Source of the DNA: Guyparkeria halophila
Lineage (GTDB): Bacteria; Pseudomonadota; Gammaproteobacteria; Halothiobacillales; Halothiobacillaceae
Assembly (NCBI RefSeq): GCF_034479635.1
Contig: NZ_CP140153.1
Coordinates: 1,991,501-2,055,500, forward strand
DNA length: 64,000 nt
Direction of reading: 5' to 3'
Part shown: piece after piece, positions 1-64,000 of the stretch
Layout of the letters: every line of letters starts with the position of its first letter
How positions within the stretch are numbered: position 1 is the stretch's first letter
The notes under the pieces: model-generated
Told to the model about the DNA's origin: nothing
Database searches by the model: none
What the model saw: the letters and a program-made list of their open reading frames with translations, nothing else
Translations under genes and position numbers: made by a program

Positions 1-2459
1 TCGGCCTGGCCGGTGATCCGTGGTGGCACGACCCGGATCGCTTCCTGCTGCTGCGCGAGACGACCCGCCTGCTGCCGGTCGATGGCGACCACCCGGCGGC
101 CAGCCAGGCGCGGGATCTCGCCATCGAGATCGCCGAGGCCGCCCCGGACTTTCAGGACCTGCGCATCAAGCTGCACGGCATGCCGGATGCCGGTGACATC
201 CAGCGGGTAACCGAGTACGCCCGAGGGAACGACGACCCGGCCCTGGACGTGCCCCTGCAGACGCTTGGCCGGGCACTCGAGGCCCTTTACGCACCCCAGG
301 CCGCCGTGGACCGCCTGAGAGCGCTGGGCGGGCGCAGCGCCGATGGCGATCTGCGTCGCTCTCTGCTCGAGGCAGCCGACCGCCTCGAGCGAAGCCGGAC
401 ACTCACCCATCGGCTGACCACGACCGGGCAGCTCGCACACCAAGTCCGCCAGCGCATCGAGGCGCCCACGACCTCGCCGGAACAAAGGCTACGCCTGCTG
501 CAGGCCAGCCTGGCGCTGGAGCAGGAGGCCTTTGCGGTTGCCAGCCACCTGTTCGAACGCAACCAGACCGATCCGGCCACCCGCCGCGACCAGTTGACCT
601 GGTTGCGTGCCCTGGGCGAGAGCCTGTACGGCACCGGCCTGTTGTCCGCCCGGCAATGGCAACACCTCTCGGCGAGCATCGACGGTCTCCTCGACGCGCC
701 GTCCGTACCGGCGTCTCGCTTTGCCACCGAACTGGCCTACCTGGCGCGCACCGCCGGCTGGGCGCAGCGAGCGCTCGGGTTTCATTTCGATCTCGCCATC
801 GACCGCTGGGCGGATCTCACCCCGGAGGTCGGGCACTTCATCCCCGACCGACTGCGCGACAGTCCGTTGCTGTTCTTCAGCCGCCTGCTCGACTGCCTGC
901 GCGATGAGGCCGGGCAACTGACGGATACGCGCCACCGCCTGTTCGGCGAGCCCCTCGCGACCGGGCTTCGACCACTCAACCCCGGCCTGAGCCGTGGGGT
1001 GCTGCGCCCGGTACCGGCCGACGGGGAGCGCTTCGATCCCGAGGGCATCTACCTGCTGCCCGAGACCACCGCCTCGTTACCGCCGATGGCCGGCATCCTG
1101 ACTCGCGGGGCGGGCAACTCGCTCTCGCACGTCCAACTGCTGGCCCGCAACCTGGGCATTCCCAACGTGGTGGTCGACGAGGCGCTGCTCACTCGCATCG
1201 GAACGCATCTCGGCGAGCGGGTCGTGCTGGCAGTGAGCCCGGGCGGGCGCGTTCAGCTGGCCGCCGACGGCCCGGAGTGGCAGGGGCTTCTCGACCGGCG
1301 GCAGGGCGAGCGGGAGCCACGGATCGAGGTGAACTGGGACAAGCTCGACCTGGAAAACACCGCGCTGCGCTCGCTCCACGGCTTGCGTGCCGACGATGCG
1401 GGTCGCCAGGTCGGGCCCAAGGCGGCCAACCTGGGTGAGCTCGCCCGTCACTACCCCGAACAGGTGAGTGCGGGGCTGGCGATTCCATTCGGCGTCTTCC
1501 GTGAACTGATCGACCAACCAATCCGCCCCGGCGGGCCGACGGCCTTCGAGTGGCTCGAACAGGAATACGAACGCCTGGGTCGCATCGAGGACAGCGAAAC
1601 CCGCGACCAGGCCACTGCCGAGATGTTGACTCGGATGCGGCAATGGATCGCAACGGTCGACTTGCCCACCGGTTTTCGCGAGCGGTTGCGCGCCCGTCTG
1701 GTCGAGACCTTCGGTTCGGCCGACACCGCCGGGGTGTTCGTGCGCAGCGACACCAATGTCGAGGACCTGCCGGGATTCACCGGTGCCGGGCTCAATCGCA
1801 CGGTCGCCAACGTGGTCGGCTTCGAGGCCATCATCGATGCCATGCGCGAGGTGTGGGCCTCGCCGTTCACCGAGCGCGCTTATGCCTGGCGCCAGGCACG
1901 CATGGATGCCCCGGCACACGTGTACCCGGCGGTCTTACTGCAGGCGACGGTGCCGGTGGACAAGTCGGGGGTGCTGGTCACCGCCGATCTGGATACCGGC
2001 GATCGACACTGGCTAAGCATCGCGACCAGCGAAGGGCTGGGCGGCGCGGTTGACGGGCAGGCGGCCGAGGAGTTGCGGGTGCATCGGGAAAGCGGAGCCG
2101 TGCGGCTGCTCAGCCAGGCCACGGCCCCCACCCGACTGGCCGTGCGACCCGTGGGCGGCGTTGAGCGGATCGCCGCCGAGGGGCCGACCACCCTGCTCTC
2201 GCCGGCGAACATCGACCGGCTGCGCCACCTGACCGACGACGTCGAAAACCGGGATCTGCTGCCGGTCGACGACGCCGGGGAGCGGCCGGTGGCCGACATC
2301 GAATTCGGCTTTGTCGGCGATCGGTTGGCCCTGTTCCAGATTCGCCCGCTGGTGGAAAACCGCCGGGCCCGGGCCAACCAATACCTGATCGCGCTCGACC
2401 GCCCGCTGCGTGACACCGACGCCCCGGCGGTCGACCTCTCCCGACCACCCGGCCAATAG
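1..2459 (+). CDS. Dikinase-like protein with phospho-His domain then nucleotide-binding domain (5' truncated)
   Basis: The reading frame is open from the first complete codon at position 3, so the true start lies outside the window and only the last 818 codons are seen. A swivelling phospho-histidine domain is marked by TRGAGNSLSHVQLLARN near 1101-1151, with the likely phosphorylated His codon at 1128-1130. It is followed by an ATP-grasp-type PEP/pyruvate-dikinase nucleotide-binding domain: GPKAANLGEL near 1413, VRSDTNVEDLPG near 1740, and FQIRPLVE near the end. No PEP/pyruvate TIM barrel follows. PEP synthase and PPDK place the nucleotide domain first. This order (His domain, then nucleotide domain at the C-terminus) is that of plant alpha-glucan water dikinases, and the LSHV..LARN signature also resembles them. 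The substrate is unknown; glucan phosphorylation is only a possibility. Confidence 0.8.
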   Translation, partial: GLAGDPWWHDPDRFLLLRETTRLLPVDGDHPAASQARDLAIEIAEAAPDFQDLRIKLHGMPDAGDIQRVTEYARGNDDPALDVPLQTLGRALEALYAPQAAVDRLRALGGRSADGDLRRSLLEAADRLERSRTLTHRLTTTGQLAHQVRQRIEAPTTSPEQRLRLLQASLALEQEAFAVASHLFERNQTDPATRRDQLTWLRALGESLYGTGLLSARQWQHLSASIDGLLDAPSVPASRFATELAYLARTAGWAQRALGFHFDLAIDRWADLTPEVGHFIPDRLRDSPLLFFSRLLDCLRDEAGQLTDTRHRLFGEPLATGLRPLNPGLSRGVLRPVPADGERFDPEGIYLLPETTASLPPMAGILTRGAGNSLSHVQLLARNLGIPNVVVDEALLTRIGTHLGERVVLAVSPGGRVQLAADGPEWQGLLDRRQGEREPRIEVNWDKLDLENTALRSLHGLRADDAGRQVGPKAANLGELARHYPEQVSAGLAIPFGVFRELIDQPIRPGGPTAFEWLEQEYERLGRIEDSETRDQATAEMLTRMRQWIATVDLPTGFRERLRARLVETFGSADTAGVFVRSDTNVEDLPGFTGAGLNRTVANVVGFEAIIDAMREVWASPFTERAYAWRQARMDAPAHVYPAVLLQATVPVDKSGVLVTADLDTGDRHWLSIATSEGLGGAVDGQAAEELRVHRESGAVRLLSQATAPTRLAVRPVGGVERIAAEGPTTLLSPANIDRLRHLTDDVENRDLLPVDDAGERPVADIEFGFVGDRLALFQIRPLVENRRARANQYLIALDRPLRDTDAPAVDLSRPPGQ

Positions 2460-2504
2460 GCGCGCCGGCTGTCGTTCCACCACCCACTGACCTATGCTCG
2501 ACAC

Positions 2505-3806
2505 ATGAGCCCCATAAGCCGACATGCCCCTCCCCGTCCGGCATTGGCACCGGTGGTAGTGATCGCAGGACTGGCCGGCCTGATCGGCTTGCTGCTGCCC
2601 GCCACCCTGCCGGCCTATCCCCTGGATGCCGCCGAGGAGACCGGCATCGAACGCCTGGAGGGCTACCGCCTGGCCAACCAGGGGGAAATCGCCGGCAACC
2701 GGCTGCCGCCGGGGGCCCTGCTCGACCGCGACCAGATCCGCCTGCGCCTGACCGATCGGGCGACCTTCGAGCTCCCCGAGGCCGATCCGGCGTTCACGCG
2801 TCGTGTGGTCGACCTGCTGGGGGCCGAGGCGTCCCGGTACAGCGTCAGTGTGCTCGACATCAGCGACCCGGAACGTCCCCGCTACGCGGAGCACAACGGC
2901 GTGACCCGCCGCACGCCCGGGAGTGTCGGCAAGGTCATGCTGGCCACCGCCCTGCTGCAGCAAATCGCCGACCGCTACCCCGACGACATCGAGGCCCAGC
3001 AGCGACTGCTGCGCGAGACGCCGGTCACCGCGGACACATTCATCCAGTGGGACAGTCACACGGTGCCGTTCTGGGATGGCGAGAACCGGCGTTTCACGCG
3101 CCGCCCGCTGCGGGTGGGCGACACGGCCAATCTATGGACCTACCTCGACTGGGCCATGTCGGCCAGCTCGAACGCCGCGGCCAGCGCGGTGATGAAACAG
3201 CTGATGCTGTTGCACTACTTTGGCGACGACTATCCGGTGGCACCCGAGCGAGAGGCCGAGCTGTTCGACCGGCCACCCGCCGAACGGCGCGACATCCTGC
3301 TCGAGGCCCTGGTCGAGCCGATCGCCCGCAACGGACTGGATACCGACCAATTGCGCCAGGGGGCCTTTTTCACCAGCGGTGGCAAGGCGCGGGTCGCGGG
3401 CACCAACAGCCTGGGCACCACCCGCGAGCTGATGCGCCTGCTGGTCAAGATGGAGAAGGGGAAACTGGTCGACGAGTGGTCGAGCCGGGAATTGAAGCGA
3501 CTGCTGTACATGACTCAGCGGCGCATCCGCTACGCCTCCTCGCCGGCACTGCGTGACGCGGCCGTGTTCTTCAAGTCCGGCTCACTCTACAAGTGCGACC
3601 GGGAGGCGAATCCGGACTGCGGCAAGTACCGCGGCAATGTCTACAACTACATGCACTCGGTCGCGATCGTCGAACACCCGGCCGGCGACCCGAAACAGGT
3701 CTACCTGGTGACGATGACCTCCAACGTGCTCAACAAGAACTCGGCGGTAGCGCACCAGAGTTTCGCGACGCAACTGCATCGCCTGATGGAGGCCGGCCAG
3801 GAATGA
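2505..3806 (+). CDS. Serine hydrolase of the penicillin-binding/beta-lactamase fold
   Basis: This 433-residue protein has a hydrophobic N-terminal segment (about residues 16-38), so it is exported or membrane anchored. The three active-site motifs of the serine beta-lactamase/PBP fold are present: S140-V-G-K143 (SxxK), S221-S-N223 (SxN) and KSG in the C-terminal third. It is much longer than a class A beta-lactamase (about 290 residues), with extra sequence before SxxK and between SxN and KSG. That favours a periplasmic peptidase or esterase over a resistance enzyme, but this is inference. It begins 45 bp after the dikinase gene and converges with a related hydrolase 4 bp downstream. No clear Shine-Dalgarno precedes the ATG. 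A TATGCT hexamer at 2493-2498 would put a transcript start at the ATG itself (leaderless), which is speculative. Confidence 0.8.
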   Translation: MSPISRHAPPRPALAPVVVIAGLAGLIGLLLPATLPAYPLDAAEETGIERLEGYRLANQGEIAGNRLPPGALLDRDQIRLRLTDRATFELPEADPAFTRRVVDLLGAEASRYSVSVLDISDPERPRYAEHNGVTRRTPGSVGKVMLATALLQQIADRYPDDIEAQQRLLRETPVTADTFIQWDSHTVPFWDGENRRFTRRPLRVGDTANLWTYLDWAMSASSNAAASAVMKQLMLLHYFGDDYPVAPEREAELFDRPPAERRDILLEALVEPIARNGLDTDQLRQGAFFTSGGKARVAGTNSLGTTRELMRLLVKMEKGKLVDEWSSRELKRLLYMTQRRIRYASSPALRDAAVFFKSGSLYKCDREANPDCGKYRGNVYNYMHSVAIVEHPAGDPKQVYLVTMTSNVLNKNSAVAHQSFATQLHRLMEAGQE

Positions 3807-3810
3807 CCGG

Positions 3811-4722
3811 TCAGCGCGCCGAGACCGCTCCGAGCCTGGCCGTGCGGATCGGCGCGTCCATGATCAACCCGTCGAGCTCGACGATCAGCCGCTTGAGCCA
3901 TTCGCCGCCGCTGGGATTCTGCGCCAGGCCCACGGCGATGTAGGTGCGCCCGTCGTGCTCGACGATGGCGCTGTCGGCGTGCCAGTCGCGCCAAGTGCCC
4001 GACTTGCGGTAGATCTGCGCTTGAGGCACCTCGCCGAGCAGCCCGCCGACGAACTTGTGCGAGATGGCGGGCTCACCGAGGATGCGCTTCATCTCGCGGG
4101 AGGATTGCGGCGAGACCAGCTCGCCCTTCTCGAGCAGGTAGTAGAACCGGGCTACCTGGAAGGCCGTCGCCCCGTGAGACAGATGATGCAACGGGTCGCG
4201 CTGATAGGCCGAACCCCGGCCGTATTCCTTGCCGACCCACAGCCCGCCGTTGAGTGATTCGTCGTAGAGGCGATAGCGGGGCGAACGCAGCAACTCGTTG
4301 ATGTAGTCGCGGCCCACCTTGCCGATCATGGCGGTAGCGGCGCTATTCGACGAGTTGCGGATCATGCGGGTCATCAGATCGCGTGTCTCGTCATCGAGGG
4401 TCAGTGCCCCCTCGTCGATTCGCTGGAAGGCGGCGAGCAGGATCGCGATCTTGGGCAGGCTGGCCGCGTAGAGCATGGCATCGCCATTGACCTCGGCCAG
4501 CCGGGGCTGGTCGGGATCGGTGACATCCACCAGCGCCACCGACAACTGGCCGGCCTCGACCGATCGGCCCAGTTGCAGGGCATCCAGGCGCTCTTCGAGC
4601 TGCGCCTGCAAGGCCGGATCGGTGGCCTCACGCAGCGCGACGGCATCCGCCGGCAGGGCGGCCTGCCCGAGGCCCGGTCCGACCGACCAGAATAGAAAAA
4701 CCAACGCCAGCTGTCGCCACAT
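3811..4722 (-). CDS. Class A beta-lactamase-like serine hydrolase
   Basis: This 303-residue protein has an N-terminal signal-like hydrophobic stretch and the class A beta-lactamase/PBP motifs S88-L-P-K91, S124-S-N126 and K240-S-G242. Its length is typical of class A-fold enzymes. I chose the ATG at 4722 because AGGAGG lies five bases upstream; a GTG two codons earlier would overlap that ribosome site. The segment before SxxK (VTDPDQPRLAEVNG) matches the same region of the convergent neighbour (ISDPERPRYAEHNG), so the two are probably paralogues. I do not see the ExxLN omega-loop motif of true class A lactamases clearly enough to claim antibiotic hydrolysis. A cell-wall peptidase or an uncharacterised hydrolase is equally possible. 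Confidence 0.8.
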   Translation of the reverse strand: MWRQLALVFLFWSVGPGLGQAALPADAVALREATDPALQAQLEERLDALQLGRSVEAGQLSVALVDVTDPDQPRLAEVNGDAMLYAASLPKIAILLAAFQRIDEGALTLDDETRDLMTRMIRNSSNSAATAMIGKVGRDYINELLRSPRYRLYDESLNGGLWVGKEYGRGSAYQRDPLHHLSHGATAFQVARFYYLLEKGELVSPQSSREMKRILGEPAISHKFVGGLLGEVPQAQIYRKSGTWRDWHADSAIVEHDGRTYIAVGLAQNPSGGEWLKRLIVELDGLIMDAPIRTARLGAVSAR

Positions 4723-4827
4723 GGCCACCTCCTGATCCGGGGCATCCGGATGGAAAACAAAATTGCCCTGAACACTACCCCATTAATGCCGTAAAGTCAT
4801 GGAGATAGTCACGTTGAAGGAAGCACG

Positions 4828-6159
4828 GTGACCCCGCAGACCGACTCGAACCACCCCGGACCCAGCCGTCCCGGGCCCGGCAATCCCGAACCGGGCGGCT
4901 TCGGGGCCCGTCATCCGTGGCTGCTGCGGCGTGTCCTGCTGTTCACCAACTTCTTCCTGATCATCGCGGCGGTCTACCACCTCAAGCCGGCCAGCCGCTC
5001 GCTGTTCCTCAGCGCACTGGGTGCCGATGCCCTGCCCTATGTCTGGATTGCCACGGCCACGGCGCTGGCCCTGACCATCGGCCTGTATCACCGCCTGATC
5101 GCGCGCTATTCCCGCATCCACGTGGTCCTGGGCACCTGCGCGGTGGTGATCACGGTCCTGCTGGGGTTCTATCCGTTCCTCGACGGCAGCGGTTTCGCCG
5201 CGGCGTTCGCCTTTTACGTGTTCGTCGACATGGTCAGCGTGATCCTGGTCGAACAATTCTGGAGCCTGACCAACACGATCTTCTCCACCCGCGAGGGCAA
5301 GCGCTGGTACGGGTTCATCGCCACCGGCGGACTGGTGGGCGGGGTCGCCGGTGGCATGGCCTCCAGTGCGTGGATACGCGAGGCGGGCCTGGAAACCATG
5401 GACCTGCTGCCGATCGCGGCGGCCATCATCGGCCTGATCGTCGGCCTGACCCTGCTGATGGGCCGGACCGGCCTTTACCGCGAGAAACCCGGCGTGGCCA
5501 ACCACCACAGCCAGTCTGCCGGCGACTGGCGGGCGATCCTGCGGCACCGCTACCTGTTGCTGATCGCGGGCATCCTGCTGCTGGCTCAGATCGCCGAACC
5601 GATCATCGAATACCAGTTCATGAAGGTGGTCGAGGCGACCGTCACCGATCGCGACGCGCGCACGGCCTACCTGGGCGCGTTCTTCGGCGTACTCAGCGCG
5701 GTGGCGATCGGCATCAACCTGCTGATCACGCCGCTGGTGCATCGCTGGCTCGGGGTGCTCGGTGGCCTGTTCGCCCAACCCATCGCGGTGGTGATCGGCA
5801 GCGTCGTGTACCTGTCGCAAGCCACCCTGCAGGCCGGGGCGTTTCTCAAGATCGCCGACCGCGGCCTGTCTTACTCGATCAACCGCGCCTCCAAGGAGCT
5901 CCTGTACGTGCCGATCGAGCCATTGCTGATGTTCCGGGCCAAGGCCTGGATCGACATGTTCGGCTACCGGCTGTTCAAGGTGGCCGGTTCACTGCTGATC
6001 CTGTTGCTGACCCAGTGGCTTCCGTGGCCACTGGAGGCCGCACAGCTCGCCTGGGTGGTCGTCGCCATCTGTCTGCTGTGGATGGCCGCCCTCACCCGAC
6101 TGGGGAGCCGGTATCGCGGCATCCTTGACCGGGCCGAAGCCATCGCGGAAACCCGCTGA
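4828..6159 (+). CDS. ADP/ATP-translocase-like (NTP/NDP exchange family) membrane protein
   Basis: A 443-residue polytopic membrane protein with about twelve hydrophobic segments. The GTG start at 4828 has GAAGGA a few bases upstream. The opening (RRVLLFTNFFLIIAAVYHLK), the glycine-rich ATGGLVGGVAGG loop near residue 165 and the SINRASKELLYVPIE segment near residue 350 resemble the MFS-like nucleotide-transporter relatives found in free-living bacteria, which are distant from the true rickettsial/chlamydial nucleotide exchangers. What the free-living members transport is not established, so nucleotide exchange should not be assumed. The gene stands alone on the plus strand and converges with the slipin gene, with a minus-strand terminator between them. 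Confidence 0.7.
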   Translation: MTPQTDSNHPGPSRPGPGNPEPGGFGARHPWLLRRVLLFTNFFLIIAAVYHLKPASRSLFLSALGADALPYVWIATATALALTIGLYHRLIARYSRIHVVLGTCAVVITVLLGFYPFLDGSGFAAAFAFYVFVDMVSVILVEQFWSLTNTIFSTREGKRWYGFIATGGLVGGVAGGMASSAWIREAGLETMDLLPIAAAIIGLIVGLTLLMGRTGLYREKPGVANHHSQSAGDWRAILRHRYLLLIAGILLLAQIAEPIIEYQFMKVVEATVTDRDARTAYLGAFFGVLSAVAIGINLLITPLVHRWLGVLGGLFAQPIAVVIGSVVYLSQATLQAGAFLKIADRGLSYSINRASKELLYVPIEPLLMFRAKAWIDMFGYRLFKVAGSLLILLLTQWLPWPLEAAQLAWVVVAICLLWMAALTRLGSRYRGILDRAEAIAETR

Positions 6160-6174
6160 GGCTGACCACTCAGT

Positions 6175-6205
6175 AAAAAGCCCGACGACCAGAAAGCCGT
6201 CGGGC
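6175..6205 (-). terminator. Rho-independent terminator of the nfeD-slipin operon
   Basis: An 8-bp perfect stem (GCCCGACG at 6180-6187 pairing with CGTCGGGC at 6198-6205) with a 10-nt loop is followed, on the minus strand, by a run of five T residues (AAAAA at 6175-6179 on the plus strand). It lies about 40 bp downstream of the slipin stop codon. Confidence 0.85.
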
Positions 6206-6243
6206 CAGTGGGAAATCCAGCCGCCCCCGCGAATCGACCGCGA

Positions 6244-7029
6244 TCAGCCCTCGGGGCGTTTCTGCGAGAAGTGGCCGGTGAACTCCTGGAAGGCGTTGGT
6301 CAGCTCGATCGGCAAGGGGAAGAACACCGAGCTGGTCTTGCCGTTGGTGGACATGTCGGCCATGGTCTGCAGGTAACGCAACTGCAGCGCGGCGGGGCTG
6401 TCCTTCATCATGTCGGCGGCCTGCACCAGTTTCTCGGCGGCCTGCAACTCACCCTCGGCGTGGATGACCTTGGCCCGCCGTTCGCGCTCGGCCTCCGCCT
6501 GGCGAGCGATCGCGCGAATCATGGATTCGTCCAGGTCGACATGCTTGATCTCGACGTTGGCCACCTTGATGCCCCAGGCATCGGTCTGCTGATCGAGGAT
6601 GCCCTGGATGTCATTGTTGAGCTTGTCGCGCTCGGAGAGCATCTCGTCGAGATCGTGCTTGCCGAGCACCGAGCGCAAGGTGGTCTGGGCCAACTGGCTG
6701 GTGGCCTGGTTGTAATTTTCCACCTGAATCACGGCGCGCTCGGGATCGACAACACGGAAGTAGAGCACCGCGTTGACCCGCACGGTGACGTTGTCCTGCG
6801 AGATCACATCCTGGCTGGGCACGTCCAGCGTGATGATGCGCAGGTCGACCTTGACCATCTGCTGGATCACCGGAATGACGATAATCAGGCCCGGGCCCTT
6901 GACCCGCTGGAACCGGCCCAGGAAGAACACCACGCCGCGCTCGTACTCGCGCAGCACGCGCAAGGACATGGCGATGATCGCGACCAGCACGATCAGCGGC
7001 ACGACCAGAAATCCGAAATTACCGAGCAT
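6244..7029 (-). CDS. Slipin / stomatin-like SPFH (band 7) membrane protein
   Basis: A 261-residue protein with one N-terminal membrane helix (residues 6-24) followed by the SPFH/band 7 domain: [19 protein letters not shown], then [15 protein letters not shown]. The coiled-coil-prone [17 protein letters not shown] segment near residue 180 is the usual oligomerisation region. Slipins form large membrane-bound rings linked to microdomain organisation. The gene lies 36 bp downstream of an NfeD-type protease gene, the standard bacterial partner. In characterised archaeal pairs the NfeD protease cleaves the C-terminal region of its slipin. The start has GGAGGAGAAGG immediately upstream, and a strong terminator follows the gene. 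Confidence 0.92.
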
Positions 7030-7065
7030 CGTCCTTCTCCTCCCGGGCCTGTAGGCCCTCCGTTT

Positions 7066-8508
7066 TCATCGTGGCGATTCGTCTCTATCCATCGGCTCGA
7101 CACTCAGCATGAGCCCGTCGATGGCGACCACCCTTACCGCCTGACCCTCCCGGACCGGTGTGCGGGTCCGGGCATTCCACAACTCACTGTGAATGAACAC
7201 TCGACCGCTGGTGTCGAAATCTTCCTTGGCGACGCCCTGCATGCCGATCATCTCTTCGTAACCGGTCGCCGGTTTCTTGCGGCGCACGTCGAGAAAGCGC
7301 CCCAGCACCCAGATCGAGAAGCCCGCGATGGCGATCGCGACGCCGATGATCAGGGGCAATGCCACGTTCAGATTGGGGTCGTCCCAGAGCATGATGGATC
7401 CTGCGGTGAAGGCGGCCAGACCACCGATGCCGAGCGCGCCGAAACTGGGCACGAACGCCTCGGCGACCATGAAGATGATACCGAGCAGGATCAGCGCCAG
7501 ACCGGCGTAGTTCAGCGGCATGACCTGCAGGGCGAAGAAGGCCAGGATCAGGGCAATCGAGCCGATCGTCCCGGGGACGATCGCCCCGGGATTCGCCAGC
7601 TCAAAGATGATGCCGTAGATCCCGATCAGGAGCAGGATATACGCGATATTGGGATTGGTGATCACGGCCAGAAGCTTGGCGCGCCAGTCCGGGTCCTCGC
7701 GAACCACCTCGATGCCCTGCGTCGACAACGTCCGGCTCGTGCCGTTGACCATCACCTCGCGGCCGTCGATCTGCATGAGCAAATCGGAGACATCGTCGGC
7801 CACCACATCGATGACATTGCGTTCGAGTGCCTCGCGCGCGCCGAGGTTGAAACCCTCCCGCACGGCGGACTCGGCCCAGTCGGCATTGCGATCGAAACGT
7901 TCGGCCAGGCCGCGGATATAGGCCACCGCATCCTCGAGCACCTTGCGCTCCATGGCATCGCCACCGCGACGCGGGGACTCGTCAGCATCCTCTCCATCGT
8001 CAGACGGCTCGGTGGCCTTCTCGCCATCGCCATCCTCTGCCCCCTCCGGGGGCGTCATGCCGGGCAATCCGCCCCCGCCCATCTGCACCGGCGTGGCCGA
8101 GCCGAGGTTGGTCGAGGGGGTCATGGCCGCGATGTGCGAGCCGTAGAGGATATAGGTGCCGGCACTGGCCGCCCGCGCGCCGGCCGGGTGGACGTAGCTC
8201 GCCACCGGCACGTCGGCCTGCAGGATGGCCTGGATCATCGAGCGCATGCTGGAATCCAGACCGCCGGGGGTGTCGAGCTGCAGGATGACCAGTTCGGCAC
8301 GGCGCCCCTCGGCCGACTCGATCCCGCGGATCACGTAGTCGGCGGTCGCCGGGGTAATCGCATCCTGCACCGTCAACAGCACGGCCTGCCGACGATCGTC
8401 CTGCGCCGCGGCGATGGCCAGCCAGATCAATCCGGCCAGGATCAACAACGGCCATGCCAACCGGCGCCAGAAAGCGCGAGACGGACGTTCTGGAAATGCA
8501 GCCTGCAT
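7066..8508 (-). CDS. NfeD family membrane-bound serine protease (ClpP-class)
   Basis: A 480-residue long-form NfeD. It has a signal/anchor helix, then a ClpP-like protease domain with LQLDTPGGL and PAGARAASAGTYI (the Ser of ASAG is the likely nucleophile). The general-base Lys is probably in MERKVLEDAVAY. Four or five membrane helices follow (LLLIGIYGIIFE onward), and a C-terminal OB-fold NfeD domain ends the protein. An acidic, low-complexity insertion (EDGDGEKATEPSDDGEDADE) precedes the catalytic lysine. I chose the ATG at 8508 over one at 8544 because GGGAGG lies at proper spacing before the former. It pairs with the downstream slipin gene and should act on that protein or on other membrane proteins. 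Confidence 0.9.
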   Translation of the reverse strand: MQAAFPERPSRAFWRRLAWPLLILAGLIWLAIAAAQDDRRQAVLLTVQDAITPATADYVIRGIESAEGRRAELVILQLDTPGGLDSSMRSMIQAILQADVPVASYVHPAGARAASAGTYILYGSHIAAMTPSTNLGSATPVQMGGGGLPGMTPPEGAEDGDGEKATEPSDDGEDADESPRRGGDAMERKVLEDAVAYIRGLAERFDRNADWAESAVREGFNLGAREALERNVIDVVADDVSDLLMQIDGREVMVNGTSRTLSTQGIEVVREDPDWRAKLLAVITNPNIAYILLLIGIYGIIFELANPGAIVPGTIGSIALILAFFALQVMPLNYAGLALILLGIIFMVAEAFVPSFGALGIGGLAAFTAGSIMLWDDPNLNVALPLIIGVAIAIAGFSIWVLGRFLDVRRKKPATGYEEMIGMQGVAKEDFDTSGRVFIHSELWNARTRTPVREGQAVRVVAIDGLMLSVEPMDRDESPR

Positions 8509-8620
8509 GCGGGTTTCACCCTCCCTTTCGGTGACCGACGGCATTTGCCATCAGAACCCGGTAACAGCATAGGCCATTGACCTCACGAGGACAGGGTGAC
8601 GCCATGGGTGGGGCCCCACG

Positions 8621-8657
8621 AAAAAGGCCGCCCCCTGGAATGACCCTGGGACGGCCT
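8621..8657 (-). terminator. Terminator downstream of moaA
   Basis: On the minus strand AGGCCGTCCC (8657-8648) pairs with GGGGCGGCCT (8634-8625), with one G-T wobble, and is followed by a T-run (AAAAA at 8621-8625 on the plus strand). The upstream half of the stem is repeated in tandem, so alternative stems of equal quality can form. Confidence 0.75.
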
Positions 8658-8679
8658 GGGACGGCCTGGGACGGCCTGG
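8645..8679. repeat. Three tandem copies of a 10-bp unit at the moaA terminator
   Basis: The unit CCTGGGACGG occurs three times without change at 8645-8654, 8655-8664 and 8665-8674, followed by a partial CCTGG. The unit supplies one arm of the moaA terminator hairpin, so expansion by slippage duplicates half of the terminator stem. Confidence 0.95.
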
Positions 8680-8705
8680 CCGGATGCTGCCGCGGCGAGC
8701 CGTGC

Positions 8706-9719
8706 TCAGCCGCCGGTCATCGACATGAAGCGGATCACCTTCTCGGGCTTTTCCGTGAACTCGTGACGCTCGGGCTTGAGCGCGATTGCCTGGATCAGCG
8801 CCTCCTTGAGCTCGTCGTCGGGAATACCCTTGCGGAGCAGCGGACGGAAGGAAAAGCTCTCCTCCTGACCCAGGCACATGTACATGGTGCCGTCGCAGGA
8901 CAGTCGCACGCGGTTGCAGGTCTCGCAGAAATGCTCGGACATGGGGGTGATGAACCCGACCATGGTGTCGGTACCCGCCACCTGCAGGTAACGCGCCGGG
9001 CCGGCGCCGGTGACCGAATTGACCGCCGGGATCAGGTCGTACTTGGCCTTTAGGCGCTTCTTGACGTCCTGGAGGCTGACGTAATGGTCGATCGCATCCC
9101 GGCCGGTCTCGCCCATCGGCATGGTCTCGATCATCCGCAGGGTGAAGCCGTTGTCGATGCAGTAGTCGAGCAACCCCTCCATGTCGTGCTCGTTGAGGCC
9201 CTTCATTACCACGGCGTTGATCTTGATCGGGTCGAAGCCGGCGGCCTTGGCCGCGGCCAGCCCGTCGACGACCTTGTCGACCTTGCCCTTGGTGATCGAC
9301 TTGAACCGCTCGGGATCGAGGGTATCGAGACTGACGTTGATGCGATCGGCGCCCGCCGCGCGCAGGGTTTCTGCCATCTTGTTCATGCGGGTGGCGTTGG
9401 TCGACAGCGAGACGTCCTGAATGCCGGGCATCGAGGCGACCCGGCCGACGATGTCCTCGATGCCCTTGCGCACCAGGGGCTCGCCACCGGTAATGCGGAC
9501 ATGGGACAGGCCCATGTCGGCCATCACACCCACCAGCCGCTCGATTTCGTCGGGCGTCAGCCAGTGCTCGGGCACCTCGAAGTCCTTGAAGCCCTCGGGC
9601 ATGCAGTAGAAACAGCGCAGGTCGCAGCGGTCCGTTACGGACAGCCGCAGGTAGTTGATGGAGCGGCCAAACGGGTCGGTCAACTGCTGCATTTTCTGGT
9701 CAGCCCTTGCCTGGACCAT
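8706..9719 (-). CDS. moaA: GTP 3',8-cyclase MoaA
   Basis: A radical-SAM enzyme that converts GTP to 3',8-cyclo-7,8-dihydro-GTP, the first step of molybdenum cofactor synthesis. The N-terminal CDLRCFYC (CxxxCxxC) binds the SAM cluster. The C-terminal CETCNRVRLSC plus a later Cys (CxxC...C) binds the second 4Fe-4S cluster. TGGEP and the terminal Gly-Gly, needed in characterised MoaA proteins, are present, and the length (337 residues) is typical. The ATG at 9719 has GGAGG only one base upstream, so the in-frame ATG at 9692 could be the true start. It is the last gene of the moaE-moeA-moaC-moaA series but is separated from moaC by about 250 bp, so it may have its own promoter. The product serves the divergent SoxC molybdoenzyme. 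Confidence 0.97.
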   Translation of the reverse strand: MVQARADQKMQQLTDPFGRSINYLRLSVTDRCDLRCFYCMPEGFKDFEVPEHWLTPDEIERLVGVMADMGLSHVRITGGEPLVRKGIEDIVGRVASMPGIQDVSLSTNATRMNKMAETLRAAGADRINVSLDTLDPERFKSITKGKVDKVVDGLAAAKAAGFDPIKINAVVMKGLNEHDMEGLLDYCIDNGFTLRMIETMPMGETGRDAIDHYVSLQDVKKRLKAKYDLIPAVNSVTGAGPARYLQVAGTDTMVGFITPMSEHFCETCNRVRLSCDGTMYMCLGQEESFSFRPLLRKGIPDDELKEALIQAIALKPERHEFTEKPEKVIRFMSMTGG

Positions 9720-9849
9720 GCCTCCATCCGGGTGGCATGGGTGTCTTCAACGTGCGCGGCCGGCGTGGCAGCCCGCCGCGCGGGAAATGGGGCCCGGCCG
9801 AGACCGAGGGGTCGGAATCGGCCTCGACCGGGACCTGCGATGCAGGAGC

Positions 9850-9875
9850 AAGTGAAACGTGCGTCATGTTCACTT
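9850..9875. promoter_or_regulatory. Perfect inverted repeat between moaC and moaA
   Basis: AAGTGAA (9850-9856) and TTCACTT (9869-9875) form 7-bp perfect arms around a 12-nt spacer, about 130 bp upstream of moaA in the moaA-moaC gap. No T-tract follows on either strand, so an operator or mRNA hairpin is more likely than a terminator. The regulator is unknown. Confidence 0.4.
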
Positions 9876-9972
9876 GGACATAACGGTATCAGCCGCGCTC
9901 GAAAATGCAAGCGTTATGGCGGGAAAAACCGAACGCCTGCGCCGACACCCGCCTCCACCCCGGCGCCGGGCG

Positions 9973-10461
9973 TCAGGACACGGCGCCCGCCTGCCAGTGA
10001 CCACTCTTGCCACCGCGTTTTTCCAGCAGGCGCGTCTGCTCGATCACCATGCCGCGATCGACCGCCTTGCACATGTCGTACAACGTCAACGCGGCCACCG
10101 AGGCCGCGGTGAGCGCCTCCATCTCCACGCCGGTCTGACCGGTGACGGCGCATTCGGCGGTGATGTGGACCGCGTGACGGTCGGGCTCGGGGGTGAGCTC
10201 GACCTTCACCTTGGTCAGCATCAGCGGGTGACACATCGGGATCAGATCGCCGGTGCGCTTGGCGGCCATGACCCCGGCAATACGCGCCGTGGCCAGCACG
10301 TCACCCTTCTTGTGACCGCCGGAGAGAATCAACTCCAGCGTCTCCGGCTGCATCACGATGCGTGACTCGGCCACGGCAACGCGCTGGGTGTGCGCCTTGT
10401 CGCCAACGTCGACCATGCGGGCCTCGCCCTTCTCGTCGAGGTGCGTGAGGGTGCGGCTCAT
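9973..10461 (-). CDS. moaC: Cyclic pyranopterin monophosphate synthase MoaC
   Basis: This 162-residue protein carries the MoaC signatures [27 protein letters not shown] and [10 protein letters not shown]...LYDMCKAVD, and matches the usual family length of about 160. MoaC rearranges the product of MoaA into cyclic pyranopterin monophosphate. The active-site Lys and His/Asp residues lie in AAKRT, MCHP and KAVDR. The ATG overlaps the moeA stop codon as ATGA, which implies translational coupling. The C-terminal KRGGKSG segment is also typical. Confidence 0.97.
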
Positions 10462-11651
10462 AGGCCAATCTCCTTGAAGGCGGTGTATTCGACCGGGTCG
10501 CCCGCAGCGAGTCGGGCGTCCGGCGGGATCAGTGCGAGACCATCGGCCCAGGCAAGCGAACTGAGCAGCCCCGAGTTCTGGTCCGGGTAGGGTTCGAGCA
10601 TCAATCGGCCCTCGCCCGCGATACGGCGCACCCGGATGTACTCGGGACGATCACCCCCCTGGCGGGCGGCGGCCAGCGGCAGCCACTGCGTCGGCCAGGC
10701 ACCCGGCTCGGCCTCGCCGGCCAACCGGTCGATCGCCAGGCGCACGAATCGCAGGTAGGTAACGAAGGTGGAGACCGGATTGCCCGGCAGGCCGAGAAAC
10801 GGTGTGCCCAGCACCTCGCCGATTGCCAGCGGCTTGCCCGGCTTGAGAAAGATGCGCCAGTGATCGATCCGCCCCAGCGCCTCGACGCCAGCGCGCACCA
10901 GATCGGCCTCGCCGACCGACACACCGCCGGAGGTAACGATCAGGTCGGCCCGTGCCGCCTCGCGCAACTGGGCATCGATCACCTCGCGGTCGTCCGGCAG
11001 GCAGGCACGCTGGACGATCTCGACGCCGGCGGCGCGCAGCAGCGCCTCGAGCATCGGCCCGTTGGCGTCATAGATCTTGCCTGGCGCAAATGGGTCACCG
11101 GGCGCCAGCAGTTCGTCACCGGTGGTCAGCAGCGCGACCCGCACCCGCCGACGCACCGCGACCGTGGCCTCGCCAGTACTGGCGATCAGCCCCATCTGCG
11201 CCACGCTGATGCGGGTGCCGGTTTCGAGCAGAACCTGCCCTTCACGCGTATCCGCCCCGGCGGCGCGCACCCCGGCACCGATCGACAGATCCTCTTGCCA
11301 ATGCCCCCGCTGCGCATCGAGTTCGACCGACTCCTGGGCAATCACGGTGTCCGCCCCCTCGGGCAACAGGGCGCCGGTGAAGATACGCATGGCGGTGCCT
11401 GGGGCGAGCGTTGCCGGCGGGTCACCGGCAAACTGCTTGCCAACCACGGGCAACGACTCGCCCGCCACCAGGGGGCCGGCCACCGTGTAACCGTCGAACA
11501 GACTCAACGGCGCAATCGGCACGTCGCGGGGCGCGGCCAACGGCGCGGCCAGTACGCGACCGACCGACTCGAGCACGGGCACCCGTTCGACCTCTGCCAG
11601 TGGCTCGATCCAGTCGGCCAACCGTTTGATGACGTCCTCGACGGATTCCAC
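10458..11651 (-). CDS. moeA: Molybdopterin molybdenumtransferase MoeA
   Basis: A 397-residue MoeA that inserts molybdate into adenylylated molybdopterin. Family motifs are visible: LFDGYTV in domain III (usually MDGYA), [35 protein letters not shown] and [10 protein letters not shown]. The length fits bacterial MoeA. It overlaps moaC by 4 bp and begins 12 bp after moaE. No mobA or mogA lies in the window, so guanylylation of the cofactor (not needed for sulfite-oxidase-family enzymes such as SoxC) and adenylylation must be encoded elsewhere. Confidence 0.96.
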
Positions 11652-11663
11652 GCAACCTTCTCC

Positions 11664-12146
11664 TCAATCGAAATCGGCAAACCAGCGCCGACGGGCCGCC
11701 TCATCGCTCTCGCGAGCATCCACCCAGCGGGTGTTGCCCTCGGGATCGACCTCCTTCTTCCAGAACGGCGCGTGGGTCTTGAGATAGTCCATCACGAAGG
11801 TGCAGGCCTCGAGGGCATCGCCGCGGTGGGCGCTGGCGACCGCGACCAGCACGATCTGATCAGTGGGCCGGAGGTGACCGACGCGGTGAACGATGCTCAC
11901 GCCGGCCAAGGGCCAACGCGATATCGCCTCATCGGCCACGCGTTCGAGCGCCCGCTCGGTCATGCCGGGATAATGTTCGAGGACGAGATCACTGACTTCC
12001 AGGTCGTCGTTGATGTCGCGCACGGTGCCGAGAAAACTGACGACCGCCCCGACATGGGCGCATTGCGAGCGCAATTCGCCGAGGACATTGCCGATGTCGA
12101 AATCGGCCTTTTGGACACGGATGGAACGGTACACGGTGAAGGTCAC
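11664..12146 (-). CDS. moaE: Molybdopterin synthase catalytic subunit MoaE
   Basis: MoaE with MoaD converts cyclic pyranopterin monophosphate to molybdopterin. Signatures are FLGTVRD, LVLEHYPGMTERAL, VHRVGHL, VAVASAHRGDALEAC and the catalytic-lysine region LKTHAPFWKKEV. The frame extends to a TTG at 12170, but a well-placed promoter (-10 at 12171-12176) would start transcription near 12164, inside that extension. I therefore prefer the GTG at 12146 (160 residues) or the GTG at 12134 (156 residues). Neither has a strong ribosome site, so the start is uncertain. There is no moaD next to it, although moaD and moaE are usually adjacent. Confidence 0.92.
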   Translation of the reverse strand: MTFTVYRSIRVQKADFDIGNVLGELRSQCAHVGAVVSFLGTVRDINDDLEVSDLVLEHYPGMTERALERVADEAISRWPLAGVSIVHRVGHLRPTDQIVLVAVASAHRGDALEACTFVMDYLKTHAPFWKKEVDPEGNTRWVDARESDEAARRRWFADFD

Positions 12147-12170
12147 TGCCCTGCTGGATATTTCCAACAA

Positions 12171-12199
12171 ACTATAACGACCCAGGTGCCTCGCGCCAA
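12171..12199 (-). promoter_or_regulatory. Sigma-70-type promoter of the moaE-moeA-moaC operon
   Basis: On the minus strand -35 TTGGCG (12199-12194) and -10 TATAGT (12176-12171) are separated by exactly 17 bp. The predicted transcript start near 12164 gives a very short leader and helps choose the moaE start codon. Confidence 0.6.
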
Positions 12200-12302
12200 G
12201 GCTGACACAGCCGAAGCGCGCGCGGGCGCGTTCCTTCTAACACTCGGGTCCAGGCGAACCGATGGGGCTGATACCCCATTAAATGTTCGAACCCGCATCC
12301 AG

Positions 12303-12331
12303 TTGTTAATTAGAACCCGCTGATGTAGATT
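12303..12331 (+). promoter_or_regulatory. Candidate soxC promoter P1
   Basis: TTGTTA (12303-12308) and TAGATT (12326-12331) are 17 bp apart, about 220 bp upstream of soxC. One GAACC site lies in the spacer and a reverse copy lies 6 bp after the -10. An imperfect hairpin followed by ATTTTTT (to 12350) could attenuate this transcript. Confidence 0.45.
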
Positions 12332-12383
12332 GCTGCCGGTTCAATTTTTTGATCGGGCCATCGACCAGAGAACCCGGTTCGGA

Positions 12384-12412
12384 TTGACCCGGCTCGAAGA
12401 GCCATGAACAAT
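12384..12412 (+). promoter_or_regulatory. Candidate soxC promoter P2
   Basis: TTGACC (12384-12389) and AACAAT (12407-12412) are separated by 17 bp. The spacer contains the 13-bp palindrome GGCTCGAAGAGCC (12391-12403), and the palindrome GAACCCGGTTC (12370-12380) sits directly upstream. It is about 135 bp from the soxC ATG. P1 and P2 are alternatives that the sequence alone cannot rank. Confidence 0.4.
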
Positions 12413-12551
12413 AGCGGGTCATTGTCGACATCGGCGAGCCGCCGGCCTGTCCTCAAAAACACGCGTCTTTCGGTTGTCGGAGAACCGGGGGGCACGGAAT
12501 GGATCGAACCTACGTTGATCCGACCAATTGCCTACGATGCAGGAGTGAGCA

Positions 12552-13922
12552 ATGTCAGAAACCACACTTGATCAGACGCCGCAGAGCGATGCCCGCGAGG
12601 GCGTGGCTTCCAGCGACCGTCGCAAATTCCTCCGCAAGAGCGTCGCGCTCGCGGCAACCGGTGCTGCCGCTGCAGCCGCCGGCAATGCCTACGGCGACGT
12701 CGACCTGGAGACCGTCACCGAGCCGCTGGAGATCAACCCGACCCGGAATATTCTCGGTCGTGGCGTCGTGTCCGTTCCTTACGGCATGCCGTCCAAGTTC
12801 GAGAAGGACGTGGTGCGCCGCAACGTCAGCTGGCTGACCGCCGACACCGTCGCGTCGATCAGCTTCACCCCGTGGCAGGACCTCAACGGCATCATCACGC
12901 CGAACGGTCTGCACTTCGAGCGTCACCACGCTGGCGCCGTCGACATCGATCCGGAGACCCACCAGCTGGTCATCCACGGCATGGTCGACAAGCCGATGAT
13001 CTTCTCCATGGACGATCTGAAGCGCATGCCGTCGCACACCGCGATCCACTTCCTCGAGTGCCCGGCCAACGGTGCAATGGAGTGGCGCGGCGTCCAGATG
13101 GATTCCATGCAGTTCACCCACGGCATGATGAGCTGCTCCGAGTGGACCGGCGTCAAGCTGACCGACCTGATGGAATACGTCGGCGTCGATCCGAAGTCGA
13201 CCTGGCTGTACGCCGAAGGTGCCGACGGCTCGGCCCTGCAGCGCTCCATCCCGATGGAAGGCGCCAAGGACCAGTTCGGCGAGCCGATCCCGGCCGACAG
13301 CTGCGAGATGTACAAGGACGCAATGATTGCCTACGCCCAGAACGGCGAAGCGCTGCGTCCGGAAAACGGCTACCCGATCCGCTTCCTGCTCCCGGGCTGC
13401 GAAGCGAACATGTCGATCAAGTGGCTGCGCCGCATCAAGTTCGTCGACAAGCCGCTGGTCACCTATCAGGAAACTCGTCACTACATCGAGCCGCTGCCGG
13501 ATGGCACCATCCGTCAGTTCTCGCTGGTCAACGAAGCCAACTCGGTCATCAACTACCCGTGCCCGGACTACCAGATGAAGGGCAAGGGTGCTTACGAGAT
13601 CCGTGGCATCGCTTGGTCCGGTCGCGGCAAGGTCGCTCACGTCGACGTCTCCATTGATGGCGGCAAGAACTGGCAAGAGGCCGAGCTGGTCGAGCCCGTA
13701 CTGAGCAAGTGCGTGACCAAGTTCAAGCTCCCGTTCGAGTGGAAGGGTGGCGAGCACCTGATCATGAGCCGCGTTACCGACGAGACCGGCTACGTTCAGC
13801 CGACTCTGATGCAGATGCGGAAGGTGCGTGGCTTTAACAGCATCTACCACAAGAACTCCATTCAGGCCTGGAAAATCGAGAAGACCGGCGAGGTGAAGAA
13901 TGTCCAAATTGAAAACTTCTAA
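12552..13922 (+). CDS. soxC: Sulfite dehydrogenase SoxC, molybdenum subunit
   Basis: This 456-residue protein belongs to the sulfite-oxidase family. A twin-arginine signal (SDRRKFLRK, Arg23-Arg24, then an Ala-rich stretch to about residue 47) exports it folded with its cofactor. The molybdopterin domain follows: HFLECPANG holds Cys170, the expected molybdenum ligand, with THGMMSCSEWTGVKL and GCEANMSIKWLRRI after it. A C-terminal Ig-like dimerisation domain (RGIAWSGRGKVAHVDVSIDG) ends the protein. In the Sox pathway SoxCD oxidises sulfane sulfur bound to SoxY; SoxC alone has no heme and needs the cytochrome partner encoded next. AGGAG stands 7 bases before the ATG. The gene is divergent from molybdenum-cofactor genes. 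The other sox genes (soxXYZAB) are not in the window. A SorA-type sulfite dehydrogenase is the main alternative. Confidence 0.9.
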   Translation: MSETTLDQTPQSDAREGVASSDRRKFLRKSVALAATGAAAAAAGNAYGDVDLETVTEPLEINPTRNILGRGVVSVPYGMPSKFEKDVVRRNVSWLTADTVASISFTPWQDLNGIITPNGLHFERHHAGAVDIDPETHQLVIHGMVDKPMIFSMDDLKRMPSHTAIHFLECPANGAMEWRGVQMDSMQFTHGMMSCSEWTGVKLTDLMEYVGVDPKSTWLYAEGADGSALQRSIPMEGAKDQFGEPIPADSCEMYKDAMIAYAQNGEALRPENGYPIRFLLPGCEANMSIKWLRRIKFVDKPLVTYQETRHYIEPLPDGTIRQFSLVNEANSVINYPCPDYQMKGKGAYEIRGIAWSGRGKVAHVDVSIDGGKNWQEAELVEPVLSKCVTKFKLPFEWKGGEHLIMSRVTDETGYVQPTLMQMRKVRGFNSIYHKNSIQAWKIEKTGEVKNVQIENF

Positions 13923-14565
13923 GTTCGGGCTGGGTCTCGCGGCCGGTGCCATGGCCCTTGGCCTGAGCACCGCCGGCATCGCAGCCGAGCACGCCAGTGG
14001 CTTCAACGGCATTGGTAAGAACATCACCGACAAGGCCATCGAGCCGTGGGACATCAGTGTGTTCTACGACGGCACCAACCTGCCGGAAGGTTCCGGTAGC
14101 GTTCAAGCGGGTCAAGATCCGTACGACGCGCAGTGCGCCATGTGCCACGGCGCGTTCGGTGAAGGGGCCGAGGGCTACCCGAAGATGGCCAGCGATCCGA
14201 TGCCGGCATTCATCAAGTCCCTCAAGCAGGGCCTTGATGGCGTGGGCAACCGTGCGGTCAACAACGCCTGGGGCCACGCCCCGACGCTGTTCGACATGAT
14301 CAAGCGCCACATGCCGTTTTACGCACCAGGCACCATGGGTGTTGACGAGTCCTACGCCGTCACCTGCTACGTGCTGAACCTGGGCATGATCGTCGACTCG
14401 GACTTCGTCTGCAGCGACGAGACGCTGGCCGATGTGGACATGCCGGCGCGTGATTACTACGTGACCGACACCCGCCCGGACGTCAAGAACGAGCGTTGCA
14501 TGAGCGACTGCTATGACGCCGAGCCGAAGGTCGTTGGCGCCGTGGTTACCGGTGTAAGCCAGTAA
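13900..14565 (+). CDS. soxD: SoxD-type monoheme cytochrome c subunit
   Basis: A 221-residue exported cytochrome c. The signal peptide ends near AGIAA-EHA (residue 29), and one heme-binding CAMCH motif lies at residues 79-83. Met138 or Met146 (HMPFYAPGTM) is the probable distal ligand. It overlaps soxC by 23 bp with its own ribosome site (GAGG), so the two subunits are made together. The C-terminal tail carries Cys171, Cys200 and Cys204, which could form disulfides. Characterised SoxD of Paracoccus is a diheme protein of nearly twice this length; this protein lacks a second CxxCH. The electron acceptor would be a periplasmic cytochrome c. Confidence 0.85.
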   Translation: MSKLKTSKFGLGLAAGAMALGLSTAGIAAEHASGFNGIGKNITDKAIEPWDISVFYDGTNLPEGSGSVQAGQDPYDAQCAMCHGAFGEGAEGYPKMASDPMPAFIKSLKQGLDGVGNRAVNNAWGHAPTLFDMIKRHMPFYAPGTMGVDESYAVTCYVLNLGMIVDSDFVCSDETLADVDMPARDYYVTDTRPDVKNERCMSDCYDAEPKVVGAVVTGVSQ

Positions 14566-14592
14566 GCAACAGGCACCAAACCTAGCGTTATC

Positions 14593-14618
14593 AAGCCCCG
14601 CTTCGGCGGGGCTTTTTT
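14593..14618 (+). terminator. Terminator of soxCD
   Basis: AAGCCCCGC (14593-14601) and GCGGGGCTT (14606-14614) form a 9-bp perfect stem with a TTCG tetraloop and a T-tract to 14618, about 30 bp after the soxD stop. Confidence 0.95.
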
Positions 14619-14740
14619 GTGCCTGTCCAAACCAGGATGATCTGCAGCCGGTGGCACACGACGACTGAGGCCAGCAGCCAGCGCCCTTGGACGAGAAGGT
14701 TGAGGAGCCCGCGGCCACACGAGCGCACATGACGACGCTC

Positions 14741-14800
14741 TGGCTGCCTGCCTTGTCGCCCTCCTTGTCGCCCTCCTTGCTGCCTCCCTTGTCTCCTTCC
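14741..14800. repeat. Pyrimidine-rich near-tandem 12-bp repeat
   Basis: Within the 204-bp gap between the soxD and thrC terminators, about three degenerate copies of a 12-bp unit (CCTTGTCGCCCT) make the plus strand almost purely pyrimidine/G with very few A residues. There is no reading frame worth calling. It looks like replication slippage rather than a functional site. Confidence 0.6.
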
Positions 14801-14822
14801 GGGGCGCCCCACCCCGAAACGC

Positions 14823-14850
14823 AAAAGACCCCGCCGAGGCGGGGTCTTTT
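14823..14850 (-). terminator. Terminator of thrC (bidirectional)
   Basis: AAAAGACCCCGC (14823-14834) and GCGGGGTCTTTT (14839-14850) form a 12-bp perfect stem with a CGAG loop. The A and T runs at the stem base allow termination on both strands. It lies 26 bp beyond the thrC stop. Confidence 0.93.
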
Positions 14851-14876
14851 GTTCAGCGCCGGTTGTCGAACCGGGC

Positions 14877-16043
14877 TTACTTCATGAAACCCAGGATCGC
14901 GTTGCGCACCGAGTCGAGATCGGCATCGATGGTCACCATCGTGGCCTTCTCGACGCCCGGCATCTCGCCGGTGCACTGGCCGATGGCCGTGTCCGGATCC
15001 TTGAGGCCGTTGCCGGTCAGCGTCAGGACGATACTCGAACCGTCCTGGATCTTGCCGGCCTCGAGATCGTTGATCAGGCCGGCCAGCGAGGCGGCCGAGG
15101 CCGGCTCGCAGAAGATACCCTCGTGCTGGGTCAGCATGCGCTGGGCGGCGAGGATCTCGGCGTCCGTGACCTCGGCGAACCAGCCACCGGATTCCTCCAT
15201 CACCTTCCAGGCACGGTCCCAGCTCTGCGGGTGGCCGATGCGGATGGCCGTGGCGACCGTGTCCGGATCGTCGACCATCTCGCCGCGCATGAACGGTGCC
15301 GAGCCGGTCGCCTGGTAACCGACCATCTTGGGTCGATTACCGCCCGAGCCGCCGCCGGCGAACGGGCACTTGCCGTTGCAGTAGGCGCAGGATTCGGTCA
15401 CGTGGTCTCCCGAGGTGGCCGAAAACTCGCAATAGCCGATCCAGTGCGCGGTGATGTTGCCCGCATTGCCTACCGGCAGGCAGTGGTAATCCGGCGCGCG
15501 CCCCAGCTCCTCGATGATCTCGAAGGCGGCGGTCTTCTGGCCCTGCAGGCGGTACGGGTTGACGGAGTTGACGATGGTGACCGGTGCCTCCTCGGCGACT
15601 TCCTTGACCAGGCGCATGCCGTCGTCGAAGTTGCCGCGGATCTGCAGGATGGTCGCCCCGTACATCATCGCCTGGGCCATCTTGCCCATCGCGATCTTGC
15701 CGTCGGGGATGATGACGAAGGCGGTGATCCCGGCGCGCGCCGCGTAGGCCGCGGCCGCTGCCGAGGTGTTGCCGGTCGAGGCGCAGATGATGGCCTTGGA
15801 GCCCTCTTCCACCGCCTTGGTCACCGCCATGGTCATGCCACGGTCCTTGAACGAGCCGGTGGGGTTGAGCCCCTCGTACTTGACGTAGATGTCCACCGAA
15901 CGGCCCAACACCTTGGGCAGGTTGTGCAGCCGAATCAGCGGGGTGGCACCCTCGCCCAGGCTGATCAGACGGGTGTCGTCGGACAGCGGCAGGCGGTCAC
16001 GGTACCGATCCAGCAGACCGGTGTAGCGGCTTTGATGCGTCAT
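14877..16043 (-). CDS. thrC: Threonine synthase
   Basis: A PLP enzyme converting O-phosphohomoserine to threonine. The PLP lysine is Lys66 in GSFKDRG; ASTGNTSAAAAAYAARAG and the phosphate-binding GNAGNITAHW are also present. Length is 388 residues. Compared with the common form of about 350 residues, there is an insertion after GYCEF (about residues 208-236) carrying Cys219, Cys222 and Cys226 (CAYCNGKC) and a Gly-rich tail. The rest (ATAIRIGHPQSW, EPASAASLAGL) is standard. The gene has its own near-consensus promoter and terminator and stands alone. Confidence 0.95.
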   Translation of the reverse strand: MTHQSRYTGLLDRYRDRLPLSDDTRLISLGEGATPLIRLHNLPKVLGRSVDIYVKYEGLNPTGSFKDRGMTMAVTKAVEEGSKAIICASTGNTSAAAAAYAARAGITAFVIIPDGKIAMGKMAQAMMYGATILQIRGNFDDGMRLVKEVAEEAPVTIVNSVNPYRLQGQKTAAFEIIEELGRAPDYHCLPVGNAGNITAHWIGYCEFSATSGDHVTESCAYCNGKCPFAGGGSGGNRPKMVGYQATGSAPFMRGEMVDDPDTVATAIRIGHPQSWDRAWKVMEESGGWFAEVTDAEILAAQRMLTQHEGIFCEPASAASLAGLINDLEAGKIQDGSSIVLTLTGNGLKDPDTAIGQCTGEMPGVEKATMVTIDADLDSVRNAILGFMK

Positions 16044-16128
16044 GGGAATCTCACTTGGAATGACGCGCCGCCCGACCGGACCCGATTATCCGGGCCACGG
16101 CCTGGCGGCGAGCAGATGATTTGCGGGC

Positions 16129-16157
16129 ATTTTACCCTGCCTGCCGGCAACTGTCAG
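16129..16157 (-). promoter_or_regulatory. Promoter of thrC
   Basis: On the minus strand -35 CTGACA (16157-16152) and -10 TAAAAT (16134-16129) are 17 bp apart, five of six matches each to the sigma-70 consensus. The leader would be about 80 nt. I see no leader-peptide attenuator in it. Confidence 0.75.
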
Positions 16158-16247
16158 GGGGCGCGCCGGCGATGGATACCCCCGGCAACGCGAGGGCCGC
16201 CCGTCACCGGGGCGAGGCCAGCCCCGGGCCTGGTGGGAGACCTGCCC

Positions 16248-17018
16248 CTAGCCCACCTTGGTTCGGCAGAGCATCTGATCCTCGCCGCTGAGGATCTGCT
16301 TGAGGATCCGGCGCGCGTGGCGCATCGAGGTGGCAAGCGTCTTCTCGATTTCCTTCATCGAGACCGTCTCGCCGTCATGCACCCCGGCCGCCCAGTTGGC
16401 GACGACATTCAGGCTGGCGTAGTCGATGCCGGCCTCGCGTGCCAGCACCGCCTCGGGCATGCCAGTCATGCCGACCACGTCGCAACCGTCACGCTCCAGC
16501 CGCCGGATCTCGGCGGCCGTCTCGAGGCGCGGCCCCTGGGTGGCGCCATAGGTGCCCCCATCGATGATGGGCAGGTCCAGCGCCCGGCCGGCCGAAAGAA
16601 ACGCCTCGCGCAGGGAGGCATCGTAGGGGTAGGTGAAGTCGACGTGGGTAACCGAGTCGAGGTCACCTTCATAGAAGGTCGACGGGCGCCCCCAGGTGTA
16701 ATCAATCAGCTGGTCGGGCACCACCAGCGACCCCGGACCCATATCGGGATGAATCCCGCCGACGGCCGCCACGGCCAGGACGCGACTCACCTTGAGCTCG
16801 CGCAGCGCCCAGATATTCGCGCGGTAATTGACCTGGTGCGGCGGGATGCGGTGGTTGTAGCCATGCCGCGGCAGGAACACCACGTCGCACCCCTGCATCC
16901 GGCCGATGGTCACCGGCCCGGACGGCTCACCGAATGGCGTGGGAACCACCTGGTGACGCACCTCGTCGATCCCCTCGATCTGGGACAGCCCCGTCCCGCC
17001 GATGATTGCCAGATGCAC
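16248..17018 (-). CDS. S-methyl-5'-thioinosine/thioadenosine phosphorylase family protein
   Basis: A 256-residue purine nucleoside phosphorylase of the MTAP family. IIGGTGL opens the phosphate/nucleoside site. FLPRHGYNHRIPPHQVNYRANIWAL, ATQGPRLETAAEI and GMTGMPEAVLARE are characteristic. The last motif and the neighbours match the Pseudomonas aeruginosa S-methyl-5'-thioinosine phosphorylase (PA3004), next to nagZ there, so inosine-type substrates are more likely than methylthioadenosine. The GTG start at 17018 has GGGAGG six bases upstream. It ends the nagZ-hpt-mtnP series. The hypoxanthine it would release is the substrate of the phosphoribosyltransferase encoded just before it. Confidence 0.88.
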   Translation of the reverse strand: MHLAIIGGTGLSQIEGIDEVRHQVVPTPFGEPSGPVTIGRMQGCDVVFLPRHGYNHRIPPHQVNYRANIWALRELKVSRVLAVAAVGGIHPDMGPGSLVVPDQLIDYTWGRPSTFYEGDLDSVTHVDFTYPYDASLREAFLSAGRALDLPIIDGGTYGATQGPRLETAAEIRRLERDGCDVVGMTGMPEAVLAREAGIDYASLNVVANWAAGVHDGETVSMKEIEKTLATSMRHARRILKQILSGEDQMLCRTKVG

Positions 17019-17053
17019 GTCAGTCCTCCCGTCGATTCAAGTCACCCGCCGGC

Positions 17054-17629
17054 TCACTCCCCCTCGGGAAGGACATGAATGCCGGGCAGGTTGCGAAAGT
17101 AGCCATGGTAATCCATGCCCTCGCCGAAGATGTAGCGATCGGGCACCGACACACCGCAGAAGTCCGCGGTCAGCCCCGGCACCTTGCGATCATGCTGCTT
17201 GTCGGTCGCCACCGCGATCCACACGCGGGCCGCCCCCGCGTCGATGCACCATTCGCGTACCGCCGCCAGCGTGGTCCCCTCGTCGAGGATATCGTCGACC
17301 AGCAGCACCTCGCGCCCGGCCAGCTCGATGTCCGGTTGGGCGAGCCACTTGAGCGCCCCGCCGGTGGTCGCTCCCCGGTAGCGTGTGGCGTGCAGGTAGG
17401 AAAGCTCCAGCGGAAACGCCAATCGAGGCAGGAGTTGCCCGGCACTGATCAATCCGCCATTCATCACGGCAAGCACCACCGGCAGGTGCCCGGCGAGTCG
17501 CTGATTGATTTCCCCGGCCAGGCGCGCATAGGCCGTCTGCATGGCCTCGGCGGTGACCAGGCACTCGCAGCGCGCCAGCAAGGCATCAAGCTGATCGGAC
17601 TGCTGGCGAAGGTTGTCGCTCACTTGCAT
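17054..17629 (-). CDS. hpt: Hypoxanthine-guanine phosphoribosyltransferase
   Basis: A 191-residue type I phosphoribosyltransferase. The PRPP loop is VLLVDDILDEGTTL near residue 110, preceded by AVMNGGLISAGQL and followed by ATDKQHDRKVPGLTADFCGVSVPDRYIFGEGMDYHGYFRNLP, the order seen in the HGPRT group of gammaproteobacteria. It recycles hypoxanthine and guanine to IMP and GMP. GGAGA lies four bases upstream of the ATG. It sits between nagZ (22 bp) and the methylthioinosine phosphorylase (35 bp), consistent with a purine salvage role in one transcript. Confidence 0.92.
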   Translation of the reverse strand: MQVSDNLRQQSDQLDALLARCECLVTAEAMQTAYARLAGEINQRLAGHLPVVLAVMNGGLISAGQLLPRLAFPLELSYLHATRYRGATTGGALKWLAQPDIELAGREVLLVDDILDEGTTLAAVREWCIDAGAARVWIAVATDKQHDRKVPGLTADFCGVSVPDRYIFGEGMDYHGYFRNLPGIHVLPEGE

Positions 17630-17651
17630 GACGCTCTCCGGTGGACGGGGT

Positions 17652-18713
17652 TCAGGCCCGATCGGGAAACAGGTCCGGCTCGTCCACGCCCAGCCGTTCG
17701 ATCCATCGCAGGGCCGCGGCGTAACGCGGCGAGTGCGTCAGCTTGGCTTCGCTCGGCACCGGGCCGTGCCCGAACATCCGGGCCAGCCGCGCCTCGCGCT
17801 GGGGACTGGCTGCAAACGCCAGCGACTGCTGCACCCGGTCGACCAGTTCGGGGTGGTTGCAGATCAGCGCCATGTCGACCCCGGCCGCCAGGCATTGCTC
17901 GACGCGCTCCTCGATCTCGCCAACGGCCGAGGCGGCCGCCATGGTGAGATCGTCGCTGAATACCGCCCCCTCGTAGCCCCACTGTTGACGCAGGATCTCG
18001 CGCACCCAGACCGGCGAGAAACCGGCCGGCCGCGCGTCCACTTCCGGGTAGACCACATGCGAGACCATCAGGCCGGGGATCAGGCGATCCGCCATCGCCC
18101 GGAACGGGCGCAGATCGGTCTTCTCGATGGTCGCGAGCGGGCGCGGATCGACCGGGTGGGCGATGTGCGAGTCGGCCGCGACCGCACCATGCCCGGGATA
18201 GTGCTTGCCCACGGCAGCCATGCCGGCATCCTGCATCCCGCCGGTCCAGGCGATCGCCAGCGCGATCACCGCCTCGGGGCGTTCGTCGAAGGCCCGGTCA
18301 CCGATCACGCCGCTGATGCCGCGGTCGAGGTCGAGGACCGGGGCGAAGCTCAGGTCCACCCCGACCTCGCGCAGCTGCACCGCCATCAGCCAGCCCAGCG
18401 AGCGGGCCGCTTCCAGGCCGGCCTGACGATCCTCGTCGAAGAGATCGCCCAGACGCCCCATCGCCGGCAAGGCCACGAAGCCGTCACCCTTGAAACGCTG
18501 TACGCGCCCGCCTTCCTGGTCGACGGCGATCAGCAGGTGCGGCCGTCGCAGGGCCCGGATCTCGGCGATCAGCTCGGCAAGCGGCTCCCATCCTTCGAAA
18601 TGACGGGCGAACAGGATCACCCCGCCCGTGGAAGGGTGCTGCAGTCGACGCCGGTCGGCCGGGGTGATTTCCGGGCCGGCCAGATCGATCATCAAGGGGC
18701 CGAGTGCGGTCAT
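17652..18713 (-). CDS. nagZ: Beta-N-acetylhexosaminidase NagZ
   Basis: A 353-residue cytoplasmic glycoside hydrolase family 3 enzyme that removes GlcNAc from anhydro-muropeptides in peptidoglycan recycling. ILFARHFE, AVDQEGGRVQRF, KHYPGHGAVAADSHIAHPVD (the NagZ catalytic loop with its His/Asp dyad) and the nucleophile region VFSDDLTMAAA are all present. No signal peptide is seen, as expected. AAGGA precedes the ATG by six bases. In species with inducible AmpC its products control beta-lactamase expression; two beta-lactamase-fold genes lie 13 kb away, but I see no ampR. Confidence 0.96.
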   Translation of the reverse strand: MTALGPLMIDLAGPEITPADRRRLQHPSTGGVILFARHFEGWEPLAELIAEIRALRRPHLLIAVDQEGGRVQRFKGDGFVALPAMGRLGDLFDEDRQAGLEAARSLGWLMAVQLREVGVDLSFAPVLDLDRGISGVIGDRAFDERPEAVIALAIAWTGGMQDAGMAAVGKHYPGHGAVAADSHIAHPVDPRPLATIEKTDLRPFRAMADRLIPGLMVSHVVYPEVDARPAGFSPVWVREILRQQWGYEGAVFSDDLTMAAASAVGEIEERVEQCLAAGVDMALICNHPELVDRVQQSLAFAASPQREARLARMFGHGPVPSEAKLTHSPRYAAALRWIERLGVDEPDLFPDRA

Positions 18714-18737
18714 ACCGGTTTCCTTCCGTGGGATGGG

Positions 18738-19727
18738 TCAGTGGTCACGCCGATTGCGCACGTTGCGCCAGCGTCGACTGCGGCCATTGTTGCCCAGCAA
18801 GGCCGCCTCGGCGAGTGCGCCGAGGTACACGTACAGGCCCAGCGCCACCAGCAGGGCCGCTGCGGCGAACACCATCAGGGTAGCCACCGTTCCCTGATCC
18901 GAGTAGCCCATCGACACCTTGAACATGGTCAACAGACCTTCGATCAGGATGGCAACCAGGATGGCCGCGACAAAGCGCGTCATGGTTCGTCTCACGGTGC
19001 TGTGGCGATGGACATCCTTCTCCATCAGCACCTCTTCCTCGAACACCGTCTTGGCCAGATCGAAGATGGCCATGGCCAATGTCAGGACGACGATCACCTC
19101 GAATGGCTTGAGTCGCAGCTCAGCCGCCCAGCCGGGTTCCATCAAGGCGTGGACCAACTCGCTCATGCTGCTGTAGAAAAGCACGCCGGCCACCATCAGC
19201 ATCGCCGCGGCGAACAAACCGTAGAGCGCGCGAAAGAATGGCTCGATACGGCGACGCAGGGTGTCACCAAGCAGGAAGCTGATCATCGCCTCGAGGTCGA
19301 CGTCGATGACCAGGTAACCCACCCGTCCCTGGTGTTCGATCTGCAGGGTCGCCGAGATGCACAGATCCCGCGAGGCGGAGGACAGATACGGCTCGGTCAG
19401 GTGGACGTACTCCCCCTCCTGGAAGAACTTGAAATACGGTCGTTGACTGCGATCGGTGCCCTTGCCTCGCCCCATTGCCCGATTGACATAGCCGGTCTCG
19501 TCAGCACCGTACTCGGCGACCTGAACCCCCTCCTCGTCCAGCAGGTAGACCAGATCGACAAAGGGATAGAGATCGATCAGCTTCTCGGTCACCGAATGCA
19601 GGGCCGCCTGGTCGGTGAGCAGCCGCGGCTCGCCGATCCCGGTGATGATCGATTCGATCAGTTCACGAATCGAGCGCGATTGCTCGTGATAGCGATCGAT
19701 GGTGCTGATGTAATTGGCCGAATGCAT
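18738..19727 (-). CDS. PDC/Cache sensor domain membrane protein
   Basis: A 329-residue protein. The first about 150 residues form a soluble PDC/Cache-like ligand-binding domain (YPFVDLVYLLDEEGVQV, then RSQRPYFKFFQEGEYVHLTEPYLSSAS). Three or four membrane helices follow (about 165-195, 205-225, 250-275 and 285-310). No histidine kinase, GGDEF or chemotaxis module is present, so its output is unknown. The frame extends to 19802, but I start at the ATG at 19727 because AAGGA precedes it and the extension has no ribosome site. It lies 24 bp upstream of nagZ and is probably co-transcribed with the cell-wall and purine salvage genes. Confidence 0.75.
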   Translation of the reverse strand: MHSANYISTIDRYHEQSRSIRELIESIITGIGEPRLLTDQAALHSVTEKLIDLYPFVDLVYLLDEEGVQVAEYGADETGYVNRAMGRGKGTDRSQRPYFKFFQEGEYVHLTEPYLSSASRDLCISATLQIEHQGRVGYLVIDVDLEAMISFLLGDTLRRRIEPFFRALYGLFAAAMLMVAGVLFYSSMSELVHALMEPGWAAELRLKPFEVIVVLTLAMAIFDLAKTVFEEEVLMEKDVHRHSTVRRTMTRFVAAILVAILIEGLLTMFKVSMGYSDQGTVATLMVFAAAALLVALGLYVYLGALAEAALLGNNGRSRRWRNVRNRRDH

Positions 19728-19811
19728 GATGTCCTTGGCTGGCAAAGAAAATGGGTTGGGCGACGGCCCAGGCGGGCAGTTTAACCCGAGCGGACCGGCC
19801 ATGTAGCGGGC

Positions 19812-19837
19812 AAAAAGAGGCGCCCACGAGGGGCGCC
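19812..19837 (-). terminator. Terminator downstream of the dienelactone hydrolase gene
   Basis: On the minus strand GGCGCCC (19837-19831) and GGGCGCC (19825-19819) form a 7-bp stem followed by TCTTTTT (19818-19812). It is about 260 bp from the stop codon of the gene it would serve. Confidence 0.6.
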
Positions 19838-20096
19838 CAGGAAGGAGGAGTCAAAGAGCACCAAACGGGGCGCGCCGGAACCGATGAAGGACGACGCGTC
19901 GTGTTGGCAAACCACTAACAGCGAGAAGCATGCCAGCGGTTTGTGACGCGCGGATGGCAAGGGGCTATCCGCGCCATGACGCGGTTTCTCCGCGACGACC
20001 GGCCAAGACCGAGGGCCCGCCCAAACGGCCCCGGCGGCAAACATCTGCCCCTTCGCGGTGCAACGCGACCGACAACGCCCCAGCCTGGATCGGGGC
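19838..20096. other. Non-coding gap with one hairpin
   Basis: No gene is supported here. The only structure I see is a perfect 8-bp inverted repeat, GCGCGGAT (19948-19955) with ATCCGCGC (19967-19974), loop 11 nt and no T-tract. It may be part of the long 3' untranslated region of the hydrolase transcript. Confidence 0.4.
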
Positions 20097-20831
20097 TCAG
20101 CCCAGTTTGTCCGCGAAGAAATCGAGCGTCTTCGCCATCGAATCGCGGTCAGCGCTCTCGTCGTAGGAAAGCGGCAGGCCGAACTTCGCGGCCTTCTCGT
20201 CGGCACCCGGATTGGTGAAGGCATGACTGACCCCGGGATAGCGGGTGACCTGCACCTGGGCGCCGGCCTCGCGCATCTCGTCGGCGACGCGCTCGACCAC
20301 CTGCGGGTCGGCCATCGGGTCATCCTCACCGGTGAAGATCCAGGTGGGCGTGTCGATGGTCCCGGCAATCGGTGCCAGGCCGCTGATGCCGGCATGGAAG
20401 GTCGCCAGCGCGTCGTGATGCACGCCCTGGCGGGCCATGCTCAAGCCCACCGAGCCGCCGAAGCAGTACCCGATCGCCGCAAGCCGCTCGGCATCGACGG
20501 CATCATGGCGCTTGATCGCCTCGATCGCGAGCCGATAACGGGTTTTCAACGCCTCGAAATCTGCCAGGGCCTGATTCATCAGCTCGGTGGCCTCGCCGGC
20601 GTCCTCGGTGACGCGGCCATCGCCATAGAGGTCGATGGCGAAACCGACATAACCGGCCTCGGCCATGTCGCGTGCGCGCTTTTCCATGTAGGCGGTCCGG
20701 CCCCAGAACTCCGGCACCACCAGCACCGCCGGTCGCGGTCCGGCGGCATTGGCATCATAGGCGACCAGGCCCTTCATGGTCAGGTCGTCGGAACGATACT
20801 CGAGTTCTTCGGTCTTGATTTCTGCAGCCAT
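20097..20831 (-). CDS. Dienelactone hydrolase family protein
   Basis: A 244-residue alpha/beta hydrolase of the dienelactone hydrolase family. The nucleophile is the Cys in IGYCFGGS, the oxyanion region is VVPEFWG, the acid is probably the Asp in FTGEDDPM, and the base is the His in GVSHAF: the Cys-Asp-His triad of the family. The frame extends to 20930, but AAGGAG lies seven bases before the ATG at 20831. No aromatic-degradation genes are nearby, so a general esterase or lactonase role is likely. Monocistronic. Confidence 0.88.
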   Translation of the reverse strand: MAAEIKTEELEYRSDDLTMKGLVAYDANAAGPRPAVLVVPEFWGRTAYMEKRARDMAEAGYVGFAIDLYGDGRVTEDAGEATELMNQALADFEALKTRYRLAIEAIKRHDAVDAERLAAIGYCFGGSVGLSMARQGVHHDALATFHAGISGLAPIAGTIDTPTWIFTGEDDPMADPQVVERVADEMREAGAQVQVTRYPGVSHAFTNPGADEKAAKFGLPLSYDESADRDSMAKTLDFFADKLG

Positions 20832-20945
20832 CTCTCTCTCCTTGTCCCCTGTGAACCGGTATGTCAGGCCGATCGGACTGTACCGCCACGCGCACCCAGG
20901 CCGGGGGCGTGACGTCGACTGAATCGGCAAACGTCCTGGCCGGAA

Positions 20946-21656
20946 TCAGCCGGCCGCCTCAGCGGCCGGTTCCGGCGAGCGGGCGGCCTGGGCAGCCTGG
21001 GCGGCACGGGCCCGTCGCGACGAGCGTTGGTCGATCGCCTGCTTGAAGGCCACCAGCAACGCCAGGCCGATGAACGCCCCCGGCGGCATCAGGGCCAGCA
21101 GGAAGGTCATCTGCTCGGGGAGAATCCGCACGCCCCAGTCGATCGCGATCGGCCCGAACAGCTGATCCGCGCCATCGAGCAGGGTGCCGAAACCGATCAG
21201 CTCGCGCATGCCCCCCAGCACCACCAGCACCAGACCGAACCCCAGGCCCATCATCAGGCCGTCGAACAGCGACACCCCGAACCCGTGGCGCGAGGCAAAG
21301 CCTTCGGCCCGGGCAATGATGATGCAGTTGGTCACGATCAGCGGGATGAAGATGCCGAGCGTGTTGTAGAGCTCGTGGAAGTGGGCGTTCATGATCAGTT
21401 CGATGATGGTGACCACCGAGGCAATCACCATCACGTAGACCGGCAGGCGCACCTCGGCGCGGACCCAGTCACGGATCAGGGACACCACGCCGTTGGAGAC
21501 CAACAGGGTCACCAGCGTGGCGATCGCCAGCCCGAGCGCGTTGACCGTGGTGTTGGAAATGGCGAGCAAGGGGCACAGGCCGAGCACCTGTACCAGCGCG
21601 GGGTTGTTCTTCCACAGCCCGTCGAGGGCCAGTTCGGATAGACGCGGGTCATTCAT
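20946..21656 (-). CDS. rsxE: Electron transport complex subunit RsxE/RnfE
   Basis: Integral membrane subunit (236 residues, about six helices) of the Rsx/Rnf ion-translocating ferredoxin:NAD oxidoreductase. [26 protein letters not shown] is the characteristic first segment, with the Cys thought to bind an intramembrane iron-sulfur centre together with RsxA. I start at the ATG at 21656, which overlaps the rsxG end by 8 bp; the longer frame to 21803 is out-of-frame rsxG sequence. It is the last gene of the operon. The Ala-rich, charged C-terminus is longer than usual. Confidence 0.95.
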
Positions 21657-22386
21657 GCTCGTCTTCCTCTGCCGTTGTCGTCGGCGGCTCGTCGAACAGC
21701 AACGGGTGGTGGCGGTCGACGTACTCCAGCACGTCCTTGACCGCCCCCACCACGGCGCGGGGCGAGACCGTCGCGCCGGTGAACTGGTCGAAGATGCCGC
21801 CATCCTTCTTCACCGCCCAGTCCTCGGCCGGGGGATCACCCAACCGACGCCCGGAGAAACCCTGTATCCAGTCGGTCTTGTCCGCCTTGATCTTGTCACC
21901 GAGGCCCGGGGTCTCCCGCTGCTCGAGCACGCGCACGCCGGCGATTTCACCATCGATCGTCACGCCCACCAGCAAGCGGATATCGCCACTGTAACCGCGA
22001 TGGGTGACCACCGGGATGGCCACCGCCACCACCTCGCCATCCTCGCGGGCACGAAACCCCAGTTGGCCGGCACGCATCGCCCGCTCGCGCTGCTCGACCG
22101 ACAGCGTCGTCGGCAGCACGTCGTCCGCGGCCGGCCGGATCACCGGCTCACCCAGCTCGAGTGCCTCGGGATCGGGCAGCAGAAAGGCCTCCTCGGCCGG
22201 ATTGTTGTCGTGCGTCTGGCCCTGCAGCACCGCCATGATCTGGCCGAGCAGCACGGCCTGGCGATTCATCTCTATCTGGTCGGCGGTCTTCTGCTGGGTA
22301 TAGGCGACAAACCCCACGCCCAGACCGAAGAACATGGCCAACACCACCGCGGTGATCACCACGCGACGCAGTTCCAGGTTGATCAC
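21649..22386 (-). CDS. rsxG: Electron transport complex subunit RsxG/RnfG
   Basis: This 245-residue subunit has one N-terminal membrane helix (residues 8-30) and a periplasmic FMN-binding domain. The flavinylation motif T203-G-A-T206 (QFTGATVSP) would carry covalent FMN on Thr206, attached by ApbE, which is not in the window. [12 protein letters not shown] and ETPGLGDKI are standard RnfG segments. It lies 1 bp after rsxD and overlaps rsxE. Confidence 0.95.
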
Positions 22387-22387
22387 G

Positions 22388-23437
22388 TCAGCGGCCCTCC
22401 GTATCGGTACCGACGCGATCCTTGCGACCGAAGACCGGCGGCTGGGTGTAGTAATCGATCAAGGGGACGGCCAGGTTCATCAGCAGGATGGCAAAGGCCA
22501 CCCCATCCGGGTAGTTGCCGAAACTGCGAATCAGCACCGCCAGCACGCCGATACCGAAGCCGAACACCAATCGCCCCCGCGGGGTGGTGGAGGCGGTGAC
22601 CGGGTCCGTGGCGACAAACAGCGCCCCGAAAATCACCCCACCGGTGACCAGGTGGAACAGGGGGTCGGCAAAACGCTCCGGATCGATCCCCCACAGCAAC
22701 GCGGCCGTCAGCAGCACCCCGGCCACCATCGCGACCGGGATATGCCATCGAATCGCGCCGCGATAGAACATCCAGGCGCCGCCCGCGAGAAAGGCCAGGT
22801 TGAGCCAGACCGACCACGCCCCGCCCTGCCAGATCGAGAGGCCCGCCCCGGTGACCTCACCGCCCTGGGTCACCACCATCCGCCATTGGTCCAGGGGAGT
22901 GGCCTGGCTCAGGGCGTCGAAGCCGGTGGCGCCCGGCAGCACGCCGAAGAAGGTCCATTGCGCGGCTTCGGCCAGCGTCAGGCTCGCCGCCCCGCCCTCG
23001 ATCGGTGCGCCCCAGCGGGTCATCGCCTCGGGGAAGGAGACCAGCAGTACCACGTAGCCGACCATCGCCGGATTGAACAGGTTGTAGCCGATGCCGCCGT
23101 AAAGCTGCTTGGCGACGACCACCGCGAAGACCGCGCCCACCACCGGCAACCACCAGGGGGCCAGGTTGGGCAGGCACAGCGCGAGTATCCAGCCGGTAAT
23201 CAAGACCGATCGATCACTCAGCGCCGGCTGGAACGGCCGCGCCCGCAGCCACAGCATCAGGGCCTCGGTCAGCCAGGCCGCGCCGACGGCCAGCGCCACG
23301 TTGAACAACACGCCCCAGCCCAACAGCCAAGTCGCCACGACAGTGCCGGGCACCAGCGCCCACAGCACCACCGTCATCACGTCGGCCACGTTGGAGCGGG
23401 CCTCGACGTGTGGCGAGGTCTGGACCGGAAACTTCAT
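22388..23437 (-). CDS. rsxD: Electron transport complex subunit RsxD/RnfD
   Basis: A 349-residue membrane subunit homologous to NqrB. SPHVEARSNVADVM opens the protein, followed by about nine helices, KQLYGGIGYNLFNPAMVGYVVLL, and the segment FVATDPVTASTTPRGR, which contains the Ser/Thr expected to bind covalent FMN. The start overlaps the rsxC stop by 4 bp. Confidence 0.95.
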   Translation of the reverse strand: MKFPVQTSPHVEARSNVADVMTVVLWALVPGTVVATWLLGWGVLFNVALAVGAAWLTEALMLWLRARPFQPALSDRSVLITGWILALCLPNLAPWWLPVVGAVFAVVVAKQLYGGIGYNLFNPAMVGYVVLLVSFPEAMTRWGAPIEGGAASLTLAEAAQWTFFGVLPGATGFDALSQATPLDQWRMVVTQGGEVTGAGLSIWQGGAWSVWLNLAFLAGGAWMFYRGAIRWHIPVAMVAGVLLTAALLWGIDPERFADPLFHLVTGGVIFGALFVATDPVTASTTPRGRLVFGFGIGVLAVLIRSFGNYPDGVAFAILLMNLAVPLIDYYTQPPVFGRKDRVGTDTEGR

Positions 23438-25200
23438 GACGACCCTCCCGGCCGTTCGGTGGATTCATCCGACGGGGGTGCGGCACCATCCGGCTCACCC
23501 GGCTCACCCGGCTCACCCGGCTCACCCTGGCCACGCGGCCCCTGCTGCACGCGCGCCTTGCGCTCCTTGGCCCGGGCGCGGGCGGCCTCGATACTCATCG
23601 AGGCGGCGGATTTGCCATCGTCGGCCGACGTCGTCGCGCTCTTGCGGCCCTCCCCGTTGGCGTTGGCGGGGGCGTCGGCCTCCTGGGCGTCCTTTTTTGC
23701 CGCCTTTTCCTGGGCGGCCTTGATGGCAGCACGCTTTTTCGCCAGCGCCGCCTCCCGTTCGGCCTTTTGGCGCTCGATACGCTCGTTGTGGAACTCGAAC
23801 CGTCGCCGGGCGTGCTCGGCCTTGGCCTTCTCGCGCTCGGCCGACCAGATCTCGGTCTTGGCGTGGCGGAAATACTGCACCAGCGGAATGTGCGACGGGC
23901 AGACCGCCGAGCAGACCCCGCACTCGATGCAGTCGAACAGGTGATAGTCGTGGCTGCGCTCGAACTGCTGGGCGCGCGCGTACCAGTAGAGCTGCTGCGG
24001 CAGCAGGTCGGCCGGGCAGGCCTCCGAGCAGCGCGAACAGCGGATGCAGGGCTGCGGCGGTGGGGTCGGATCGCGATCGACCGGCCGCATGGCGAGCAGG
24101 CAGTTGGTCGCCTTGACCACCGGCACGGCATCCTCATGCAGGGCAAAGCCCATCATCGGCCCGCCCATCAGCAATCGGTCGACGCCCTGGGTATAACCGC
24201 CGGCCGCCTCGATCACCTTCGCCATCGGTGTACCGACACGTACCCGCAGATTGCGCGGCTCGGCCACCCCGCCGCCGGTGACGGTGACGACCCGCTCGGT
24301 CAGTGCGCGGCCCTCGACCACCGCATGCCAACTGTTGGCCACGGTGCCGACGTTCAGGCACAGCAACCGGTAATCGGTGACGTGCCGATTGCGCGGCACC
24401 TCGATGCCGGTGAGCGTACGGATCAGCTGCTTCTCGCCACCGGCCGGGTAGATGCTCGGCACCACCTTGATCTCGAAGCGTCGTTCGTCCTCGTCGGCCG
24501 CGAGCCGGTCGATCACCGCCTGCAGGGCCTCGATCGCCCGCGGCTTGTTGTCCTCGATCCCGATCAGGCACCGCGAGGCACCGACGGCATGCAGCATCAT
24601 CTGCGCGCCTCGCAGGATGGGCTCGGGCGCCTCCTGCATCAGTCGGTCGTCACAGGAAATGAAGGGTTCGCATTCCGCGCCGTTGAGCACCAGCGTCTCG
24701 ACCCCGCCGGGGTTGGCGGTGGCGAGCTTAACCGCGGTAGGGAACACCGCGCCACCCAGGCCGACGATGCCGGCCTCGCGCAGCCGTGCCCGGATCTCGA
24801 CGGGGCTCCTGTTTTGGTAATCGGGCCAGGGCTCGAGCGGCTCGGCCTCGCGGTCCTCGCCGTCGGCGGCCAGCACGATGCTCTGCGCGGACAGGCCGCC
24901 CGGGTGCGGCAGGCCGCGCGGCTCGATCGCCTGGATCACGCCCGAGGTGGGCGCGTGGATGGCCGCGGAGATGAAATCGTCCGGGCGGGCCAGCAACTGG
25001 CCGCGACGGACGTGGTCACCGACCGCGACCACCGGGATGGCCGGCGCGCCGATATGCATGTGCAACGGCAGGACGTACTCGTCGACCAGCGGCATCTCGC
25101 CGATCGGGCGATCACAGGCCGGCGCCTTGTGATAATCGAGATCCAGCCCGCCGTGGAAGCCGTGCAGCCCCGGCGAGATCGTGGCGCGCGCCTCAGGCAT
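23434..25200 (-). CDS. rsxC: Electron transport complex subunit RsxC/RnfC
   Basis: The NADH/flavin-binding and iron-sulfur subunit (588 residues). The Nqo1-like core has [14 protein letters not shown] and [15 protein letters not shown]. Two 4Fe-4S motifs, [12 protein letters not shown] and [12 protein letters not shown], follow. After the second, a highly charged Lys/Ala/Glu-rich tail of about 130 residues is probably helical and ends in four Gly-Glu-Pro repeats. The frame extends upstream to 25299, but that part overlaps rsxB out of frame. The ATG at 25200 overlaps the rsxB stop by 8 bp and begins directly with the conserved GLHGFHGG region. Confidence 0.95.
23492..23527. repeat. Four perfect 9-bp tandem repeats in the 3' end of rsxC
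   Basis: GGCTCACCC occurs four times in succession (23492, 23501, 23510, 23519), encoding Gly-Glu-Pro repeats on the minus strand. Copy-number change would keep the frame. Confidence 0.97.
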
Positions 25201-25795
25201 TGGCCAGACCCTCGCCCAGGCCCTCGCTCCGGGCAGCCGCCCCACGCGTGGGCACCGGATGGGCGGATTCGGGCATCGGGAAACGGTAGGCCTCGACACC
25301 CTCCTCGATCGGCACCATGTCGATGCAGTCCACCGGGCAGGGCTCGACGCAGAGTTCGCAACCGGTGCACTCGTCCTCGATCACGGTGTGCATCTGCTTG
25401 GCCGCGCCCAGAATCGCATCGACCGGACACGCCTGGATGCACTTGGTGCAGCCGATGCAGACCTCCTCGTCGATGATCGCGAGCGTCTTGACCTCCTGGA
25501 CCTCGAGCTCGTCGTCCAGCGGCTTGAAGTCGACCTCAAGCAGGTCGGCGAGATTGCGGATGGTCGACTCGCCACCGGGCGGGCAGCGGTTGATATCCGC
25601 ATCGCCCTTGGCCATCGCCTCGGCATACGGCTTGCAGCCGGGGTAGCCGCACTGGCCGCATTGGGTCTGCGGCAACAGCTCGTCGATGCGCTCGGCGAGC
25701 GGGTTGCCCTCGACCCGGAAGAACTGCGCGGCCAGCCCCAGCAGCACACCGAAGAAGATCGCCAGCCCGACGGCAAGAAGAATCGCGAGCCACAT
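25193..25795 (-). CDS. rsxB: Electron transport complex subunit RsxB/RnfB
   Basis: A 200-residue iron-sulfur subunit. One membrane helix (residues 2-24) is followed by a cluster motif [12 protein letters not shown] with a later Cys (RCPPGG), and then two ferredoxin-type motifs, [12 protein letters not shown] and [12 protein letters not shown]. It carries electrons between RsxC and the membrane subunits. Its ATG shares one base with the rsxA stop (TGATG). Confidence 0.97.
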
Positions 25796-26382
25796 CAGAC
25801 GGTCACCATCCCGGCAAAGCCCATGAAACCGAGTGCCATCAGCCCGGCAGTGACCAGGGCGATCGGCACGCCGTCGAAGGCCGCCGGCACGTCGGCCGCG
25901 GCCAGTCGCTCACGCAGAGCGGAAAACAGGATCAGCACCATCGAGAAGCCCACCGAGGCGCCGAAACCGTACAGCGCCGACTCGACAAAGCTGTTGGCCT
26001 GCTGGACGTTGAGCAGCGCCACGCCCAGCACGGCGCAGTTGGTGGTAATCAGCGGCAGGTAGATGCCCAGCACGTTGTGCAGCAGCGGGCTGGTCTTTCG
26101 CACCATCATCTCGGTGAAGTTGACCACCACCGCGATCACCACGATGAACATGATCGTGCGCAGATAGCCCAGCCCCAGCGGCTCGAGCAGCCAGGCATGC
26201 GTGACGTAGCTCGCGATCGCCGAGAGTGTCAGCACGAAGGTGGTCGCCAACGACATGCCGATGGCGGTCTCGACCTTGTTCGATACCCCGAGAAACGGGC
26301 ACAGGCCGAGGAACTTCACCAGCACGAAGTTGTTGACCAGGATGGTGCTGATCAGGATGAGGATGTATTCCGTCAAGGCCAC
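25795..26382 (-). CDS. rsxA: Electron transport complex subunit RsxA/RnfA
   Basis: This 195-residue six-helix membrane protein is homologous to RsxE and Nqr[29 protein letters not shown] is the typical first segment with the conserved Cys. It is the first gene of rsxABCDGE. The complex either drives ferredoxin reduction using the ion gradient or keeps SoxR reduced; in a sulfur oxidiser it may supply low-potential electrons, which is inference. Confidence 0.96.
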
Positions 26383-26460
26383 CTACCGGAGTGATGCGAA
26401 ACCGCGCCCGCGAGGCCGGCTCTAGGGAAACTCTGCACGAATCGGATACCGCTCTGCGCG

Positions 26461-26519
26461 CGAATGGTAGCAAGGATGTGCCGGCACCGACGAACCGGTA
26501 TGTTCAATCATACCATTCG
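26461..26519. promoter_or_regulatory. Nested inverted repeats upstream of rsxA
   Basis: In the 184-bp gap between dnaQ and rsxA, CGAATGGTA (26461-26469) is the exact complement of TACCATTCG (26511-26519). Inside it GGTATG (26497-26502) pairs with CATACC (26509-26514) across a 6-nt loop. The two pairings exclude each other, as in an attenuator or a two-site operator for the rsx operon. There is no T-tract. Confidence 0.4.
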
Positions 26520-26566
26520 CCGGTTTCAACCCGGGACGTGCCCGCCAGCCGACGCGGTGACCGCAA

Positions 26567-27280
26567 TCAGGAACCGATTGCCGGCCACTCGAACGCCTCG
26601 TCCGCCTTCCGGAGACGTTCGACCCACTCGGCGTGCGCGTCGGCGGCATCGGGCTCGGCGGCAATCACGCGCAGTCGCGGCCGATCGCTGCGGATCGTGC
26701 CCAGCGCCGCCTGCCCCCCGGTCGCCGTCTCGGCCGGGCTTTCGAACGTCAGGTCCCACTGTCCGCCGGTCAGGGCCAGATAGACGTCGGCAAGGATCTC
26801 GGAGTCCAGCAGTGCGCCGTGCAAGGTCCGGTCGGAGTTGTCGATCTGGTAGCGGCGGCACAGGGCATCGAGGCTGTTGCGCTGCCCCGGGTGCTTGTGC
26901 CGGGCGATGGCCAGCGAATCGGTGACGAGATCCACGTGCTCGGCCAGCGGCGGGAAGCCGGCGCGCTTGAGCTCGGCATCGAGAAAGCCGACGTCGAACG
27001 CCGCGTTGTGGATGATCAACTCGGCGCCGCGGACGTAATCGAGGAATTCCGCGGCCACCTCGGCGAAATGCGGCTTGTTCTCCAGAAAGTCGTTCGACAG
27101 GCCGTGCACGGCGAAGGCGCCAGCGTCGACCGCACGCTGGGGATTGAGGTACTGGTGATAGTTGCGATGCGTCAGACGACGCTCGACCAATTCGACCGCA
27201 CCAATCTCGATCAACCGGTGGCCTTCCTCGACCGGCATGCCGGTGGTCTCGGTATCCAGGATGATCTGTCGCAGGGTCAT
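26567..27280 (-). CDS. dnaQ: DNA polymerase III epsilon subunit (3'-5' proofreading exonuclease)
   Basis: A 237-residue DEDDh exonuclease. ExoI motif LDTETTG (Asp9, Glu11), motif II NAAFDVGFLDAEL and motif III HGALLDSEILADVYL supply the metal-binding acids and the catalytic His. The C-terminal tail, which binds the polymerase alpha subunit, is present. Its start overlaps the YaiI-family gene by 4 bp. In E. coli dnaQ adjoins rnhA; here rnhA is 16 kb away. Confidence 0.95.
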   Translation of the reverse strand: MTLRQIILDTETTGMPVEEGHRLIEIGAVELVERRLTHRNYHQYLNPQRAVDAGAFAVHGLSNDFLENKPHFAEVAAEFLDYVRGAELIIHNAAFDVGFLDAELKRAGFPPLAEHVDLVTDSLAIARHKHPGQRNSLDALCRRYQIDNSDRTLHGALLDSEILADVYLALTGGQWDLTFESPAETATGGQAALGTIRSDRPRLRVIAAEPDAADAHAEWVERLRKADEAFEWPAIGS

Positions 27281-27738
27281 GGCTTGTTCTCACGTTGGTA
27301 CTGGTTCAGCCAGCGTTCCAGCGCGCTGGCGAAGGCCTGCTTGTCTTTCGGCCCCAGCGGCGGCGGACCGCCGGTGGCCACGCCCGACTCGCGCAGCGTC
27401 TGCATGAACTCGCGCTGGACCTGACGGCCACGAATGGATTCGTTGGAAAACGCCTCGCCGCGCGGACCGATGACGGCCACGCCCTTGGCGAGCGCGTCGG
27501 CGGCCAGCTCGATGTCCGCGGAGATCACCAGATCCCCCGCCTCGGCGGCCTCGACGATGGCATTGTCGGCGACATCGAAGCCCGGCGCCACCTGCATGAA
27601 ACTCACCCGCTTGGAGCGCGGCACCGCCAGTGGGTGATTGGCCACCAGCACCACGTCCACGCCGACGCGGTCGGCGGCGCGGAAGAGCATCTGCTTGATG
27701 GGGACGGGGCAGGCGTCGGCGTCGACCCAGATGGTCAT
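27277..27738 (-). CDS. YaiI/YqxD family protein (UPF0178)
   Basis: A 153-residue protein of the PIN-like YaiI/YqxD family. The conserved segments IWVDADACPVPIK, DVVLVANHP, GFDVADNAIVEAAEAGDLVISADIELAADAL and RGEAFSNESIRGR are all present. Acidic residues in DADACP, D(A)DN and SADIELA resemble a nuclease-type metal site, but the function is not established. I start at the ATG at 27738. The frame runs on to 27855, but that part falls in the repeat element upstream. It overlaps dnaQ by 4 bp. Confidence 0.92.
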   Translation of the reverse strand: MTIWVDADACPVPIKQMLFRAADRVGVDVVLVANHPLAVPRSKRVSFMQVAPGFDVADNAIVEAAEAGDLVISADIELAADALAKGVAVIGPRGEAFSNESIRGRQVQREFMQTLRESGVATGGPPPLGPKDKQAFASALERWLNQYQRENKP

Positions 27739-27826
27739 GTCGTTTTCCGTGGTGGGATGAGGTGGAGAGTTTCGCATGCCGAGTGCATGGCACGGAACGG
27801 GGCGCCGATCCGGACGGGGTGGAGGT

Positions 27827-28110
27827 TTTCGCACGCCAAGCTCGTGGAGAGGCACGGATTAGCCACCGTGCGTGGCGCGCGAGCCCCTTTTCTTGCTTGC
27901 CCAAGAAAAGGAGCGAAAAGAAGGGCACCCCGGCGCCCTGGCCCTACGGGCCTTCGAGCCCGGACAAGGTCCGGGCTCGAAGCCTTGCGACCGGCGGCTG
28001 CCTTCGGGGTCGGCTCGACGTGACGTCCTGTCACGGCGAGCCTCGGAGCGACTTCCCTGTCGCTCCGACCCCGAGCCATCCACCAGCCGCAAGGCAGGGC
28101 GCAAGGGGAT
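27827..28110 (+). repeat. Left arm of the foldback element: chain of six hairpins
   Basis: In order: H1 GCACGG/CCGTGC (27852-27871); H2 TTTTCTTG/CAAGAAAA (27888-27909); H3 GGCCC/GGGCC (27940-27952); H4 a 14-bp perfect stem at 27952-27965 with 27969-27982; H5 a two-part stem with GGCTCG...CGAGCC outside and GTGAC/GTCAC inside, loop GTCCT (28012-28042); H6 a 10-bp perfect stem at 28043-28052 with 28059-28068. Between the hairpins are blocks identical or nearly so to the right arm. Confidence 0.85.
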
Positions 28111-28200
28111 TTGATGCCCATCCATCTGGTGGTATCGCAAACATGCCCAAGACAACTGGGAGACCCGGACTTCACACTGCTCGCGTTATCGAAGGGTCGA

Positions 28201-28482
28201 GCCCCTTGTGCCTTGCCTCGCGGGCGAGGGGTTGCAGGGTCTGGCCGGCATGGACGCCGGCCAGAGGTTCGCCGCGACAGGACGTCGCGTCGAACCGACC
28301 CGTCCGCAATCCCTCGTCCGCGAGGCTGATCGTCGCGGATATCATCCGGGACGATCAGGCCCGAAGGGCCAAGGCACCGGGGTGTCTTCTTTTCGTCGGT
28401 TTTCTTGGACAAGCAAGAAAATCGACTCGCACGCCGGGCACGGCGGCCAATCCGTGCCTCTCCACGAGCTTGGCGTGCGAAA
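28201..28482 (-). repeat. Right arm of the foldback element: same hairpins, compensatory changes
   Basis: Read on the minus strand the same six hairpins recur: H1 at 28437-28458, H2 at 28400-28421, H3 at 28358-28370, H4 at 28326-28358 (9 bp and 5 bp around one mismatch), H5 at 28266-28296 and H6 at 28241-28264 (9 bp perfect). H5 changes the outer pair GGCTCG/CGAGCC to GGTTCG/CGAACC and the inner GTGAC/GTCAC to GCGAC/GTCGC: both sides of each pair change together. H4 and H6 have mostly different sequence but still pair. That pattern indicates selection for structure. Confidence 0.85.
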
Positions 28483-28493
28483 CCCCGACAAAC

Positions 28494-31400
28494 TCAAACC
28501 ATCGAATCGTCCGTCATATCCCGCTCCAACCGACGCGCCACATCCCCCGGCGACCCGGTCCGCCGCGCCAGCAGGTCGTAGGCAACCGGCACCACGAACA
28601 ACGTCAGCACGGTCGCCAGGGCCACGCCGGCGAAGATGACGGTCCCGATCACCAACCGCGTCTCGGCCCCCGCGCCGCTGGAGGCGATTAATGGAATCGA
28701 GCCCGCCATGGTGGTGACCGCGGTCATCAGGATCGGGCGCAGGCGGGTGACGGCCGCCTCCTCGAGCGCTTCGGCGAACGCACGACCCTGATCGCGCAAC
28801 TGGTTGGCAAACTCGACGATCAAAATCCCGTTCTTCGCCGCCAGCCCCACCAGCATCACCAGCCCGACCTGGCTGTAAATGTTGAGCGACAGCCCGGTGA
28901 GGTGCAGGCCCAGCAGCGCCCCGAGGATCGCCAGCGGCACGGTCAGCATGATCACGAACGGATGCACCAGGCTCTCGAACTGCGCGGCCAGCACCAGGAA
29001 CACCACCAGCGCCCCGAGCACCAGCATGAACACGGTCGCCCCACCGGCCTCGCGGTAGTCGCGCGACTGGCCCTTGACGTCGGTCTGGGCCTCGGGCGGC
29101 AGGATCTCGTCGACCGTGTCCTCGAGGTAGGTCAACGCCTCGCCCAGCGGGTAGTCCTCGGCCAGGTCCGCCTCGATGGTGATCGCGCGGATGCGGTTGA
29201 AACGGTTGAGGGTCGCCGGTCCGGCAAAGTCGGTCAGGCTGACAAGGCTGCCGAGCGGGATCAGTTCGCCGCTGGTCGCCGAGCGCACGTAGATGTTGTC
29301 GATCGCGCTCGGGCTGCGCTGGTTCTCGCGCTCGCCCTCGAGGATCACGTCGTATTCCTCGCCATCATCGACGTAACGCGTCACCGTGCGCCCGCCCAGC
29401 AGCGTCTCGAGTGTGCGGCCGATCTCGGTCACGGTCACGCCCAGATCGGCGGCGCGATCGTAGTCGATCTCGACCTTGAGCTGCGGCTGGGTTTCCTTGT
29501 AGTCGGAATCCAGCCCGGTCAGCCGCGGATTGTCCTCGCGGATATGGGCAAGCAGCGTGTCGCGCCACTCGGCCAGCTCCTCGTACTCGCCGCCACCGAG
29601 GACGAACTGCACCGGTTTCTGCACCTGCTGACCGAAACCCTGACGCATCACCGGGAAGGCGCGCACCCCGGGCAGATCGGCGACCAGGGTGCGCACCTCG
29701 TCCATGATCGCCCAACCGGAGCGCCGGTTCGCCCAGTCATCGAGAATGATGATGCCAAAGCCGGTATTGAAGTTCTCGATGTTGCCCCAGCCGCGTGGCG
29801 CACGGATCAGGGCGCGCTCGACCTCGCCCGACTCGATCAGCGGACCCAGGCGCGCCTCGATCTCGTCCATGTAATCGAGCATGAAGTCGAAACTGGCCCC
29901 TTCGGGCCCGTTGACCACGATGAAGAACGCGCCGCGGTCCTCGGACGGGGTGTATTCGCGCGGCAGCTGGTCGGCCAGCCAGACGGTACCGGTCACCAGG
30001 CCGAAAAACAGCAGCACCACCAGCCAGCGCAGGCGCAAGGCCCCACGCAGCAGGACGCGATAACCCCGCCGACTGGCATCCAGCAGCGATTGCACCGTCG
30101 CGGCCAGTCGGCCGGACTGCTCAGGCCCGCCGAGGATCTTCGAGGCCATCATCGGCGTGAGCGTCAGGGCGAGGAAGCTCGATATCACCACGGCCGCGGC
30201 GAGCGTCAGCGCGAACTCGGAGAACAGCCGACCGATATCGCCCTCGAGAAAGGTCAGCGGCAGGAACACGGCCACCAGCACCAGGGTGGTGGCCACCACC
30301 GCAAACGCGATCTGCCGGGTGCCGCGAAAGGCGGCCACCAACGGCGTCTCGTCGTATTCCTGGATGCGGCGATTGACGTTCTCCAGCACCACGATGGCAT
30401 CGTCGACGATCAGGCCGATCGCCAGCACCAGCGCCAGCAGCGTGAGCAGGTTGATGGTAAAACCGAACAGGTAGAGCGCGGCAAAGGTACCGACCAGGGC
30501 GATCGGCACGGTGATCGCCGGAATCAGGGTGCTGCGCAGGTTGCCCAGGAACAGGAAGATGGTCAGCACCACCAGTCCGATGGCGATGAACAGGGTCGAG
30601 ACCACCTGGCGCACGGCATTCTCGACAAACACCGAGGTGTCGTAGCTCAGATTGAGCGTCATGCCGTCGGGCAAGGTGCCGAGCAGCCGCTCGCGCTCGG
30701 CCTTCGCGCCGCGGGCGATCTCCAACACGTTGGCGGTCGACTGCTTGATCATCCCGAGTCCCACGCGCGGCACGCCATTTTCGCGGAAGATGCTGCGGGT
30801 CTCGACCGCACCGACCTCCACCCGGGAGACATCCGCCAGCCGCACCAGGTGGCCGCCCTCGCCGCGCTTGATGACCAGATCACGGAAGTCGGCGGCGGTC
30901 TCGAAATTGCGCGGCAGGCGGACGATGAACTGGCGCTCGCGCGACTCGATCGCACCGGCCGGTAGTTCGACGTTCTCGGCCCGTAGCGCCGATTCGATAT
31001 CGCCGACCGCCAGCCCATGGGCGGCCAGCGCCTGGCGGTCGAGCCAGACACGCATCGAGTAGGTCTGGCTGCCGGAGACCCGCACCCGGGCGACGCCGGG
31101 CAGCACCGAAAAGCGATCCACCAGGTAGCGCTCGGCGTAGTCGGTCAGTTCGGCGATCGAATACTCCTCGCCGGACAGCCCCAGCCAGAGCACCACCTCG
31201 CTGGAGGAGTCGGCCTTCTCCACCTCGGGCGGGTCGGCCTCCTCGGGCAGATTGTCGAGCGCGCCGTTGATGCGATCGCGCATGTCGTTCGCCGCCGCGT
31301 CCAGATCGCGCGACAGGGCGAACTCCACGGTGATCGACGAGCGGCCGTCCTCGCTCGACGAGGTAATCATCTCGATACCCTCGACGCCGGCGATGCGGTC

Positions 31401-31604
31401 CTCGATCACCTGGGTGATGCGCGTTTCCACCACCGAGGCCGAGGCACCGGGGTAACGGGTGTCGACACTGACCACCGGCGGGTCGATGTGCGGGTACTCC
31501 TGCAACGGCAGCCGATCGAGCGCGATCAGGCCGAAGGCGACCAGCAGCGCCGACAGCACACCGGCCAGTACCGGACGACGGATGGAAAGATCGGAAAGGA
31601 TCAC
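28494..31604 (-). CDS. RND efflux transporter permease, HAE1-type (pump 1)
   Basis: A 1036-residue inner-membrane RND pump with twelve helices and two large periplasmic loops. The N-terminus LSIRRPVLAGVLSALLVAFG, LGLIVDDAIVVLENV (TM4 proton-relay region with the Asp pair), NGPEGASFDFM and GLAAKNGILIVEFANQLRDQG (TM10/11) are HAE1 features. It exports hydrophobic compounds by proton antiport. It overlaps its adaptor gene upstream by 4 bp. No TolC-type outer-membrane channel is nearby, so a shared one is presumably used. Its stop codon lies about 10 bp from the foldback element. Confidence 0.95.
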   Translation of the reverse strand: MILSDLSIRRPVLAGVLSALLVAFGLIALDRLPLQEYPHIDPPVVSVDTRYPGASASVVETRITQVIEDRIAGVEGIEMITSSSEDGRSSITVEFALSRDLDAAANDMRDRINGALDNLPEEADPPEVEKADSSSEVVLWLGLSGEEYSIAELTDYAERYLVDRFSVLPGVARVRVSGSQTYSMRVWLDRQALAAHGLAVGDIESALRAENVELPAGAIESRERQFIVRLPRNFETAADFRDLVIKRGEGGHLVRLADVSRVEVGAVETRSIFRENGVPRVGLGMIKQSTANVLEIARGAKAERERLLGTLPDGMTLNLSYDTSVFVENAVRQVVSTLFIAIGLVVLTIFLFLGNLRSTLIPAITVPIALVGTFAALYLFGFTINLLTLLALVLAIGLIVDDAIVVLENVNRRIQEYDETPLVAAFRGTRQIAFAVVATTLVLVAVFLPLTFLEGDIGRLFSEFALTLAAAVVISSFLALTLTPMMASKILGGPEQSGRLAATVQSLLDASRRGYRVLLRGALRLRWLVVLLFFGLVTGTVWLADQLPREYTPSEDRGAFFIVVNGPEGASFDFMLDYMDEIEARLGPLIESGEVERALIRAPRGWGNIENFNTGFGIIILDDWANRRSGWAIMDEVRTLVADLPGVRAFPVMRQGFGQQVQKPVQFVLGGGEYEELAEWRDTLLAHIREDNPRLTGLDSDYKETQPQLKVEIDYDRAADLGVTVTEIGRTLETLLGGRTVTRYVDDGEEYDVILEGERENQRSPSAIDNIYVRSATSGELIPLGSLVSLTDFAGPATLNRFNRIRAITIEADLAEDYPLGEALTYLEDTVDEILPPEAQTDVKGQSRDYREAGGATVFMLVLGALVVFLVLAAQFESLVHPFVIMLTVPLAILGALLGLHLTGLSLNIYSQVGLVMLVGLAAKNGILIVEFANQLRDQGRAFAEALEEAAVTRLRPILMTAVTTMAGSIPLIASSGAGAETRLVIGTVIFAGVALATVLTLFVVPVAYDLLARRTGSPGDVARRLERDMTDDSMV

Positions 31605-32761
31605 GGCCGGTTCTGCTCGGCATCGAGCGAGTCGCGATGACGCCGCAGGATCTCGCGGATCGGATTGTCCTCATCGGCGACATCCAGCACGCGCACGGCA
31701 TCGCCATCACGTACCTTCTGGATGCCGTGTCGCACCAGCCGCTCGCCGGACTCGACCCCGGCAACCACCTCCACCCAACCGTCACGGCGCTCGCCGATCT
31801 CGACCTCACGGCGTTCGACCGTCATCGCCTCCCGCTCGATGACGAACAGATACTGGTGCTCGCCCTGCGGCAGCAGCACCGATTCGGGCACCGCCACCAC
31901 CTCGCGCCGGTCACGCTCGAGGATGGTCTGCATCAACTGACCCGGGCGCAGGGCACCGTCGTCATTCTCGATCCGGGCGCGCAGCATGATGCTGCGGGTC
32001 GCCGGATCGATGCGGTTGTCGATCGCGGTAACCCGGCCGCTGAACCGCCGCCCCGGGTAGGCATCGGTACTGGCCGTGATGGTCTGGCCGCGCGATAGCG
32101 CGCCGAGGTGACGCGACGGCACGGTGAAATCCACGTCAACGATATCGAGCTTGTCGAGTCGGACCAGCGCCGTCCCCGGGCTGACCAGCATGCCGGGGCT
32201 GATATCGCGCAGACCCACCACGCCATCGAACGGTGCCTGCACGCGATGGGCCGCCAGGCGCGCCTGGGCGGCCTCGATGTCTGCCTGCGCCTGCTGCACC
32301 CGGGCTCGCGCATCCTCCAGCTCCGCCCGGGCACCCAGGTTGCGTTCCGCCAGACCCCGGGCACGCTCCAGGGCGTTGCGCTGCTCGACCAGACGCGCCT
32401 GCGCCGCGGCCAGTTCGGCCTGCTCCTCGAGATCCTCCAGGTGCACCAGCAGGTCGCCGGCCGCCACGCGCTGGCCGTCCTCGAAGTGCACAGCCCGGAT
32501 GATCTCGGTCACCGTGGCCGACAGGGTCACCGACTCGTCGGCGCGCACCGTGCCCAGTGCCTCGAGCGGGTCCGACCAGGTCTGGCGCTCGGCATCCGAG
32601 GCGATCACGGCGGTCGCCGGGCGCTCGGACTGGGCGGAGACGGGCGTTGGCAGCCAGGCCAGTAGGCTCAGTAGGGCCAATAACGGCATCGATACGATGG
32701 CCACGAACAGGTGGGTCGGCGATACGTGTATCCGCCAACGAATCGGGCAGGACAGGGGCAT
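31601..32761 (-). CDS. RND efflux periplasmic adaptor (membrane fusion protein, pump 1)
   Basis: A 386-residue adaptor. An N-terminal export/anchor segment (VAIVSMPLLALLSLLAWLPTPVSA) is followed by the lipoyl half-motif GTVRADESVTLSATVTEII, an alpha-helical hairpin (EEQAELAAAQARL...RARVQQAQADIEAAQARL), the second lipoyl half QAPFDGVVGLRDISPGMLV, and beta-barrel and proximal domains. The start is uncertain: the ATG at 32761 gives a plausible signal but lacks a Shine-Dalgarno. The frame is open far upstream into the antisense of the flavoprotein gene, which I do not accept as coding. It is followed by its RND pump with a 4-bp overlap. Confidence 0.9.
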   Translation of the reverse strand: MPLSCPIRWRIHVSPTHLFVAIVSMPLLALLSLLAWLPTPVSAQSERPATAVIASDAERQTWSDPLEALGTVRADESVTLSATVTEIIRAVHFEDGQRVAAGDLLVHLEDLEEQAELAAAQARLVEQRNALERARGLAERNLGARAELEDARARVQQAQADIEAAQARLAAHRVQAPFDGVVGLRDISPGMLVSPGTALVRLDKLDIVDVDFTVPSRHLGALSRGQTITASTDAYPGRRFSGRVTAIDNRIDPATRSIMLRARIENDDGALRPGQLMQTILERDRREVVAVPESVLLPQGEHQYLFVIEREAMTVERREVEIGERRDGWVEVVAGVESGERLVRHGIQKVRDGDAVRVLDVADEDNPIREILRRHRDSLDAEQNRP

Positions 32762-32850
32762 GGGCGCACCGGGAAGGCATGTGGGTGGTCGAATGCAGCG
32801 TCCAGCATAGTACGCCGCGGCGCATGACGGGACGGTGATGCCGACGGCAT

Positions 32851-32859
32851 TGCTATGAT
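32851..32859 (+). promoter_or_regulatory. Extended -10 promoter of the flavoprotein gene
   Basis: TGCTATGAT is an extended -10 element. It overlaps the most upstream ATG of the flavoprotein reading frame, which supports the later start at 32900. The -35 is poor, as is common for extended -10 promoters. Confidence 0.5.
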
Positions 32860-32899
32860 GCGCCCCCAATCGAGCAAACGAGTTGATCCGAGGCCTTCG

Positions 32900-34075
32900 A
32901 TGCAGGTGGACGTGGTGATTATCGGCGCGGGCGCTGCCGGACTGATGTGTGCGGCGACGGCGGGCTATCGCGGCCGGCGGGTGCTGGTGCTCGACCATGC
33001 CCGCAAGGCGGGGCAGAAGATCCTGATGTCCGGCGGCGGGCGCTGCAATTTCACCAACCTCAACAGCACCCCGAACCAGTTCCTCTCGGCCAACCCGCGC
33101 TTCTGCATTTCCGCGCTCAAGCGCTACCCGCCGCAGGCCTTCCTCGAATTGGTCGAGCGCCACGGCATCGAGCACGTCGAGAAGGCAGCCGGCCAGCTGT
33201 TCTGTGCCGGCAAGGCGAAGGACATCGTCGACATGCTGCTTACCGAGTGCGAGTGGGCGGGCGCCGAGGTGCAGATGAAGACGGCAGTGAAGGCGCTCGA
33301 GGCGATCGACGGCGGCTACCGGGTTACCACCGCCGACGATACGATCAGCGCCGATTCCGTGGTGATCGCAACCGGCGGCCTGTCGATCCCGACCATGGGC
33401 GCGACCCCGTTTGGCTACGAGATCGCCCGCCAGTTCGGTCTCGAGGTGCTGCCCACGCGCGCCGGACTGGTGCCCTTCACGCTGCACCCCGACCTCAAGG
33501 AACGCCTCGCCCCGCTGGCCGGCATGAGCATTCCCGTCGCGGCCACGGCCGGTGGTATGCGCTTCGAGGAGCCATTGCTGTTCACCCACCGTGGCCTGTC
33601 CGGTCCGGCCATGCTGCAGATCTCGAGTTTCTGGCAACCCGGCGAGCCGCTGGTGATCGACCTGCTGCCCGGCCGCGACGTGGCGGCGGATCTGACCGAA
33701 CGCCGCGCGGCCCGCCCGCAGGGCACCGTGCTCCAATACCTCGACGACCATCTGCCGCGTCGGCTGGGTCGAGTGCTCTGCGACTGGCATGGCTGGTCGC
33801 GTCCCCTGCAGGAATACCCGCAGAGCGGGTTGCAGGCGGTGGCCGAGGCCCTGCAGCAATGGACCATCCACCCGGCCGGCACCGAGGGCTATCGCACCGC
33901 CGAGGTCACCCTCGGCGGGGTCGACACCCGGGAACTGTCGTCGCAGACAATGGAAGCCCAGCGGCAACCGGGGCTGTTCTTCATCGGCGAGGTGGTCGAC
34001 GTGACCGGCCACCTCGGCGGCCACAATTTCCAGTGGGCCTGGGCCTCGGGCGTCGCCGCCGGCCAATCTGTCTAA
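32900..34075 (+). CDS. YhiN/HI0933-like FAD-dependent oxidoreductase
   Basis: A 391-residue flavoprotein. It opens with a dinucleotide-binding VVIIGAGAAGLMCAATAGYRG, followed by KAGQKILMSGGGRCNFTN (the HI0933/YhiN signature), VVIATGGLSIPTMGATPFGYEIA, TRAGLVPFTL and the C-terminal FFIGEVVDVTGHLGGHNFQWAWASG. The reaction is unknown for most of the family; some bacterial relatives are annotated as aminoacetone oxidase or bile-acid reductase. I start at 32900 because GAGG lies six bases upstream and the flavin motif begins at once; the longer start at 32855 lies in the promoter. It stands divergent from the RND adaptor. Confidence 0.93.
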   Translation: MQVDVVIIGAGAAGLMCAATAGYRGRRVLVLDHARKAGQKILMSGGGRCNFTNLNSTPNQFLSANPRFCISALKRYPPQAFLELVERHGIEHVEKAAGQLFCAGKAKDIVDMLLTECEWAGAEVQMKTAVKALEAIDGGYRVTTADDTISADSVVIATGGLSIPTMGATPFGYEIARQFGLEVLPTRAGLVPFTLHPDLKERLAPLAGMSIPVAATAGGMRFEEPLLFTHRGLSGPAMLQISSFWQPGEPLVIDLLPGRDVAADLTERRAARPQGTVLQYLDDHLPRRLGRVLCDWHGWSRPLQEYPQSGLQAVAEALQQWTIHPAGTEGYRTAEVTLGGVDTRELSSQTMEAQRQPGLFFIGEVVDVTGHLGGHNFQWAWASGVAAGQSV

Positions 34076-34166
34076 GCGGGACATCGGGGCTAGAATCCGG
34101 GGATAAACATCCCTGACTACCCATCCCTTGGGGTGTCGTATCGCGGGATTGCCCCACAGGAGTGAC

Positions 34167-35447
34167 ATGGACGACCTCACCAGCCAGTTGATCAACGACA
34201 ACCAAACCCTCTGGCATCTGGGCGCCGCCATGCTCCTCGGCGCCCTGATCGGCCTGGAACGCGGCTGGTCCAAGCGCAAGGAAGAGGCCGGCTCACGCAT
34301 CGCGGGCATCCGCACGCATGCCCTGGTGGGTCTGCTCGGCGGCCTGGCCGCCTTGCTCTCCGAGACACTCACCAGTTGGGCCTTCCCCACGCTGCTGCTC
34401 GCGACCACCGCGATCGCGCTGGTCGCCTGGCGCACCCGCGCCGAGTCCGTGCGCAACGTCAGCATCACCGACAGCGTCGGCCTGCTGATCGTCTTCTGTC
34501 TCGGGGCGATCGCCCTGGCCGTGGACCTCGTCATCGCCACCGCGGTGGCCGTGGTCACCGCCATGATCCTCGACAACCGGGAGGAGATCCACGGCCTGCT
34601 GCACAAGCTGGAGGCGCGCGAACTCGACGCGGCCTTCAAGCTGCTCCTGATCACCGTGGTGATGCTCCCCATCCTGCCCAACCAGGGTTTCGGGCCCGGG
34701 GGCGTGCTCAACCCCTACGAGATCTGGTGGATGGTCGTGCTGATCGCCTCGATCTCCTTCGTGGGGTATTTCGCCATCCGCATGGGCGGGGCCGAGAAGG
34801 GCATCCTGTTCACCAGCCTGTTCGCCGGCCTGAGCTCGTCGACGGCGCTGACACTGCACTTCTCCCGCCAGTCACGCGTCACCGGCGAACTCAGCCCGCT
34901 GCTCGCCGTCGGCATCCTGATCGCCTGCGGCACGATGTTCCCCCGGGTGTTGCTGGTCGCCACCATGATCCATCCGCCGATGTTCACCGGCCTGCTGCTG
35001 CCCGTCTTGGTCATGAGCCTGCTGATCTACGTGCCGGCCTTCTTCATGTGGCGCCGGGCACGCCGGGGCAGCGACATCGAACAGCCCGAGCTCAAGCAAA
35101 ATCCGCTCGACCTCACTTCCGCCCTGCTGTTCGGCTTGTTGCTGACGATCATCATGCTGGCCGGTGAATGGCTGCAAGGCTGGCTTGGCGATGCCGGCAT
35201 CTACCTGCTGGCCGCCTCCTCGGGCGTGGCCGACGTCGACGCGATCAATCTTTCGCTGACTCGAATGGCGGAGGAATCCATCACCGTGCAGACCGCCGTG
35301 GTGGGGATCATCATCGCCTCGGCGGCCAACAACCTGGTCAAGACCGGCATGGCCGTCGTCATCGGCACGCGCACGCTGGGGCTCTGGGTGGCCGGACCGA
35401 TGATCGTCTCTCTGGCCGCCGGACTGGTCACCGCCTGGCTGGTCTGA
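34167..35447 (+). CDS. MgtC/SapB and DUF4010 family membrane protein
   Basis: A 426-residue polytopic membrane protein. The N-terminal MgtC/SapB domain (GAALLGALIGLERG-like AMLLGALIGLERGW, then AGIRTHALVGLLGGLAALL) is fused to a DUF4010 C-terminal half (SGVADVDAINLSLTRMAEE, ASAANNLVKTGMAVVIG). The ATG at 34167 has AGGAG five bases upstream, preferred over 34128. MgtC proteins act in adaptation to low magnesium or acid stress; the role of the DUF4010 fusion is not known. Its stop codon is immediately next to the stop of the convergent RND gene, with no room for a separate terminator. Confidence 0.88.
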   Translation: MDDLTSQLINDNQTLWHLGAAMLLGALIGLERGWSKRKEEAGSRIAGIRTHALVGLLGGLAALLSETLTSWAFPTLLLATTAIALVAWRTRAESVRNVSITDSVGLLIVFCLGAIALAVDLVIATAVAVVTAMILDNREEIHGLLHKLEARELDAAFKLLLITVVMLPILPNQGFGPGGVLNPYEIWWMVVLIASISFVGYFAIRMGGAEKGILFTSLFAGLSSSTALTLHFSRQSRVTGELSPLLAVGILIACGTMFPRVLLVATMIHPPMFTGLLLPVLVMSLLIYVPAFFMWRRARRGSDIEQPELKQNPLDLTSALLFGLLLTIIMLAGEWLQGWLGDAGIYLLAASSGVADVDAINLSLTRMAEESITVQTAVVGIIIASAANNLVKTGMAVVIGTRTLGLWVAGPMIVSLAAGLVTAWLV

Positions 35448-38400
35448 TCAACCGGCCCTGAACCGCCCGCGATCCCACCATGCCAGCATCGCCGGCGTGA
35501 ACAGCAGGGTCAGCGGGGTGGCCACCAGCAGGCCGCCGGCAATCGCCGTGGATAGTTGCACCCAATACTGGGTCGAGGGCGCGCCGATGGAGAACTCGCG
35601 GCCGAAGAAATCGATGGTCAGGCCGAAGATCATCGGCATCAGCCCCAGCACCGTGGTGACGGTGGTCAGCAAGACGGGGCGCAGGCGCTGCGCGCCGGTA
35701 CGCAAGGCGGCGTCGACCGGCTCGATCCCGTCGCGGCGCAGCTGGTTGTAGGTATCGATCAACACGATGTTGTTGTTGACCACCACCCCGGCCAGCGCGA
35801 TCACGCCGATGCCGCTCATTACCACGGAAAACGGCTCGGCCCGCAGCAACAGGCCCAGCAGCACCCCGCTGGTGGAGAACACGATCGCGGTGAGCACCAG
35901 CAGGGCCTGGTAGACACTGTTGAACTGGGTCACCAGGATCAGCACCATCAGCATGATCGCGGTGAGGAACGCCATGGCCAGGAACCGGCCGGCCTCGGCC
36001 TGATCCTCCTGTTGCCCCCGCACCGAGAGCTCGACTGTTTCGGGCATCGGGTGGGCGGCCAACCAGTCCTGCAGGGCCCGCACCCGCTCGTCGACCAGCT
36101 GCCCGGCGGCGACATCGGCCTCGATCGAGAGGGTCCGGCGGCCGTCGACGCGGTGGATCACCCCGGTCTTGGGGGCGGGCACGAACTCGACGAAATTGCG
36201 CACCGGCACCAGACCGACCTGGGTGGGTACCCGCAGGTTCACCAACTGGGCGAGATTGCGCTCATCGAAGGGAAACCGCACCCGGATATCGACCTCCTCG
36301 TCGGCATCCTCGGGGCGATAACCGCCCAACGCCAGACCGCGGGTGAGCATCTGCACGGCCCGACCGAGCAGATTGACGTCGGCGCCGAAACGCGCCGCCT
36401 CGCGATGATCCACCTCGATGCGCATCTCGATCCCCGGCAGCGGGCGGTTGTCCTCGATATCGACGAACCCGCCCACCTCGGCCATGCCGCGACGCAGGTG
36501 CTCGACCGCCTCGACCAGCGGCTCGACGCCGTCACCCCCATCCGTGGCGGAGGCCTCCAGCACCACGGGCTTGCCGGCGCTGGGTCCGCCGGACTCGGTC
36601 AGAAACTGCAACTTAACGCCGGGCAGGTCGGCCAGCTCCTCGCGCAGGTCGGCGAGGATCTCGGCGGCCGGTGGACGCCGCTGCCAGTCGACCAGCTCGA
36701 GCTGGATCACGCCGATCACATCCTCGGCATAGTCCTGGGTCAGCCGCGTCTGCGGGGAGGCGATACTGCGCGCATAGACGCTCTCGAAGGCCGGGTGATC
36801 GTACAGGCGTGCCTCGACCCGGCGGACCATCTCGTCGACCTCCCAGACCGACAGGTCGCCACGCGCCTGAATCTGGATCTGGGCGAAGCTCGGTTCGACG
36901 TCCGGGAAGAAATCCACCCCGCGCCCCAGCTCGCCGTAGGCGACATAGAGCGCGGCGGTGAATAGCGCCACCGCGGCCAGGGTCTGACCGGGGCGGGCGA
37001 CCGCCCAGCGCAACAGGCCAACGTACCGGGCCGTGCCGCCATCCAGTTCCTCGAAGCGGCCCGCCTCGGCGGCCTGAATGTGGCGCACCTGTTCGGGGCG
37101 ACTGGCCCCCTGCCCGCGCGAGATGATCGCCGCGAGCACCGGGATGAATACCAGCGCCATGAGCAGCGACATCAACAGCGTGACGATCACGGTGGCCGGC
37201 AGGTAGAACATGAACTCGCCCACCGTCCCCGGCCAGAAGAGCATGGGAAAGAACACCGCCAGCGTGGTGGCCACCGAGGCGACGATCGGCCAGGCCATGC
37301 GCTGCGCTGCCGCGAGATAGGCGGCCCGGCCGCGGTCTTCGGCGAGATACCGGTCGGCCTGCTCGATCACCACGATCGCCCCGTCGACCAGCATGCCCAC
37401 CACCAGGATCAGGGCGAACAGCACCACGATATTGAGCGTGAAACCCATCAGGTACAGGACTAGCACCCCGCCGAGGAAGGCACCGGGAATGGCCAGCCCC
37501 ACCAGCCAGGACGAACGTCCGCCCAGGGCGAAGACGATGGTGAGCATCACCAGCAGGATGGCGGTGAGGACGTTGTTCTCCAGATCGCCGAGCAGGTCGT
37601 CGATCTCCTCGGCACTGTCCTGCAGGTAGCGCACCTGGATGCCGCCCGGCCAGTCGGCCTGCTCGGCCTCGATCACCGCGCGGGCGGCGGCGACGGTTTC
37701 GAGGATATTGGCCCCGGCCCGCTTGCGGATTTCCAGCGACACCGCCGGCTCGCCATCGATCCGGGCAAACCCCTCCGGGTCCTTGAAGGTGCGACGTGCC
37801 TCGGCGACCTCCTCGAAGGTCACCACGGTGCCCTCGAAGGCGATCACCGGCAGCTCGAGCACGTCGCTGACCGATTCGATCACCCCCGGCACCTTGATGT
37901 TCAGCCGCCCGGCCCCGGAATCGAGCGCCCCCGCCGCCACCAGCTGGTTGTTGCGCTCGATCGCGGTGACCAGGTCGTTGAACGGCAGGCGATAGGTCTC
38001 CAGCGTGCGCGGGTCGACCAGCACCTCGAGCAGGTCCTCGCGATCGCCGCCGATCTCGACCTCGAGCACGCCGGGCAGTGCCTCGATCCGGTCGCGCAAC
38101 TCGCGGGCGCGCTGCACCAGCGTGCGCTCGGGTGCCGAACCCGACAACGAGGCGATCAGCACCGGGAACATCGACAGGTCGACCTCGGTGACCACCGGCT
38201 CCTCGACACCGGGCGGCAGGTCGGGCCGCACCAGGTCCACCTCCTCGCGCACGTCGGCCAGCGCCCGGCGATTGTCGTAGCCGGGATCGAAATCCAGCCG
38301 GACCAGGGCAAAGCCCTCCCCGGCGCTGGCGCGCATTTCATCGAGCCCCTCGATCCCGGCCAGTTCCCGTTCCAGGGGGCGGACCAGGAGGCGCTCACTG

Positions 38401-38576
38401 TCTTCCGGCGAGATGCCCGGGTAGGCGACGGTGACGAAGAAGATCGGCACGTCGACGTCCGGCGCGGCCTCCTTGGCGATCTGCACGTAAGCCGTCCCGC
38501 CGGCCGCCAGCAATGCCAGCAGGACCAGGAGGACGCTGCGCGAGCGGGAGAACAGCGCGGCGAGCAATCCGTTCAC
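35448..38576 (-). CDS. RND efflux transporter permease (pump 2)
   Basis: A 1042-residue RND family pump. The N-terminal SRSRSVLLVLLALLAAGGTAYVQI, VVGMLVDGAIVVIEQADRYL (TM4), EVDLSMFPVLIASLSG and GVIALAGVVVNNNIVLIDTYNQLRRDG (TM10/11) identify it. It is clearly distinct from pump 1 and closer to the group with AKEAAPDVDVPIFFVTVAYPG near the N-terminus, whose substrates are largely unknown. The GTG start overlaps the adaptor stop (GTGA). No outer-membrane channel gene accompanies it. Confidence 0.93.
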   Translation of the reverse strand: MNGLLAALFSRSRSVLLVLLALLAAGGTAYVQIAKEAAPDVDVPIFFVTVAYPGISPEDSERLLVRPLERELAGIEGLDEMRASAGEGFALVRLDFDPGYDNRRALADVREEVDLVRPDLPPGVEEPVVTEVDLSMFPVLIASLSGSAPERTLVQRARELRDRIEALPGVLEVEIGGDREDLLEVLVDPRTLETYRLPFNDLVTAIERNNQLVAAGALDSGAGRLNIKVPGVIESVSDVLELPVIAFEGTVVTFEEVAEARRTFKDPEGFARIDGEPAVSLEIRKRAGANILETVAAARAVIEAEQADWPGGIQVRYLQDSAEEIDDLLGDLENNVLTAILLVMLTIVFALGGRSSWLVGLAIPGAFLGGVLVLYLMGFTLNIVVLFALILVVGMLVDGAIVVIEQADRYLAEDRGRAAYLAAAQRMAWPIVASVATTLAVFFPMLFWPGTVGEFMFYLPATVIVTLLMSLLMALVFIPVLAAIISRGQGASRPEQVRHIQAAEAGRFEELDGGTARYVGLLRWAVARPGQTLAAVALFTAALYVAYGELGRGVDFFPDVEPSFAQIQIQARGDLSVWEVDEMVRRVEARLYDHPAFESVYARSIASPQTRLTQDYAEDVIGVIQLELVDWQRRPPAAEILADLREELADLPGVKLQFLTESGGPSAGKPVVLEASATDGGDGVEPLVEAVEHLRRGMAEVGGFVDIEDNRPLPGIEMRIEVDHREAARFGADVNLLGRAVQMLTRGLALGGYRPEDADEEVDIRVRFPFDERNLAQLVNLRVPTQVGLVPVRNFVEFVPAPKTGVIHRVDGRRTLSIEADVAAGQLVDERVRALQDWLAAHPMPETVELSVRGQQEDQAEAGRFLAMAFLTAIMLMVLILVTQFNSVYQALLVLTAIVFSTSGVLLGLLLRAEPFSVVMSGIGVIALAGVVVNNNIVLIDTYNQLRRDGIEPVDAALRTGAQRLRPVLLTTVTTVLGLMPMIFGLTIDFFGREFSIGAPSTQYWVQLSTAIAGGLLVATPLTLLFTPAMLAWWDRGRFRAG

Positions 38577-39676
38577 CGCTCACCCTCCCCCGTGGGCGCC
38601 AACTCCCCCTGTGGAACCACCTCGATGGCATCGCCGTCGCGCACGAACCCCTGACCCAGCGAGATCAGGCGCACCGATTCCTCCAGGCCGGTCACCCAGA
38701 CCTGCTCGGCATCGGCGCGGATCGGCGTGACCGGCACGAAACGGGCCCTGATCTCGCCCGCCTTCCCTTCCACGGCCACCTTGACGCCCAGCTCGCCCGA
38801 TTCGTTCTGCGAGATCAGCGCCGGGGAAATGGCATGCGCGCGCACCTCGTCGACGGGTATCTCGACCGTGACGCTGGTGCCCGACGGCAGGTTCCGATCC
38901 GGGTTGGCCACCGCCACGCGGGCCCGGAAGGTTCGTGTCTGCGCATCGGCCACGGTCGACACGTACCGCACCGTGCCCTCCCGGACCTGGCCATCCAGGA
39001 AGGTTACCCGGGCGGCCTGCCCCGCCTCGATTTCGTGAATGCGGTGCTGCGGGATGCGCACCACGGCGCGCAGCGGGTTGTTCTCGACGATTTCGGCAAC
39101 CGGCTCGCCCACCGCGACCACGTCACCGACGCGGGCGATCTGCCGATTGAGCACACCGGCGATCGGGGTCGGGATTTGTGTCTGGGCGATATCGAGCTCG
39201 ATGGCGGCCACCTGGGCCCGCGCAGCCTCGAGTTCGGCACGGGCACGCTCGGCCGCCAGGCGCGCCTGAAAGCCCTGATCGGCCAGTCGGCTTGCCGCGT
39301 CAAAATCACCCTGGGCGCGCCGCTCGGCCGCCTTCGCCTGCCTCAGCCGGGCGGGCCGGTCATCCAGCTCCAGCCGGGCGAGCAATTGCCCGGCCTCGAC
39401 CACCGCGCCTTCCTCGACCAGGGTCGCGGCGACCTCGCCTCCCGTCTTGGCCCGCACGCTGACCACCTGCTCGGGCTCGGCCTGGCCCTGGAGTTGCAGC
39501 ACCCGCTCGACCGATTCGGCCTGACTGGTGGTCAGGCCGACCTTGACCGCGGCGCTGCGCTCGGGCGTCTCCACCTCGCGGGCATCCTTATCGCCGCTCA
39601 GCACCCAGCCAAGCAGCAACAGGGCAAGCAACAGCAGGATCAATCGACCCGCGTTGCGGGAGAACCAAGACGTCAT
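38573..39676 (-). CDS. RND efflux periplasmic adaptor (membrane fusion protein, pump 2)
   Basis: A 367-residue adaptor with an N-terminal membrane anchor (LILLLLALLLLGWVLSG), lipoyl-half GQAEPEQVVSVRAKTGGEVAATLVEEG, a coiled-coil hairpin (RLRQAKAAERRAQGDFDAA...ELEAARAQVAAIELDIAQT), second half TPIAGVLNRQIARVGDVVAVGEPV and beta-barrel domains. AGGAAAGG precedes the ATG. It is translationally coupled to pump 2 and lies 95 bp downstream of the P-type ATPase gene. Confidence 0.92.
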   Translation of the reverse strand: MTSWFSRNAGRLILLLLALLLLGWVLSGDKDAREVETPERSAAVKVGLTTSQAESVERVLQLQGQAEPEQVVSVRAKTGGEVAATLVEEGAVVEAGQLLARLELDDRPARLRQAKAAERRAQGDFDAASRLADQGFQARLAAERARAELEAARAQVAAIELDIAQTQIPTPIAGVLNRQIARVGDVVAVGEPVAEIVENNPLRAVVRIPQHRIHEIEAGQAARVTFLDGQVREGTVRYVSTVADAQTRTFRARVAVANPDRNLPSGTSVTVEIPVDEVRAHAISPALISQNESGELGVKVAVEGKAGEIRARFVPVTPIRADAEQVWVTGLEESVRLISLGQGFVRDGDAIEVVPQGELAPTGEGER

Positions 39677-39770
39677 CGAAAACCTTTCCTGTCAGTGGCG
39701 TTCGTTTGAGTGACTGCGCAAAGGTGCAGACACGGTCACATCCCATGGTAGCGATTCCCGTGACGGGTGC

Positions 39771-42485
39771 TCAGCCCACCCCGGTCGCCAACCGACGGGC
39801 GATGGCCTTGTAGAGCTCCATCAGCGCGAACGATCCCACCCCGACCGCGAGGATCAGCAGGCCGTCGGCGAGCGGCACGGATTCGGTAGCGAACACCCCC
39901 TGCATTGCCGGCAGGTAGGTCACCAGCAATTGCGCCAGCGTGACGGCGATCACCGCCAGCCAGACGGGACGCGTGCCGCGGATCAGGTCGAGGCTGAGCG
40001 ATGAGCCGTGCAGGTTGCGGATGAAGAACAGCTGGAAGATCTCGAGCACCACCAGGGTGTTCATCGCCATCGTGCGGGCCAGTTCCAGTGAATAGCCCTG
40101 CGCGATCGCGTGGTGGTAGACACCGAAGACCGCGCCGAGAAAGACCACCGCCACCAGCGCGATATAGAGCAGCCAGCCGCCGGTGAGGATCGGCTCGTTG
40201 CGCGGTCGGGGCGGGCGGCTCATCACGCCGGATTCGCTCGGTTCGAAGGCGAGTGCGAGCCCGAGCGTCGTCGCGGTGACCAAGTTGATCCAGAGGATCT
40301 GGATCGGGGTGACCGGCAGGGTCAGCCCGGCCAGCAGGGCGACGACGATGGTCAGCGCCTCGCCGGCGTTGGTGGGCAAGGTCCAGCTGATCACCTTCTT
40401 GATGTTGTCGTAGACGGTCCGTCCCTCGCGGACGGCCGCCACGATCGAGGCGAAGTTGTCGTCGGCCAGCACCAGGTCGGCGGCCTCCTTGGCCGCCTCG
40501 CTGCCCTTGCGCCCCATCGCGATACCCGCATCGGCACGTTTGAGCGCCGGCGCATCGTTCACCCCGTCGCCGGTCATCGCCACGCTCTGGCCCAGCGCCT
40601 GCAGGGCCTTGACCAGGCGCAGCTTGTGCTCGGGACTGGTGCGGGCGAACACGTCCACCTCGGCGACGCGCTCGGTCAGTTCATCATCCGAGAGACGCTC
40701 GATCTCCGCGCCGGTCAGGGACCGATCGGGCCGCGCCAGCCCGACCCGGGCGGCAATCGCGCGGGCCGTGCCGGCGTGATCGCCGGTGATCATCTTGACG
40801 CGAATGCCGGCCCGTCGGCACTCGGCCACCGCCTCGATCGCCTCGGGGCGCGGCGGATCGGACAGGCCCACCAGCCCCAGCAGGATCAGCCCATTGCCCA
40901 CCTCGGAGCGCTCGAGCACGGTCTGGGATGGCTCGACCGGACGATAAGCCAGAGCCAGTACCCGCTGGCCCTCGCCGGCCAGCGCCTCGGCCCGTTCGGC
41001 CCAGAACGCGTGGTCCAGCGGTTCGCCCTCGTCCTGGCCCTCGCGGCTTTCTTGCCGATCGCACATCGCCAGCACCGCCTCGGGCGCCCCCTTGACCGAG
41101 ATCACCGCGTGGCCCTCGTGATCGTGATCGAGTGTGGCCATGAAGCGATGCGCGGCATCGAAGGGGATCGCGTCATCACGGTGCCAGTGCGAGCGCACCT
41201 CTCTCAGGTCCAACCCGGCCCGCCCGGCCATGGCGAGCAGGGCCCCTTCCATCGGGTCGCCCTCGACCCGCCAGCCATCGGCCTCGCTGCGCAGGTGGGC
41301 ATCGTTGCAGAGCAGCCCCGTACGAGCCAATCGATCCATCGACGCCGGCACCGACGAGCCGGCCGGTTGCTCGGCAAGCAAAAGCTCGCCGGTGGGCGAA
41401 TAGCCCTCGCCCGTGATCGTCAACGTCGTCTCGGTGAGCGCCACCTCGGTGACCGCCATTTCGTTGCGGGTCAGCGTGCCGGTCTTGTCGGTACAGATCA
41501 CCGACACCGAGCCGATCGTCTCGATGGCCGGCAGGCGACGGACGATCGCCTGACGGCGGGCCATCGCCTGCACCCCGACGGCCAGGGTGATGGTCAGCAC
41601 GGCCGGCAGACCTTCCGGGATGGCCGCGACGGACAAGCCGACCACGACCATGAAGGTCTCCTCGAAGGCCATTCCCCGCCACCAGACGCCCAGCGCGAGG
41701 ATCAGGCCGGCGCCCAGGAGAATCACGGCCGTCAGCCAGCGACCGAAACGGTCCATCTGCTCGAGCAACGGCGTGGTCAGGATCTGCACGCCGGCGATCA
41801 ATCCCGAGATCCGGCCCAACTCGGTATGGGTACCGGTAGCCGTAATCACGCCGCGGGCCGCCCCTCGGGTCACCAGGGTGCCGCTGTAGGCCATCGAGCG
41901 CCGGTCGCCCAGCGGGGTCTCGGACTCGACCGGCTCGGTCGTCTTTTCCTCGGCGAGCGATTCGCCGGTCAGCACCGCCTCGTCGACGTGCAGGTCGTGG
42001 ACCTCGAGCAGGCGCAGGTCGGCCGGCACCCGGTCACCGGCCTCGAGCAGCACGATGTCGCCCGGTACCAGTTCATCGCCGGGAACCGACTGGCGCTGGC
42101 CATCACGCACCACGGCCGCCTTGAGGGCGAGCATGTGGCGGATGGCATCCATGGCCTGTTCGGCGCGGCCTTCCTGTACGAAACCGATCACCGCGTTGGC
42201 GAGCACCACCGCCAGGATGACGGCGGTATCGATACCGTGACCCAGCAAGGCCGCGACGGTCGCCGCGCCCAGCAGGACATAGATGAGGATATTGTGGAAC
42301 TGGCGCAGCAGGCGGCGCCAGGCAGGTGGACGCGGGGCCTCGGGCAGGCGATTGGCCCCGAAGCGCTCGCGGCGCTCAGTCACCTCCGCGGCCGTCAGGC
42401 CCTCGGGGCGACTCCCGATCTTGGCCAATACCGCTTCGGACGGCTTGGCGTGCCAGTGCGGGCGTGACGTGGACTGCTCGCTCAT
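39771..42485 (-). CDS. P-type cation-transporting ATPase (P2-type)
   Basis: This 904-residue ATPase has an N-terminal cation-ATPase domain, ten predicted helices, the TGES actuator loop, phosphorylation motif DKTGTLTRNE and hinge GDGVNDAPALKRADAGIAMG. TM4 has AAIPEGLPAVL, the PEGLP pattern of the Ca2+/Na+ pump group. TM6 reads INLVTATTLGLALAFEP, without the Asp found at the NLVTDGLPA position of calcium pumps, so the ion specificity is uncertain. I start at the ATG at 42485 with GGAGGG seven bases upstream; the frame extends further but overlaps rnhA. Confidence 0.9.
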   Translation of the reverse strand: MSEQSTSRPHWHAKPSEAVLAKIGSRPEGLTAAEVTERRERFGANRLPEAPRPPAWRRLLRQFHNILIYVLLGAATVAALLGHGIDTAVILAVVLANAVIGFVQEGRAEQAMDAIRHMLALKAAVVRDGQRQSVPGDELVPGDIVLLEAGDRVPADLRLLEVHDLHVDEAVLTGESLAEEKTTEPVESETPLGDRRSMAYSGTLVTRGAARGVITATGTHTELGRISGLIAGVQILTTPLLEQMDRFGRWLTAVILLGAGLILALGVWWRGMAFEETFMVVVGLSVAAIPEGLPAVLTITLAVGVQAMARRQAIVRRLPAIETIGSVSVICTDKTGTLTRNEMAVTEVALTETTLTITGEGYSPTGELLLAEQPAGSSVPASMDRLARTGLLCNDAHLRSEADGWRVEGDPMEGALLAMAGRAGLDLREVRSHWHRDDAIPFDAAHRFMATLDHDHEGHAVISVKGAPEAVLAMCDRQESREGQDEGEPLDHAFWAERAEALAGEGQRVLALAYRPVEPSQTVLERSEVGNGLILLGLVGLSDPPRPEAIEAVAECRRAGIRVKMITGDHAGTARAIAARVGLARPDRSLTGAEIERLSDDELTERVAEVDVFARTSPEHKLRLVKALQALGQSVAMTGDGVNDAPALKRADAGIAMGRKGSEAAKEAADLVLADDNFASIVAAVREGRTVYDNIKKVISWTLPTNAGEALTIVVALLAGLTLPVTPIQILWINLVTATTLGLALAFEPSESGVMSRPPRPRNEPILTGGWLLYIALVAVVFLGAVFGVYHHAIAQGYSLELARTMAMNTLVVLEIFQLFFIRNLHGSSLSLDLIRGTRPVWLAVIAVTLAQLLVTYLPAMQGVFATESVPLADGLLILAVGVGSFALMELYKAIARRLATGVG

Positions 42486-42570
42486 TTCCACCCTCCTTGA
42501 AGCAATCCACACCGCCGCCCCCATCGTCTCGAGGAGGCTTGCCGCGATCGAGCGCGAACGCGCCGCATTG

Positions 42571-43044
42571 TCAGCCGGCGGCCGCCTCGTCCATGGCGCG
42601 GTTGGCGAGCTGGTCGGCCCGCTCGTTTTCCGGGTGGCCGACGTGCCCGCGGGTCCAGTGCCAGTGAACATGGTGGCGGCCCGCCGCCTGCTCGAGACGT
42701 TTCCAGAGATCGGCGTTCTTGACCGGCTTGCCGGCCGCCGTGCGCCAATTGCGCCGACGCCAGTTGTGGATCCACTCGGTGATCCCCTGGCGCACGTATT
42801 GCGAATCGGTGGTCAAGTGCACCTCGCAGGGTTCCTTGAGCGCCTCGAGTGCCTCGATCGCCGCGGTCAGTTCCATGCGGTTGTTGGTCGTCTCGGTGTC
42901 CGCGCCCCAGAGGTCGCGCTCATGTTCGCCGAAGCGCAGTACCGCCCCCCAGCCACCGGGGCCGGGATTGCCGCGGCAGCCGCCGTCGGTCCAGGCATGT
43001 ACCACCTTGCGGCTTGTCGGGGCGTCGTTCGAGGCGTGATCCAT
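42571..43044 (-). CDS. rnhA: Ribonuclease HI
   Basis: A 157-residue RNase HI that degrades the RNA strand of RNA-DNA hybrids. The catalytic acids are visible: Asp20 in [14 protein letters not shown], Glu58 in [13 protein letters not shown], Asp80 in [11 protein letters not shown] and Asp144 in ERADQLAN; the catalytic His loop is [11 protein letters not shown]. The frame extends to 43101 into the previous gene; I start at the ATG at 43044, 10 bp after that gene, which matches the family length. It is the last gene of aroC-MFS-methyltransferase-rnhA. Confidence 0.97.
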
Positions 43045-43054
43045 GTTTGGTGAC

Positions 43055-43858
43055 TTATCGCTGAAGAATGGAGGAATGGCGACGCAGTCCGGCGACCTCA
43101 CCGCGTACCGGCTGACCGACCAGTGAGGCCAGACGAAAGGCGGGCTTGGGCCGACTGGGACGCACCACCCGCCGGGTGGCGTCGATCAGATACAGACCAT
43201 TGAGGAACCAGGCCCACTCGGCGCTCAACCGCCGGAACCGCTCGCCGCGCCGATAGGCATTTTCGCGACACCAGGGCATCACGCCGCCGATCGGCTCGAT
43301 TGCATCGATGCGGTAGCCCAGCACGCGCAGCCAGTCGACCACGCGCCAGGTCGGATGATGATGGCCGAACGCCAGGGGGGCATGACAACCCGGCCAGAAG
43401 CGCGAGCGCAGGTGCAGCAGGCTGGCCGGGTTGACGCCCACCAGCATCAGGCGGCCCTCGGGACGCAGACTGCGGTCGATCTCGCGCAGTATCTCGTGCG
43501 GATTGCGCCGGTCCTCGAGCACGTGCAGCGCGATCACCAGGTCGGCCGCCTCGCTCTCGATCGGCAGGGCATCGAGTTCAACCGGCAGCAGGCCATTGGC
43601 GCGGCCGCCGGGCGGACCGGCCAGCACGCGGTGATCGATGCGCAACTGCCGGCCCCAGCCGAAGCGCCGCTCGAATTCCAGCCCGGTCTCACCCAGCACC
43701 AATGCGTGGTAACCGAAGGCGGTCTGGGCTCGATGCGCCAGCAATTCGGCCAGGTTGTCGGCCACCAGGCGGCCGACCGGGCCTCGATACCAGTCGGCCG
43801 CGGCCACGCTGGCGGGTAGCGCACTGTCCCTGGCTGGACTGGCTGGGTTCTGACTCAC
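43055..43858 (-). CDS. YafS-like class I SAM-dependent methyltransferase domain protein
   Basis: A 267-residue protein with a methyltransferase-11-like core: [40 protein letters not shown] is the acidic motif II/III region (quoted here in parts by position: residues about 106-145). Motif I is degenerate ([12 protein letters not shown] instead of a glycine-rich DxGxGxG loop), so SAM binding should not be taken for granted. The order with rnhA matches E. coli, where yafS adjoins rnhA, so it is probably the yafS equivalent. Its substrate is unknown. Confidence 0.75.
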
Positions 43859-43880
43859 GGCGTCCTCGTGCAGGTTTTCC

Positions 43881-45089
43881 TCAGGCCACCTCGCGCTCGC
43901 CCGGCGACCAGCGCACCACCCGCCGGGCGGCGAGCATCAGCGCAAACGCGAGCAGGCTGGCGAGCGTCATCGCGGCGAAGGCCATATCGGGCTCCACTCT
44001 ACCCCAGAGCAGACCGGCGAGGTACAGGCCAAGCGCCGCGCCACCGCCATAACTGGCCGCCGACAGGATCGCCTGGCCGCGGGCGTGGGCACGGCCCGGA
44101 AACTGGTGGTCGATCACCCAGATGCCCACGGCGTGGGTCATGCCGAAACTGGCCGCGTGCAGCAACTGGGCGAACAGCAACCAACCAAGCACATCGGCCT
44201 GGTAGCCGATCAGCAGCCAGCGCAGCGCCATCAGGCCGATCGCCGTCAGCAACAGGAACAGGGGCGCGAAGCGGTTGCGCAGGCCCGGCAGCAGGAAGAA
44301 CAGCACGATTTCGGCGACCACGCCCAGTGCCCACAACAGACCGATGGCCGTGGCCGAGTAGCCCAGATCGGCCAGGTGCACGGAGAAAAAGGCGTAGTAG
44401 ACGCCGTGGGAAAGGTTGATCAGGAACGAGCCGGCAAAGAAGCCCAGCATGGCCGGCTCCCTGAGCCGGTCTCGAATCGAGACCGGGCGCGCGCCGGTCT
44501 CGCGCGGCACGCCGGGCTCGGGCACCCGCCACAGCACCCCGGCCAGGGCGACCAGCGCCACGGCCATCAGCCAGGGCACGGCGACCAGGCCGATGCGGTC
44601 GATCATCGCGCCCAGGCCGACCGAGGCAACGATGAAACCGATCGAGCCCCAGGCACGCAGCGCGGGGTAGCGCTCGGGGGCCGGGCCGGTCAGGCGCAGC
44701 GCGGCGACGTCCAGCTGCGAGAGCAGTGGCTGCCAGAAGAAACCGAAGGCCACCAGCAGCACCATCCAGCCCACCAGTCCGGCATCGATGCCGGCGAGCA
44801 GGGCGAGCCCGACGGCCAGCACGGCGCTGACCAGGGCCGTGGCGATCAGCCAGACGATCACCCGGCCGCTGTGGTCGACCACCCAGCCGAGCAGCGGCGG
44901 GGCGACGAGTTTGGCGGCCATCACCATGGCGAGCATCGCGCCGACCGTGTCGGGCGCGAAGCCCTGCTCGATCAGATAGGGGCTGAAATAGGGCAGGTAG
45001 ATCCCCAGCCCGAGGAAGAAGGCGAAGTACCCGAGCCGGATCGGGTTGAGGCGCGCGACCCCGCCCTGGCCTGCCGGGGTCGTGCTCAT
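43881..45089 (-). CDS. MFS transporter, HcaT/PPP-like
   Basis: A 402-residue major-facilitator protein with twelve helices. The first segment ([25 protein letters not shown]), the inter-helix [17 protein letters not shown]-like [19 protein letters not shown] and [20 protein letters not shown] resemble the 3-phenylpropionate/HcaT-like MFS subfamily. The substrate is not known in most species. It overlaps aroC by 4 bp and precedes the YafS-like gene by 22 bp, so it is part of the aroC operon. Confidence 0.85.
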
Positions 45090-46207
45090 CGTCCGGGTGT
45101 CGAGCCGTCCCCGGCCGGGATGACCGGCGTGTCGGTGGTCAGATCACCGCACTGCCCGCGCTGGCGCAGGGCGTGATCCATCAGGGTCAGGGCCAGCATC
45201 GCCTCGGCGATCGGCGTGGCCCGGATACCGACGCAGGGGTCGTGACGCCCGGTGGTGACCACCTCGGTCGACTCGCCGCGCATGTCGACGCTCTGCCCCG
45301 ACAGGCGGATGCTCGAGGTCGGCTTCAAGGCCAGGTGGGCGACGATGTCCTGGCCGCTGGATATCCCGCCGAGCACGCCGCCGGCATGGTTGGAACGAAA
45401 GCCGTCCGGCGTGATCTCGTCGCGAAATGCCGTGCCGCGAGCCGCCACGCAGTCGAAGCCGTCACCGATTTCCACGCCCTTGACCGCGTTGATGCCCATC
45501 AGGCCATGCGCGATGTCGGCATCCAGGCGATCGAACACCGGCTCGCCCCAGCCCGGCGGGCAGCCTTCCGCCCGCACGGTGACCTTGGCACCGACCGAAT
45601 CGCCCGAGCGGCGCAGGTCATCCATGAAGGTCTCGAGCTCGGCCACCTGATCGGCGCAGGGCCAGAAGAACGGGTTCTCGCCCACCGCCGTCCAGTCGAA
45701 GCAGCCGTCCTGCAGGACGATGGGACCGAGCTGGGAAAGGTGCCCGCGCACGCTCACCCCGTGCTTTTCGGCCAACCATTTCTTCGCGATCGCGCCGGCG
45801 GCCACCCGCATGGCGGTCTCGCGCGCCGATGAGCGCCCGCCGCCACGGTAGTCGCGCACGCCGTACTTCTGCCGGTAGCTGTAATCGGCATGGCCCGGGC
45901 GGAACTGCTCGGCGATCTTGGAGTAGTCCTTGGAGCGCTGGTCGACGTTCTCGATCAAAAGCCCGATCGGCGTGCCGGTGGTCTCGCCCTCGAACACCCC
46001 CGAGAGGATGCGCACCTGGTCGGGTTCACGCCGCTGGGTGGTGTGCCGAGAGGTGCCCGGCCGACGGCGATCGAGATCGATCTGCAGGTCCTCCTCGGAG
46101 AGTTTCAGGCCCGGCGGGCAACCATCGACGATCGCGCCGAGTGCCGCTCCGTGGGATTCGCCAAAGGTCGTGACCCGAAACAGGGTGCCGAAGGTGTTGC
46201 CTGCCAT
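45086..46207 (-). CDS. aroC: Chorismate synthase
   Basis: A 373-residue enzyme converting 5-enolpyruvylshikimate-3-phosphate to chorismate with reduced FMN. The signatures [64 protein letters not shown] and GGISSGQDI are complete. The frame is open far upstream to 47905, but that lies antisense to the ligase gene; the ATG at 46207 begins exactly at the conserved MAGNTFG. No good ribosome site is seen. First gene of aroC-MFS-methyltransferase-rnhA. Confidence 0.98.
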
Positions 46208-46300
46208 ACGTGTTGATCCCAAAAACTGGCCGTTCCAAAAATTGCCGCTGCCGTGATCACGACGAGCGATTGCGCCTCGCCGGGGCGAGCCGCGGGGGCA

Positions 46301-46309
46301 TGCTAAAAT
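46301..46309 (+). promoter_or_regulatory. Extended -10 promoter of the ligase/decarboxylase operon
   Basis: TGCTAAAAT is a good extended -10 element in the 222-bp gap divergent from aroC. The leader would run about 115 nt to the ATG at 46430 and includes the hairpin at 46321-46346. Confidence 0.55.
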
Positions 46310-46320
46310 GCGTGACCCGC

Positions 46321-46346
46321 CGCCGACGGCAAATGCCGTTTCGGCG
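46321..46346 (+). promoter_or_regulatory. Leader hairpin of the ligase gene
   Basis: CGCCGACGGC (46321-46330) pairs with GCCG-TT-TCGGCG (46335-46346): ten base pairs with a two-base bulge and an AAAT loop, just after the predicted transcript start. There is no T-tract, so it may stabilise the transcript or bind a regulator. Confidence 0.35.
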
Positions 46347-46429
46347 ACGTCGAGCCGGCGGACACGCCTGAGCCGAAAGACTGCAGAGTATACCTGTCCG
46401 ATCCGGACACTTCCCAAGACCAGCCGTCC

Positions 46430-47974
46430 ATGCCCATCGAGCTCATCTCCATCATCGACCGGCAGGCCCGAGCCCGCCCGGACGCCCGCGCACTGGGCGA
46501 CCGGCAGCAATGGCTGGACTACGCCCAGCTGGCCGGCCGACTCCAGGCCGCACGAGGCGCGCTGCGAGGTCTCGGTCTGGTCGCGGGCGACCGCGTGGTG
46601 GTCTGGGCGGGCAAGTCGGTCGACACGGTCGTCTGGCTGCTCGCCATGCTCGCCGAGGACATCGTGCCGGCCCCGGCCCACCCGGGTCTCAAGCCCGAGC
46701 AGGTCGACCACCAGCTCGCCCGCTGCGGGGCCCGTGGCCTGCTCGCCGACCGTGCGCGAGTCAAACAATACGCACAAACTGCCGTCGAGGACGACTGGGG
46801 TTGGTGGCCTGCCGATGCGATTGCCCAGGGGCGGGCCCCGCAGGCGCTGGCCGCCCCCGAGGCGACCTCGCCGCCCACCACGCCGATCGACGAGGGGCAG
46901 GCAGACGCCGACCGTCTGGCCATGCTGTTCTTCACCTCCGGCAGCACCGGCCTGCCCAAGGGCGTGATGATCAGCGAGGGCAACCTCGATACCGGTACCC
47001 GCCTGGTGGCCGACTACCTCGGCCTGCGGGAAAGCGATGTGGTTGCCGCCGTGCTGCCGCTGGCGTTCGACTATGGCTTCTCGCAGATCACGACGGGACT
47101 GGCGTGCGGCGCGGCGGTCTATCTCGACGACTACCTGCTGCCCGCGGACCTCAAGCGCCCGCTGCTGCGCCAGCAAGCGACGGTGTTCGCCGGCACGCCG
47201 GGGCTCTTGGTCCCGCTCTCCCGGCAACCCTGGCTCGGCGATGCCCCGGCCCTGCGCGTGCTGACCAATTCCGGCGGCGCCCTGCCGGTCGCAGCCGTTC
47301 ACCGGTTGCGCGAGGCGTGTCCGACGGCGGAACTGTTCCTGATGTACGGTCTGACCGAGGCCTTCCGCGCCAGCTTCCTGCCGCCCGGTGAGGTCGACGT
47401 CCACCCGGATGCCATCGGTTACCCATTGGCGGAGACCACCATCGGACTGGTCGATGCAGACGGCCGCCTGCTCGGGCCGGGCGAAACCGGTGAGCTGGTG
47501 CAGGGCGGCCCGCTGGTCGCACAGGGCTACATCAACGATCCCAAGGCCACCACGCAACGCTTCCGTCCCCCGCCGTCCGGCTGGCCGGACGAGACGGCCG
47601 AACGCGTGGTCTTCAGCGGCGACCGCGTGCGCATGGACGAGGCGGGTCGCCTGTATTTCGAGGGTCGGCTCGACGCGCAGATCAAGGTGGCCGGCTTTCG
47701 CATCAGTCCCGAGGAGATCGAGGCGGTGGCGACCACCGCGCCGGGCGTCGAGGAGGCGGTCGCCGTGGGCGAGCCCGATCCGGAGAGCGGCAACCAGCGA
47801 TTGATCCTGCACGTGGCGCCAGGGCAAGCGGATCTCGAGGCGCTGCGCCATCATCTGCGCGCCCACCTGGCCCCCTATCAGCAGCCGGCGGCGATCACGG
47901 CCCACGCCGCCCTGCCCCGCTCGGCCAACGGCAAGTTCGACCGCCGGGCCCTGACCGCGACGGAGACAACCTGA
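46430..47974 (+). CDS. Acyl-CoA ligase (AMP-forming), exosortase-A-system type
   Basis: A 514-residue adenylate-forming enzyme. The ATP loop is [10 protein letters not shown] (residues 169-178); [38 protein letters not shown] and the C-terminal catalytic lysine in [12 protein letters not shown] complete the core. The short form, the [15 protein letters not shown] segment and above all the PLP decarboxylase that follows match the ligase/decarboxylase pair found in exosortase-A (PEP-CTERM) and exopolysaccharide loci. The acid it activates is unknown. No acyl-carrier-protein gene and no exosortase are nearby. The start has no clear ribosome site. Confidence 0.8.
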
Positions 47975-47976
47975 TC

Positions 47977-49263
47977 ATGGCCCAGCACGACACACCCGAT
48001 TCGGCCACCGGCGAGGCCATTCTCGAGCGCACCCTCGGACCGCTGGCCGATTGCTGGGGCCGGGAAAACGGTTACCTGTCGATCGACGGCCAGCCGCTCT
48101 CGGCCCGACTGCCGCAGACCCCCGCCTACCTCTACAGCCGCCGCTGTCTCGACATGGCGGTCGCCACACTGCGCGCGGCACTGCCCGAATCCATCGGCAT
48201 CCACTACGCCATCAAGGCCAACCCGTTCCCGCCGGTGGTGCGCCACCTGGCCGGCCTGGTCGATGGCTTCGACTGCGCCTCGCTCGACGAGATGCGGCTG
48301 GCCGACGAGGCGGCCGCCCCCGAACAGAAACGCTCGATCGCCGGACCGGCCAAATCACGTGCCGAGCACCGCTACGCGATCGAGGCCGGCATCACCATCA
48401 ACGCCGAGTCGGTCAGCGAGCTCGAACGGATCATGGTCGTGGCCCGTACCTCGGGCCGACGTGCCCGGGTCGCCCTGCGGGTCAACCCGCCCTTCGCACT
48501 CAAGGGCTCGGGCATGCACATGGGTGGCGGCGCCCGCCCGTTCGGCATCGACTGCGAGGTAATCCCCTCCTTGCTCGACCAGCGCGAGACGCTGGCCGAG
48601 GGCGGCATCGACCTGGTGGGGCTGCACCTGTTCGCCGGATCGCAGAGCCTGGATGCCGAGGCCATCGCCGCCGCCCTGGATGGCTGGACCGAGCTGCTGC
48701 GCGAGTGGCAGCAGACCACCGGATTCACCCCGGCGGAACTGATCATCGGACCGGGCCTGGGCGTGGCCTATCATCCAGGCGATCAACCCCTGGATCTCGC
48801 TGCGTTGGCGCCGGCCTTCGCCCGCCTCGACGAGCAGCTGGCCGCGCTGGGTCAGCATGGCGGCATACGCATCGAGACGCGACTGGAAATGGGGCGCTTC
48901 CTGGTCGCCGGCGCCGGCATCTACCTGACTCGGGTGGTCGATCGCAAGATCTCGCGCGGCACCACGTATCTCCTCTGCGATGGCGGCATGCATCACCACC
49001 TGGCACTGTCCGGCAACCTCGGTGCCGTGTTGCGACGCAATTGGCCCGTGGTCGCCGTCGATCGTCTCGACGACGAGGCCGATGACACCGTCGACATCGC
49101 CGGACCGTTGTGCACGCCGCTGGACGTGCTGGGCAAGCACCAGCCCCTGCCGTCACTTGCGCCCGGGGACTGGCTGGGCGTGCTGCAGTCGGGTGCCTAC
49201 GGGGCTTCCGCCTCGCCAACCGGCTTTCTTTCCCGCGAGCCGGCGATCGAATACTTGATCTGA
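47977..49263 (+). CDS. PLP-dependent decarboxylase, exosortase-A-system-associated type
   Basis: A 428-residue fold-III (alanine-racemase/ornithine-decarboxylase-like) enzyme. Lys80 in YAIKANP binds PLP. DGFDCASLDEM, AGPAKSRAE, LKGSGMHMGGGARPFGID, ETRLEMGRFLVAGAGIYL and CDGGMHHHLALSGNLG follow, and Cys379 in GPLCTPLDV is the second active-site residue. These details match the decarboxylases of exosortase loci rather than diaminopimelate decarboxylase. It starts two bases after the ligase stop. Together they probably make and load a small amine or acyl precursor for a surface polysaccharide, which is inference. Confidence 0.85.
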   Translation: MAQHDTPDSATGEAILERTLGPLADCWGRENGYLSIDGQPLSARLPQTPAYLYSRRCLDMAVATLRAALPESIGIHYAIKANPFPPVVRHLAGLVDGFDCASLDEMRLADEAAAPEQKRSIAGPAKSRAEHRYAIEAGITINAESVSELERIMVVARTSGRRARVALRVNPPFALKGSGMHMGGGARPFGIDCEVIPSLLDQRETLAEGGIDLVGLHLFAGSQSLDAEAIAAALDGWTELLREWQQTTGFTPAELIIGPGLGVAYHPGDQPLDLAALAPAFARLDEQLAALGQHGGIRIETRLEMGRFLVAGAGIYLTRVVDRKISRGTTYLLCDGGMHHHLALSGNLGAVLRRNWPVVAVDRLDDEADDTVDIAGPLCTPLDVLGKHQPLPSLAPGDWLGVLQSGAYGASASPTGFLSREPAIEYLI

Positions 49264-49317
49264 CCGATCCGCTGGCCAACACTCGCCCCAGCCTCCTCTC
49301 TGCCAAACGCTACCCAC

Positions 49318-50526
49318 ATGCCGAACACCCCCTCCCCCATCGCGGCCGACACGTCGATAGCACGGCCCGATCCCGGCCTGCACTTTCGCCGTTTCCTGCT
49401 GATCAATGCCGTGCTGCTGCTGATCTCGCTGGTGGCGAACCTGGTCATCGAGCGCCCGCTATTTTCCCTGGTGCATGCCCTGATGCTGGCCGCGGTGGCG
49501 ATGACCTGGGGCGTGGCCTTGCGCTGGGGCTGGCGAGTGGCCAAGCGCTGGTATCTGGCGGCATTGATGCCCTACCTGATCAGCTTTGCCTTCATCGGGG
49601 AGATCGAAAGCTTCGACATCCTCTGGATGCTGCTCTTCCCACCCATCGCGGCCTTCCTGGTGGAACGCCCACGCAGCCTGATCTTGTGGGATGCGACCTT
49701 CCTCGCGCTGGTGGCAGGCGTCTACACCCTGCACTGGGCGCGGCTCTACCCGCTGATGTACACGGATATCGCGCTGGGTGCGCAACTGACCGCGCTGTTT
49801 TTCCTGGCGGTGATCAGTTGGTTCATGCAGGGCTACAAGGCGCAGCTGGCCGACGTCCAGCGCGCCTTTCGCCAGCAGCTCGAACACCAGGTCGATGACG
49901 GGCTGGCGCAGATCCGTGGCCTGAACCGGGAACTCGAATCGACCCAGACCGACCTGGTGCGCCTGCTGGGCGAGCTCTGCGAGGCCCGCTCGGAGGAGAC
50001 CGGCAATCATGTCGCCCGGGTGGCCGCCTATGCCCGGCACCTGGCGACACTGGCCGGTCTGCCGGCTCATCACGTCACCTCGATCCACCAGGCCGCCCCG
50101 CTGCACGACGTGGGCAAGATCGCGATCCCCGACCGCATCCTCAACAAGCCCGGCCGCCTAACCGACGAGGAGTTCCGCGAGATGCAGGCGCACACGCACC
50201 TCGGTCACGGCATTCTCAAGGCCTCGGGCCGCCCGTTGCTGCAGGCCGCGGCCACCATCGCCCACGAGCATCACGAGCACTGGAACGGTAACGGCTACCC
50301 GCGAGGACTGTCGGGCACCGGCATCTCGATCGAGGGGCGCCTGGTGGCGATTGCCGACGTGTTCGATGCCCTGTCATTCAAGCGAGCCTACAAGCCGGCC
50401 TGGGCAGACGAGCGCATCCGCAACCTGTTCACTACCGAGCGCGGCCGGCAGTTCGATCCCGACCTGACCGACCTGTTCCTGGATCATTACGCGGATTTCG
50501 TTGCCTTGCGAGACCGCACCGGCTGA
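49318..50526 (+). CDS. Membrane-anchored HD-GYP domain protein (probable c-di-GMP phosphodiesterase)
   Basis: A 402-residue protein. The first about 170 residues form five or six membrane helices, followed by a short coiled coil (residues about 176-215) and an HD-GYP domain. The metal dyad is His263-Asp264 in LHDVGKIAIPDRIL, and the GYP motif is at residues 326-328 (HWNGNGYPRGLSG). HD-GYP enzymes hydrolyse cyclic di-GMP and so lower biofilm or polysaccharide output. It follows the ligase/decarboxylase pair by 54 bp on the same strand, so it may be co-expressed with them. No receiver domain is present. The start has no obvious ribosome site. Confidence 0.88.
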   Translation: MPNTPSPIAADTSIARPDPGLHFRRFLLINAVLLLISLVANLVIERPLFSLVHALMLAAVAMTWGVALRWGWRVAKRWYLAALMPYLISFAFIGEIESFDILWMLLFPPIAAFLVERPRSLILWDATFLALVAGVYTLHWARLYPLMYTDIALGAQLTALFFLAVISWFMQGYKAQLADVQRAFRQQLEHQVDDGLAQIRGLNRELESTQTDLVRLLGELCEARSEETGNHVARVAAYARHLATLAGLPAHHVTSIHQAAPLHDVGKIAIPDRILNKPGRLTDEEFREMQAHTHLGHGILKASGRPLLQAAATIAHEHHEHWNGNGYPRGLSGTGISIEGRLVAIADVFDALSFKRAYKPAWADERIRNLFTTERGRQFDPDLTDLFLDHYADFVALRDRTG

Positions 50527-50550
50527 GGTGTCCGCCGTCCACGAGCCCGG

Positions 50551-51171
50551 TCAGGGCAGCAGACGACGCACCGGGGCAAACGAACGGCGGTGGATTGGAC
50601 TGGGACCGAGTTCGACCAGGGCGGCAAGGTGCGCCGGAGTGGGATAGCCCTTGTGGCGGGCCAGGCCGTAACCGGGGTGCTCGGCATCCAGCGCGACAAT
50701 CTGGCGATCCCGGGTCACCTTGGCGAGGATCGAGGCGGCGGCGATCGACGGATCCAAGGCATCCCCACCCACCAGCGCCCGGCCCAGCACCGGCAGCTCG
50801 GGGCAGCGGTTGCCATCGATGTGCGCCCGGTCGAGGGCATGGCCGTCATCAAGCAGGGCGAGCACCGCGCGGCGCATGGCCAGCATCGAGGCGTGCAGGA
50901 TATTAAGCTCGTCGATCTCGGCCACGCTCGCCTCGGCGATCGCCCAGCCGGCGGCCCGCTCGCGGATCTCGTCGAACAGGGCCTCGCGGCGACGTTCGGT
51001 CAGCTTCTTGGAATCATCCAGCAGGCGGATCGGACGGGCAGGGTCGAGGATCACCGCGGCGGCGACCACCGGGCCGGCCAGCGGCCCACGGCCGGCCTCG
51101 TCCACGCCGCAGTAGCAGCCCGCATGGTCCAGATCGTCAAACAAGTCGGCTTGCGGCATACTCGCGCCCAT
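50551..51171 (-). CDS. rnhB: Ribonuclease HII
   Basis: A 206-residue RNase [23 protein letters not shown] (catalytic Asp-Glu), [16 protein letters not shown] and [12 protein letters not shown] with [15 protein letters not shown] are the family motifs. It removes single ribonucleotides from DNA. In many proteobacteria it follows lpxB in one operon; here it is divergent from lpxB with about 30 bp between starts, and convergent with the HD-GYP gene. The second in-frame ATG (51159) is a possible start. Confidence 0.95.
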
Positions 51172-51203
51172 TCGTTGTTACCACCTCTGTTTCGGAGGGC
51201 TGC

Positions 51204-52442
51204 TTGGATTCCCAGACCGATATCCTGCCCCATGCTCAGGCTCAGGCTCAGGCCCATACTCAGGCCCAGGCCCAGGGCAAGGCCCCGTCGCACCCGCGCC
51301 TCCTGATCGCCGCCGGCGAGGCCTCCGGCGACATGTACGCCGCCGAACTGATGCCGCGCCTGGTCGAGCGCCTGCCCGGCCTGACGGCCTTCGGTCTGGG
51401 CGGGGCTCAGTCGCGGGCCGCCGGCATCGAGACGATCGTCGACATGGACCAGGTCTCGGTGATGGGCCTGGTCGAGGTGCTGCGCCACTACGGCCAGCTG
51501 CGCGCGGCCATGCACATCCTCATCGAGGCGCTCGATCGCGAGCGGCCCGATCTGGTCATCGTGATCGACTTCCAGGAGTTCAACCAGCGTCTGGCCAAGG
51601 CCGCCAAGGCGCGCGGCATCCCGGTGCTGTTCTTCGTCGCGCCGCAGGTCTGGGCCTGGCGAGCGGGCCGCGCGAAACACTTCGATCGCTATGCCGATCA
51701 CCTGGCGGTGCTGTTCGACTTCGAGGTGGCGCTGTTCGCCCAACACGGCCTGCCCACCACCCACGTCGGCCACCCCTTGATCGAGCTGATCGACCGCGAG
51801 GCACCCGACCGGGCCGACGCCCGCCATGCCCTGTCGCTGCCCGACGACATCCCGGTCGTGGGTCTGCTGCCGGGCAGCCGCCGCGGCGAGATCGAGCGCC
51901 TGCTGCCGCCGTTCATCGCCACGGCCGAGCGCCTGATCGGGGCCGATCCCGACCGCCGCTTCATCATGCCGCGGGCCGACTCCATCGATGCCGACTGGCT
52001 CAATGCGCAAATGGCGGCCTGCACCCCCTCGACAGCACTGCGCGATCGACTGATCGTCACCACCGGCGGTGCCCGCCGCGTCATGGCCGCCAGCGACGCG
52101 CTGCTGATCACCAGCGGCACCGCCACGCTCGAGGCGGCCCTGATCGGCACGCCGATGGTAATCGCCTATCGCAGCAATCGCCTGACCTATGCCCTGGCAC
52201 GACACCTGGTGCGCATCGAGCATATCGGCCTGCCCAACATCATCCTCGGTCGCGAGGCCGTCCCGGAGCGACTGCAGGAGGCCGTCACGCCCGAGCGGCT
52301 GGCCGAGGACGTCGAGCGATTGCTCTCGCCGGACGGCGCGGCCGCTCAGCGCGCGGCATTGCGGGAAATCAGGGCGCGACTGGGCCAGCAAGGCGCGTTC
52401 GAGCGGCTGGCTGACCTGGCCAGCGGCATGATCGAGGCCTGA
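51204..52442 (+). CDS. lpxB: Lipid A disaccharide synthase
   Basis: This 412-residue glycosyltransferase family 19 enzyme joins UDP-diacylglucosamine and lipid X in lipid A synthesis. LIAAGEASGDMYAAELM, FGLGGAQSRAAGIE, VMGLVEVL, VIDFQEFNQRLAK, FFVAPQVWAWRAGRAK, LLPGSRRGEI and TSGTATLEAAL are present. The start is TTG at 51204 with GGAGG six bases before it. The first about 28 residues are an unusual Ala-Gln repeat that other LpxB proteins lack. It is transcribed away from rnhB and converges with fumC (1-bp gap). Confidence 0.96.
   Translation: MDSQTDILPHAQAQAQAHTQAQAQGKAPSHPRLLIAAGEASGDMYAAELMPRLVERLPGLTAFGLGGAQSRAAGIETIVDMDQVSVMGLVEVLRHYGQLRAAMHILIEALDRERPDLVIVIDFQEFNQRLAKAAKARGIPVLFFVAPQVWAWRAGRAKHFDRYADHLAVLFDFEVALFAQHGLPTTHVGHPLIELIDREAPDRADARHALSLPDDIPVVGLLPGSRRGEIERLLPPFIATAERLIGADPDRRFIMPRADSIDADWLNAQMAACTPSTALRDRLIVTTGGARRVMAASDALLITSGTATLEAALIGTPMVIAYRSNRLTYALARHLVRIEHIGLPNIILGREAVPERLQEAVTPERLAEDVERLLSPDGAAAQRAALREIRARLGQQGAFERLADLASGMIEA
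51234..51281. repeat. 6-bp tandem repeats at the 5' end of lpxB
   Basis: Eight related hexamers (GCTCAG, GCCCAG and variants) follow one another, encoding the Ala-Gln-rich N-terminus of LpxB. Slippage would add or remove Ala-Gln pairs without a frameshift. Confidence 0.9.
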
Positions 52443-52443
52443 C

Positions 52444-53841
52444 TCAGGCCTCGCCCGTCAGCCGTTTCGGGTCCAGCAGCTCGGCGAGTGTCGCCTCGTC
52501 GAGATCGGTCATCTCGCGCGCCACGTCGATCACCGCCCGACCCTCGGCGTAGGCCCGTTTGGCGATCGCCGCCCCGGCCTCGTAGCCGATCACCGGGTTC
52601 AACGCCGTCACCAGGATCGGGTTGGCCGCGAGATCGCGTTCGATCCGTTCGCGGTTGACGGTAAACCCGGCAATGGCCTTGTCGGCCAGCAGGCGCGAGG
52701 CATTGCTGCCCAAGGTGATCATCTCGTCGAGGTTGGCGGCGACCACCGGGAACATGACGTTAAGTTCGAAATTGCCCGACTGGGCCGCCATGGCAACGGC
52801 ATGATCCAGCCCCTGGATCTGTACCGCCACCATGGCGACCGATTCGGGCACCACCGGGTTGACCTTGCCCGGCATGATCGAGCTGCCCGGCTGCAATGCC
52901 GGCAGGCTTATTTCGCCCAGCCCGGCCAGCGGACCGCTGTTCATCCAGCGCAGGTCGTTGGCGAGCTTGTGCAGGAATACCGCCACCCCACGCAGGGCCG
53001 AGCTCAACGCCAGCGAGTCGTCCTGCACGCTCATGCCGGCGGCCGGATGGGCCAGGCGGCCGAAGGGCCGATCGCGCTCGAGATCACGGTTGAGTGCATC
53101 GATGGCGGCGTCGGCAAAGCCGGCCGGCGCGTTCAGGCCGGTGCCGACGGCGGTGCCGCCCAATGGCAAGGCAAGATTGCGGTCACGCGCCTGCTCGAGT
53201 GCGACGCGCCAACCACGCAACTGCTCGACGAACCCGTCCAGCACCTGGTCGAAGCGGATCGGGGTCGCATCCATCAGGTGCGTCCGGCCGGTCTTGACCA
53301 CGTCGCGCAATTCGCTTGCCCGGCCCAGCAGGATCGTCTCCAGGTGGGCCAGCGCGGGCAGCAGGTCGTGCTCGACCCGTAGCACCGACATCACGCGGAT
53401 CGCGCTGGGCACCACGTCGTTGGAGCTCTGGCTCATGTTGACGTGGTCGTTGGGGTGCACCCCGGCACCATCGCCGGCGAGATGGGCGATCACCTCGTTG
53501 ACGTTCATGTTGCTCGAGGTGCCCGAGCCGGTCTGGTAGACGTCGATGGGGAAGGCATCACGGAACTGCCCGTCGGCCAGCCCGGCCACCAGCCGATCCA
53601 CCACGGCCACGATCGCCTCCCCACGGGCCGCCTCCATGGTGCCGAGGGCCTGGTTGCCACGCGCGCAGGCCGCCTTCAACCGACAGAGGGCATCGATGAA
53701 GGCCACCGGCATGGGCCGGCCGCTGATCGGGAAGTTGTCGACCGCCCGTTGGGTTTGCGGGCCGTAGAGGGCATCAGCCGGCAAGCGCACCTCGCCCAGG
53801 CTGTCATGCTCGATGCGTTCGGCGGAGTTGGTGGCAGTCAT
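52444..53841 (-). CDS. fumC: Class II fumarate hydratase
   Basis: A 465-residue fumarase C of the TCA cycle, catalysing fumarate to malate without an iron-sulfur cluster. Key segments are YQTGSGTSSNMNVNEVIA, NDHVNMSQSSNDVVPSA, KTGRTHLMDATPI (catalytic His) and the superfamily signature GSSIMPGKVNPV. The ATG at 53841 begins a standard N-terminus; the frame upstream to 53901 is not supported. It is not normally in the lpx cluster, but here it lies directly downstream of lpxA and convergent with lpxB. Confidence 0.95.
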   Translation of the reverse strand: MTATNSAERIEHDSLGEVRLPADALYGPQTQRAVDNFPISGRPMPVAFIDALCRLKAACARGNQALGTMEAARGEAIVAVVDRLVAGLADGQFRDAFPIDVYQTGSGTSSNMNVNEVIAHLAGDGAGVHPNDHVNMSQSSNDVVPSAIRVMSVLRVEHDLLPALAHLETILLGRASELRDVVKTGRTHLMDATPIRFDQVLDGFVEQLRGWRVALEQARDRNLALPLGGTAVGTGLNAPAGFADAAIDALNRDLERDRPFGRLAHPAAGMSVQDDSLALSSALRGVAVFLHKLANDLRWMNSGPLAGLGEISLPALQPGSSIMPGKVNPVVPESVAMVAVQIQGLDHAVAMAAQSGNFELNVMFPVVAANLDEMITLGSNASRLLADKAIAGFTVNRERIERDLAANPILVTALNPVIGYEAGAAIAKRAYAEGRAVIDVAREMTDLDEATLAELLDPKRLTGEA

Positions 53842-53919
53842 GGCGTCGATGGGGAGGGATCGGGTTGGGACAAGATAGCGCGGGCCGCCTGATGCGCCCA
53901 CGCCGCCAGATTCAGGGGA

Positions 53920-54687
53920 TCAGCGGGTAATGCCGCGCTCGCTCTCGCGAATGAAGTCGAGCATCTCGCTGAGCGCCGGTTCGGTTTCGGCAGCCTGCTC
54001 GAACTCGGTCCACACCAGGTCATCGCCCTGACGCTTGACCAGTTGCCGAAAGCAGCGATTGAGCAGCGTGATGGTCTCCGGCGAGAAACCACGCCGCTTG
54101 AGCCCTTCCTTGTTCAGACCAATGGCCCGGGCGCGGGCCCCATCAGCCATCACGAACGGCACCACGTCCTTGGACACCTTGGAAAAGCCCCCGATGAAGG
54201 CATGCGCCCCGATGTGACAGAACTGGTGCGCGACGGCGAACCCGCCGAAGATGGCGTGCTCGCCCACCTCGACGTGGCCCGCGAGCGACGCGGCGTTGGC
54301 CAGGATGACGTGGTCACCCACTAGGCAATCGTGGGCCACATGGGCGTAGGCCATCACCAGGATGTCCGAACCCAGCCGCGTCAGTCCGCCCCCACCGGCG
54401 GTACCCCGGTGGATGGTGGAGAACTCGCGAATGCGGTTGCGATCGCCGATCTCGAGAAAGGTGCGCTCGCCGGCGAACTTGAGATCCTGGGGCACCTCGC
54501 CCACGACCGCATGGCTGAAGATGTGGTTATCCGCGCCGATCCGGCACGGCCCCTTGATCACCGCATGCGACTCGATGACCGTGTTGGCACCAATCTCGAC
54601 CTCGCCTTCGATGATCGTAAAGGGGCCGACCTGCACGCTCTCGTGCAGACGGGCCTCGTCACTGATGATCGCGCTCGGATGAATCAC
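53920..54687 (-). CDS. lpxA: UDP-N-acetylglucosamine acyltransferase
   Basis: First enzyme of lipid A synthesis: it transfers 3-hydroxyacyl from ACP to UDP-GlcNAc. The 255-residue left-handed beta-helix opens with IHPSAIISDEARL, and the catalytic His lies in MAYAHVAHDCLVGDHV; GGFAVAHQFCHIG and GLNKEGLKRRGF are standard. The start is GTG at 54687, overlapping the fabZ stop (GTGA), which gives the exact family length; the frame to 54711 is not needed. Confidence 0.97.
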   Translation of the reverse strand: MIHPSAIISDEARLHESVQVGPFTIIEGEVEIGANTVIESHAVIKGPCRIGADNHIFSHAVVGEVPQDLKFAGERTFLEIGDRNRIREFSTIHRGTAGGGGLTRLGSDILVMAYAHVAHDCLVGDHVILANAASLAGHVEVGEHAIFGGFAVAHQFCHIGAHAFIGGFSKVSKDVVPFVMADGARARAIGLNKEGLKRRGFSPETITLLNRCFRQLVKRQGDDLVWTEFEQAAETEPALSEMLDFIRESERGITR

Positions 54688-55142
54688 TCGATCACTTCCT
54701 TGGCCACACACTTGACCGTGGCACGCGCGGCCAGCTCGTCGCCCACATGCGCCGTGCAGTTGAAAATGCCCATGCCACGGGCCATGCGCTTGATATCGAC
54801 CCGGATGGTGAGCTGATCGCCCGGCTCGACCATGCGGCGGAACGTCACGTCGTCCAGGCCGACCAGCATGTAGAGCGCATTGTCCTTCGGCTTGCCACCG
54901 TTGGAACGGAACGCGAGCACGCCGGTGGCCTGCGCCATTGCCTCGGTGATCAGCACGCCGGGCATGATCGGCCGGACCGGGAAATGCCCCTGGAAAAACG
55001 GCTCGTTGAAGGTCACGTTCTTGATCGCGACCAGGTACTCATTGGGCTGCCAGTCAACCACCCGGTCGATCAACAGGAACGGGTATCGGTGCGGCAGGAG
55101 GTTCATGATCTCCTGCACCATCATGGTGTTGTCTTCGCTCAC
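54684..55142 (-). CDS. fabZ: 3-hydroxyacyl-ACP dehydratase FabZ
   Basis: This 152-residue hot-dog-fold dehydratase of fatty acid synthesis has LLPHRYPFLLIDRV and the active-site GHFPVRPIMPGVLITEAMAQ (catalytic His and Glu). It draws on the same hydroxyacyl-ACP pool as LpxA and LpxD, which explains its place between them. The GTG start overlaps the lpxD stop as GTGA. Confidence 0.97.
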   Translation of the reverse strand: MSEDNTMMVQEIMNLLPHRYPFLLIDRVVDWQPNEYLVAIKNVTFNEPFFQGHFPVRPIMPGVLITEAMAQATGVLAFRSNGGKPKDNALYMLVGLDDVTFRRMVEPGDQLTIRVDIKRMARGMGIFNCTAHVGDELAARATVKCVAKEVIE

Positions 55143-56230
55143 GAGTCTTCCTCAGGCGTGGGCTTGTCGCCGAGCCGTTTTTCAAGTTGTTTCACCCGGC
55201 GCACAAGCCGGTCGAGTTGTTTGAATCGCGCCGCATTGCGATGCCAGCGTTCGTTCGTGTCCAGTGGCGTACCGGCCGAATAGACGCCCGGCCGGTGGAT
55301 CGAGCGGGTCACCATCGACATGCCGGTGATGTGCACGTTGTCGGCCAGCGTGAGGTGCCCGGCGAGGCCGACCCCCCCGCCCAGGGTGCAGTGACGACCG
55401 ACCTCGCTCGAGCCGGCCAGACCGGCGCAACCGGCGACCGCCGAATGCTCGCCGATGCGCACGTTGTGCGCGATCTGAATCAGGTTGTCGAGCTTGACCC
55501 CATCGGCAATCACCGTGTCGTCGAGTGCCCCGCGATCGATGGTGGTGTTCGCACCGATATCGACGTCGTTGCCGATCACGACGCGCCCCACCTGGGGTAC
55601 CCGTCGCCAGACGCCGTTGTCCTGCGCCAGACCAAACCCGTCGGAACCGATCACGACCCCGGGCTGGATCACGCAGCGTGCCCCGATCAGGCTATCGTCG
55701 AGCACGGTCACCCGCGCCAGCAGCCGAGTGGCCTCGCCGATCACCACGTTCGAGCCGACCACACAGCCCGGGCCGATCACGACCTTGGGGCCGATACGGG
55801 CGCCGGCGCCGATGCTGACCTGGGCGTCGATGCGCGCGCTGGGATCGATGGTCGCGCTCTCGTCGACCACCGCGGAGGCGTGCACGCCCGCGGGCCTGGC
55901 CGGCAACGCATACAGACGCTCGAGCACCCGGGCGAAGGCCAACCTCGGCTGGTCGACGACCAGGCAGCAGACGCCCCGGGGCAAGTGCTGGCGACCGGCC
56001 TCGTTGGTCAGCACCAGGCCGGCCCGAGTCGAGGTGGCCAGATCCGCGCTGCGTCGGTCGCCATCGTAGTAGCTGACCTGCTCGGCGGTGGCACAGGCCA
56101 ACGAGGCCGCCCCCGTGATGCGGGTGGCGGCCTCGTCGGGGGCCACATCAATCGCCCCATCCATGCCTTGGGCGTCGAGCCAGTCGGCGATCTCGCCGAC
56201 GGTCGCGCTCGTGCTGGCCGAAATACTCAC
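55139..56230 (-). CDS. lpxD: UDP-3-O-acylglucosamine N-acyltransferase
   Basis: A 363-residue third enzyme of lipid A synthesis. An N-terminal uridine-binding domain (about 1-105) precedes the hexapeptide-repeat beta-helix. The catalytic His lies in NLIQIAHNVRIGEH; GSDGFGLAQDNGVW, GNDVDIGANTTIDRGAL and AGCAGLAGSSEVG are typical. A C-terminal helix (QLDRLVRRVKQLEKRL) ends it. The start is GTG, 22 bp after skp. Confidence 0.97.
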   Translation of the reverse strand: MSISASTSATVGEIADWLDAQGMDGAIDVAPDEAATRITGAASLACATAEQVSYYDGDRRSADLATSTRAGLVLTNEAGRQHLPRGVCCLVVDQPRLAFARVLERLYALPARPAGVHASAVVDESATIDPSARIDAQVSIGAGARIGPKVVIGPGCVVGSNVVIGEATRLLARVTVLDDSLIGARCVIQPGVVIGSDGFGLAQDNGVWRRVPQVGRVVIGNDVDIGANTTIDRGALDDTVIADGVKLDNLIQIAHNVRIGEHSAVAGCAGLAGSSEVGRHCTLGGGVGLAGHLTLADNVHITGMSMVTRSIHRPGVYSAGTPLDTNERWHRNAARFKQLDRLVRRVKQLEKRLGDKPTPEEDS

Positions 56231-56252
56231 CGTGTGTCAGGCCCCGGCCGGA

Positions 56253-56765
56253 TCAGCGGCCCATCTGCTCGAGACGGTCGAGCACATCCTTGGTCAGCTC
56301 GACCCGATCGGCCGAGTAGACCACGCCCTCGGAAAGCACGAGGTCATAGCCCTGCTCCCGCGCCACTTCGCGGATGGCATCGAGCACCAGGCGCTGCAAC
56401 TTGCCGAGCTCCTCGTTCTTGCGCAGGTTCAGGTCGTCACGGAAGTTGCTTTGCTGGCGTTGCAGGTCGCGCAGCTTGCGATTGAGCTCGCGCTCGAGAT
56501 TGCCGCGATCGCCCTCGTTCATGGTCACGCCGTCACGATTGAGGCGATTTTCCATCTCCTGAACTTCCTGGCGAAGGACGCGCAATTCCTCCTCGCGGGC
56601 GGAGAACTCCTGTTCGAGCTTCTGCTTGGCCTGCTCGGCCTGGGGCGCCTGCTCGAGCAGGACCGAGGAATTGACGAAGCCGATCTTGATGTCGGCTGCC
56701 TGCACCGTCAGCGGCGCCATCAGCGCGATCGTGAGTAAGGCGAATCGTTGAAGCAAGCGAATCAC
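56253..56765 (-). CDS. skp: OmpH/Skp family periplasmic chaperone
   Basis: A 170-residue chaperone for outer-membrane proteins. The signal peptide is residues 1-24 (RLLQRFALLTIALMAPLTVQAA), then IKIGFVNSSVLLEQAP opens the Skp core and long charged helices (EQAKQKLEQEFSAREEEL...NRKLRDLQRQQSNFRDDL) form the coiled-coil arms. I start at the GTG at 56765 because AGGAG lies eight bases upstream and a signal peptide follows at once; the longer frame to 56939 overlaps bamA. It sits between bamA and lpxD as in other gammaproteobacteria. Confidence 0.95.
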   Translation of the reverse strand: MIRLLQRFALLTIALMAPLTVQAADIKIGFVNSSVLLEQAPQAEQAKQKLEQEFSAREEELRVLRQEVQEMENRLNRDGVTMNEGDRGNLERELNRKLRDLQRQQSNFRDDLNLRKNEELGKLQRLVLDAIREVAREQGYDLVLSEGVVYSADRVELTKDVLDRLEQMGR

Positions 56766-56865
56766 GCGGTCATCTCCTGAAACGTCATGGCCCGATGTGG
56801 ACCGAACGGGCGCCGCCGGTCGGCGACCCCCACTCCTGCATGGCGGCACATTATGCCACAGCCCG

Positions 56866-59208
56866 TCAGAACGAGGCGCCGATCGAGAACTGGAAGCTCT
56901 GCGTCCGGTCTTCCGGCTCGTCGTTGAGCGGCTGGGCAAAACTGAACATCAGCGGGCCGACCGGCGAGATCCAGCTCAGGCCCACGCCCACCGACTGGCG
57001 CAGCGAATCGGCCTCAAAGTTCTCGAGGTCGCGGTAGGCATTACCGACATCCCAGAACAGCGACATGCGTACCGAGTCGCGCTGCTCGGTCAGGAACGGC
57101 AGCGGCGAATAGATGGCCAACCCGCCATTGAGCTTGAAGGTGCCGCCCATGGGGTCGTCGTTGTTGTCGCGCGGACCGAGCGAGTAGTCCTCGTAACCAC
57201 GCACCGAACGGATACCGCCGGTGAAATAGTTCAGGAACGGCGGCACGCCGTCGTAATACTGGCTCACCCCGGCGTAATCGTTCTGGGTATCGCCGTAGGA
57301 CTTGATCTGACCGACATTGCCGTGCGCCTGCAGGGTGAACAGGTCGGTCAGCGGCAGGTAGAACTCACCGTCGTACTCGCCCTTGACGTAAGTCAGGTCA
57401 CTGCCCGGCACGGCCACCGTCGCCGACAGGCTATGGTACTGGCCTGCAGTCGGGAACATGTGCCGGTTGCGCGAATCGTAGCGCCAGGACGGCCGGATCG
57501 TGAAGGTGTAGAACTGCTCACCATCAAAGCCCGGGCCGGGGTTGTCGCCATCGGTTTCACCGGTTACCCAGCTGGGCGAACGCGTCGTGGCCTTGATCTC
57601 CTGACTCTCGACGCCAAAGGCGATCGAACCGTAGGTCAGCTCCGAGAGCGGCACGCCGAAGTTGATATTGCCGCCGAACGAATCGACCAGGTAGCGCGAC
57701 AGCGACAGCTCGGTGCCGTCCTGCTTCTGGTAGAACAGCCCGAAGCCCTGGCTGACACCGTTGACCGTGAAGTAGGGGTCACGGTAGTTGAACTGGTAAT
57801 ACTCGCGGTACGAGCTGCGCTCGACGTTGAAGCCCACTTCCTTGCCGGTGCCAAGGAAGTTCGGCTGGTTGAGACCGACGTTGAACAACACGCCCTCGGC
57901 CTGGGAGAAGCCCACGCCGGCGGTGAGCGAGCCGGACAGCTGCTCGGTGATGTCGTACTCGACGTCGACCTGGTCCGGCGCCTCGGGCACCGGCTTGATC
58001 TGCTGCTCGACCGACTGCACCGACGGCAGCCGCTCGAGGCGCTGCTTGGAGCGGTCGAGCTTGTCGCCGGCGTACCAGCTGCCCTCCATCTGCCGCATTT
58101 CGCGACGATAGACGACCTCGTTGGTGTTGTAGTTCCCCTTGAACTCGATCTCGCGCACGCTGACACGACGGCCCGGCTCGAGGTTGAAGTCGACCACCAC
58201 GGTCTTCTCGGCCTCATCGATGTCCGGGCGCGGCTCGACCCGTGCGAAGGCGTAGCCGTAGTCGCCCATGCGGCGACCGATGGCATCACTGGTATCGACG
58301 ACCTGGCGGCGGTTGAAGTACTCACCCACCTCGACCTGCGTCAACTCCTTGAGGGTCTCTTCGTTGAGCAGCATGTTGCCGCTGTAGGTGACGTCGGTGA
58401 CGGTATAACGCTCACCCTCGGTGATGTTGACCACCACCTCGATATCCTTCTTGTCCGGCGTGATGGTCACCTGGGTGGAGTCCACCGCGAACTTGAGGTA
58501 ACCGCGATCGAGGTAGAACGAGCGCAGCCGCTCGATATCCGCCGACAGCTTCTGCTTGGAATACTGGTCGGCGTTCGACCAGAAACGCCACCAGGAAACC
58601 GGGCCGAGCTCGAACTGATCGAGCAGGTCGTCCTCGTCGAAGTCCTCGTTGCCGATGATGCGCACGCGGCGAATGGACGCCGGCTTGCCCTCGTAGATCT
58701 CGATATTGACGAAGACGCGGTTGTCCTCGAGCTCCTCGACCTCGGTCTCGATCTGCACACCGTACTGACCCAGGCTGTAGTAAACGCGCTGCAGTTCGGT
58801 CTGCATCTTGTCCAGCGCCCGCTGGTCGAGCACGCGCCCCTGAACCAGGCCGATCGACTTCAAGGCTTCCTGCAGCTTTTCGGTTTCGACCTTGTCGTTG
58901 CCGTTGACCTCCAATGCCGTGATGGTCGGGCGCTCCTGCAGCCGGATCAGCAGCGCATCGTCCGGACCGCGGCCCACCTGGACATCCTTGAAAAAGCCGG
59001 TGTCGTACAACGCCTCGACCACGCGTGTACTGTCACCGGCCTGGAAGTCGTCGCCGACCTCGTAGGGGATGTAGGTGAACACCGTCCCCGGGGAGATGGT
59101 CCGCAGCCCCTCGACCCGGATGTCGGTGATTTCGAATGCCTGTGCCAGCGATGGCAAGAGAAGCAGCGCGGCAAGCGCCAGGGAGGTGCAGCGTTGGGTG
59201 ATGGTCAT
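56866..59208 (-). CDS. bamA: Outer membrane protein assembly factor BamA
   Basis: A 780-residue Omp85 protein. The signal peptide ends at SLAQA (residue 23-24). Five POTRA domains occupy about residues 25-430 (FEITDIRVEGLRTI begins the first), followed by the 16-strand beta-barrel. The loop-6 motif GGIRSVRGYEDYSLGP and the terminal Phe (SIGASF) needed for outer-membrane insertion are present. It folds and inserts outer-membrane proteins with the Bam lipoproteins and works with the Skp chaperone encoded next. Confidence 0.97.
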   Translation of the reverse strand: MTITQRCTSLALAALLLLPSLAQAFEITDIRVEGLRTISPGTVFTYIPYEVGDDFQAGDSTRVVEALYDTGFFKDVQVGRGPDDALLIRLQERPTITALEVNGNDKVETEKLQEALKSIGLVQGRVLDQRALDKMQTELQRVYYSLGQYGVQIETEVEELEDNRVFVNIEIYEGKPASIRRVRIIGNEDFDEDDLLDQFELGPVSWWRFWSNADQYSKQKLSADIERLRSFYLDRGYLKFAVDSTQVTITPDKKDIEVVVNITEGERYTVTDVTYSGNMLLNEETLKELTQVEVGEYFNRRQVVDTSDAIGRRMGDYGYAFARVEPRPDIDEAEKTVVVDFNLEPGRRVSVREIEFKGNYNTNEVVYRREMRQMEGSWYAGDKLDRSKQRLERLPSVQSVEQQIKPVPEAPDQVDVEYDITEQLSGSLTAGVGFSQAEGVLFNVGLNQPNFLGTGKEVGFNVERSSYREYYQFNYRDPYFTVNGVSQGFGLFYQKQDGTELSLSRYLVDSFGGNINFGVPLSELTYGSIAFGVESQEIKATTRSPSWVTGETDGDNPGPGFDGEQFYTFTIRPSWRYDSRNRHMFPTAGQYHSLSATVAVPGSDLTYVKGEYDGEFYLPLTDLFTLQAHGNVGQIKSYGDTQNDYAGVSQYYDGVPPFLNYFTGGIRSVRGYEDYSLGPRDNNDDPMGGTFKLNGGLAIYSPLPFLTEQRDSVRMSLFWDVGNAYRDLENFEADSLRQSVGVGLSWISPVGPLMFSFAQPLNDEPEDRTQSFQFSIGASF

Positions 59209-59324
59209 GCCGAAAGGCTTTCCTGGTCAGGCGGATGGATTGGAACTCGGGAATCCGGCCGAGGCACGGTCGATAGGCCGGCCCGGCACTAGGGTAAATC
59301 CGGGGTATTGTGGCCCAAGCGGGG

Positions 59325-60707
59325 CTAGTGCATCAACCGCGCGATGTCGTTGTAGAAGACCACCACCATCAGCAGCCCAAGCAGCAGGATGCCCAGGCGG
59401 GCGAAGACTTCCTCGAATGCGGCCCCCACCGGAGAGCCCTTGACCGCCTCGATGGCGTAGAGAAGCAGGTGCCCACCATCGAGCATCGGAATCGGCAGCA
59501 GATTGAGGATCGCCAGCGAGAGGCTGACCAGGGCAAGAAAGCCGAGGAAGGTCGACAGGCCCAGCAACAGGCTCTTGCCGGCGTACTCGGCAATCGCAAC
59601 CGGCCCCGACAGGTTGGCGATGCTCGCCTCACCCGTCAGCAGCCGCTGGAAAACCGTCAGCGTCAGGGTGGTCATCTCCCAGCTGCGCTCGAGCGCCAGC
59701 CCCATGGCCTCGACCGGCCCGGCCCGCTCCAGCAGGAACATCGACTCGGCCGCCTCGGTGTCGAGCGGGTACGCGGCCAGGGCGACCCCGATTCGTCCCA
59801 CGGTCTCGCCCTCCACCTCAGTCGGTCGGGGCGTGACGACCACGTCCTCCCGCCCGGCATCCGTCTCGATGGTCAGTCGGGTCTCCTCACCCGCTCGTGA
59901 CCCGATCGCCTCGATCAGTGCCCAGGGATCCCGATATTCCCGCCCGTCGATCGCGACGATCCGCGCGCCGGCCTCGAGCCCGGCGGCCATGGCGGGCGAA
60001 TCGGGTTGCACCTCGGCGATCTCGGCGTAAGCCGGCGCCCGCCAGAGGGCAAACCCGACCCGCTCGAGAATATCCGTGGGCTGCTGGCCGATCTCCCCGC
60101 CCAGCGGGTCGAGTTCGCGCAGGTCGAGCGTCATATCCTGGCGGCCGCCGTCGCGCTCGATCGTGATCGGCAACGCCTGCTGCCCGATCGCGCCGTTGAG
60201 CAGCGACAAGCGCAGATCCGACAGGGTCATCACCGGGTCACCATCCACGGCGCGGATGATGTCGCCCTCCTGCAGCCCTGCCGCGGCGAGGCGCGATTCG
60301 GCACCCAGGTCACCCACCTTGGGCAACACACCCTGGGTGCCCACCATGAACATCAGCCACCAGAACACCAGGGCGAGCACGAGGTTGGCGGCCGGGCCGG
60401 CGGCCACCACGGCGGCGCGCACCTTCAGCGACTGGCGGTTGAAGGCCCGGTGTCGCTCGGCCGGGTCGACCGCCCCCTCGCGCTCGTCGAGCATGCGCAC
60501 GTACCCGCCCAGCGGCAGCATGCCGACCCGATATTCGATCGCTTCGGGGCCGCGACGGGTGGAAAAGATCGCCCGGCCAAAACCCAGCGAGAAGGTCAAC
60601 ACCCGCACCCCCAGGCGGCGCGCCACCCAGAAATGACCGTACTCGTGGAAGGCCACCAGGATGCCGATTGTCAGCAGAAAGCCGACCACGCTGAGCAGAA
60701 TATCCAT
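59325..60707 (-). CDS. rseP: RIP zinc metalloprotease RseP
   Basis: A 460-residue site-2 protease. The zinc motif H21-E-Y-G-H25 lies in the first helix, two PDZ domains sit in the periplasm (AAGLQEGDIIRAVDGDPV and AAGLEAGARIVAIDGREY), and the second active-site motif MLDGGHLLLY lies near the C-terminus. In E. coli it releases sigma-E from RseA under envelope stress, which fits its place just before bamA. It starts 3 bp after dxr. Confidence 0.97.
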   Translation of the reverse strand: MDILLSVVGFLLTIGILVAFHEYGHFWVARRLGVRVLTFSLGFGRAIFSTRRGPEAIEYRVGMLPLGGYVRMLDEREGAVDPAERHRAFNRQSLKVRAAVVAAGPAANLVLALVFWWLMFMVGTQGVLPKVGDLGAESRLAAAGLQEGDIIRAVDGDPVMTLSDLRLSLLNGAIGQQALPITIERDGGRQDMTLDLRELDPLGGEIGQQPTDILERVGFALWRAPAYAEIAEVQPDSPAMAAGLEAGARIVAIDGREYRDPWALIEAIGSRAGEETRLTIETDAGREDVVVTPRPTEVEGETVGRIGVALAAYPLDTEAAESMFLLERAGPVEAMGLALERSWEMTTLTLTVFQRLLTGEASIANLSGPVAIAEYAGKSLLLGLSTFLGFLALVSLSLAILNLLPIPMLDGGHLLLYAIEAVKGSPVGAAFEEVFARLGILLLGLLMVVVFYNDIARLMH

Positions 60708-60710
60708 CGA

Positions 60711-61955
60711 TCAGCCCCCAAGCGCCGTAGCGCTGCCGCGCGCGTCACACCATGACGCGGCCCAGGCCCGCACCTCCCGATCGGCGGCCAGCACCGCCTC
60801 GATGGTCTCCGGCGCACCGGCAGCCGCGTTGCCGGCGAAGTGCGTCATGGCCGCCTGGAGCGCGGCCGGAATGTCCATGAAGCCGATTCGACGCTCCAGG
60901 AAGGCGGCGACCGCCACTTCGTTGGCGGCATTCATCACCAGGGGCATGCCCCCACCGGCGGCCAGGGCCTCGAAGGCGAGACGCAGGGCGGGAAACCGCT
61001 CGGGGTCCGGCGATTCGAAATGCAGCCCGGCGAGCGCACCGAAATCCAGCGGCGCCACGCCCGACTCGATCCGCTCGGGCCAGGCCAGGGCGTGGGCAAT
61101 GGGGGTGCGCATGTCTGGCTCGCCCAGCTCGGCGATGACCGAGCCGTCGACGAATCGCACCATCGAATGGATCACCGACTCGGGGTGAACCAGCACCTCG
61201 ATGCGCTCGGCCGACACACCGAACAACCGGGCCGCCTCGATCACCTCGAGGCCCTTGTTCATCATGGTGGCCGAATCGACCGAGATCTTGCGCCCCATCG
61301 ACCAGTTCGGGTGAGCGCAGGCCTGGTCGGGGGTGATGCCGGCGAAGTCGGCCAGCGGTCGCTCTCGGAACGGCCCACCCGAGGCGGTCAGCACCAACCG
61401 TTCGATCTCGTTGCTGTCGCCCACCAGCCCGGCACGCCCCACCACGGCGGCCTGATCGGCAGGCAGGCACTGGAAGATGGCGTTGTGCTCGCTGTCGATC
61501 GGCAACAGCGTCGCCCCGGCACGCCGCGCCACGTCCAGCATCAGCTCCCCGGCGGCCACCAGGGATTCCTTGTTGGCGAGCAACACCCGCTTGCCGGCGG
61601 CCAGGGCATTCCACGTCGACCCCAGGCCCGCGGTGCCCACGACCGCGGCCACCACGGTGTCGAGCGCCGGATCACCGGCCAGCTCGTCCACCGCCGCCTG
61701 TCCCACCACCACGGCCGGTCGCTGGGCGGCCGGCAGGCTCGCCAGTCGCTCCTCGAGCGCGGCACGCCGGCCGGCATCGACCAGACCGACCGTCGCCGGG
61801 CGGAACCGCTTGATCTGTTCGAACAGGGGGTCGACTCGCGAATGGGCCACGAGCACGTCGACGGAAAACCGCTCCGGATGACGGGCGAGCACGTCCAGCG
61901 TGCTTGCCCCAATGCTGCCGGTCGAGCCAAAGATACCGATGCGGGTCCGTGCCAC
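60711..61955 (-). CDS. dxr: 1-deoxy-D-xylulose 5-phosphate reductoisomerase
   Basis: This 414-residue second enzyme of the MEP isoprenoid pathway has the NADPH motif IGIFGSTGSIG at the N-terminus, ANKESLVAAGE, and the metal and substrate site LLPIDSEHNAIFQCL, with ASGGPFRERPL and HPNWSMGRKISVDSATMMNKGLE. I start at the GTG at 61955 with GGGAGG five bases upstream; the frame to 62120 overlaps cdsA. The product feeds undecaprenyl diphosphate made by UppS in the same operon. Confidence 0.97.
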   Translation of the reverse strand: MARTRIGIFGSTGSIGASTLDVLARHPERFSVDVLVAHSRVDPLFEQIKRFRPATVGLVDAGRRAALEERLASLPAAQRPAVVVGQAAVDELAGDPALDTVVAAVVGTAGLGSTWNALAAGKRVLLANKESLVAAGELMLDVARRAGATLLPIDSEHNAIFQCLPADQAAVVGRAGLVGDSNEIERLVLTASGGPFRERPLADFAGITPDQACAHPNWSMGRKISVDSATMMNKGLEVIEAARLFGVSAERIEVLVHPESVIHSMVRFVDGSVIAELGEPDMRTPIAHALAWPERIESGVAPLDFGALAGLHFESPDPERFPALRLAFEALAAGGGMPLVMNAANEVAVAAFLERRIGFMDIPAALQAAMTHFAGNAAAGAPETIEAVLAADREVRAWAASWCDARGSATALGG

Positions 61956-61956
61956 C

Positions 61957-62781
61957 TCAGCCTCCCAGCAGCTGCATTTGCCACAACCCCAGCCACCACA
62001 GCGGCATGGCGGCGAACTGGCCGTCGAGACGATCGAGCACCCCGCCGTGTCCCGGCAGGATCCGACCGCTGTCCTTGGCGCCCGCCTCGCGCTTGAGACG
62101 GGACTCCTCGAGATCGCCACCCACCGAGGCCAGCGCCACCAGCACGCACCACAGGGCTAGCAGCCAGCTCGGCGTGGCGAGGAACAGTGGCAGCACCGCC
62201 CCGATCGCGGCCAGTACGGCAACACCGGCCAACCCCCCGAGGACGCCCTCGATCGACTTGCCCGGACTGATCATCGGCGCCAGTTTGCGCCGACCGAAGG
62301 CCCGGCCGGCGAAATACGCGAGCGAGTCGGCGACGACGACCACGAGGATGCCGAACACCAGCAACCATTCACCGTCGGGCGCCGCGTGCACCTCGACCAG
62401 CGCGAGCCAGAACAGGGGAAGGATAATCAGGCCGACGCCACGACGCAGCCAGAACGGACGGTTGGCCGGACGCTCACGGCGATGGCGTAGCTGCGCGGCG
62501 AACAACGCCAGCCACACCGCGGCCACCACCGCCATCAACCAGACCAGTTGCCCGGACGGCCAAAGCGCCTGCCAGCCGATGGCGAGAGCGATAGTCGCCA
62601 CCACCCAGGGCCAGATCTGGCAGGGGGCCAGTCCGCAGAGACGGAACCACTCCACCGCCGCCCAGGCGACCACCACCAGGGTCACCCCGGCAAAGACGCG
62701 ATCGGGGGCAAGGAGGATGACGGCCAGCGAGACCAGGCCGGCGATCGTCCCCGTCAATAGACGCAACGGCGTACCGGTCAT
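61957..62781 (-). CDS. cdsA: Phosphatidate cytidylyltransferase
   Basis: A 274-residue membrane enzyme with about eight helices that makes CDP-diacylglycerol. The CDP-alcohol signature SRLKREAGAKDSGRILPGHG and GVLDRLD near the C-terminus is decisive, with FGRRKLAPMISPGKSIEG before it. Its start overlaps uppS by 4 bp, and it ends one base before dxr begins. Confidence 0.97.
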   Translation of the reverse strand: MTGTPLRLLTGTIAGLVSLAVILLAPDRVFAGVTLVVVAWAAVEWFRLCGLAPCQIWPWVVATIALAIGWQALWPSGQLVWLMAVVAAVWLALFAAQLRHRRERPANRPFWLRRGVGLIILPLFWLALVEVHAAPDGEWLLVFGILVVVVADSLAYFAGRAFGRRKLAPMISPGKSIEGVLGGLAGVAVLAAIGAVLPLFLATPSWLLALWCVLVALASVGGDLEESRLKREAGAKDSGRILPGHGGVLDRLDGQFAAMPLWWLGLWQMQLLGG

Positions 62782-63551
62782 GGGTTTGCCTCGTTGGACT
62801 CGACGCGGCCGAAGCGGCGGTTCCGCCCGGCGAACCAGCCCAGGGCCCGATCGAACTCGGCCTCGTCGAACAGCGGCCAGAGCACGTCGGTGAAATACAG
62901 CTCGGCGTAGGCGGCCTGCCAGAGCAGGAAATTGCTCAGGCGCCGCTCGCCGCCGGTACGAATGAACAGATCGACAGGCGATTGCCCCGCGGTCGCCAGT
63001 CCGGCCTCGAAGGCCGATCGCAGTGTCTCGGGGTCATCGAGGGGCAGCGAGGATTCGGCGTGACGCTCGGCCAGCTGCCGGGCGGCCTGCAGGATGTCCC
63101 ACTGGCCACCATAACTCACGGCAATCTGGAGCTGGAGACGTTCGTTACCGGCCGTACGCGCCTCGGCGGCCTTCATGAGCGCCTGGACCGAGGCATCCAG
63201 CCGTGACCGTTCGCCGATGAAGCTCAGGCGCACGCCATTCTGGTCGAGTTCGTCGAGCTCCTTCTCGAGCGCGTTGATGAACAGCTTCATCAGCGCGTCG
63301 ACCTCGTCGGCCGGACGTTTCCAGTTTTCGGAGGAGAAGGCGAACAGCGTGAGGAGGGGAACGCCACGGCGCATGGCCGCGCGGATGGTGGCGCGCACCG
63401 CGCGCCGGCCCCGCTGATGACCGACGGTGCGAGGCAGGTGACGCGCACGCGCCCACCGGCCATTGCCATCCATGACGATCGCCACATGGCGTGGCAGACG
63501 GGCCGGATCGATGTCGGCCACCGGCTCGGGATCGTGGCTACGCCCCCGCAC
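62778..63551 (-). CDS. uppS: Undecaprenyl diphosphate synthase
   Basis: A 257-residue cis-prenyltransferase making the C55 lipid carrier for peptidoglycan and O-antigen. HVAIVMDGNGRWA (catalytic Asp), GHQRGRRAVR, LTLFAFSSENWKRP and DLFIRTGGERRLSNFLLWQAAYAELYF are the family motifs (given here in pieces). The start is GTG with GAGG just upstream, 6 bp after frr. Confidence 0.97.
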   Translation of the reverse strand: MRGRSHDPEPVADIDPARLPRHVAIVMDGNGRWARARHLPRTVGHQRGRRAVRATIRAAMRRGVPLLTLFAFSSENWKRPADEVDALMKLFINALEKELDELDQNGVRLSFIGERSRLDASVQALMKAAEARTAGNERLQLQIAVSYGGQWDILQAARQLAERHAESSLPLDDPETLRSAFEAGLATAGQSPVDLFIRTGGERRLSNFLLWQAAYAELYFTDVLWPLFDEAEFDRALGWFAGRNRRFGRVESNEANP

Positions 63552-63557
63552 GTCGCC

Positions 63558-64000
63558 TCAGACTTCCATCAGCTCTTTTTCTTTATCCGCCACGATCTGG
63601 TCCACCTCGGCGACCCGTTCGTCGGTCACCTTCTGGACGGTGTCCTGACCACGACGTTCCTCGTCCTCGGAAATCTCCTTTTCCTTGAGAAAGCCCTTGA
63701 GGTCGTTGTTGGCGTCCCGACGGATATTGCGGATGGCGATCTTGGCGTTCTCACCCTCGTTGCGCACCACCTTGCCCAGCTCGCGACGACGCTCCTCGGT
63801 GAGCGGCGGCATCGGAATGCGGATCACGGTCCCGGCGCTTGACGGGTTGAGGCCCAGATCGGAGGTCATGATCGCCTTCTCGATCTTGCCCACCATGTCC
63901 TTCTCCCACGGGGTGACCGACAGGGTGCGCGCGTCCTCGGCCGACAGCTTGGCGACCTGGGAAAGCGGCACCTGGCTGCCGTAGTACTCCACGTGGATAT
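63558..64000 (-). CDS. frr: Ribosome recycling factor (5' truncated by window end)
   Basis: Only the C-terminal about 147 residues are inside the window. The frame continues past position 64000 (codons for Ile-His precede [10 protein letters not shown]), and about 38 N-terminal residues are missing relative to the usual 185. [52 protein letters not shown] and [13 protein letters not shown] are diagnostic. RRF splits post-termination ribosomes with EF-G. It heads the visible part of frr-uppS-cdsA-dxr-rseP, the order seen in many proteobacteria. Confidence 0.97.

Follow-up and report, generated by a model that had tools for sequence, protein, structure and literature searches.

What kind of sequence is the long foldback that lies between two minus-strand genes in the chromosome of Guyparkeria (Halothiobacillaceae; a single contig of 2.45 Mb), and what in it is being preserved? 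Within the window, i.e. the whole stretch of 64,000 nucleotides that was analyzed, the element occupies positions 27827-28482 and consists of a left arm (A, 27827-28094, minus strand), a centre, and a right arm (B, 28216-28482, plus strand), bounded by the ends TTTCGC...GCGAAA that are common to the nine paired copies of this genome. Each arm reads outward from the centre and matches the family profile over all 267 positions (arm-type clusters 6 and 3 for A and B, respectively). On one side, an RND efflux gene of the AcrB/AcrD/AcrF family ends with its stop codon 11 bp from the element (28494-31604; PF00873, E 2.7e-294), and on the other is the downstream DUF188 (YaiI/YqxD) gene, which runs in the same direction (27277-27741; PF02639, E 1.8e-43). 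The foldback described in the first-pass annotation is real, with an inverted repeat (27824-27923 / 28386-28485) of 100 nt that is 86% complementary, and the outermost 34 bp are indeed perfect (34/34) at this copy. The whole element folds at -481.5 kcal/mol (z about -31), and no promoter was found in its centre.

Identity and distribution of the repeat

The first-pass annotation recognized no named family, which proved mistaken, as both arms exceed the gathering threshold (43 bits) of the TwoAYGGAY RNA (RF01731): arm B scores 60.7 bits at 28209-28327 (+), a match that spans its helices P1-P3, and the core of arm A scores 46.5 bits at 28005-28073 (-). The same model also matches most other copies in the genome, with 16 hits in loci of this genome. 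The Rfam model covers P1-P3 only, and the three-way junction with two GGA-looped hairpins of the published motif (Weinberg et al., 2010; PMC2864571) is shared by the element, in which an outer stem closes a pair of adjacent, covarying hairpins and GGA is found in the P2 loop of 109/110 arms and in the P3 loop of 68/110. In contrast to the Rfam motif, the Guyparkeria unit runs on through P4-P8 to a sharp end, GCGAAA, its P3 loop is often ACGAN, and it is multi-copy, occurring mostly as head-to-head pairs of two arm types whose orientation at some sites differs from one species to another. Within arm A, the P4-P6 part also shows a weak similarity (27915-27993, minus strand; 28.2 bits, below the cut-off of 43) to ncS54, a Burkholderia sRNA (RF02871; PMC5688073) that may be a distant relative of this part, a match that we offer as a lead only.

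Searches with each arm recovered nine copies in this genome that are paired head to head and seven arms that stand alone, and further copies in its relatives, which bears out the proposal of a structured, roughly 280-bp repeat that forms a head-to-head pair here and has many copies elsewhere. The family was found in 17/27 genomes of the taxonomic family (with a maximum of 55 hits in one genome) and in 12/232 sampled gammaproteobacterial genomes, and was absent from all 14 control genomes; arm B had no match among plasmids or phages. The contigs on which the conserved P3 core recurs are from Guyparkeria and other Halothiobacillaceae, and a genome from a different taxonomic family (G216) has an identical unit end, GCGAAA. 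Taken as a whole, the element is probably an intergenic, non-autonomous dispersed repeat composed of two outward-reading TwoAYGGAY units of unlike type, A and B, which are arranged head to head. The motif itself is already known, and what is newly described here is where the unit begins and ends, its invariable pairing of two arm types and its inversions; none of these three is mentioned in the passages on TwoAYGGAY, or in the papers on repeats, that searches of the open-access literature turned up. TwoAYGGAY, an orphan RNA motif since 2010, thereby becomes part of a larger repeat with defined ends, for which the strand under selection, the number of copies, their arrangement in pairs and their inversion from species to species are now established.

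The copies that were checked sit between mutually unrelated genes, with no gene association among their neighbors, and no target-site duplication was found in nine copies. The copy at site e25 is common to eight species and clearly absent in G003 only. The first-pass annotation had proposed looking for empty sites in relatives, and an element-less allele does exist at e25 in G003, although the flanks there are too diverged to show the exact junction or to separate loss from a copy never gained. The unrelated gene settings, the lack of duplications and the sharing of e25 by eight species together indicate that the family is dispersed yet old and mostly vertically inherited within the genus. Such a distribution invites comparison with REP/REPIN/BIME-type repeats mobilized through single-stranded DNA hairpins by a Y1 (RAYT-like) transposase, an origin that we consider unlikely. 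The element shares with these repeats (PMC2817692) an extragenic location, multiple copies, inverted pairing and solo units, and to these may be added the lack of target duplication, the selection for folding of one strand (see below), and the presence of Y1_Tnp genes in 6/11 genomes of the genus. However, its unit of about 270 bp is some ten times longer than REPs of 20-40 bp, it ends in TTTCGC and not in the GTAG/TGTAG with which a REP starts (PMC2817692), its pairs are heterotypic, and it has no consistent Y1 transposase, since G002 and G003 have several copies and no Y1_Tnp hit. A RAYT-driven REP was rejected because neither ends nor size fit, and the REP palindrome is not present; the distribution of Y1 genes points both ways. 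A single strong Y1 transposase (143 bits; G009:C12:14664-15026, L155) was observed in the genus, which otherwise has only divergent Y1-like genes.

Structure, strand and predicted ligand of the arms

The first-pass annotation counted six hairpins per arm in the same order; the common order stands, but a more accurate description gives every arm eight helices that follow one another outward from the centre, with P1-P3 forming a three-way junction. In arm B (plus strand) the helix map places P1 at 28215-28326 (outer stem 28215-28235 with 28306-28326, recognized from its inverted repeat and covariation), P2 at 28242-28263 (loop ATGGAC) and P3 at 28266-28296 (loop AGGAC), the latter two also backed by covariation counts, followed by P4 (28326-28358), P5 (28358-28370), P6 with a T-rich tract behind it (28371-28395), P7 (28396-28425; TTTTCTTG..CAAGAAAA) and the terminal hairpin P8 (28427-28480). 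Arm A, read on the minus strand, has P2 at 28045-28066 (sense loop AGGGAA), P3 at 28012-28042 (sense loop AGGAC), P4 at 27952-27982, P6 at 27922-27939, P7 at 27884-27913 and the terminal hairpin P8 at 27829-27882. The two-sided changes first noticed between the arms are correct for P3 (the former H5), in which GGCTCG..CGAGCC and GTGAC..GTCAC at 28012-28042 stand against GGTTCG..CGAACC and GCGAC..GTCGC at 28266-28296, and likewise P4 and P2 (the former H4 and H6) remain paired while being mostly unlike between arms.

These compensatory changes are statistically supported, and the structure of the arm is selected. Among 110 distinct arms, nine column pairs exceeded a null in which both the tree and the number of changes in each column were preserved (20 alignments simulated by a script modelled on R-scape, which itself was not the program used), and seven of the nine are consensus base pairs, five in P2 and two in P1; P6 showed no covariation in this test. 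A separate sequence-only alignment of 35 arms had double-sided changes at 24/41 pairs and a covariation score of 0.413, compared with 0.152 in shuffles (0/500) and at most 0.103 with slid partners; RNAalifold returned the same helices from it, and P2 was paired in 100% of cells with its pair types changing freely. The early view that structure and not coding is preserved therefore passes a test against a phylogeny-preserving null, and significant stem covariation is found in both alignments, so that neither of the two results that would have counted against it, a lack of further copies or of significant covariation, was obtained. Selection also has a direction, as parsimony on the outward strand counted 116 changes from Watson-Crick to G-U pairs versus 28 to A-C, and that strand folds better by 16-22 kcal/mol per arm. 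Decay through G-U far exceeds decay through A-C on the outward strand, which shows that this strand is the selected one, because selection on the opposite strand should reverse the excess, whereas no bias should arise from a double-stranded cruciform. The G-U excess is also expected from a single-stranded DNA structure and does not separate RNA from single-stranded DNA. With regard to the suggestion of a structured RNA acting at the 3' end of the RND transcript, the strand is borne out and the specific role for RND is not, since copies adjoin unrelated genes.

Amid the freely changing stems, the P2 loop with its closing pair, C-ANGGA(C/T)-G, is nearly invariant, and in P3 CGA replaces GGA in 42/110 loops. 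The P2 loop CANGGAYG, which gives the arm an ACANGGAYGU-like loop, agrees with the consensus RUACARGGAUGU obtained by selection for binding to the global regulator CsrA, and with the six-base loops of the selected RNAs (PMC7652899), and TwoAYGGAY had earlier been proposed from motifs as a CsrA ligand (PMC4333381). The genome carries one csrA gene (PF02599), and csrA is present in 23/27 genomes of the family. We therefore predict CsrA as the likeliest ligand of the arm loops, an assignment that is held tentatively, at less than even confidence. Weighing against it, Halothiobacillaceae genomes without the element carry csrA too, many P3 loops have CGA as noted above, and the 8-bp P2 stems exceed those of most selected CsrA hairpins (PMC7652899). 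The several hairpins with GGA loops recall the CsrB, RsmY and RsmZ sRNAs, but the element is a dispersed repeat and not a single regulated gene, and its CsrA binding is predicted only. The CsrB model had no hit in this genome, and the RsmZ model matched it below the cut-off only, at a level also reached in control genomes.

If transcription of a neighboring gene continued across the element, the arm reached last would always be transcribed in its sense direction, whichever side the transcript came from. The sense arm could then fold into the three-way junction and present loops ANGGAY (P2) and A(G/C)GAN (P3), and P2, together with P3 where it has GGA, might bind CsrA, in which case a CsrA site or sponge would be provided by the 3' part of the message or by a fragment processed from it, a step for which our confidence is likewise tentative and short of even. 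Owing to the head-to-head layout, such a device would work whichever way it is read and would survive an inversion. Against this reading, the A:B foldback of a complete read-through transcript exceeds local folding in stability by about 85-100 kcal/mol, and the local arms would accordingly need to form first, during transcription. The CsrA idea can now be directly tested in cultured Guyparkeria, which are sulfur-oxidizing bacteria.

A bidirectional intrinsic terminator, in which P6 and the T-rich tract would stop transcription proceeding along the sense strand of either arm, is a weaker alternative than CsrA binding and in our judgement rather improbable. Terminator-like matches do lie within P6 of both arms (28371-28388, plus strand; 27939-27922, minus strand), and the TTCTTTT tract is nearly invariant. 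Against this, three matches compare with 1.0 (sd 1.1) in shuffles, the T tract is interrupted, P6 lacks covariation and is poorly complementary in other lineages, and termination would leave P1-P3 and P7-P8 unexplained.

More doubtful still is a long double-stranded hairpin RNA, formed by arm A on arm B, that would stabilize the 3' ends of messages or be cut there, with the small hairpins being incidental. The fold of -481.5 kcal/mol falls to -396.9 kcal/mol when long-range pairs are barred, and the element lies only 11 bp behind the RND stop codon, both of which would suit such an RNA, but covariation tracks the local hairpins. In addition, across 23 A-B pairs, the identity of A to B within one element equals that between elements to within 0.02 in every helix (0.58 and 0.58 in P2; 0.38 and 0.38 in P4), and since belonging to the same element makes two arms no more similar, the long foldback cannot be under maintenance and was ruled out as a conserved structure. 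Each arm is instead a unit that folds independently of its partner.

Pairing, inversion and ends of the arms

Clustering resolves two arm types (A and B) in the main subfamily and two (A' and B') in a second one, and all 33 distinct divergent pairs join unlike types (23 A+B, nine of the second subfamily and one mixed). For the main subfamily alone, the chance of purely heterotypic pairing would be about 1e-7 if partners were random, a figure that ignores the shared ancestry of orthologues and is in truth larger. The two halves of the repeat are thus kept different and are not homogenized, which neither simple selfish-repeat nor foldback models predict. In two other genera of the family, g3 and g4 (L199-L204, L083, L087, L089 and L097), arms were observed in a convergent, tail-to-tail arrangement in place of the head-to-head one, sometimes in alternating rows.

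The orientation of the pair differs between species at orthologous sites. At the RND/DUF188 site (W), the A arm points toward DUF188 in G000 and G001 and toward the RND gene in G008, and in G004 it is the B arm that points toward DUF188. At e25, the orientation found in six genomes is reversed in G007 and in G002, whose genome is a single contig; e469 is split three to two, and at e460 all seven genomes agree. The interior is therefore inverted in some species at 3/4 well-sampled sites (W, e25 and e469), i.e. both orientations occur at the same site, as in an invertible element, between species. G008 and several others are metagenome assemblies, in which single cases of inversion could be assembly errors. 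The inversions are separate events, as each site has its own set of inverted genomes. In G002 and G007 the e25 interior from P7 to P1 matches the opposite arm of relatives, and their left P8 is closest to the same-side P8 of G006 and G010 (0.92 and 0.83; 0.87 and 0.80) and not to that of other relatives, so the exchange probably took place between P7 and P8, and P8 seems to stay bound to its site when the interior inverts. At the RND site of G008 (C262; L145, L110), an extra stretch and a second element-like end (GGCGCGTGAAACC, then CACTTGGCGTGCGAAACCCC) were seen between the inverted element and the gene, and this contig ends within the repeat.

Recombination between the two arms is the simplest and most likely cause of these inversions. 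A phase-variable DNA switch, in which a dedicated recombinase flips the interior between the P8 hairpins, would also account for inversion at three of the four sites in different genome sets and for the switch point between P7 and P8 at e25, but homologous recombination between the arms gives the same outcome, inversion is seen between species only and not within a culture, and the neighboring genes have no common theme, which leaves such a switch a poor prospect. If inversion is combined with the predicted CsrA binding, the pairs might act as genome-wide invertible two-arm RNA cassettes that set two distinct CsrA-binding modules, head to head, beside genes, with inversion swapping A for B in the message and so tuning post-transcriptional control at many unrelated loci, a proposal that we put forward as speculative and improbable as it stands.

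The perfect 34-bp terminal repeat is unique to the present copy. The other eight copies match at 13-20 of the 34 end positions, and all copies share only about TTTCGCRCGCC (~11 bp) at their ends; a long terminal repeat was accordingly excluded as a family feature, being present in a single copy of nine. The orthologous copy in the near relative G001 resembles the end sequence of the present copy on the right side only, and this suggests that the left end here may have been converted by the right. The earlier suggestion of a MITE, here taken to include a foldback transposon whose long terminal inverted repeats would be the substrate of a DDE transposase, is very improbable, since the sharp TTTCGC...GCGAAA ends of the nine paired copies and the element-less allele at e25 in G003 are outweighed by the lack of target-site duplication (0/9 copies), the confinement of the long repeat to this copy, the conserved terminal repeat of only about 11 bp, the independent evolution of the arms and their occurrence alone, and the absence of a same-ended parent transposon from the loci examined. 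With ERIC/RU-type repeats and MITEs of bacteria (PMC2229807), the element shares a small, non-autonomous, palindromic and intergenic character, but it differs in having neither target-site duplication nor a conserved long terminal repeat, and in the selection on the inner RNA-like structure of each of its arms.

Two kinds of insert were also observed within arms. In arm A of element e606 (C1:606557-607450; L064), the sequence is broken by a nested insert that has AGGGAATCTCTGC..GCAGAGATTCCCT as its terminal repeats, and loci of G001, G003 and G004 contain arms with a break at this very position of the profile. Furthermore, a 72-bp hairpin-forming sequence is present in three full copies (C1:610242-610313, 1553532-1553603 and 1553924-1553994), each of which lies within the P2 loop of an arm; in one element both arms carry it.
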